Source: Planctomycetaceae bacterium
Lineage (GTDB): Bacteria > Planctomycetota > Planctomycetia > Pirellulales > UBA1268
DNA length: 33,836 nt
Assembly (NCBI GenBank): GCA_027486095.1
Contig: JAIXPT010000429.1
Coordinates: 1 to 33,836 of the forward strand
Reading direction: 5' to 3'
Position 1 is the stretch's first letter; each line of letters begins with the position of its first letter. The notes beneath the pieces were generated by a model. The model saw nothing but the letters and a program-made list of their open reading frames with translations, ran no database searches and was not told the DNA's origin. A program made the position numbers and the translations under genes. Of this stretch, positions 1 through 33,836 are shown one piece after another.

Positions 1-23
1 CTTTTTCCTTTTTGGAGGTTTGC

Positions 24-1748
24 GTGATTCGCAAAGTTCTTTCTTGCCTCCTGCCGGCTGTCGCCGTCATCGCCATGTGCACGAGCACGTGGGCGAAGGA
101 CTGCGGCTCCTGCGGTGGCTGCGAGGGTGGCTGTGAAGGCGGCGCCGTCGTCAGTGGTGGTTGTGGTGATGCCGGCGCCTCGTGCGGCGGCACCAAGACG
201 GTGTATCAGAAGCAGTACGTGACCGAGATGAAGACGGTCACCTGCACCGAGTACACCACGGAAACCCGCGAGCGGACCTACACGGTCAACAAGCAGGTTC
301 CGCGGACCGAGACGAAGACCCGCACGGTCACCGTGATGGTTCCCGAGACGAAGACGAAGACCGTGAACTACACGGTCAACAAGAACGTCACGGAAACCAA
401 GACGGCCGAGTACACCGTGCAGGTTCCCTACACCGAGTCGGTCGAGCAGACCTACACGGTGATGGTGCCGGTGAGCGAGGAGAAGACCTCGACCTACACC
501 GTCATGGTTCCGAAGCAGGAAGAGAAGACCTCGACCTACACCGTCCAGGTTCCCTACACCGAAGAGGTCGAGCAGACCTACACGGTGAGCGTGCCTGTTC
601 AGGAAGAGAAGACCGCCACCTACACGGTGATGGTGCCCTACACCGAAGAGAAGGTTTCGACCTACACGGTGAAGGTGCCCTACACCGAGCAGATGGAGCA
701 GAAGTACACCGTGAGCGTGCCCTACACCGAAGAGATGACCGGCACCCGGACCGTGCAGAAGCGCGTCCCGGTGACGACCATGAAGCAGGTGCAGGTCCGC
801 GGCGGCTCGTGGCAGACCCAGATGGTGGAAGTGGCCGGCGGCGTCGATGCCTGCGGCTGCCCCTGCCCCCCGAAGATGTGCTGCAAGCGCGTGTGGGTTC
901 CCTCGTGTGAAACGAAGGAAGTCGCCTGCACGAGCTATCAGTGCACGACGGAAGAGGTCCCCTACTCCTACACGGTCACGAAGTGCCGTCAGGAAGAGCG
1001 GAGCCGGATGGTGAGCGTGACGAAGTGCCGCGACGAGGAGCGCACCCGCACCTACACGGTGTCGAAGTGCCGCCCCGAGGAGCGCACCCGCACCTACACC
1101 GTGACGAAGTACGTGCCGGAGACGAAGACCCGCAAGGTCAGCGTCACCAAGCACAAGGCGGAGGAGCGGACCCGGACCTACACCGTGACGAAGATGGTCA
1201 ACGAGACCAAGACCCGCACGGTTTCGGTTCAGAAGTGCCGCCCCGAGGAACGGACCCGCACCTACACCGTCACGACCTGCGTGCCGGAAGAGCGGACCCG
1301 CACCTACACCGTCACGAAGATGGTGCCGGAGCAGAAGACCCGCACGGTCAATGTCACCAAGTACAAGAGCGAGACCAAGACTCGCGAGTATCAGGTGACG
1401 AAGTGCGTGCCGGAAACCATGACGAAGGAAGTTTCCTACACCGTCATGGTTCCCTCGCAGAAGGAAGAGTCGTACACCGTGACGGTGTATGACTGCGTCC
1501 CCGAGACGAAGACCGCGAGCTACACCGTTCGCGTTCCTCACACGGTGACGAAGGAAGTGCCCGTGCAGAAGTGCGTGACCGTGGCTGTCGAAGTGCCCGT
1601 CGAGGGTGGCTGTGGCGGTTGTGGTGACGCCGGTGCTGCCGGTGGCTGTGGCGACGCTGGTGCCTGCGGTGACGCCGGCGCCTGTGGCGACTGCGGCGGT
1701 GCGAAGAAGGGCTGCCGCCGCAAGGGCTGCCGCCGCTGCGGCTGCTAA
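24..1748 (+). CDS. YTV-repeat, cysteine-rich secreted/cell-wall protein (planctomycete type)
   Basis: Translation is dominated by ~14-aa YTV units (YTVMVPYTEEK.., YTVTKCRPEERTR..) with a signal-like N-terminus and Cys/Gly-rich ends. GGAGG at 14-18 sits 5 nt before GTG at 24; the ORF track starts at TTG 12. Confidence 0.88.
   Translation: MIRKVLSCLLPAVAVIAMCTSTWAKDCGSCGGCEGGCEGGAVVSGGCGDAGASCGGTKTVYQKQYVTEMKTVTCTEYTTETRERTYTVNKQVPRTETKTRTVTVMVPETKTKTVNYTVNKNVTETKTAEYTVQVPYTESVEQTYTVMVPVSEEKTSTYTVMVPKQEEKTSTYTVQVPYTEEVEQTYTVSVPVQEEKTATYTVMVPYTEEKVSTYTVKVPYTEQMEQKYTVSVPYTEEMTGTRTVQKRVPVTTMKQVQVRGGSWQTQMVEVAGGVDACGCPCPPKMCCKRVWVPSCETKEVACTSYQCTTEEVPYSYTVTKCRQEERSRMVSVTKCRDEERTRTYTVSKCRPEERTRTYTVTKYVPETKTRKVSVTKHKAEERTRTYTVTKMVNETKTRTVSVQKCRPEERTRTYTVTTCVPEERTRTYTVTKMVPEQKTRTVNVTKYKSETKTREYQVTKCVPETMTKEVSYTVMVPSQKEESYTVTVYDCVPETKTASYTVRVPHTVTKEVPVQKCVTVAVEVPVEGGCGGCGDAGAAGGCGDAGACGDAGACGDCGGAKKGCRRKGCRRCGC
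411..746 (+). repeat. Tandem repeat array 1: eight 42-bp units (14 aa, YTVxVPxxEE...), organised as a 126-bp super-repeat
   Basis: The sequence caggttccctacaccga.. starts at 420 and 546, with aaggtgccctacaccga.. at 672, exactly 126 bp apart. Each 126 bp encodes three 14-aa YTV units; the third super-unit has two. Confidence 0.85.
969..1430 (+). repeat. Tandem repeat array 2: about eleven 42-bp units (YTVTKCRPEERTR type, basic)
   Basis: Consecutive 14-aa units read directly from the translation: YTVTKCRQEERSRM / VSVTKCRDEERTRT / YTVSKCRPEERTRT / YTVTKYVPETKTRK ... Confidence 0.8.
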
Positions 1749-1780
1749 GGCCAAGGCCAGACACTTCGTGTCGTGATCAA

Positions 1781-1825
1781 GAGGGGGCCGGGCGAGCGAT
1801 CGCCCGGCCCCCTCGCTTTTTTCTT
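1781..1825 (+). terminator. Rho-independent terminator after the YTV gene
   Basis: Perfect 15-bp stem gagggggccgggcga/tcgcccggccccctc (1781-1795/1800-1814), GCGA loop (1796-1799), followed by gcttttttctt. Confidence 0.9.
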
Positions 1826-1933
1826 CTGCGAATCGCCTTTCCGAGCCGAAAAATTGACGTTCGGCGAACCCCGGGGTAGTTCTAGCCGTAGAGACTGCCC
1901 GAGCCCGAGGTTTCGCCCGCCAGAGTGTCCGCC

Positions 1934-3742
1934 ATGCGTCGCCGCCGCTTGCCCACCCGCCGCTCGACCCACACGCTCTTGCGGTGGGAATCGCTCGGCC
2001 ATGCGGTGACCGGGCTCGAGACTCTCGAAGCGCGGCAGCCCCTGGCCGCCGACCTGGCAGCGGAGATCACGGCTCCGGCCTTCTTCACGCCCGCGACCCA
2101 GGGCGCCTACACCGTCGTCGTGAGAAATCTGGGCACGACCGACGTCGCCAACGCATCCCTCACGACGGCCCTCGCGAGCCAGTTTCGCAACCCTGTCTGG
2201 ACGGCTGCCTACTCGACGGGTGGCTCGGGGCCGGTGAGCGGGGCGGGGCAGATCGCGACCGGCGACACGCTCTCGATCCCGCGGGGCGGGTCGGCCACGT
2301 TCTCGATCATCGGCACGTTTGCGGCCGATGCCACGGGCCTTGCCTCCTCGACGGCCACCGTCGTGGCGGCCGGCGACACGACGGCCGCCAACGACAGCAT
2401 CACCCGCACCCAGGTGCTCGTGCCGAAATCGCTCCTGCTCACCGACGCCGCCGGCTGGACGAGCTCGTCGATCGTGCGCGTGATCGACCCGGCCAGCGGT
2501 GCGGTGCGAACGCAATTTGATGCTTATCCGGGCGGCTACCGTGGCGGCGTGCAGGCGGTGCTCGCCGATCTCGACGCCAACGGGCTGCCCGAGATCGTCG
2601 TGGCTCCGGGCCGGGGGATCACCGGCGTCGTCAAGGTGTTCACGCTCGGCGGCGTGGAGCTCCCGGCCTACCGGATCACCCCGTTCGGGCCCCGCTGGAC
2701 GGGCGGCGTGAATCTGGCCGTGGGTGATGTCGATGGCGATCGGCTCGCCGACATCGTCGTGTCCCGGGCCACGGGCGACGGCGAAGTGCGGGTGTTTCGC
2801 ACCGCCGCGGCCGCGACGCCGGGCCAGTTCGTGACGATCCGGCCGTTCGCACAAAACTTCGTCGGAGGCTCGACCGTCGCGGTCGGCGACTTCGGCACGT
2901 TTGCCGGCGGCACGACGGTGGATGCCGGCAAGCCCGACGGCCGGCTCGAGATCGTCGTCGGGAACGGGCCGACGACCACGCCGCTCGTTCGGGTGTACGA
3001 AGTATCGGGCACGAGCCCGGCGGTGGTGAAGGCCTTCGAGCCCTTCGAGGCGACCTTCGCGGGCGGCGTCGCCGTCTCGACGGCCCGGGTAAACGCCGAT
3101 TCGATCGCGGACGTGATCGTGGCGGCCGGCCGCCGGGGCGGCTCGCAGATCGAGATCTACGACGGCCGCGTCGGCACGAACGCACGGCTGCAGACTGCGG
3201 CCGCATTCGCCGCGCTCGGCTCGAAGAATGCCGCCGTGGCTGCCGCGGCGATCGACACCGACGGCGATGGTCGTGCCGACTGGCTGTATGCGACCCAGGG
3301 CGCCGGCGGAACGGCCAGCCTGCGGCGGGCGGCGATCGGCAGCGCGGCGTTTGGCGCGATCGGCGGCCTGACTCCGGATGCGGCGGTGTCGGCCCCGGTG
3401 GAAGCCTCGCCTGCCGCGATCGTGACGACCGCATCGGGGCTGCAATATCGCGACATCGTGGTGGGCGGCGGGGCGCGGCCATCGTCCGACACGGCCCGGG
3501 TGACGGTGAATTACGAGGGGCGGCTCCTCAATGGCACGCGGTTCGATGGCAACAACGGCACGTCGTTCGCCTTGAACGGCGTCATCAAGGGCTGGACCGA
3601 GGGCCTGCGGTCGATGCGGGTGGGCGGCCGGCGGCAGCTCATCATCCCGGCTGATCTCGGCTACGGCAGCACGGGCAGCGGCGGCAGCATCCCGCCAAAC
3701 GCCACGCTCGTGTTCGACGTCGAGCTGCTCACGACGACCTGA
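1934..3742 (+). CDS. Secreted protein: Planc_extracel-like N-terminus, DUF11/CARDB-like domain, FG-GAP-like repeats, C-terminal FKBP-type peptidyl-prolyl isomerase
   Basis: N-terminal GLETLEARQPLAAD motif; repeated DxDxDGxxD-type segments (VLADLDANGLPEIVVAPG, AVGDVDGDRLADIVVSR); C-terminal VTVNYEGRLLNGTRFDGN...GWTEGLRSMRVGGRRQLIIPADLGYGSTGSGGSIPPNATLVFDVELL is a clear FKBP signature. Alternative start GTG 1925. Confidence 0.85.
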   Translation: MRRRRLPTRRSTHTLLRWESLGHAVTGLETLEARQPLAADLAAEITAPAFFTPATQGAYTVVVRNLGTTDVANASLTTALASQFRNPVWTAAYSTGGSGPVSGAGQIATGDTLSIPRGGSATFSIIGTFAADATGLASSTATVVAAGDTTAANDSITRTQVLVPKSLLLTDAAGWTSSSIVRVIDPASGAVRTQFDAYPGGYRGGVQAVLADLDANGLPEIVVAPGRGITGVVKVFTLGGVELPAYRITPFGPRWTGGVNLAVGDVDGDRLADIVVSRATGDGEVRVFRTAAAATPGQFVTIRPFAQNFVGGSTVAVGDFGTFAGGTTVDAGKPDGRLEIVVGNGPTTTPLVRVYEVSGTSPAVVKAFEPFEATFAGGVAVSTARVNADSIADVIVAAGRRGGSQIEIYDGRVGTNARLQTAAAFAALGSKNAAVAAAAIDTDGDGRADWLYATQGAGGTASLRRAAIGSAAFGAIGGLTPDAAVSAPVEASPAAIVTTASGLQYRDIVVGGGARPSSDTARVTVNYEGRLLNGTRFDGNNGTSFALNGVIKGWTEGLRSMRVGGRRQLIIPADLGYGSTGSGGSIPPNATLVFDVELLTTT

Positions 3743-3790
3743 CGGCTCACCCCCCGGCCCACCTGGCGCCGGTCGTCTGCCATCGCCGCG

Positions 3791-4843
3791 TTACCAACGG
3801 GCTTCGAGGCCGAGATTGGCGCCGTGAAGAAAGGCGCTCGAGTTCGCGCTGATCGCGGTGCTTCCCGCCGGCAGGGCCGCGAAATCGAGCTGGTCGGGGG
3901 CGAGGGCCACGCCCGAGATCCAGAGCAGGTTGTAGCCGGCCCGCAGGCCCCAGGTGTCGCTGAGCTTGTAGATCACGCTCGCGCTCAGGTCGCCGATGAA
4001 CCCTACGCCGCCGTCGCGCGACGCTCCGGCCGAGCGAATCTCGCCGCCATCGAGGGCGTCGATGATCGGCGCTTGCGACTGCGACCGCTCCGCACCGGCG
4101 AGCACCGTCTTCGCCCAGCCTTCGACGGCCCACCGCTCCCATTCCATCCGACCGCGCGTGCCGAGCTGTGCGCCGAAAAGATTCGAGCTCGACCGCACGC
4201 CGTAGGTGGTGGGCAGGGGAGGGGCCGCCGGGGCGTAGGAGACGCTCGCCGATTCGTCGAGCCCGGCCCAGCGAAAGCCCACGAGCCAATCGACTTGCCC
4301 CGCCACATAGCCCTCACACCGCTGCCAGGGCCTTCCAGAGCGGCGGTCGTAGCCGGTGTCGGCCTCGCGCAGAAACACGTTCGCCTCGGCGGAGTTGAGC
4401 GTCGAGGAGTAGGTGGCCCGGGCGAACGAAGCATCGTTGAGCCCGACATTCGGCTGGAGCGCAAGCGGATCAGGGGCCCGCAGCGTGCCTGGGCCGGTCG
4501 CCTCGGCCGCGGCGAACATGCCCCACACGCCGAGGTAGCCCACCTCCCAGCCGCGGCCACAGTCATCGACATCGCCCACGAACAGCCGAATCCCCGGCTG
4601 CACGGCGAAGTGCATGTCGCGCCCCGAGATGACAGCCGGCGCGTCCACCGCCGCGCCGTCGAACACGAGCGGCTGGTTCGAGGCGCGGTTCCACCGCTGC
4701 AGAAACACCGTGTCGAACGTGGCGTAGGCGCCCGGCTCTCCGGCCCACGCCGGCCGCGGGTCGAGCCCCACGACCACCGCGCACGTAACCGCGAAGCTCG
4801 CGAGCACGCGATTGAGACGCAGTCGTGATCGCCGCCCGGCCAT
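3791..4843 (-). CDS. BBP7-like outer-membrane beta-barrel protein
   Basis: Signal peptide MAGRRSRLRLNRVLASFAVTCAVVVGLDPRPAWAG; GWEVGYLGVWGMFA motif; C-terminal aromatic ending ..ANLGLEARW, as in planctomycete BBP7 barrels. Start ATG at 4843; the ORF track extends to 4951. Confidence 0.75.
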   Translation of the reverse strand: MAGRRSRLRLNRVLASFAVTCAVVVGLDPRPAWAGEPGAYATFDTVFLQRWNRASNQPLVFDGAAVDAPAVISGRDMHFAVQPGIRLFVGDVDDCGRGWEVGYLGVWGMFAAAEATGPGTLRAPDPLALQPNVGLNDASFARATYSSTLNSAEANVFLREADTGYDRRSGRPWQRCEGYVAGQVDWLVGFRWAGLDESASVSYAPAAPPLPTTYGVRSSSNLFGAQLGTRGRMEWERWAVEGWAKTVLAGAERSQSQAPIIDALDGGEIRSAGASRDGGVGFIGDLSASVIYKLSDTWGLRAGYNLLWISGVALAPDQLDFAALPAGSTAISANSSAFLHGANLGLEARW

Positions 4844-5034
4844 GGCACCCCACCCGATCGTCATGAGTCCTACGATCGGTGTTTTCGGCACTGCCGGCAG
4901 GGGCCATGAGCAATCGTTTTGCCGGCCGCTGAAAGGCGGCAAGCTGCGCAAGGCAGGCAGGCCGGGGCGCCAGATCCCCCGATGACAGCAGGGGGGCCGG
5001 CATGGTACGAGCCCTTCTTGGAGAAGCCGCCCGC

Positions 5035-5709
5035 ATGTTGATTTCGCATTCCCGCCGATTCGCCTTCGTGCACCTGCCCAAGACGGGCGGGTGCAGCGTG
5101 AAGGTGGCGCTCCAGCCGTTTGCCGACGATCCGCTGGCCTACGCCCCCAACCGCTGGCTCGATCGCTGCGGCATCCACGTCAACTACTTCGCCCCATGGT
5201 GGCACAAACGCTTCCGCACGCACACGCCGGCGGCGATCCTCCATCGGGAGCTGCCGCCCGATGCGTTCGCCGATCTCTTCACGTTCGCCTTCGTGCGGAA
5301 TCCCTGGGATCTGCTCGTCTCGTCCTATCACTTCCTCACGCACAGCCACCGGCACCGCCGAGGCCGCGTCGCCCGGCGGCTCGGTTCGTTCGAGCGCTAC
5401 GTCGCCTACGAAGCCAGCCGCGGCAAACTCGTGCAAAGCCGGATGCTGACGAGCCGGCATGGCAGGCTGCTCGTGGATTTCGTGGGCCGGTTCGAGGCGC
5501 TCGAGGCCGACTTCACCACGGTCTGCCGGCACCTGCAGCTCGCGGCCCGGCTCCCGCATGTCAACGCCGGCGCCGGCGGCGACTACCGCTTGCACTACAC
5601 GCCCGCCCTGGCCGCACTGGTGGCCGACGCCTTCGGGCCAGACATCGATCGCTTTGGCTATTCGTTCGACGCTCCCGCGCTCGGCTCCTCCGCGAAGCAT
5701 GCGGCATGA
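5035..5709 (+). CDS. Sulfotransferase family protein
   Basis: FAFVHLPKTGGCSVK (5'-PSB-like loop) and FAFVRNPWDLLVSSYHF (3'-PB-like motif). Alternative upstream ATG at 5002. Confidence 0.8.
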   Translation: MLISHSRRFAFVHLPKTGGCSVKVALQPFADDPLAYAPNRWLDRCGIHVNYFAPWWHKRFRTHTPAAILHRELPPDAFADLFTFAFVRNPWDLLVSSYHFLTHSHRHRRGRVARRLGSFERYVAYEASRGKLVQSRMLTSRHGRLLVDFVGRFEALEADFTTVCRHLQLAARLPHVNAGAGGDYRLHYTPALAALVADAFGPDIDRFGYSFDAPALGSSAKHAA

Positions 5710-6680
5710 TCGCTGCCGCCGGGGCCTCCGAGGCGGTGTCACGATGGCACCCCGAGGGGCCGCGCTATTGGCTCGTGCGACCGCGGCGCACGCTCCGTGC
5801 CTTGTCGCACCGGCCGGTCGCGGTCGGCTTCGACGGCATGCTCGGCCCCTCGCAGACACGCTGGACGCTCGTTCCACAGGGCTCCGCTCGCCGGGTGGTG
5901 ATCCAGTTTCATTCGGCGCAAACAGCCAGCCGGCTCCTCATTCGCTGGCGGCTCCTGGCCGACGTGATTCATCGGATCGCGGCAACGGCCGGTGCATTCT
6001 CGTTTCACGACGTGCTCATCGACCTCGGCGACGGCGTCGATGCCGACGCTCCCGCCGGGATCCTCGCCTTCGCGCGGCGGCCCGGTTCACAGGCCCGGCT
6101 GATCCCCAACCCTTATCTGCTGCGGCCCCGGCCCTGGCTCGGCCCGGCGCTCCCCTGGGCGTGCAAAACAGACCGCGTGTATTTTCGTGGGGCCAGCACC
6201 GGGGCTACCACCTACGAAACAAACACCCGCGTGGCCCTGTGCCTCACCGCCAAAAGCATCTCCCGAGCGGATTGCCGCGTGTCGCGGCTCAAGCAGGTAG
6301 ACAGCCGGTTTGCCGCGCGGCTCGAGCAGGATGATCTCGTGGGCTGGCGGATGCCCGTGTGGGCCATGAACCGGCATCGGTTTCTCGTCGATGCCGATGG
6401 CAACTCGTCGTCATGGGATCGCTACCTGCTCGGCGGCTTGTTCGGAGGCCTGCCGATCCGGTTCGAGGCCGGCTGGGAGGAGTGCTGGCACGATCTGCTC
6501 GAGGATGGCGTAAACTACGCGGCCGCCGATCGCACCTCGCTGCCCGACGTGGTAGAACGCTTGCGGGCGCGGCCCCGCGAGGCGCGGGCCATCGCCCGTG
6601 CCGCCCGGCGCACGGTCGCCGAACGCCTGTCTCACCGGGCCCTCCGCGAGCGGCTCGCGCACACGCTCTCTTCCACCTGA
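5706..6680 (+). CDS. CAP10/GT90-like glycosyltransferase
   Basis: YFRGASTGATTYETNTR, DCRVSR, FLVDADGNSSSWDRYLLGGLFGGLPIRFEAGWEECWHDLLEDGVNYAAA resemble the GT90/CAP10 pattern. ATGA overlap with the upstream stop. Confidence 0.72.
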   Translation: MIAAAGASEAVSRWHPEGPRYWLVRPRRTLRALSHRPVAVGFDGMLGPSQTRWTLVPQGSARRVVIQFHSAQTASRLLIRWRLLADVIHRIAATAGAFSFHDVLIDLGDGVDADAPAGILAFARRPGSQARLIPNPYLLRPRPWLGPALPWACKTDRVYFRGASTGATTYETNTRVALCLTAKSISRADCRVSRLKQVDSRFAARLEQDDLVGWRMPVWAMNRHRFLVDADGNSSSWDRYLLGGLFGGLPIRFEAGWEECWHDLLEDGVNYAAADRTSLPDVVERLRARPREARAIARAARRTVAERLSHRALRERLAHTLSST

Positions 6681-6698
6681 CGCCCACCGGACACCGCC

Positions 6699-8387
6699 AT
6701 GAAGCGGCAACGCGGCCCGCTGGGACGAAGCCTCAAAAGCCTCGAGCAGGCCTTCCGCAGCGTGCGGCAGCGGGTGCGCGACGAGCGCCAACGCCGCCAA
6801 CTTGTCCGTGCCGCCCGGCGGATCGACCCGCGGGCACTCAGGCAGCCAAGTGGCCGCTTGCCTGCGATCGAATTTCTCGTGCTGGCGACGGACACTTCTC
6901 CCGAGGGTATGCGGGCGCAGGAGCGGTGCGTGGAATCGATTCGTGGCCAGCTGCAGCCCGCCGCAGGCGTGACGGTGCTTGGCGAGCGGCCTCTCGAAGG
7001 CATTCGTGAGACACTCGAATCGTGCTCCGATCGCCCTCTTGCGGTCTGTCTTTCGACCGCCGAACTCTGCGCCGACGCCACGCTCTGGATCGGCCTCGCG
7101 CTCGCCTCGGCAGCCGACTGGCACGCGCTGTATGCCGACCATGCGGACAGCCTCGGCTCCGCGCCGCCGATTCCCCATCTCAAGCCCGATTTCTCCTGGC
7201 TCTATCTGCTGGCAGGAAACTTTGTCGAGCCGTTCGTCGTCTACCGCCGCGATATTCTCGCAGAGGCCGTTCATCGCCTGCTCGATGATCCGGCCGCACT
7301 GCGATCCGCTCACGAGCTCTTCTACGCCCTCGCCCTCGAGGCCCTGCACGGCCGCGATGCGGCCACCGTGCTCCATGTGCGGCATCCGCTCGCGGTGGTC
7401 CATGCTGCGTCCGGCGCCCCACTGCACACCGTGGCGACGGCAGCCCTCGCCCGGTGCGGCATCGAAGCCTCGGCCGTGGCCCATCCCGGTGATCCTGCGA
7501 TCCACCAGTTCACGTTCGGCCGCGCCTCGTCGCCACCGGTGTCGATCATCATTCCCACGAAAAACGCGGCCGGCCTCGTGAAGACGTGCGTCGCTGCCGT
7601 GCGCGCGACCGCAGGCTACGACGCCTACGACATCACCGTCATCGACCACGATTCCGACGAACCCGAGTTACTCGACTACCTGGCACGTGAATCGACAGCG
7701 GGGCGGCTTTCGGTGCTGCGCTATTCCGGGCCGTTCAACTACGCGGCCATGAACAATGCCGCCGTGCAGCGTACGACGGCTCCGCTCGTGCTGTTCCTCA
7801 ACAACGACGTCGATGGCTTCTCACCCGGATGGCTCGGCCAGATCGTGGCGACGATCGGCCTCGACTCCGCCTTGGCCGCGGTGGGCTGCCGGCTCGTCTA
7901 CCCCGACGGCGACATCCAGCATGCCGGCGTGGTCTTCACGCCCCGGCGGCATGGCTTCCACGGCCAGGCGGGCCTCCCGCACGACGCCCTCGGGTATCGC
8001 GGCCGCCTGCAATCGCTCCAGGAATACTCGGCGGTGACGGCCGCGATGATGCTCGTACGCCGAGAGGCCTTCGCTGCTGTCGGTGGATTCGACGAGATCT
8101 TCCCGGATGACTACAACGATGTCGATCTTTGCCTGCGGCTGCGGCGGGCAGGACACAGGATCGCGTACACGCCGCATGTGACCGCCGTGCACTGGGAGAG
8201 CCGCACCCGCACCGCGAAGTGGACGGCGCAGGACGTGTTCGAGGCCCGCTGGGCCGACTACTTCGCCGCCGATCCCTTCTACAGCCCGCACTTCTCCGAG
8301 CGGGAGTTCGCGCCCGACGCCCTCGAACGGTTGTGGCGCGAGCGGAAGCTCGTCGCCCTGCTCGACGCCCTCGAGGCGCCCGGATGA
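6699..8387 (+). CDS. Glycosyltransferase family 2, two-domain architecture with a degenerate N-terminal GT2-like domain
   Basis: C-terminal GT2: PPVSIIIPTKNAAGLVKTCV...LVLFLNNDVDGFSPGWL...FPDDYNDVDLCLRLRRAGHRI...VHWES. The N-terminal half resembles a decayed GT2 (ALYADHADSLGSA...HLKPDFSWLYLLAGNFVEPFVVYRR). Confidence 0.85.
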   Translation: MKRQRGPLGRSLKSLEQAFRSVRQRVRDERQRRQLVRAARRIDPRALRQPSGRLPAIEFLVLATDTSPEGMRAQERCVESIRGQLQPAAGVTVLGERPLEGIRETLESCSDRPLAVCLSTAELCADATLWIGLALASAADWHALYADHADSLGSAPPIPHLKPDFSWLYLLAGNFVEPFVVYRRDILAEAVHRLLDDPAALRSAHELFYALALEALHGRDAATVLHVRHPLAVVHAASGAPLHTVATAALARCGIEASAVAHPGDPAIHQFTFGRASSPPVSIIIPTKNAAGLVKTCVAAVRATAGYDAYDITVIDHDSDEPELLDYLARESTAGRLSVLRYSGPFNYAAMNNAAVQRTTAPLVLFLNNDVDGFSPGWLGQIVATIGLDSALAAVGCRLVYPDGDIQHAGVVFTPRRHGFHGQAGLPHDALGYRGRLQSLQEYSAVTAAMMLVRREAFAAVGGFDEIFPDDYNDVDLCLRLRRAGHRIAYTPHVTAVHWESRTRTAKWTAQDVFEARWADYFAADPFYSPHFSEREFAPDALERLWRERKLVALLDALEAPG

Positions 8388-9229
8388 AACGCGCGGTCGT
8401 GCTCGCCCACTTCGACCGCGACGGCGTCGTCGATCCATGTGTCGTAGCCGCGGTGCAGGCGTATCGGCCGCTTGCAGACACGCTCTTGCTCGTGTCGGTG
8501 AGCGCCGGGAAGCTCCCCAGAGCGCTCGACGGCGTGGTAGACGGGTTTCTTCCGCGCGACAACGTGGGCTATGACTTCGGCAGCTGGCAGGCCGGCGTCC
8601 GCTGGCTCGGCGATCCACAGCGATACGACGAAATTCTCTTCGTCAACGACAGCGTCTACGGCCCGCTCTTCGATCTCCGCCCCGCGCTCGAGGACCCACG
8701 GGGCCGGGCCTTCGATCTCTGGGGCATGGTGATGTCGGCGGAACGTGAGCCGCATGTGCAGTCGTGGTGCTTCGCGATGCGCCGGCCGATTCTCGAGTCG
8801 CCGGCGTTCACGGCATTCTGGGAGTCGGTAGCACCACAGCCGACCAAGGAAGACGTCGTCAACCGCTACGAAGTGGGCATGTCGCAGTTTTTCAAGGCGG
8901 CCGGATTTCAGGCGGGCGCGGTCATCGACAGCCGCGACGAGCCGCCCCCGACGATCCGCGAGATGCTCCACGCGGCTGCCGGCCTCGGGCCGCTCGGCCT
9001 CCTGCGACACATCCGCCAGCTGCGGCGCCGGGGGCCTCCCTACAACCCGAGCGAACTGCTCTGGCGCCGCCTCTGGCAGGCGGGCGTGCCGTTTCTCAAG
9101 GCGGGTATCTTTTCCCGCAATCAGTACGCCATCGATCCGCGGCAAGTGCTCGCCGACCTCGGCTCCCTCGCGCCCGCATGGGGCGATCTCGTCATGCGGC
9201 ACCAGGCGCGTCGTGCCACTGGCAACTGA
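8384..9229 (+). CDS. Rhamnan synthesis protein F (RgpF)-like
   Basis: VVLAHFDRDGVVDP...LPRDNVGYDFGSWQAGVRWL...YDEILFVNDSVYGPLFDL...SWCFAMRRPILESPAFTAFWESV. ATGA overlap with the preceding GT2. Confidence 0.78.
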   Translation: MKRAVVLAHFDRDGVVDPCVVAAVQAYRPLADTLLLVSVSAGKLPRALDGVVDGFLPRDNVGYDFGSWQAGVRWLGDPQRYDEILFVNDSVYGPLFDLRPALEDPRGRAFDLWGMVMSAEREPHVQSWCFAMRRPILESPAFTAFWESVAPQPTKEDVVNRYEVGMSQFFKAAGFQAGAVIDSRDEPPPTIREMLHAAAGLGPLGLLRHIRQLRRRGPPYNPSELLWRRLWQAGVPFLKAGIFSRNQYAIDPRQVLADLGSLAPAWGDLVMRHQARRATGN

Positions 9230-9298
9230 CCGGGCCTGAAAAACCACTCGACGGCGGCCTTGCCGATTTTCCCGAGCGAGGCATACGCTGCCTGGCTT

Positions 9299-9961
9299 AT
9301 GGAATCCCTCAATGATCTGGGCGCCGAATACGAGCAGCGGTTTGCCGCTCTCGCACCCTATCGTGAGGCCGTCTGGCAGGTGCTCGTCAGCGATTGCTTC
9401 CAGCGCTATGTGCGGCCAAACGCAGTGCTGCTCGATCTCGGCGCGGGCTGGGGTGAATTCATCCGGCATGCCCAAGCTGGCCGAAAACTCGCGATGGATC
9501 TGAACCCCGATATGCCCAAGCACGTCGGGCCGGGCGTGGAGATTCTGCAGCAGAATTGCTCACACCGTTGGCCGCTCGCAGATGGCGAGCTCGATGTCGT
9601 CTTCACGAGTAACTTCTTCGAGCACCTGCCCGACAAGGACTCGCTGCGTCGGACGCTCCAAGAAGCCCATCGCTGTTTGAAGTCGGGAGGACGGATCATC
9701 TGCTTGGGGCCGAATATCCGTGTGGTGCAGGGCGCCTACTGGGATTTTTGGGACCACTTTCTGCCGCTCACAGACCGCTCCCTCGGCGAAGGCTTGCGGC
9801 TGTGCGGCTTCGCGATCGAGCGGGTCGAGCCCCGGTTCCTTCCCTATTCGATGTCGCAAGGATGGACACCGCCGATCGCGTTCTTGCGTCTCTATCTGCG
9901 GGTGCCACTGCTGTGGCGCCTGTTCGGCAAGCAATTTCTCGTCGTCGCGCGAAAACCCTGA
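9299..9961 (+). CDS. Class I SAM-dependent methyltransferase
   Basis: VLLDLGAGWGEFIRHA motif I; LDVVFTSNFFEHLPDKDSLRRTLQEAHRCLKSGGRIICLGPNIR. ATG at 9299. Confidence 0.8.
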   Translation: MESLNDLGAEYEQRFAALAPYREAVWQVLVSDCFQRYVRPNAVLLDLGAGWGEFIRHAQAGRKLAMDLNPDMPKHVGPGVEILQQNCSHRWPLADGELDVVFTSNFFEHLPDKDSLRRTLQEAHRCLKSGGRIICLGPNIRVVQGAYWDFWDHFLPLTDRSLGEGLRLCGFAIERVEPRFLPYSMSQGWTPPIAFLRLYLRVPLLWRLFGKQFLVVARKP

Positions 9962-9981
9962 TTCGACTGTGCTGCGAATCA
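9959..9981. other. Inverted repeat TGATTCG(N9)CGAATCA containing both convergent stop codons; possible bidirectional hairpin
   Basis: 9959-9965 TGATTCG and 9975-9981 CGAATCA are perfect reverse complements. TGA 9959-9961 stops the + gene and TCA 9979-9981 is the stop of the - gene. Confidence 0.6.
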
Positions 9982-10863
9982 AGCCGCAGCGGCAGGCTTC
10001 TTGTCGATCGCCGGGGTCACCGGCTTCCGATAATCACCCCGACTGAAGTATTTCTCGAGCCAGACGTAGGCCACGATGAAGAAATAGCGACTTCCCATCT
10101 CGCGAATCTTGAGCTTGGCGACGCCGGTGCGGCGGTTGCGCCAGGTGATCGGAATCACCGTCCACGAATAGCCGCGCACCAGCGCCTTGAGGGGCAGCTC
10201 CACGGTGATGTTGAAGTGCGGCGAGAGGAAAGGGCGGCAGCCGTCGATGACCTCCCGCCGGTAGGCCTTGAAGGCGTTCGTCGTGTCGTTGAGCCCGATC
10301 CCGAAGAGCACGCGGACAAACCAGTTGGCCAGCCTGTTCACCAGGTATTTCACACGTGGGTAGTCGATCACGCCGCCACCCTTCATGAAGCGGCTGCCAA
10401 ACACGCAGTCGTGCCCTTCTTGCAGTACCTTCCAGTAGCGAACCACGTCACGGCAGTCGTCGCTTTCATCGGCCATCATGATCACGACGGCATCGCCTGT
10501 GAACGTGTCGAGCCCGCGTTGGATCGCCCTCCCGAAGCCGTGCGGACCCGGGCTCCGCACCGGCACGAGGGCCGGGATGCGCGCAGCCGTAGCCTGGAGA
10601 ATCGCCGGCGTCGCGTCGGTGCTCCCGTCGTCCACCACGACGATCTCGTGCCGGATGCCGTGCAGGGTGAGTTCGAGATGCAGATGCTCCACCGTCGATG
10701 CGATGCAGCCGGCCTCGTCGCGGGCCGGGATCACCACCGACAGCGTTTCGAGCCGCCGGCCGCCGCTCTCGGTGAGCGGGATCACGTCCCGCGCATCGGC
10801 GGGACGGAGCCCATCGGCATCATCCGGCGGTGCTATCGAGCCAGTCTGGGTTGTTTTCGGCAT
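9979..10863 (-). CDS. Dolichol-phosphate-mannosyltransferase-like GT2
   Basis: LSVVIPARDEAGCIASTVEHL...EIVVVDDGSTDATPAIL...GFGRAIQRGLDTFTGDAVVIMMADESDD...VFGSRFMKGGG. Start ATG at 10863; ORF track extends to 11073. Confidence 0.85.
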   Translation of the reverse strand: MPKTTQTGSIAPPDDADGLRPADARDVIPLTESGGRRLETLSVVIPARDEAGCIASTVEHLHLELTLHGIRHEIVVVDDGSTDATPAILQATAARIPALVPVRSPGPHGFGRAIQRGLDTFTGDAVVIMMADESDDCRDVVRYWKVLQEGHDCVFGSRFMKGGGVIDYPRVKYLVNRLANWFVRVLFGIGLNDTTNAFKAYRREVIDGCRPFLSPHFNITVELPLKALVRGYSWTVIPITWRNRRTGVAKLKIREMGSRYFFIVAYVWLEKYFSRGDYRKPVTPAIDKKPAAAA

Positions 10864-11899
10864 GGCAGGCGATCTCCTCGAAGATTGAGTGGGCGTCGTA
10901 TTCGGGACTCCAGTCATGAAGCGACTTCGCCCGGGTGTGGTCCAACACGACCCACGGCACATCGTAGGGCCGCTCTTCCGACGATGCGGCAACGGCATGG
11001 CCTCCGAGTCGCTCCCTGCACCAGGCCGAAAGTTCGGCGAGAGACATCGCCGACGCCGCACCCCCGGAAACATTGAGCACCGCCCGGCTCGCCCCGGTCG
11101 CCGAACGCATCTGCAGGATCAAGAGCCTGGCGAGATCTCGCGGGTGCAGGCAATCGCGCACCTGCAGGCCACGGCCGCCGAAGCCGATATACCGCAGCGG
11201 ACGGCGGCGGGCCCAGGAATGAATCCACCAGGAGAAGATTCCCTGGTCGGCCCGCCCGAATTGCCCTGCACCGGCAAGCACACCGCAGCGGTCTACGATC
11301 ACGGGAATCCCCGCGGTGTCGGCATACTCGAGCGCCAGCGCCTCGGATGCGAGTTTCGTGGCCCCGTAAAGCGACACCGGTGCCGCCGTGGAGAACTCCT
11401 CGCGAATTCCCCGCGGGCCGACCCCCGGCGGCATCGCGGCCGTCGTGTCGGGCACGAACCTGCTCTCCCGCTCGGCGAGCGGCACCGTAGCCATGCCCGT
11501 GATCGAGTAGACGCGGCTCGTGCTCAGGATGAGGATTCCGGCACGGCGCCGGGCGGCCGCTTCCAGCAGATTCACCGTGCCGAGCAGGTTGTGCTCGAGG
11601 AGCTGCCGGGCGGTCACGCCGCGGCCGGGCATCGCGGCCGTTCCGGCCAGCACGCTCGGCTCGGCTGCCGCATCGATCAGCCAGTCGCAGTCACCAAGTG
11701 CGTCTACGTCGGACTGGCAACGCACGTCGCCATGCACCACGGCGACGCCCCGGCGGCGGAGCTCCAGACGGTTTTGCTCGGCGCCGGCGCGGCGCAGATT
11801 ATCGAAAGCCACGATATCGGCGTCTGGCAGATGCTCTCGAATCTCACGGCAGATCGCATTGCCGACAAAGCCGCAGCCTCCGGTGACGATGAAGCGCAT
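10820..11899 (-). CDS. NAD-dependent epimerase/dehydratase (extended SDR)
   Basis: [20 protein letters not shown] Rossmann motif; YGATKLASEALALEY (YxxxK); RCGVLAGAGQFGRADQGIFSWWI. Confidence 0.85.
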   Translation of the reverse strand: MRFIVTGGCGFVGNAICREIREHLPDADIVAFDNLRRAGAEQNRLELRRRGVAVVHGDVRCQSDVDALGDCDWLIDAAAEPSVLAGTAAMPGRGVTARQLLEHNLLGTVNLLEAAARRRAGILILSTSRVYSITGMATVPLAERESRFVPDTTAAMPPGVGPRGIREEFSTAAPVSLYGATKLASEALALEYADTAGIPVIVDRCGVLAGAGQFGRADQGIFSWWIHSWARRRPLRYIGFGGRGLQVRDCLHPRDLARLLILQMRSATGASRAVLNVSGGAASAMSLAELSAWCRERLGGHAVAASSEERPYDVPWVVLDHTRAKSLHDWSPEYDAHSIFEEIACHAENNPDWLDSTAG

Positions 11900-12981
11900 C
11901 AGGCCGCCTTCCTGGCATCATCGGCGTCGCGGCCGGCTCGCTGCCACGCATCGACGATCTGGTCGAGGGTTTGCCCGAGCGAAATCTCCGGCATCCATCC
12001 CGGATAATCGGCCTGCATCCGCCGCAGATCGGAGTAGTAGCAGATGTGGTCGCCTTCGCGGGCCTTGTCGTCGTAGACCCAGCGCATGGCCCGGCCGCTG
12101 CGGGCGGCGACGAACTCGAAGGCTTCGAGAATCGAGCAACTGTTCGCCTTGCCGCCCCCGATGTTGTAGACGGCGGCAGGCCGCGGCGCGGCCACAAACC
12201 GGGCGATGAATCGGGCCACGTCTTCGGCGTGGATGTTGTCGCGCACCTGCTTGCCCTTGTAGCCGAAGATACGATATTCCCGTCCCTCGAGATTGCACTT
12301 CACGAGATAGCTCAGGAAGCCGTGCAGCTCGACACCCGAGTGCGCCGGGCCCGTCAGGCAGCCACCCCGTAGGCAGCAGGTGGGCATCCCGAAATAGCGG
12401 CCATACTCCTGCACCATCACGTCGGCGGCCACTTTCGAAGCCCCGAACAGCGAATGCTTGCTGGCGTCGATCCGGAATGTCTCGGGAATGCCCGCGGCAA
12501 AGGTCGTGTCGGCGTAGTCCCAGCGGGTGGCACATTCCGCGAGTGGAATCTCGTTCGGGGCATCGCCATAGACCTTGTTGGTGCTCATGTGGACGAACGG
12601 CGACTCGGGCACCGCCCGGCGGGCCGCCTCGAGCATGTTGAGCGTGCCCACGGCATTGGTGTCGAAATCGTCGAAGGGAATGGCCGCCGCCCGGTCGTGC
12701 GACGGCTGCGCGGCCGTGTGCACGATCGCATCCGGCCGGAGTTCGGCGACGAGCCTGAGAATCCCGTCGCGGTCGCGAAGGTCGAGTTCGTGGTGCCTGA
12801 ATGACCGCAGCGTGGCTGCGAGGCGATGCTGGTTCCACCGTGTGTCACCGGCCGGGCCGAAGAATACGGCGCGCTGATTGTTGTCGATGCCGTGCACCCG
12901 CCAGCCGAGGTCGTCGAAATGGCGGGCCACCTCGCTCCCGATCAGACCGGACGAACCCGACACCAGAATCGTGCGCACCAT
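11899..12981 (-). CDS. NAD-dependent epimerase, CDP-paratose/tyvelose 2-epimerase-like (extended SDR)
   Basis: [109 protein letters not shown]. Start ATG at 12981; alternative 13014. Confidence 0.82.
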
Positions 12982-13038
12982 GCTTTGCTCCGCTCCGCTG
13001 AAAGGGCCTGCCAAGGGCGGCTCCGTAGGCCGCCTACC

Positions 13039-14907
13039 TCATACGGAGGGGGAATAGCTGCCTGGCTCCGCCAGGGCAAGGCTGGCTAATGTCGCACCCG
13101 CCACGGCCACGACCGCTCCGATCACCACGAACACGTACCAGCGGGAGAGGAGACGATCGACGCGGTCATCCCATCTTCCGACCGCGACGGGGCTTCCCAC
13201 CGCGACCCATGCGTCGGGGTTCGTGTCTACGACATGCACCGTGAAGGGGCTGCCGCGCACCTTGGCAATGGCGATGCGCCAGCCGTCAGTTCCATGACCA
13301 ACGGCGTGCAGCGGCCGGCGCATGCCATTCTGTTCGATTTCGATGCTGATGCCCGGGGCGTCGTGCTTTCCGGCTATCGGAATCTCGACGCAATAGCCCC
13401 GATGGGCCTCCGGAAACATGACCGCAAACGTCGTGTTTTGGGGCATCTCTGCGACGTCGAAGGTACCCCACGCGGGCGCCAACGGCGCGGGTACCTCCGG
13501 ACCATGACCTGCAAGAATGCCGGCATCGCCCGGCGCACGCCCCGCGATCGTTCCTGCCATCGGAGCGCCGATGTTTCGTGGAAGAATCGCTCTCACAACC
13601 GGACGATCGAGAATGGCCGCCAGCTTCTCCGGCCACGGATAGGGAACATGAAGATGCGGCTTGTCGGTCAAGTGGCTGACATCGCCCGTATACACATAGT
13701 TCTTGGTATTGACCTCCTGGGCCAGAGCCGTCGCACGACGATGCTCGAGTTCCCCGGGGCACCGTTTGTGAGCGCTCACACCAAGGCTGCCGAGCACGAT
13801 CCCCACCCACGCGGTGGCGGCAGCCATTGCCCAGCGGGTCCGCGGGCACTCGGCCTGAGCCAGGCAAAGCAGGCAGGCAAAATTCGCGAGCACGTCCACC
13901 GCGAGCATGTCCATGTAGCGAGACGGCACAAAGCCGACGGCCCGACTGTGCGCCATGGTCATACTCTGACCGACGCTCCATACGGCGAGCGTGAACAGAA
14001 ACCAGCGTCGATCGTTCACCGCGGGCTTCGTGCGCAGGATCCATATCGAGAAGAAGACAGCGGGCGCATTGCGCAGCAAGGATCCAAGAATGGTGGCCTT
14101 GATCGGCCATGCCGAGTAGCCGTCGAAGGAGTCGAGAAACTGGAGGAGCGTCGTTGCCTGCAACGTGTTATGCCTTTCAATCCTTGGCGTGCATACGACG
14201 CTCACGACGAACAACACCCCGAGCGCCATGAACGACGCCAGTTCCCGCCTGCTTGTGCGGATTCCAAGCCAACGCTGGAGAACGCCTACCGCCGCCACAG
14301 CGGCCAGCACGAGCCCCCCACTGGCAGCGCAAAAAAAGGCCCCGCAGGCGAGTCCGACGCCCCCCCACCACCGCAGCGAAAACGGGTCGGCCCGGCTGAC
14401 GAGCCAGATTGCCCCGACGCTCGCGGGAAGGAAGAGATAAAAACATGACTGAAATCCGGCGAGCGTGTTTTCCCAGCCATACGGCACAGCACCGAGCACG
14501 AGGCTAAAGCCCGCGATCGGCCACACAAACCGCTCGCCCACGACCTTGAGCAACAACCAGGCATAAAAACCGATGAAGCCCACATGCAAGGCGGCATTGA
14601 CCACCATCTGGAGGAGCGGGTTCCAGATCCCGTTTCCGTACAAAAGGCTCAGCGCGAGCAACCGCGGACAGAGAATCCGGTGCTCATTGTGTGCTGTAAA
14701 AAAGTTGTCCCAGCCAAGCTGATGCCCGAGAAACGCTCCGTAGAGCTGCGTTTCGCTGTCCCACTGGTCCCAGTAGGGGGTCGCGTTCCCATAGGTGCCG
14801 ATCACCAGCAGCTTGATGCCGAAGAGGATCGTGGCGACCGATGACAGGGCGATCAGCGAAACATACTGCTGGATGCTGAAGACCGTCGATCCTCCGCCAG
14901 TTTTCAT
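13039..14907 (-). CDS. Large multi-TM membrane protein, possible GT-C-like glycosyltransferase
   Basis: 622 aa with many hydrophobic segments in the N-terminal ~400 residues; TPYWDQWDSETQLYGAFLGHQLGWDNFFTAHNEHRI lies between the first TM segments. Function not assigned. Confidence 0.7.
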   Translation of the reverse strand: MKTGGGSTVFSIQQYVSLIALSSVATILFGIKLLVIGTYGNATPYWDQWDSETQLYGAFLGHQLGWDNFFTAHNEHRILCPRLLALSLLYGNGIWNPLLQMVVNAALHVGFIGFYAWLLLKVVGERFVWPIAGFSLVLGAVPYGWENTLAGFQSCFYLFLPASVGAIWLVSRADPFSLRWWGGVGLACGAFFCAASGGLVLAAVAAVGVLQRWLGIRTSRRELASFMALGVLFVVSVVCTPRIERHNTLQATTLLQFLDSFDGYSAWPIKATILGSLLRNAPAVFFSIWILRTKPAVNDRRWFLFTLAVWSVGQSMTMAHSRAVGFVPSRYMDMLAVDVLANFACLLCLAQAECPRTRWAMAAATAWVGIVLGSLGVSAHKRCPGELEHRRATALAQEVNTKNYVYTGDVSHLTDKPHLHVPYPWPEKLAAILDRPVVRAILPRNIGAPMAGTIAGRAPGDAGILAGHGPEVPAPLAPAWGTFDVAEMPQNTTFAVMFPEAHRGYCVEIPIAGKHDAPGISIEIEQNGMRRPLHAVGHGTDGWRIAIAKVRGSPFTVHVVDTNPDAWVAVGSPVAVGRWDDRVDRLLSRWYVFVVIGAVVAVAGATLASLALAEPGSYSPSV

Positions 14908-14934
14908 GAGTGATTCCTCACGGGGCCCATGCCG

Positions 14935-15789
14935 TCAGGAACTGCTGTCCATGGCGGCGTAAACCGCAAATGCCGGCCCATTCGGATGCTCCGGTGCCTC
15001 GAATGCCACGTCGCTGCGACGGTAGCCCAGGTGGCGGACATAGTCGATGATCGACTGTCGAGTCAGCCAGCGGCTTGTTGGTGCAGAGCCCCCGCAGAAT
15101 CCATTCCACTGGAGCGCCTCTTTGTACGATTGCTCGGCAAACTCATAGCCGAAGCCGTCGATGACACCCCGTTCGACAGGGCCAAACTTGTGCGCAATTG
15201 CAGGAGCGTTGCGGAGGATGCCCGCGTCGAAATAGTGGGTCCAGAGGAGCACGCGCGGCGCCATGCGCGGAAGCAGCCGCAGAAACGCCATCGGATCCTG
15301 GAGGTGGTAGAGGACGCCACTGGCGAAGACCATATCGAAGCCGCCAGCATCGTGTTCCATGAATGCCACGCCGTCGCCGAGGAGATAGCGCACCGCCTTC
15401 ATGCCCAGCACTTCCTTGACGCACAAACACTTCAAGAACGAACGCGTGTTTGCCTCGACGGCGACCACCTCGGCCGCGCCGGCCTGCTCGAGCATGTAGG
15501 AGTGCCCGCCCTCGAGCGGTCCGATTTCGAGAATCCGCTTGCCCGCAACGCCGCCCGCTTGCGCGACCGCCCATGTGACCCGTGCATCCTCGAAGAGCGC
15601 CGCATGCCCGGGGGAGGTTTGTAATGCGCTGCCCGCCGGCATCGCCGAGGACCACTCGCCCTGAAAGAGATCGAGCACGTGCTGTGGAGACGGCCGCTCC
15701 ATGCGGTAGGCGTCGAGGATGCCGACAGCGGCTTGAGCATGGCCGGCTGCGGAAACTGGAGCCTGGCGTTTTTTCCGGAATCGAAACAT
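14935..15789 (-). CDS. Class I SAM-dependent methyltransferase
   Basis: RILEIGPLEGGHSYMLEQAGAAEVVAVEANTRSFLK...FDMVFASGVLYHLQDPMAFLRLL. ATG at 15789. Confidence 0.8.
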   Translation of the reverse strand: MFRFRKKRQAPVSAAGHAQAAVGILDAYRMERPSPQHVLDLFQGEWSSAMPAGSALQTSPGHAALFEDARVTWAVAQAGGVAGKRILEIGPLEGGHSYMLEQAGAAEVVAVEANTRSFLKCLCVKEVLGMKAVRYLLGDGVAFMEHDAGGFDMVFASGVLYHLQDPMAFLRLLPRMAPRVLLWTHYFDAGILRNAPAIAHKFGPVERGVIDGFGYEFAEQSYKEALQWNGFCGGSAPTSRWLTRQSIIDYVRHLGYRRSDVAFEAPEHPNGPAFAVYAAMDSSS

Positions 15790-15832
15790 CGCGGCTCCTC
15801 TCACTGGCGGGACGATTCCTGGAGCGCATCGA

Positions 15833-16651
15833 CTACGCGACGGATCTTTTCGGCGTGGCCGGCTTCCGCAGAGTCACGAAGAACTCATGCCCGCGAGTGT
15901 CGTGAAAGCGGTGTTCCTCGAGCCCGATCAGGCGAAGGTCCCGCAAGTCGCGCACGATGCCGCGAAATGAATCGGGTGTGAACACCCACTCGTGCAGGTC
16001 GTAATAGTGGCCTTCTTGCACACGCGCCATCGCCTGCAGGGCGTCTGCAAGCCCGTGCACCGTCTCGAGATCACCCGTGTGCCCATCGCCCCAGGCGATC
16101 TGACCACCCTTGCGACAGACCTTCAGGAAATATTCGGCCGCCGTACCGGCAGAGTGGTTGGTGGACTTCGCCAGCGCGACATCGATGACCCGGCCAAGGG
16201 CCGTATTTTCCCGACGGCAGTCGAAGCAATAACGCTTGTCGGGAACCGCGAGCGATAACAGACCACCTGGCACGAGGATTCGGTCGCAAGAATTGAGGAA
16301 TCCCACGAGGTCCGGCACGTGCTCGATGACATGGCTCGCGATGATCCAGGCGAATCGGTCGGCCCCGATCAGGTCTTCGAGCGGCTGACCGCTCCACACG
16401 TAGTCAACTTCCTCGATGGCGGTCACATCAACGCCATGATCGGCGTATTTTTCCCGGAGCCCAGCAGCATCGAGATGGTCGAGCACGCGAACGTCGAATC
16501 CATCGCGTTTCGCCGCTATCGGGCAGTGGCTGGGTCCGATCTCGAGTCCCAAGGATTGTTTGTCGATGTCGGTGAGGAGAATCTGCTCGCGGGGCACGCG
16601 GCGGTCGTTGGGCTTCGGCGGCTGGTGAGTCCGCTTGCGAAATAGCTTCAT
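15833..16651 (-). CDS. Class I SAM-dependent methyltransferase
   Basis: LGLEIGPSHCPIAAKRDGFDVRVLDHLDAAGL...IIASHVIEHVPDLVGFLNSCDRILVPGGLLSLAVPDKRYCFD. ATGA overlap with the upstream GT2. Confidence 0.82.
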   Translation of the reverse strand: MKLFRKRTHQPPKPNDRRVPREQILLTDIDKQSLGLEIGPSHCPIAAKRDGFDVRVLDHLDAAGLREKYADHGVDVTAIEEVDYVWSGQPLEDLIGADRFAWIIASHVIEHVPDLVGFLNSCDRILVPGGLLSLAVPDKRYCFDCRRENTALGRVIDVALAKSTNHSAGTAAEYFLKVCRKGGQIAWGDGHTGDLETVHGLADALQAMARVQEGHYYDLHEWVFTPDSFRGIVRDLRDLRLIGLEEHRFHDTRGHEFFVTLRKPATPKRSVA

Positions 16652-18528
16652 GCCACACCTCTCTTAAGAGCCGTCGTTGGCGTGAAACCGAGGGTGAAGT
16701 CGGCCGCACGGGTGGAAAGGTGTGGACTGTAATAGGGATCATGGTCGAGAACGTGATTCCAACGCTCATGCATGAATCGCACCTCCCCGTGGAAACGGGC
16801 GAGCTTTTCAGGGCTGTCGTCGGCACCACGGGATACGGATTCGTGGTGCACCAGTTCCGCGTAGGGTGTCCAGATGTTGCGGTACCCGGCGGCGCGCAGG
16901 CGTAAGCAGAAATCCACGTCGTTGAATGCCACCGCCAGTCGCTCTTCCAGCCCCCCCACTTCATCGAACGCCTTGCGCCGCACGACGAGGCAGGCTCCCG
17001 TGACAGCCGAGAGTTCCTGGTGGAGAACAGCTCGGCCGACGTATCCTCCATGACCCTTCGGTAGGCGTGGATGAGCGTGATTCGCCACGCCCCCGATTCC
17101 GATGATCACCCCTCCGTGCTGGAGCGTGCCATCCGGATACCAAAGGCGGGCACCGACGGCACCGACATCGGGCAGGATCGCCAGCGACACCATCTCCTCG
17201 AGCCAATCAGGTGAGACGACTTCGATGTCGTCATTGAGAAGACACACGACCTCTCCGTGCGTCCTGCCAACGGCGGCATTGTTCAGCTTCGAATAGTTGA
17301 ACGGTGAGTCGTCACGGATCACGGTGATCGGGCTTCGTTGAGCCAGATCCGTCAGCGTGCGGAGTGTGGCGATATCGCAGCTACCATTATCGACGATCGT
17401 GATGTCGTATCTCGGGTAGGTCGTTCGGCTCATGATCGAATCGACCGCGGTTTTTAAGAGGTGCCCGTGATCCCGCGTACAGATCACGATCGACACCAGC
17501 GGGTGATCGACCGGCAACCGATGCCTGACCCGGTGGAAGCCGGGAGCTTCCGCCACCGGCTCCACCGTCCCATCGCGGCCCACCTGCACCAGATGGGCCG
17601 ACACCGCGCGCCGAGCCGCATCCACGCAATACTGCTTTTCATCCATGGAAACCGCCGTGCTCCCCGGCATGGCCCGCCAGTGGTAGAGCACCCGGGGGAT
17701 GTGCACGACACGGTTTCGTCCGGCCGCAGCCACGACCCTGAGGGCCAGATCGTGATCCTGCGAGCCGTCGTATTCCGGGCGGAATCCACCCAGCGCGACG
17801 ATCAGATCACGGCGATAGACGCCCAGGTGCGACACCATGTTTTGGGCGAGCAGCAGCTCATGGTTGAAGTCGCACTTGAAATATGGGTGAAACCGCCGCC
17901 CGTGGTCGTCGATCTTGTCTTCGTCGGAATACAAGAGCGCCGCATCGGGGTGCCGATTGATCGCCTCGGCGACCCAATAGAGCGCCTGTGGCGGGAGGAT
18001 GTCGTCGTGATCGACGAGCGCCGCGAATTCACCGGTCGCCAGCTCGAGCGCCGAATTCGACGCTCTGGAAATGTTTCCCCGCGACGTGCGGTAACACACC
18101 TTGATCCGTGGATCGGTGGCGGCATGCCGCTCGAGAATCGTGCGCACATGGGGCGCGGTGGAGACATCGTCGGCAATGCAGAGTTCCCAGCACTCGTACG
18201 CCTGGTCGCGGACCGATTGGATCGCCTCCTCGAGGATTTGCGGGGCCGTGTTGAACACCGGCATCACCACCGAGATCAACGGCTCGTGACTCCACGACCG
18301 CGACGACTGCCGCATGATCACAAGATCGCTGGCCGTGGGGGTGTCGTGTTCGCGCGCCCACTCAGCGTAGACGGCGTGCTGGCGTGCGGCGTTCGTGATG
18401 CTCCGACGCTGCTTTCGCGTTCGGCAGAACGTCCGCATCCGTCTGATCGGCTCGTCGATAAAAGGCAGACGTTCAACCGCGTCGCCGATCATGGTTCCGA
18501 TTCGCATCGCCAGCCCTCGACCACGCAC
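16648..18528 (-). CDS. Two-domain GT2 glycosyltransferase
   Basis: Domain 1: PLISVVMPVFNTAPQILEEAIQSVRDQAYECWELCIADDVS...ALLYSDEDKIDDHG. Domain 2: HPLVSIVICTRDHGHLLKTAVDSI...VVCLLNDDIEVVSPDWLEEM. Confidence 0.88.
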   Translation of the reverse strand: MRGRGLAMRIGTMIGDAVERLPFIDEPIRRMRTFCRTRKQRRSITNAARQHAVYAEWAREHDTPTASDLVIMRQSSRSWSHEPLISVVMPVFNTAPQILEEAIQSVRDQAYECWELCIADDVSTAPHVRTILERHAATDPRIKVCYRTSRGNISRASNSALELATGEFAALVDHDDILPPQALYWVAEAINRHPDAALLYSDEDKIDDHGRRFHPYFKCDFNHELLLAQNMVSHLGVYRRDLIVALGGFRPEYDGSQDHDLALRVVAAAGRNRVVHIPRVLYHWRAMPGSTAVSMDEKQYCVDAARRAVSAHLVQVGRDGTVEPVAEAPGFHRVRHRLPVDHPLVSIVICTRDHGHLLKTAVDSIMSRTTYPRYDITIVDNGSCDIATLRTLTDLAQRSPITVIRDDSPFNYSKLNNAAVGRTHGEVVCLLNDDIEVVSPDWLEEMVSLAILPDVGAVGARLWYPDGTLQHGGVIIGIGGVANHAHPRLPKGHGGYVGRAVLHQELSAVTGACLVVRRKAFDEVGGLEERLAVAFNDVDFCLRLRAAGYRNIWTPYAELVHHESVSRGADDSPEKLARFHGEVRFMHERWNHVLDHDPYYSPHLSTRAADFTLGFTPTTALKRGVA

Positions 18529-18758
18529 GTAGTTTCGTGCCTGGTGCGGAGCGTAGACGATGCCTGCAGGGGAACCCAGACCTTTTCACCCGTCAATTCC
18601 GCCCGGCCTGCCCCATATTTCTCCCCCCTTGCGAAGTATCAAGCAGGGCTGCGTAGTCTGGGAGGCCTGCGGCGAGATTGCGAATTTTCAAGATTCTTCG
18701 GGCCGCAGTCGATACCTCGGAAAGATCATCACACGCCGCGCTCCTCGGGTCCGCCATC

Positions 18759-19733
18759 ATGAGCCGACTCACGCTGTTGCTTCGAGACATTGCCGCTCGT
18801 GGATCACGCGCCGGAAGTTCCACCGAGCAGCCACAGCCCGACGCACTGTCGCCATGGCTTGGCGAGTGCCTTCCGCTCATCAGGCCCGGGTTTCCCATCG
18901 CGGTCTGCTGGTCGGCGAAGGCCGGCTGCACGACCGTGCTCAAATGGTTCCTCGCCCACAATCACTTGCTCGAAGAAGCCCTGGCGTACTCGTCATGGGT
19001 GCACGACTACCGCGAGCAGCGGTTGTGCGCCGGGCACGACTATCTGAGGCAATGCGTTCACACCTTTGACAACCTGCTCCCCGACCCATTCATCATCAAG
19101 GTGATCCGCAGCCCGGCCTCACGGGCTGTGAGTAGCTTCCTCCATTTTCTGCGGAATGAGCACAGCTCCGCCTGGGCTGCCGGTGCCACCGTGAACGCGT
19201 GGAAGCAGGCAGCCGGGCTCGGCCACCAGCGGGGGCTGAGCTTTCGACAATTTCTCCACTTCATAGCCGACGAACAACGGCTCGGGCACGTGATCGACAT
19301 TCATTTCCGGCCGCAATACACGCCGCTGCAAGACACCCGGGTGCATGCTCACTTGAAGCTTGAAAAACTCGCGGCCGGCCTGGCCGAGCTCGAGGATATG
19401 TTTCACCTCCGGCATGTTGCCGTGCAGGGGCTGAGCGTCTCCGAGCATCACAATCCCCCGACCGCCGCCTGCACGTGGCCGGAAACACCGGCGGCATTGC
19501 CCGCCGATCGGCACACGCTCGCGACGTACGGCACGCCCTCTACAGACGCGTTTCTCGACCGGGACACGCGCGCTCTCATTCGGGGCGTCTATCGCATCGA
19601 CTACGAAGCGTATCCCTGGGCCTACCCGGATCTGGCCACGACCCCGGCGATCTACCCATCGACGATTTCATTCCCTGAGGCGGCTGTCCGTGACATCAGC
19701 CCGAGTCCGCCCGCGCGCCGGGTCGCCGCCTGA
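18759..19733 (+). CDS. Sulfotransferase-like protein
   Basis: FPIAVCWSAKAGCTTVLKWFLAHN (PSB-like) and FIIKVIRSPASRAVSSFLHFLRNE (3'-PB-like). ATG at 18759; upstream alternative 18678. Confidence 0.7.
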   Translation: MSRLTLLLRDIAARGSRAGSSTEQPQPDALSPWLGECLPLIRPGFPIAVCWSAKAGCTTVLKWFLAHNHLLEEALAYSSWVHDYREQRLCAGHDYLRQCVHTFDNLLPDPFIIKVIRSPASRAVSSFLHFLRNEHSSAWAAGATVNAWKQAAGLGHQRGLSFRQFLHFIADEQRLGHVIDIHFRPQYTPLQDTRVHAHLKLEKLAAGLAELEDMFHLRHVAVQGLSVSEHHNPPTAACTWPETPAALPADRHTLATYGTPSTDAFLDRDTRALIRGVYRIDYEAYPWAYPDLATTPAIYPSTISFPEAAVRDISPSPPARRVAA

Positions 19734-20638
19734 CGCGAGGAGACGTTTCCAATGCCTGCCAGTTGGCGGCAGATCCGGCGCACCTCGCGCCTCACGCGAC
19801 CGAGCAAGCCAGGCCGAGCGTTCGCCTGCGGATTGCTGACGCCTGCGGGCTGCCCAGGCGGCAGGTCCGCGTGACGCCCGGCAGCGGTGGAGCGCTCTCC
19901 GCGGAACGGCGTGCCATCCCATAGTGACAGCGGCCAGTCGGGCAGCGCCGCATCCGACGCGACGATCACGTCGTACATGGCGTCCTGCAACTGGGCATCG
20001 CGAGCGTAGCCTGTGAAGTCGCCGCGATATTCCCGGAATCCCGCAGCCTGTCCCTCAGGCACGATCAAGGAGCCATACACGACGCGTTGCCGCAACAGCC
20101 GCACATAGGGAAAAAATCGGGCCACGAGTTCCCGAAACTCCTCGCATGAAAGTTCCTTGAGATGATACGGATTCGCATGCCCTGTCGCTTCGCTGTAGAA
20201 GCGGCGGTCGGGTGATGAAATGATCATCCGTCCGCCCGGCCTGAGGACGCGGCGAAGCTCGGCGAGCATTTCGTCGTGCTCCCGCAGGTGCTCGATTGTC
20301 TCGAAGCTCACCACGAGATCGACGGCGGCGGCGGGCAAAGGCACGGCCGTCGCCGAGCCGTGCAGATAGCGGAGATTTTTGCGTCGATACTTCGCGGCGG
20401 CGTGGGCGACGACGTCGGCGGCGACATCGACCCCCACGACGCTTCTGGCACATCCCGCAAGCAGATTCGACCCATAACCTTCCCCGCATGCGACATCCAG
20501 AACATCGAGTCCTGCGGCGATCTCATGGGCGAGCGCATAGCGGTGCAGATGTTCCAGTGCCGTATGGGTCTGATTGTCCGTCATCAGCCGCTCCCCAGGG
20601 TTGGTCAGGGAGGGTGCGGTGTGCTGTTCTTCGTGCAT
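19652..20638 (-). CDS. Class I SAM-dependent methyltransferase
   Basis: LDVLDVACGEGYGSNLLAGCARSVVGVDVAADVVAHA...VDLVVSFETIEHLREHDEMLAELRRVLRPGGRMIISSPDRRFYSE. Start uncertain (20662, 20638 or 20584). 3' end overlaps the convergent sulfotransferase. Confidence 0.8.
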   Translation of the reverse strand: MHEEQHTAPSLTNPGERLMTDNQTHTALEHLHRYALAHEIAAGLDVLDVACGEGYGSNLLAGCARSVVGVDVAADVVAHAAAKYRRKNLRYLHGSATAVPLPAAAVDLVVSFETIEHLREHDEMLAELRRVLRPGGRMIISSPDRRFYSEATGHANPYHLKELSCEEFRELVARFFPYVRLLRQRVVYGSLIVPEGQAAGFREYRGDFTGYARDAQLQDAMYDVIVASDAALPDWPLSLWDGTPFRGERSTAAGRHADLPPGQPAGVSNPQANARPGLLGRVRREVRRICRQLAGIGNVSSRQAATRRAGGLGLMSRTAASGNEIVDG

Positions 20639-20681
20639 CGCAGAGTCGCCCTCCGAGACCATTCAATCCGGTCTGCCCTCG

Positions 20682-21428
20682 TCAGCGGACGGCCGTGAAA
20701 GCGCATGCCGACGGATATTCGGCAGCGACGATCCGGCATTCGCCGAAGCCGGCTTTGATCACATGGCTCCATGCGTCCGCACCGTATTCCGTTTCCACGC
20801 GGTAGTCGTCCATATTCGCGCGGGGTGCACCGTGAAAGCTCGGCGGCAGGCCGGCCCGCGAGCGGGACGTCCGCCCGACGATCACTGGCACCGTGAAGCA
20901 GCAGGCACCGCCGGATCGCAACACGCGGCGGCATTCCGCAAGCCCGCGCACCGGATCGGGCACGTGCTCGAGCGTGTCGGAATGAACCACCAGGTCGAAC
21001 GAGCCGTCGGCGAACGGCATCGCCAGCATGTCAACCTCGGGATACGACCGTTCGACGTGGCCGGGAAGGCGGCGCAGGAACGACGTCAGATTTCCCGCAC
21101 CATTGAGCTCGAGCACTGCCAGCCGGCCTGCGGCGGGCGAGCACACCCAGGTCTCGAAGGTGCCCCTACCATCGAAATATCGCATCACGGCGGTCGCCAG
21201 GGCGATCGATCGCAGGCTCGAGTGGCACCCGCGGCACGCGGTGCCCTGCTGCCGATCGATATAGGCGGCCTCGGTCCGGGAAAGCCCCCACTCCTTGATC
21301 AGTTCGGGCCAGAGGACAGAACGGCTCTCGAACTCGGTGCCGCCGCAGCATGCACAGCGTGCGATGAAGGCCTGCGATGAAGCCGCCTCGCTGCGCGGGC
21401 GAAACCGGCGCATGAAATCAAAGATCAT
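20682..21428 (-). CDS. Class I SAM-dependent methyltransferase with N-terminal Cys pairs
   Basis: CACCGGTEFESRSVLWPEL...GTACRGCHSSLRSIALA followed by LAVLELNGAGNLTSFL...FDLVVHSDTLEHVPDPVRGLAECRRVLRSGGACCFTVPVIVGR. ATG at 21428; ORF track extends to 21698. Confidence 0.78.
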   Translation of the reverse strand: MIFDFMRRFRPRSEAASSQAFIARCACCGGTEFESRSVLWPELIKEWGLSRTEAAYIDRQQGTACRGCHSSLRSIALATAVMRYFDGRGTFETWVCSPAAGRLAVLELNGAGNLTSFLRRLPGHVERSYPEVDMLAMPFADGSFDLVVHSDTLEHVPDPVRGLAECRRVLRSGGACCFTVPVIVGRTSRSRAGLPPSFHGAPRANMDDYRVETEYGADAWSHVIKAGFGECRIVAAEYPSACAFTAVR

Positions 21429-21666
21429 GACGCAACTTATTGGAATACTTTGCGGGATTCGGGAGGTATAGGCGATGACCGACCTGAGACGCCAGACCGC
21501 CTCCCGAATGGGTGAGAGTCGCCTGATCGGCTGATGGACTGCCGCCACGCCAGCGAGAGAACGCCGAGAACGGGCTTCCGTGCCTCGTGTATGGCCGGCT
21601 ACCTTCCTCCCCACGCACCCCTCACACATGGGATGGGGGGCACGTTCTTCGCAAGGAATGCCCTTC

Positions 21667-22632
21667 ATGGACCGCCTCACGATTCTGCGCAACGGCATCG
21701 GAAAGAAGTCCGCGGTGCTCGAGATCGGTCCCTATTTCAATCCGATCGCCCCGCGGCGCGACGGCTATCGCGTCACCACCATCGACGTTTTCGATGCCGC
21801 TGAACTCCGAACCCGAGCCGCCGCCGATCCTCATCTCGGCCCGGACCGAGTGCCGGGCATTGAAGCCGTGGACTTGGTGGGGTCGGCCTGCGATCTCGCC
21901 GACCTCTCGATTGCAGCCTATGGGCAGGATCGTAAATACGACTGGATTCTTTCCTCTCACAACTTCGAACATCTGCCCGATCCGATCCGCTTCCTGAGGC
22001 AGTGCGCTGCGGTGCTCGGCCCCCACGGCACGCTGCGGATGGCCGTTCCCGACAAGCGATTCTGCTTCGATCACTTCAGGCAGATCTCCGATATCTCGGA
22101 GTGGCTCCAGGCCTTTCACGAGCAGCGAAAAAAGCCCACGGTCTACCAGGCGTTCCGTGAGGAGGCCCACCGCAGCACGCTCGGCGAAGACGGCCAATGG
22201 ACGCCGGTGCGCCAAACCTTGGCCTTCTACCAGACATGGTTCGGCCCCGACGGCGCCGTGCCCGAGAGCTACATCGACACCCACTGCTGGGCCTTCACGC
22301 CAGAGTCGTTCGAGCTGTTGCTCCACGATGCACGGGCCTTCGGCCTGGTGCCCCTCCGCATCGCGCGCATCTCAGAGCCCCACGGGCTCGAGTTTTTCGT
22401 GGACCTCTGCCCAGACGACGTCGAGGAACCATGGTCGGAGGAAGGCTATTACACGACTCGGGAGTCGCTGCTCAGGCGCTGTCTGGCGGCGGAGAGCCGA
22501 CATGCGGCGGGGGCCGGGGTGCGGCGCACGCGGCCCTCGACGCCACATCCCCGTGGAATCCCCGGCAAGGTCGTGCGTGAAGTCACCCGCGTGGCACGTC
22601 AGATGGCGAATCTCGGGTCGCAGCGCGGATAG
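21667..22632 (+). CDS. Class I SAM-dependent methyltransferase, paralogous to 15833-16651
   Basis: AVLEIGPYFNPIAPRRDGYRVTTIDVFDAAEL...YDWILSSHNFEHLPDPIRFLRQCAAVLGPHGTLRMAVPDKRFCFDHF. AAGGA upstream of ATG 21667. Confidence 0.82.
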   Translation: MDRLTILRNGIGKKSAVLEIGPYFNPIAPRRDGYRVTTIDVFDAAELRTRAAADPHLGPDRVPGIEAVDLVGSACDLADLSIAAYGQDRKYDWILSSHNFEHLPDPIRFLRQCAAVLGPHGTLRMAVPDKRFCFDHFRQISDISEWLQAFHEQRKKPTVYQAFREEAHRSTLGEDGQWTPVRQTLAFYQTWFGPDGAVPESYIDTHCWAFTPESFELLLHDARAFGLVPLRIARISEPHGLEFFVDLCPDDVEEPWSEEGYYTTRESLLRRCLAAESRHAAGAGVRRTRPSTPHPRGIPGKVVREVTRVARQMANLGSQRG

Positions 22633-22739
22633 CCTCGCTGGCGACCTGCTTAACGCTGCTCGCCTGAGCGGAGGCCGGCGAGGTTGTAGATTTTGTCCGG
22701 CCGTGACCGCGTACGAATGGCGGTTTGGAGCGGATTCGG

Positions 22740-23693
22740 TCAGTAGCGGAACGCTCCGAGCCGGAAATCGGCCCGCCCCCTGTAGCAGGGGGAATCGAGC
22801 GGGCCCGGAAAGAGCTCCGCGCTCGGCTCGAGCCCCACGTCCCGCGTGCGCACGAGCGTCAACTCGAGCACCGAGGGCAGGGGGATACCACCGACGATTG
22901 CATATGGCCGGTGGTTGTTGGCGTGGACATGAATGACGCGGTGGCCGGCGGTGAGCACCGCGACGGCCCGCCCCACCAGCGCCGCGAACTCCGGATCCGT
23001 CAGCCGTTCGAGGAAATGAATCTCGATCACGATCTGCCTGAAGTGCCCCAGGCAGTCGTCCGGCAGTCCGGCGAGCACATCCCATTCGCAGCCCTCGATG
23101 TCGCACTTGAGCAGCAGGTCGTCGCGGCCGCGGTGCCCGTTCCGGTCGAGGAGGCGCGGGAGGGTCTCGAGGTCGGCGGTGGCCCGCGGTCCCAGGCCCG
23201 TCTTCGACCAGTGGAACCGCGGATGCTCCAGCGGAAGCCGGTCGATCGTGTGGTCGTACTGGAACACTTCGATCCCCCGTTCGGCCATCGCCACATCCCA
23301 CGACACCTCGTCGCAGATGCCGATCGAGTAGGCAGCCCCGATGCCGGCGAAATCTTCGAGCATGACATACCCTCCGTCGGCCTCCTTGCCGATGCGAATC
23401 TTGCCGCGCTGCGTCGCCCGCATCGGCTCGAGCCGGCGGAGAATCGGCTCGACTCGCTCCTGCACGCCGGCGGAGTCGTCGTAGACGAAGCCGTCGGTCG
23501 CCATCGTCCGCCGCGTCGTGTATTCCGGCATGGCGACGAGCTTCCGGACCATGTCACCGAAGTCGCCACAGGATTCGAGGAAGGGCTTGATCTCGGCCGG
23601 ACCGCTTGGATGTCGGCCGAGGATGTTTGCGAAGCCCCATACGACGTCGGCGCTCGAGAGGCTCTTGGCCTTCTTCAACCTGAAACCGAGCAT
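22740..23693 (-). CDS. FkbM-family-like methyltransferase
   Basis: RIGKEADGGYVMLEDFAGIGAAYSIGICDEVSWDVAMAERGIEVFQYDHTI...DDLLLKCDIEGCEWDVLAGLPDDCLGHFRQIVIEIHFL. ATG at 23693; the ORF-track extension to 24230 is not supported. Confidence 0.78.
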   Translation of the reverse strand: MLGFRLKKAKSLSSADVVWGFANILGRHPSGPAEIKPFLESCGDFGDMVRKLVAMPEYTTRRTMATDGFVYDDSAGVQERVEPILRRLEPMRATQRGKIRIGKEADGGYVMLEDFAGIGAAYSIGICDEVSWDVAMAERGIEVFQYDHTIDRLPLEHPRFHWSKTGLGPRATADLETLPRLLDRNGHRGRDDLLLKCDIEGCEWDVLAGLPDDCLGHFRQIVIEIHFLERLTDPEFAALVGRAVAVLTAGHRVIHVHANNHRPYAIVGGIPLPSVLELTLVRTRDVGLEPSAELFPGPLDSPCYRGRADFRLGAFRY

Positions 23694-23724
23694 CGGTTGT
23701 AACCTCGGGGGTGACGGGGGTCGG

Positions 23725-25253
23725 CTACGCGGCACGACGACGACGCTTCGCCTCGCGGAGCCACTCGCGGACCGTGCGGGCGAACCGAAACTGCAGCACC
23801 GCCTGCTTGAGTGGATGATGCGGCCGGCGCGGCGGTGCTGGAGCGGGTCGCGCCGTGGATTGCCGCGTCGCCACCTCCAGCATGGCGACCCACGACATCG
23901 CCCAGCCGTCGTCATGAGACGCCCGGCCCCATTCCTCCGCCTGCCCAAGTCGAGAGAAGGCGGCGCAGAGGTCGTCGAAAAGCCGGCATCTGAGGGCTTC
24001 AATCCGCGCATCCGCCAGCTTGATCCGGTGCGCCGCGGCACCGGACAGCGGCTGCGTGGACCCGGACCGTCGATCCAGTTCATCGAAGGCGGCCAGGAGG
24101 GGTGCGAGCCGGCGTTCCCACGGCTCGTCGCCCTCGGGCGATCCACAGGCGATGCGGCGGCGACGTTCGAGCTCGAGATCCTGGTAGAAGGCGAGGCTGT
24201 CTTCGCCGACGAGCCGCGGATGCATCGCATCCAGGATGGTCCGCATGCTCCCCGCTCGGCGCATCCGCTCGAAGAACGAGTGCGGCGTCATCGCATGGAT
24301 GTGATAGCCCGTGGCATCGGCGAGGTAGCGGAGCCGGAGCCCCCGGTGCGAGAGCCGGTACCCGAGCTCGACGTCCTCGAACGCCGCGAAGCGAAACGCC
24401 TCGCTGAAGACCTGCTCGATATCCGCCGTCAATCGCCGCTTCCACGAAACATTACACGTGTAGAACCTGTCGTATGGCACGATTTTGCCGTCGTGCAGGT
24501 CGTGGTAGGCGAATTGATGGCCGCCCGCACCGACGATGTGGTTCATTAACCAGCCCGGGGACACATCCGGATGCCAATCGACCCTGCCGACGAATGCATC
24601 CTCGGGATTGGCGTGGTGACGATGGGCCTCGCGGTGGCGGGCCACGAGATCCCGGGCCGGCACGATGTCGTCGCCGGTGACGAGAAACAGTTCGCCCTCG
24701 GCCGCCTCGAGCGCAACATTCCGAGCCGCCCCGGGGCCATGAGGGCCGGGATTGTCGAGCACCCGCACGCGGAGTCCCTTGCCCGCCGCGGCGGCGATGC
24801 CGCGCACGGCATCACCATCTCCATGATCGTTGACCAGCAGGAGTTCGAAGGCGCGGTCGCTTTGGCCAGCGTAGCCGGCGATGGTCTTCGCCAGTTCGTG
24901 CGGGCGGTCCTTGGTGGGCATGATCACCGAGAGCGGGAGCGTGGCCGGCCGGCGGCGGCGGGCCGTTTTCCGCTCCTTCTCGGCACCCCATTGGTGCAAC
25001 GCATGCACGAGCGACTCGGCAGCGTGCCTCCAGGTGTATCGCGAGAAGACGTGGGCCCGGGCGACTGCCGCCGCCTCGTCGGCCGCCGCGGGGCTGCGGA
25101 GATACGTCCGCAGCGACTCGACGAGCGCGTCCTCGCGCACCTGACACCAGTAGGCACCTGGACCGACGAGGTAGTGTTCGGTGTCGTAGCACGGGCCGAC
25201 GGGCACCTCGTCGAATTCAAGCGGCAGGTATCCTCCCACCGGGGCGTATTCCA
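23725..25253 (-). CDS. 3' portion of a frame-disrupted GT4-GT2 fusion: end of GT4 plus GT2 domain
   Basis: GT2: LPLSVIMPTKDRPHELAKTIAGYAGQSDRAFELLLVNDHGDGDA...LFLVTGDDIVPARDLVARH...FAAFEDVELGYRLSHRGLRLRYLADATGYHIH, preceded by GT4 C-terminal-like LEYAPVGGYLPLEFDEVPVGPCYDTEHYLVGPGAYWCQVREDALVESLRTYL. Confidence 0.75.
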
Positions 25254-26117
25254 GGGGCCGCCGAAAGCCGGCATCATCACCGGGAGCCCTAGCGCCATCG
25301 CATCGATGATTTTCATGGCATACCCCTCGCCGCGGAACGGTGCGACGAGGAGATGCATGTCGCCGTAGAGGCGGATCAGATCGCTTTTGGAAAGAAACGT
25401 CTCGTGCCACACCAACTTCGGAAACGACGGCTGGGCCGCGATCAACTCGCGGAGCACCCGCGAGCCGCAGGCGGCGCCGTAATCCTTGATGTGGATTTCG
25501 ACGGGGTCGTTTGCGGAGAAGGCCTTGGCGAGGGCCGGGATCAGGATGTCGGTGCCGTAGCGATCGAGGTCGTGGGAATTGGTGACCACGAGGATTCGGC
25601 GCACCGTGGCGGCGTCCCGGGACTTCCCGGCCGGAAAGAGCGACTCGATTTCCGGCGAGTATCCCGGGGCCACCACGGAGCAGCGCGAGGCCGGAACCCC
25701 GAGGTCCACGAGGCTGTCGCGGCAGAACGAACTCAGGGGGAGCTTCCGCGCATCGTTGGTCGCGAGGTTGCAGCTCCACTGGTCGAGCGGGTGGATGCCG
25801 CCCCGAAACCGGGAGTTGGTGACGAACAACTCGGCGTCGATCTCACCCGCCGTCTCCTGCATGAGGAACTGCGACAAGCAGTGGTTGAGTTTGACGTCGT
25901 AGCCCAGGCAGGGCGTATCGCTGATGACCGCCTCCTGCTGGGGCCGCAGTCGCGGTTCAAGCGTGGGGCACAGCGTGCAGACGGGGAACAGACTGACCTG
26001 CACGCCGAGATCGGCGAGCGCGACGGCCAATTCGCCCGCGACCCAGGTCAGGGCGCTTCCCTGAGAGAGATCGATCGCCAGGTGGATCCCATCCCGCCCA
26101 CGCTGCTCGGTTGCCAT
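25254..26117 (-). CDS. 5' portion of a frame-disrupted GT4-GT2 fusion: glycosyltransferase family 4
   Basis: IHLAIDLSQGSALTWVAGELAVALADLGVQVSLFPV...RRILVVTNSHDLDRYGTDILIPALAKAFSANDPVEIHIKDYG...HLLVAPFRGEGYAMKIIDAMALGLPVMMPAFGGP, then the frame breaks. As written, this frame runs on to 24924 with Arg/Ser-rich nonsense. ATG at 26117. Confidence 0.75.
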
Positions 26118-26143
26118 GAGCGATCCTGTCCTTCCCGGACGAG

Positions 26144-27211
26144 TCACGTCGCGGCAGCGGCCAGCCCCAACCGCGCCCGGCGGTAGCCGCCGCTGGCGAT
26201 GTTCGCCACCCACTCGGTGTGATCGAGATACCACGCGACCGTCCGCACGATCCCCTCGTCGAACGACAGGCTCGGCTGCCACCCGAGCTCGCTGCGGATC
26301 TTGGTGAAATCAATCGCATACCGCCGGTCGTGGCCGGGCCGATCCTTGACCGACGTGATCAGCGACGTCGAGGGCGCGTGCGGCAACCCCGGCCGCAAGG
26401 CATCGACCGCCCGGCAGATCGCATGGACCACGTCGATATTTTTCCGTTCGCTGTCGCCGCCCACGTTGTAGACCTCGCCGACGCGGCCGCGGGCGAGCAC
26501 CGCGCGAATCGCCCGGCAGTGATCCCCGACGAACAGCCAGTCGCGCACCTGGGCGCCGTCGCCATACACCGGCAACGGCTTGCCCTCGAGGCAATTCAAG
26601 ATCATCACCGGAATCAGCTTCTCGGGAAACTGGAAGGGGCCGTAGTTGTTGGAGCAGTTGGTCGTAAGCGTCGGCAGGCCATACGTGTGGTGATACGCGC
26701 GCACAAAGTGGTCACTCGCGGCCTTCGACGCCGAATAAGGCGAGTTTGGTGCGTAGGGAGTCGTCTCCTGAAAGGCGCCCATGGGCCCGAGCGATCCATA
26801 CACTTCGTCGGTGGAGACGTGCAGAAAGCGAAACGCCCGCTGCTCGGCGTCGGGCAGGGCCTTCCAATGGTGACGTGTCTCCTCGAGCAGCCGGAACGTG
26901 CCCACGACATTCGTCTCCACGAAGGCTCCGGGCCCGTCGATCGAACGATCAACATGGCTCTCGGCGGCGAAGTTCACGATCGCGGCGGGGCGGTGCTCGC
27001 GCAGGAGCTGTCGGATGCACTCGGCATCGGCGATATCGCCGCGCACGAACACGTGCCGCGGATCCCCGGCGACGGAGGCGAGCGATTCGAGATTGCCGGC
27101 GTAGGTGAGCTTGTCGAGATTGACGACGGCCGACCGCTCTTCGGCAAGCCACTGCCGCACGAATTCGCCGCCAATGAAGCCGGCGCCGCCGGTCACGAGG
27201 ATTGGACGCAT
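26144..27211 (-). CDS. rfbB: dTDP-glucose 4,6-dehydratase
   Basis: [122 protein letters not shown]. Confidence 0.95.
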   Translation of the reverse strand: MRPILVTGGAGFIGGEFVRQWLAEERSAVVNLDKLTYAGNLESLASVAGDPRHVFVRGDIADAECIRQLLREHRPAAIVNFAAESHVDRSIDGPGAFVETNVVGTFRLLEETRHHWKALPDAEQRAFRFLHVSTDEVYGSLGPMGAFQETTPYAPNSPYSASKAASDHFVRAYHHTYGLPTLTTNCSNNYGPFQFPEKLIPVMILNCLEGKPLPVYGDGAQVRDWLFVGDHCRAIRAVLARGRVGEVYNVGGDSERKNIDVVHAICRAVDALRPGLPHAPSTSLITSVKDRPGHDRRYAIDFTKIRSELGWQPSLSFDEGIVRTVAWYLDHTEWVANIASGGYRRARLGLAAAAT

Positions 27212-28104
27212 GAGCCACTTTCCCGATTCGAGGATGAAAAATTCAGGGATGCAACGTATTCAGCCACGCCGTCACGCCAGTCTGGCATTTCGACGCCTGC
27301 GGCTTGGAGCCGCGCGAGATCAAGGACGCTGTAGGGCGGGCGGGGGGCGGGCAGCGGATAGGCGGACGACGGTATCGGCTCGACTGGCGTCGCCACACCT
27401 GCCGCATCGAGCAGCCTCGAGGCGAACCCATGCCACGTCGTGGCCCCGGCATTCGTGACATGGAAGGTGCCCGTGGCACCGCGATCGATGAGTGCCAGGA
27501 TCGCGGCGGCGACATGCGGCACATAGCTCGGCGTGCAGTGCTGGTCATCGACCACCCGGAGCACGTCGCGCTCCCCAGAGAGCACGAGCATCGTGTCGGC
27601 GAAGCAGCGGCCGCGCACCGGCCCCGATGGCCCGACGGAATAAAGCCCGCACGTCCGCACGACAAGATGCCGCGGGCAGCCCGCGGCGGCGATCTCACCG
27701 GCCAGCTTGCTGCGGCCATACACGCCGAGAGGACCCGGGGCGTCGGCCTCGCGATACGGTTGCCTGCGGGTGGCGTCGGCACCGAACACATAGTCGCTAC
27801 TGACCTGCACGAAGAGCGCGTTGATCGTGGAACATGCCGCGGCGAGGGCGGCCACCGCGCCGGCGTTCGCGGCGAAGCATGCGGCCGGATCCCGCTCGGC
27901 CGCATCGACGGCGGTCCAGGCCGCGCAATTGATCACGACCGCCGGGGCCAGGTCCGTAAGCACCCGCGGCACGTCGCCCGAGTTCGTGATGTCGAGAGCC
28001 GACCTAGGCAGCGGTGCGGCGGCGCTGCCCAGCCGGCGGCAGAGCTCCCGCCCCAGCTGGCCGTTGGATCCCGTCACCACGATCCGCCCGAGAAGCGTGT
28101 CCAT
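27193..28104 (-). CDS. rfbD: dTDP-4-dehydrorhamnose reductase
   Basis: [93 protein letters not shown] at 28104. Confidence 0.93.
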
Positions 28105-29002
28105 CCGTGGGCTCTCCGTTCCTCGAGAATTCCGTCGCGATTTCGAACACATATCTGCCGTAGTCGCTCTTCATGGTGCCGCTTGTCGCGATCAATTCCG
28201 CGGCTGTGACATAGCCGAGATGGAGCGCGATCTCCTCGAGGCAGGCGATCTTCAGCCCTTGGCGCTCCTGGATCGTCTGCACGAACGAGGAGGCCTGAAG
28301 CAGCGAATCGGGTGTGCCCGTGTCGAGCCAGGCGAATCCGCGGCCGAGCGTTTCCACTGCCAAATCACCCCGCTCCAGATACACGCGGTTCAAGTCGGTG
28401 ATCTCGAGTTCGCCGCGGCGGCTCGGCCGTAGGTCACGGGCGATCTGCACGACGTCGCGGTCGTAAAAATAAAGCCCGGGCACCGCGTAGTGCGATCGCG
28501 GCTGGGCGGGCTTCTCCTCGAGCGAGAGCGCCCGGCCTGCGGCATCGAATTCGACGACGCCGAATCGCTCAGGGTCGCGCACTGGATAGGCGAAGATCGT
28601 CGCACCGTGCTCGCGGGCCGCAGCGGCATGCAGCACTCCCTGAAAGCCATGGCCATAGAAAATGTTGTCGCCGAGCACGAGCGCTGCCCGGCTTCCGGCC
28701 AGGAACTCGGCCCCGATCACGAAGGCCTGGGCAAGCCCCTCGGGACGAGGCTGCTCGGCATACTCGAGCGCGATGCCGAACGACGAGCCGTCGCCGAGCA
28801 GCCGCTGAAAGTGGGGCAGATCGTGCGGCGTCGAGATCAGGAGAATGTCGCGGATGCCGGCGAGCATCAGGGCCGAGATCGGATAGTAGACCATCGGCTT
28901 GTCGTAGATCGGCAGCAGCTGCTTCGAGATCGCGAGCGTCATCGGGTGCAGCCGCGTTCCGGATCCACCGGCAAGCACGATGCCCTTCAAGGGAGCGGTC
29001 AT
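28004..29002 (-). CDS. rfbA: Glucose-1-phosphate thymidylyltransferase
   Basis: [72 protein letters not shown]...[16 protein letters not shown] at 29002. The ~35-aa C-terminal tail overlaps rfbD. Confidence 0.93.
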
Positions 29003-29024
29003 GGTGATGATTCCTCGGGCGGCT

Positions 29025-29522
29025 TTAGGACGGATCGAATTGGTAGGGCGAGTTGGCGTCGTGCTCGTGCCGGATCTCGTCCACGGGTTCGCGCTTGCCG
29101 GGGCCGGCATAGAGCCGGTTCGGGCCGTTGAACACCCACCCGGGCACCGTACTGACATTGCGATAGGCATGCACCACTCCGGGCGGAATCGAGACCGCGC
29201 ATGGGCTCGACTCGCCGCACCGCGTGCGTGTCTGCACCCCGTGTGTCGGCGATGAAGGGCGGGCGTCCCACAAGACGAGCTCGAAGTCGCCCGGCCCAAT
29301 GAAGGCGAAGTAGTCGGTCTGGTCGTGGTGCTCATGCGGTCCGCGCGTGACGCCTGGTTCGGTCTGGCTGATGTAGGCCATCACGGGATGCAGATCGGGG
29401 TCGAGCTCATCTTCACGATAGAGCTCCACGAGCCAGCCGCGCTGGTCGCCGTGGCGACGGAGCGGCTTGAAGACGACGTCGGCGATCTGGGCGGCGGCCG
29501 CGGTGGTCGAGGGCGTGCTCAT
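29025..29522 (-). CDS. rfbC: dTDP-4-dehydrorhamnose 3,5-epimerase-like (RmlC-type cupin)
   Basis: [71 protein letters not shown]...[14 protein letters not shown]; adjacent to rfbA/D/B. ATG at 29522. Confidence 0.82.
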
Positions 29523-29652
29523 GATTTTCTCCAGGAATGACTCGGGGAAATAGGCAATCCTCGGAAACACCGCAACCCCGGATTCCCGAAAAATCTCCCG
29601 CTGCCCCGACCGCCGGATCCCGCTAGGATCCCCCTCGCCCCGGTGGCCTCCC

Positions 29653-30603
29653 ATGCCCCGATTCACTGACGACGTGTTTCCTGACGCCTGCTTCCCGCTG
29701 GTCGCGACAACGGGTCCGGCCGCCCACGCGCGGCGGGTGCGGGGGCTCGCGCGCATGGCGCGATCGCGCGTGGCATTCGCCGGTTTGGCCCGCAACCTCG
29801 GGCCGATCCTGCCGCTCACGATCCGGCGGCTCGAACGCCTGGCCGCGTTGTTCGCCGACTCGCGCACGTTCATCTTCGAGAACGACTCGGTAGACGACAC
29901 GAAGGCGATCCTGCGCAGCTGGGCCGCTTCGAACCCGCGAGTGAGCATCACCAGCGACGATCGCCGCGACCCCCGCAATCCGACCTCCCGCTGCCTCCAG
30001 CGCATCGAGCGCATGGCCCGCTATCGGCGGGTCTGCCAGGAGCATGTGGTGGGGTCTTGTGAAGATTTCGACGTGACCATCCTGCTCGACCTCGACATCC
30101 AGGGCGGATTCAGCATCGACGGCATTGCCGATACCTTCGGCCACGATGGCTGGGACTTCGTCGGCTCGAACGGACTGATTTTTCGCCGTCAAGGCCTGCG
30201 CTTCAACGCCGTGAGGCAATACGACATGTGGGCGCTGCGGTTCGACCGTGCGATGACGCCGCTGCGCACGGCCGAGGCCCATCGCCATTTCTTCCAAGTC
30301 GGTGATCCGCTGGTGCCGGTCACCTCGTGCTTCGGTGGCCTGGGCGTCTACACGATGGAGGCGTTTCGTGCCGGCCGGTACGGAGCCACCGACTGCGAAC
30401 ACGTCGTGTTTCATCGGAGCCTCATCGACCAGGGCTTCCACCGGCTCTTCCTCAACCCGAGCCAGCTTGTGATCTACGGTCGGCGGCATCGCTTCGGCGA
30501 CTCCATCATGCGCCGGCTTCTGGGCGCCGCGGGCGCGGTCACCGGGCACGAGCCTGTCGCCTGGGAGTTTGCCGCCCTTCCGGCCGACCGGCCGGCGGCC
30601 TGA
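29653..30603 (+). CDS. CAP59-like glycosyltransferase
   Basis: LARNLGPILPLTIRRLERLAALFADSRTFIFENDSVDDTKAILRSWAASNPRVSI...RIERMARYRRVCQEHVV...FDVTILLDLDIQGGFSIDGIADTFGHDGWDFVGSNGLIFR resembles the CAP59 mannosyltransferase family. Confidence 0.65.
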   Translation: MPRFTDDVFPDACFPLVATTGPAAHARRVRGLARMARSRVAFAGLARNLGPILPLTIRRLERLAALFADSRTFIFENDSVDDTKAILRSWAASNPRVSITSDDRRDPRNPTSRCLQRIERMARYRRVCQEHVVGSCEDFDVTILLDLDIQGGFSIDGIADTFGHDGWDFVGSNGLIFRRQGLRFNAVRQYDMWALRFDRAMTPLRTAEAHRHFFQVGDPLVPVTSCFGGLGVYTMEAFRAGRYGATDCEHVVFHRSLIDQGFHRLFLNPSQLVIYGRRHRFGDSIMRRLLGAAGAVTGHEPVAWEFAALPADRPAA

Positions 30604-30703
30604 GCCGGTCTGCCGCGGCCGCACGGCCCACGGCAGTTGTCGCGGCGAGCGTTCGTGCCATATTGTCCGCCGGGCACATTGAATCCGCACCGAGGGCCCA
30701 GCC

Positions 30704-31897
30704 ATGAAAATCCACGAGTTCCAGGCCAAGGATCTGCTGCGGGCCGCCGGCGTGCCTGTATTGGCAGGACGTGTCGCGACCACGCCCGCCGAGGCCGCCG
30801 CCGCGTTCACGGCGCTGGGCACTCCCGTCTGCGCCGTGAAGGCCCAGATCCACGCGGGCGGCCGCGGCAAGGGGAAGGTGCAGGGGGGTGAGCAGCGTGG
30901 CGTGGAGCTCGCCAAGACCGCCGCCGACGCCGAGCGCATCGCTGCGGGCTTGCTCGGCAAGACGCTCGTCACGATCCAGACCGGCCCCGAGGGCCAGGTG
31001 GTGCGGCGCGTGTTCGTGGAGAGCGGCTGTGCGATCGACCGCGAGCTCTACTGCGCCGTGCTCGTCGATCGCCGCGTCGGATCGCCCGTGTTGATCGCCA
31101 GCACGGCCGGCGGCATGGATATCGAAGAGGTGGCGGCGAAGACGCCGGAGCTGATTCTTTCCGAGCCCTTCGATCCCGACCGCGGGCTCGCCGGCTATCA
31201 GGCGCGGCTCTTGGCATCGAAGCTCGGGCTGCCCACGGCGAGCTGGCGGCATGCCGAAACCTTCTTCCGCCGGCTCTGCCAGGCATTCGTCGATCTCGAC
31301 GCCTCGCTTCTCGAGATCAACCCGCTCGTGCTCACGAAGGACGGCACGCTCGTGGCCCTCGACGCCAAGATGACCTTCGACGACAACGCGCTCTTCCGCC
31401 ACAAAGACGTGGCCGCGCTCCGCGACGAGGCCGAAGAAGAGCCGGCCGAAACGCGGGCTGCCGCCGCGGGCCTTTCCTATGTCAAGCTCAATGGCACGAT
31501 CGGCTGCCTCGTGAATGGCGCGGGCCTGGCCATGAGCACGATGGATCTCGTGAAATATCATGGCGGCGAGCCGGCCAACTTTCTCGACGTGGGCGGCGGG
31601 GCTGACGTGAAGCAGGTGACGGAAGCCTTCCGGATCATCCTTTCCGACAAACACGTGAAGGCGATCCTCGTCAACATCTTCGGCGGCATCATGCGTTGCA
31701 CCACGATCGCCACCGCGCTCGTCGAAGCCTCGAAGACCGTCGGCTTCACCGTGCCGCTCGTCGTGCGGCTCGAGGGCACCGAGGTCGAGGAAGGCAAGAA
31801 AATTCTCGCCTCGAGCGGCACCGCGATCATCACCGCCGACGGCCTCACCGACGCCGCCAAGAAGGTCGTCGCCGCCGCCGGGAGGCCCGAGGCGTGA
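30704..31897 (+). CDS. sucC: Succinate--CoA ligase, beta subunit
   Basis: [107 protein letters not shown]. Confidence 0.97.
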
Positions 31898-31909
31898 GCC
31901 GCGAGGATG
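31882..31909 (+). repeat. Dispersed repeat copy gaggcccgaggcgtgagccgcgaggatg, spanning the sucC stop codon
   Basis: 25/28 identical to 33754-33781 (gaagcccgaggcgtaagccgagaggatg); TGA 31895-31897 inside it is the sucC stop. Confidence 0.7.
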
Positions 31910-31952
31910 ACTTGACCACCGGCGTTCCTCCCCGAATCCCGAGACCCCTCCT

Positions 31953-32825
31953 ATGAGCATCCTCGTCAACCGCGACACCCGCGTGATCTGCCAGGGCATC
32001 ACCGGCAAGGTCGGAGAGTTTCACACCCGCGGCTGCCTGGCCTATGGCACCCGGATGGTGGGCGGCGTCACGCCGGGCAAGGGGGGCGAGACAGTCGCCG
32101 ATCTGCCCGTCTTCGACACCGTCGCCGAAGCCCGCGATGCGACGGGCGCGAATGCCACGATGATCTTTGTGCCGCCGGCATTCGCGGCCGATGCGATCCT
32201 CGAGGCGGTCGCGGCGGGCATCGAGCTCGTGATCGCGATCACCGAGGGGATCCCCGTGCTCGACATGGCCCGCGTGATGCCCGTGGTGCACGCCTCCAAG
32301 AGCCGGCTCATCGGCCCCAACTGCCCCGGCGTGATCACGCCGGGCGAGTGCAAGATCGGCATCATGCCTGGCTATATCCACACGCCCGGCCATGTCGGCG
32401 TGATGAGCCGCTCAGGCACGCTCACGTACGAGGCCGTCTGGCAGCTCACGCAACTCGGCCACGGGCAGAGCACGTGCGTCGGCCTCGGCGGCGACCCGCT
32501 CGTGGGCTCGAGTTTCATCGACATCCTCGAACTCTTCCAAAATGACCCCGACACCCATGCGATCCTGATGATGGGCGAGATCGGCGGCAGCGCCGAAGAA
32601 GAGGCCGCCGAGTATGTGAAAAAGCATGTCACGAAGCCCGTCGCCGCCTTCATCGCCGGCCGCACGGCGCCGCCAGGCAAGCGCATGGGGCACGCGGGCG
32701 CCATCATCTCGGGGGGCAAGGGTACGGCGGAGGCCAAGCTCGCCGCCCTTCGCGACGCCGGGATCGAGGTGGCCGAGAGCCCGGCCGACATGGGCACGGC
32801 GCTCGTGCGTGCGATCAAGCGGTGA
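31953..32825 (+). CDS. sucD: Succinate--CoA ligase, alpha subunit
   Basis: [96 protein letters not shown]. Confidence 0.97.
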
Positions 32826-32934
32826 AAGTGAAGGTTATCTGCCGTGGGCCGGGCTGGCCCAAGGCTCCTCGAGCGTTCGCCGACCCGCCTCACCTCGCTG
32901 TGGCATCGGAACACGGGTCATCTACACTCTTCCT

Positions 32935-33669
32935 ATGCACATCAGCCTCTTCATTCCCTGCTTCGTCGATCAGATGACGCCGCAGGTGGGCATGGCGGTG
33001 GCGACCGTGCTCGAGCGGCTCGGCCACACCTGCGAGTTTCGCACAGGCCAGACCTGCTGCGGGCAGCCGAGCTTCAACTCGGGCTACTGGGACGAGGCTC
33101 GCGACGTGGCCCGGCGGGCGCTCGACGTGTTTGCCGGGGCCGAGGCGGTCGTCGGCCCCAGCGGCTCGTGCGTGGCGATGATGCGGGTTTTCTATCCGCA
33201 GCTCTTCGAGGGCATGCCCGAAGAGACGAGAGCCCTCGACCTCGCCGCCCGGACGTTCGAATTCGGGGAGTTCCTGGTCGAGAAGCTCGGGGTCACGGAC
33301 GTCGGCGCCCGATTTCCCCATCGCGTCACCTACCACGACGGCTGCCACGGTCTCCGTGAATTGCGAATCAAAAATGCGCCCCGGGAGCTCTTGCGAAACG
33401 TGCGCGACCTCGAACTTGTCGAGTGCGACGAGCCCGAGAGCTGCTGCGGATTCGGCGGGCTCTTCAGCGTGAAGTTTCCGATGATCTCGACGGCCATGGC
33501 CGAGGTGAAGGGCGGCTCGCTCGCCCGCACGGGGTGCGACTACATCGTGTCGAGCGATCCCTCCTGCCAGCTCCAGCTCGACGGCTGGCTCACGCGCCAC
33601 ACGCCGGCCGGCAGCCCGCCGCCGCGGACGATCCACCTGGCCGAAGTCTTGGCAACGGCGGGTGCGTGA
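32935..33669 (+). CDS. lutA: LutA/LldE-like (Fe-S)-binding protein with two CCG domains
   Basis: MHISLFIPCFVDQMTPQVGMAVATVLERLGH; TCCGQPSFNSGYWDEAR...GPSGSC; YHDGCHGLRELRI; ESCCGFGGLFSVKFPMISTAMAEVKGGSLARTGCDYIVSSDPSC. ATG at 32935; the ORF-track extension to 32626 is out of frame with sucD and unsupported. Confidence 0.9.
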   Translation: MHISLFIPCFVDQMTPQVGMAVATVLERLGHTCEFRTGQTCCGQPSFNSGYWDEARDVARRALDVFAGAEAVVGPSGSCVAMMRVFYPQLFEGMPEETRALDLAARTFEFGEFLVEKLGVTDVGARFPHRVTYHDGCHGLRELRIKNAPRELLRNVRDLELVECDEPESCCGFGGLFSVKFPMISTAMAEVKGGSLARTGCDYIVSSDPSCQLQLDGWLTRHTPAGSPPPRTIHLAEVLATAGA

Positions 33670-33752
33670 CGCTCCTGAGCTCGGAGCCGGCGATACGGTT
33701 GGTGCCGGCTCGGGGTTACCCCGTACCGTCTCGCCGGACGTTCGCCTTCGCC

Positions 33753-33834
33753 GGAAGCCCGAGGCGTAAGCCGAGAGGATGCCCGGATTGCAAACAGCCA
33801 CGCGTATTCCCTTCGGCTCACGCCTCGGGCTTCC
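33753..33834. repeat. Inverted pair of the same dispersed repeat
   Basis: Left arm 33753-33775 ggaagcccgaggcgtaagccgag; right arm 33812-33834 ttcggctcacgcctcgggcttcc, whose reverse complement ggaagcccgaggcgtgagccgaa matches at 21/23 positions. 36-bp spacer. Confidence 0.8.
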
Positions 33835-33836
33835 TC

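What the first reader, a model, noticed from the sequence alone, without database searches (positions are those of the whole stretch)
25240..25275. Single-base frame break inside a GT4-GT2 fusion glycosyltransferase
Seen on the - strand: ccg gtg atg atg ccg gct ttc ggc ggc ccc tgg aat encodes PVMMPAFGGP-WNT.. and leaves GT4-like sequence. Rereading one C gives ctg gaa tac gcc ccg gtg gga gga = LEYAPVGGYLPLEFDEVPVG..., the expected GT4 C-terminus, which continues into a full GT2 domain. One extra C in the CCCC run (+ strand gggg 25254-25257) would restore a ~797-aa fusion from 26117 to 23725. Options: sequencing/assembly indel, recent inactivating mutation or phase variation, or -1 slippage on CCC.
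Basis: seen in the sequence. Interest (0 to 1): 0.6.

Follow-up and report, generated by a model that had tools for sequence, protein, structure and literature searches.

The report
Frame-broken GT4–GT2 glycosyltransferase gene
In this bacterial genome draft, a gene for a double sugar-transferring enzyme lacks one DNA letter that all five relatives examined have, so the protein stops making sense partway; this is most likely an ordinary recent gene-disabling mutation, or possibly a one-letter assembly error, and not a new mechanism.

Summary
The frame break is real in the given sequence. On the - strand the reading frame starting at 26117 encodes a GT4 glycosyltransferase up to 25257, then the coding signal jumps to the -1 frame, which encodes the end of the GT4 domain and a whole GT2 domain to 23725. 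All five homologues found (four in the same family, one Prosthecobacter-labelled MAG) carry the same protein in a single unbroken frame and have one nucleotide more at this spot. None is split.

Most likely a recent single-nucleotide deletion inactivating the GT4 module of a surface-glycan enzyme inside an rml (dTDP-rhamnose) cluster. A consensus or assembly error in this fragmented draft (456 contigs, 77% complete) is the main rival and cannot be excluded without reads. Against a generally indel-ridden assembly, I found no second break in 66 kb of homologue-covered coding DNA, and none confirmed in a 664-kb reference-free scan of limited sensitivity.

Programmed -1 slippage, phase variation and two natural genes are not supported. 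Unexpectedly, GT4 residues 44–119 have lost 11 of 36 residues invariant in the five relatives, against 8 of 301 elsewhere, which hints at relaxed constraint. The GT2 half shows no such excess.

The parts
24924..26117 (-). GT4-frame ORF (397 aa): 287 in-frame GT4 residues to 25257, then 110 out-of-frame residues to TGA at 24926-24924
25252..25260 (-). Frame break: window GGC GGC CCC TGG AA versus GGC GG[A/T] CCC [A/T]TG GAA in relatives (one nucleotide fewer in the window)
23725..25254 (-). GT2-frame segment (509 codons + TAG): last ~100 residues of the GT4 domain, then the GT2 domain and C-terminal tail, no internal stop
25761..25988 (-). GT4 codons 44-119: cluster of private amino-acid changes (11 of 36 sites invariant in five relatives are lost)
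24924..24927 (-). GT4-frame TGA overlapping a GTG of the GT2 frame at the start of the GT2 domain (VIMPTKDR): possible but weak site for termination-reinitiation, no Shine-Dalgarno-like sequence seen
26147..27211 (-). rmlB-like dTDP-glucose 4,6-dehydratase, intact, directly upstream (PF16363, PF01370)
22743..23693 (-). FkbM-type methyltransferase-like ORF directly downstream, intact (PF05050 22.5 bits, just below its cut-off of 22.7); fused to the GT4-GT2 protein in L042

Best explanation
The gene is a GT4-GT2 fusion glycosyltransferase in a dTDP-rhamnose/surface-glycan cluster. It has recently lost one nucleotide next to the conserved Gly-Gly-Pro of the GT4 donor-binding domain. Translation from 26117 then yields a GT4 lacking its last ~100 residues and ending in 110 unrelated residues, and the GT2 domain is no longer translated in frame with it. 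I think a genuine recent inactivating deletion in this population is more likely than an assembly error. Shown: the break, and intact homologues. Inferred: loss of GT4 activity, recency, and that the deletion exists in the living cell.
For: All five full-length homologues (86% identical in G003, down to 57% in G087) are unbroken in one frame. The GT2 half shows no excess of changes on the window branch (13 versus 12 on the G003 branch) and no stop in 509 codons, so the break is young. No other frame break was found in 66 kb of homologue-covered coding sequence of this genome; no other candidate in the 664-kb reference-free scan held up. Homopolymer statistics match relatives. GT4 residues 44-119 lost 11 of 36 invariant residues versus 8 of 301 elsewhere (Fisher p = 2e-7), with third-position divergence not raised, which fits weakened constraint better than random base errors. 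Spontaneous single-nucleotide indels in glycosyltransferase genes of surface polysaccharide loci are a documented way of losing them (PMC13410964).
Against: No reads could be examined and there is only one genome of this species; its assembly is fragmentary (456 contigs, 77% complete, 3% contamination). The lost invariant residues lie in one patch rather than across the GT4 domain (residues 120-287 have one), which is not what uniform pseudogene decay gives. The reference-free scan detects only about 27% of simulated breaks.
Confidence: 0.55

Rival explanations
1. Consensus or assembly error: one base was dropped when the draft contig was built, and the living organism carries an intact fusion gene.
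For: All relatives are intact; the coding half after the break is as conserved as in a working gene; the genome is a 456-contig, 77% complete draft.
Against: No second break in 66 kb of homologue-covered coding sequence, and no confirmed one in a 664-kb scan. No homopolymer deficit. The run is only four C. Long-read-only assemblies can carry about one error per 5 kb, mostly in homopolymers (PMC8442456), which is not seen here.
Confidence: 0.37
2. Functional split: the deletion is fixed, and the GT2 module is still made as a separate protein by reinitiation at the GTG overlapping the GT4-frame TGA (24927-24924), so only GT4 activity is lost or altered.
For: The TGA overlaps a GTG exactly at the start of the GT2 domain. 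The GT2 half keeps normal constraint while part of GT4 does not.
Against: No Shine-Dalgarno-like sequence at the GTG. The overlap needs no selection to exist, since the TGA is simply a chance out-of-frame stop. No homologue is split.
Confidence: 0.05
3. Programmed -1 ribosomal frameshift at CCC produces both a short GT4 and the full fusion.
For: A -1 slip of Pro-tRNA on CCCC would give exactly the residues of the relatives.
Against: No X XXY YYZ heptamer. The downstream RNA folds no better than shuffles (z = +1.36). Relatives encode the fusion in one frame without the four-C run.
Confidence: 0.02
4. Phase variation by slipped-strand mispairing of the C run.
For: Glycosyltransferase and other surface-glycan genes are common phase-variable loci; a 7A tract in kpsC is an example (PMC13410964).
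Against: The tract is only four C and is not conserved. G/C runs of four occur about 550 times per 100 kb in this genome.
Confidence: 0.01

Closest known systems
GT4-GT2 fusion homologues G003:C180:12343-14733, G013:C16:19603-22116, G079:C76, G087:C61 and L042 (Prosthecobacter-labelled MAG)
   Same: Same two-domain protein at 57-86% identity to the window protein; in G003 and G013 it follows rmlB and precedes the FkbM-type methyltransferase
   Different: All are in one unbroken frame; L042 is additionally fused to the FkbM methyltransferase (1146 aa)
Multi-module glycosyltransferases of O-polysaccharide assembly, e.g. Klebsiella O7 ORF6 (two GT2 modules plus methyltransferase-kinase; PMC11231755)
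   Same: Several glycosyltransferase modules in one polypeptide in a rhamnose-containing glycan cluster, with a methyltransferase joined in some members
   Different: Different module families (GT2-GT2 versus GT4-GT2); homology was not tested and this is an analogy of architecture only
Spontaneous single-nucleotide frameshifts in capsule genes (kpsC, wcaA; PMC13410964)
   Same: One-nucleotide indel disrupts a surface-glycan biosynthesis gene
   Different: Those were verified in cultured strains; here only a draft assembly is available

Membership tests
GT4-GT2 fusion glycosyltransferase | GT4 (GT-B) domain followed by GT2 domain in one homologous protein | tested here: met
   Pfam PF13692 and PF00535/PF13641 in the window pieces and in G003; full-length homologues
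GT4-GT2 fusion glycosyltransferase | Single continuous reading frame | tested here: not met
   The window copy changes frame at 25252-25257; five of five relatives do not
Frameshift-inactivated gene (pseudogene) | Intact orthologues in relatives and a frame-disrupting indel | tested here: met
Frameshift-inactivated gene (pseudogene) | Relaxed constraint | tested here: inconclusive
   GT4 residues 44-119 yes; rest of GT4 and GT2 no
Frameshift-inactivated gene (pseudogene) | Deletion present in reads or independent isolates | not testable with these tools
   No reads; one genome of the species
Assembly/consensus indel | Other indels in the same assembly | tested here: not met
   None in 66 kb homologue-covered coding sequence; reference-free candidates were antisense shadows or normal gene starts
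Programmed -1 frameshift | Tandem slippery heptamer X XXY YYZ | tested here: not met
   Site is C GGC CCC TGG
Programmed -1 frameshift | Downstream stimulatory RNA structure | tested here: not met
   z = +1.36; 188 of 200 shuffles fold at least as well
Programmed -1 frameshift | Site and frame arrangement conserved | tested here: not met
   Relatives are in one frame
Phase-variable gene | Long mononucleotide or short tandem repeat tract | tested here: not met
   Four C only

The most novel reading that the evidence does not exclude
The lineage is dismantling a bifunctional glycosyltransferase: part of the GT4 domain lost constraint first, the deletion then cut the GT4 module off, and the GT2 module survives as a separately translated enzyme through the TGA/GTG overlap, changing the surface glycan.
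Probability: 0.05. Interest if true: 0.35.

Novelty: new member of a known kind. Interest (0 to 1): 0.12.

Why it matters
Mainly for annotation. The two halves should be recorded as one disrupted GT4–GT2 gene, not as two glycosyltransferase genes. If the deletion is real, this lineage has lost one sugar-transfer step in a rhamnose-type surface-glycan cluster that its closest held relative keeps.

Tried and rejected
AlphaFold model of the G003 fusion (five-sequence alignment) to place residues 44–119: mean pLDDT 42, unusable, so no fold search was run. Exact-match search for the flanking sequence in viral contigs: nothing. Gene conversion from a diverged paralogue as the source of the 44–119 patch: third positions are not more diverged there, so not favoured. 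Diversity-generating retroelement: changed bases include C, G and T as well as A, so rejected. The patch is not the window's most diverged stretch by raw count: rmlC, rmlA and the gene at 29650 each have a 76-codon stretch with as many or more first/second-position changes. Only the loss of invariant residues is unusual. Tandem frame changes seen against antisense ORFs were shadows and were discarded.

Full report
What is there. The window is contig 263 of a 3.77-Mb, 456-contig draft genome, 77% complete. On the - strand an ATG at 26117 opens a frame that encodes a GT4 glycosyltransferase through ...GLPVMMPAFGG, ending at 25257. From there the coding signal (GC at third codon positions) moves to the -1 frame, which continues without a stop to TAG at 23727–23725. 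The first frame runs on as an arginine-rich out-of-frame tail to TGA at 24926–24924. Pfam places GT4 (PF13692) in the first piece; in the second it places the end of a GT4 domain (PF13524, profile positions 102–142, below its cut-off) followed by GT2 (PF00535). The break therefore falls inside the GT4 donor-binding domain, not between domains.

Homologues. A search of the same genus and family (72 genomes), of 397 genomes of the order and of 392 of the phylum gave full-length homologues in four other genomes, all in the same family: G003 (same genus), G013, G079 and G087. Each holds the protein in one frame without stops. The genome-contig scan added a Prosthecobacter-labelled (Verrucomicrobiota) MAG, L042, also unbroken and further fused to an FkbM methyltransferase. 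Only the window copy is split. At the site relatives read GGC GGA CCC TTG GAA (G003), GGC GGA CCC ATG GAA (G013) and GGC GGT CCC ATG GAA (L042); the window has one nucleotide fewer. The exact lost base is not determinable: at least two one-substitution-plus-one-deletion histories from the G003 sequence are equally short, and no relative has five C.

Is it recent? The GT2 half differs from G003 at 15% of residues, and changes are shared equally between the two branches when polarised with G013 and L042 (13 window, 12 G003). There is no stop in 509 codons. The break is therefore young, or absent in the living cell.

Is it an assembly artefact? I fetched 83 further contigs of the same genome, making a sample of 84 contigs and 664 kb with the window. 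A reference-free scan for mid-gene frame changes gave this break by far the highest score (137). The next five candidates (64–79) were, by eye, antisense shadow ORFs or normal gene starts. That scan finds only about 27% of simulated one-base deletions. With fetched contigs of relatives, 66 kb of coding sequence could be checked against homologues and held no other break (earlier, with shadow hits resolved). Runs of identical bases are as frequent as in two relatives. So the assembly is not generally indel-ridden, but a single local error cannot be excluded.

An unexpected second mark. GT4 residues 44–119 (window 25988–25761) carry private changes such as Y80C, W81L, P82S, H74D, Y102S and R116C. 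Of 36 positions there that are invariant in all five relatives, 11 are lost, against 8 of 301 in the rest of the protein (p = 2e-7). Polarised changes in the GT4 half are 18 on the window branch and 3 on the G003 branch; in GT2 and, summed, in seven neighbouring genes they are about even. Third-position divergence in the patch is not raised, which argues mildly against random base errors or import of a diverged segment. This suggests weakened or altered constraint on part of the GT4 domain before the deletion. It is not uniform decay, since residues 120–287 are normal, and by raw count other genes in the window have equally diverged stretches, so I hold it as suggestive only.

Mechanism. Best reading: a recent one-nucleotide deletion that removes GT4 function and uncouples GT2. 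The consequence for GT4 is inferred from the loss of about 100 C-terminal residues of its catalytic domain. GT2 might still be made by reinitiation at a GTG that overlaps the TGA at the start of the GT2 domain, but no ribosome-binding sequence is visible and the overlap can be chance. Programmed frameshifting lacks a slippery heptamer, a stimulatory structure and conservation. Phase variation lacks a tract.

Context. The gene lies next to rmlA, rmlC, rmlD and rmlB, with further GT2, RgpF-like, sulfotransferase-like and methyltransferase genes in the window, i.e. a surface-glycan cluster with dTDP-rhamnose supply. Multi-module glycosyltransferases with attached methyltransferases are known in O-polysaccharide assembly (PMC11231755). 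One-base indels in such genes are a known route of loss (PMC13410964).

Verdict. Genuine inactivation is put at 0.55, assembly error at 0.37.

Noticed in passing
window 25761-25988 (-): GT4 codons 44-119 have lost 11 of 36 residues invariant in five relatives while third positions diverge normally; the cause is unclear (relaxed or changed selection).
   Followed up: partly
L042:5080-8517: In a Prosthecobacter-labelled MAG the GT4, GT2 and FkbM methyltransferase domains form one 1146-aa ORF; in the window the methyltransferase is a separate ORF starting 31 bp after the GT2 stop. The ~66% identity across phyla suggests transfer of the cluster or a mislabelled bin.
   Followed up: no
window 24924-24927 (-): The out-of-frame TGA overlaps a GTG exactly at the first strand of the GT2 domain.
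   Followed up: partly
window 1925-3742 (+): A 605-aa ORF appears to join a repeat-rich, FG-GAP-like N-terminal region to a C-terminal FKBP-type peptidyl-prolyl isomerase domain (read by eye, no family search).
   Followed up: no
window 3-1748 (+): Long ORF of many repeated '(R/K)TYTV' units with a cysteine/glycine-rich end, resembling planctomycete YTV-repeat proteins (read by eye).
   Followed up: no
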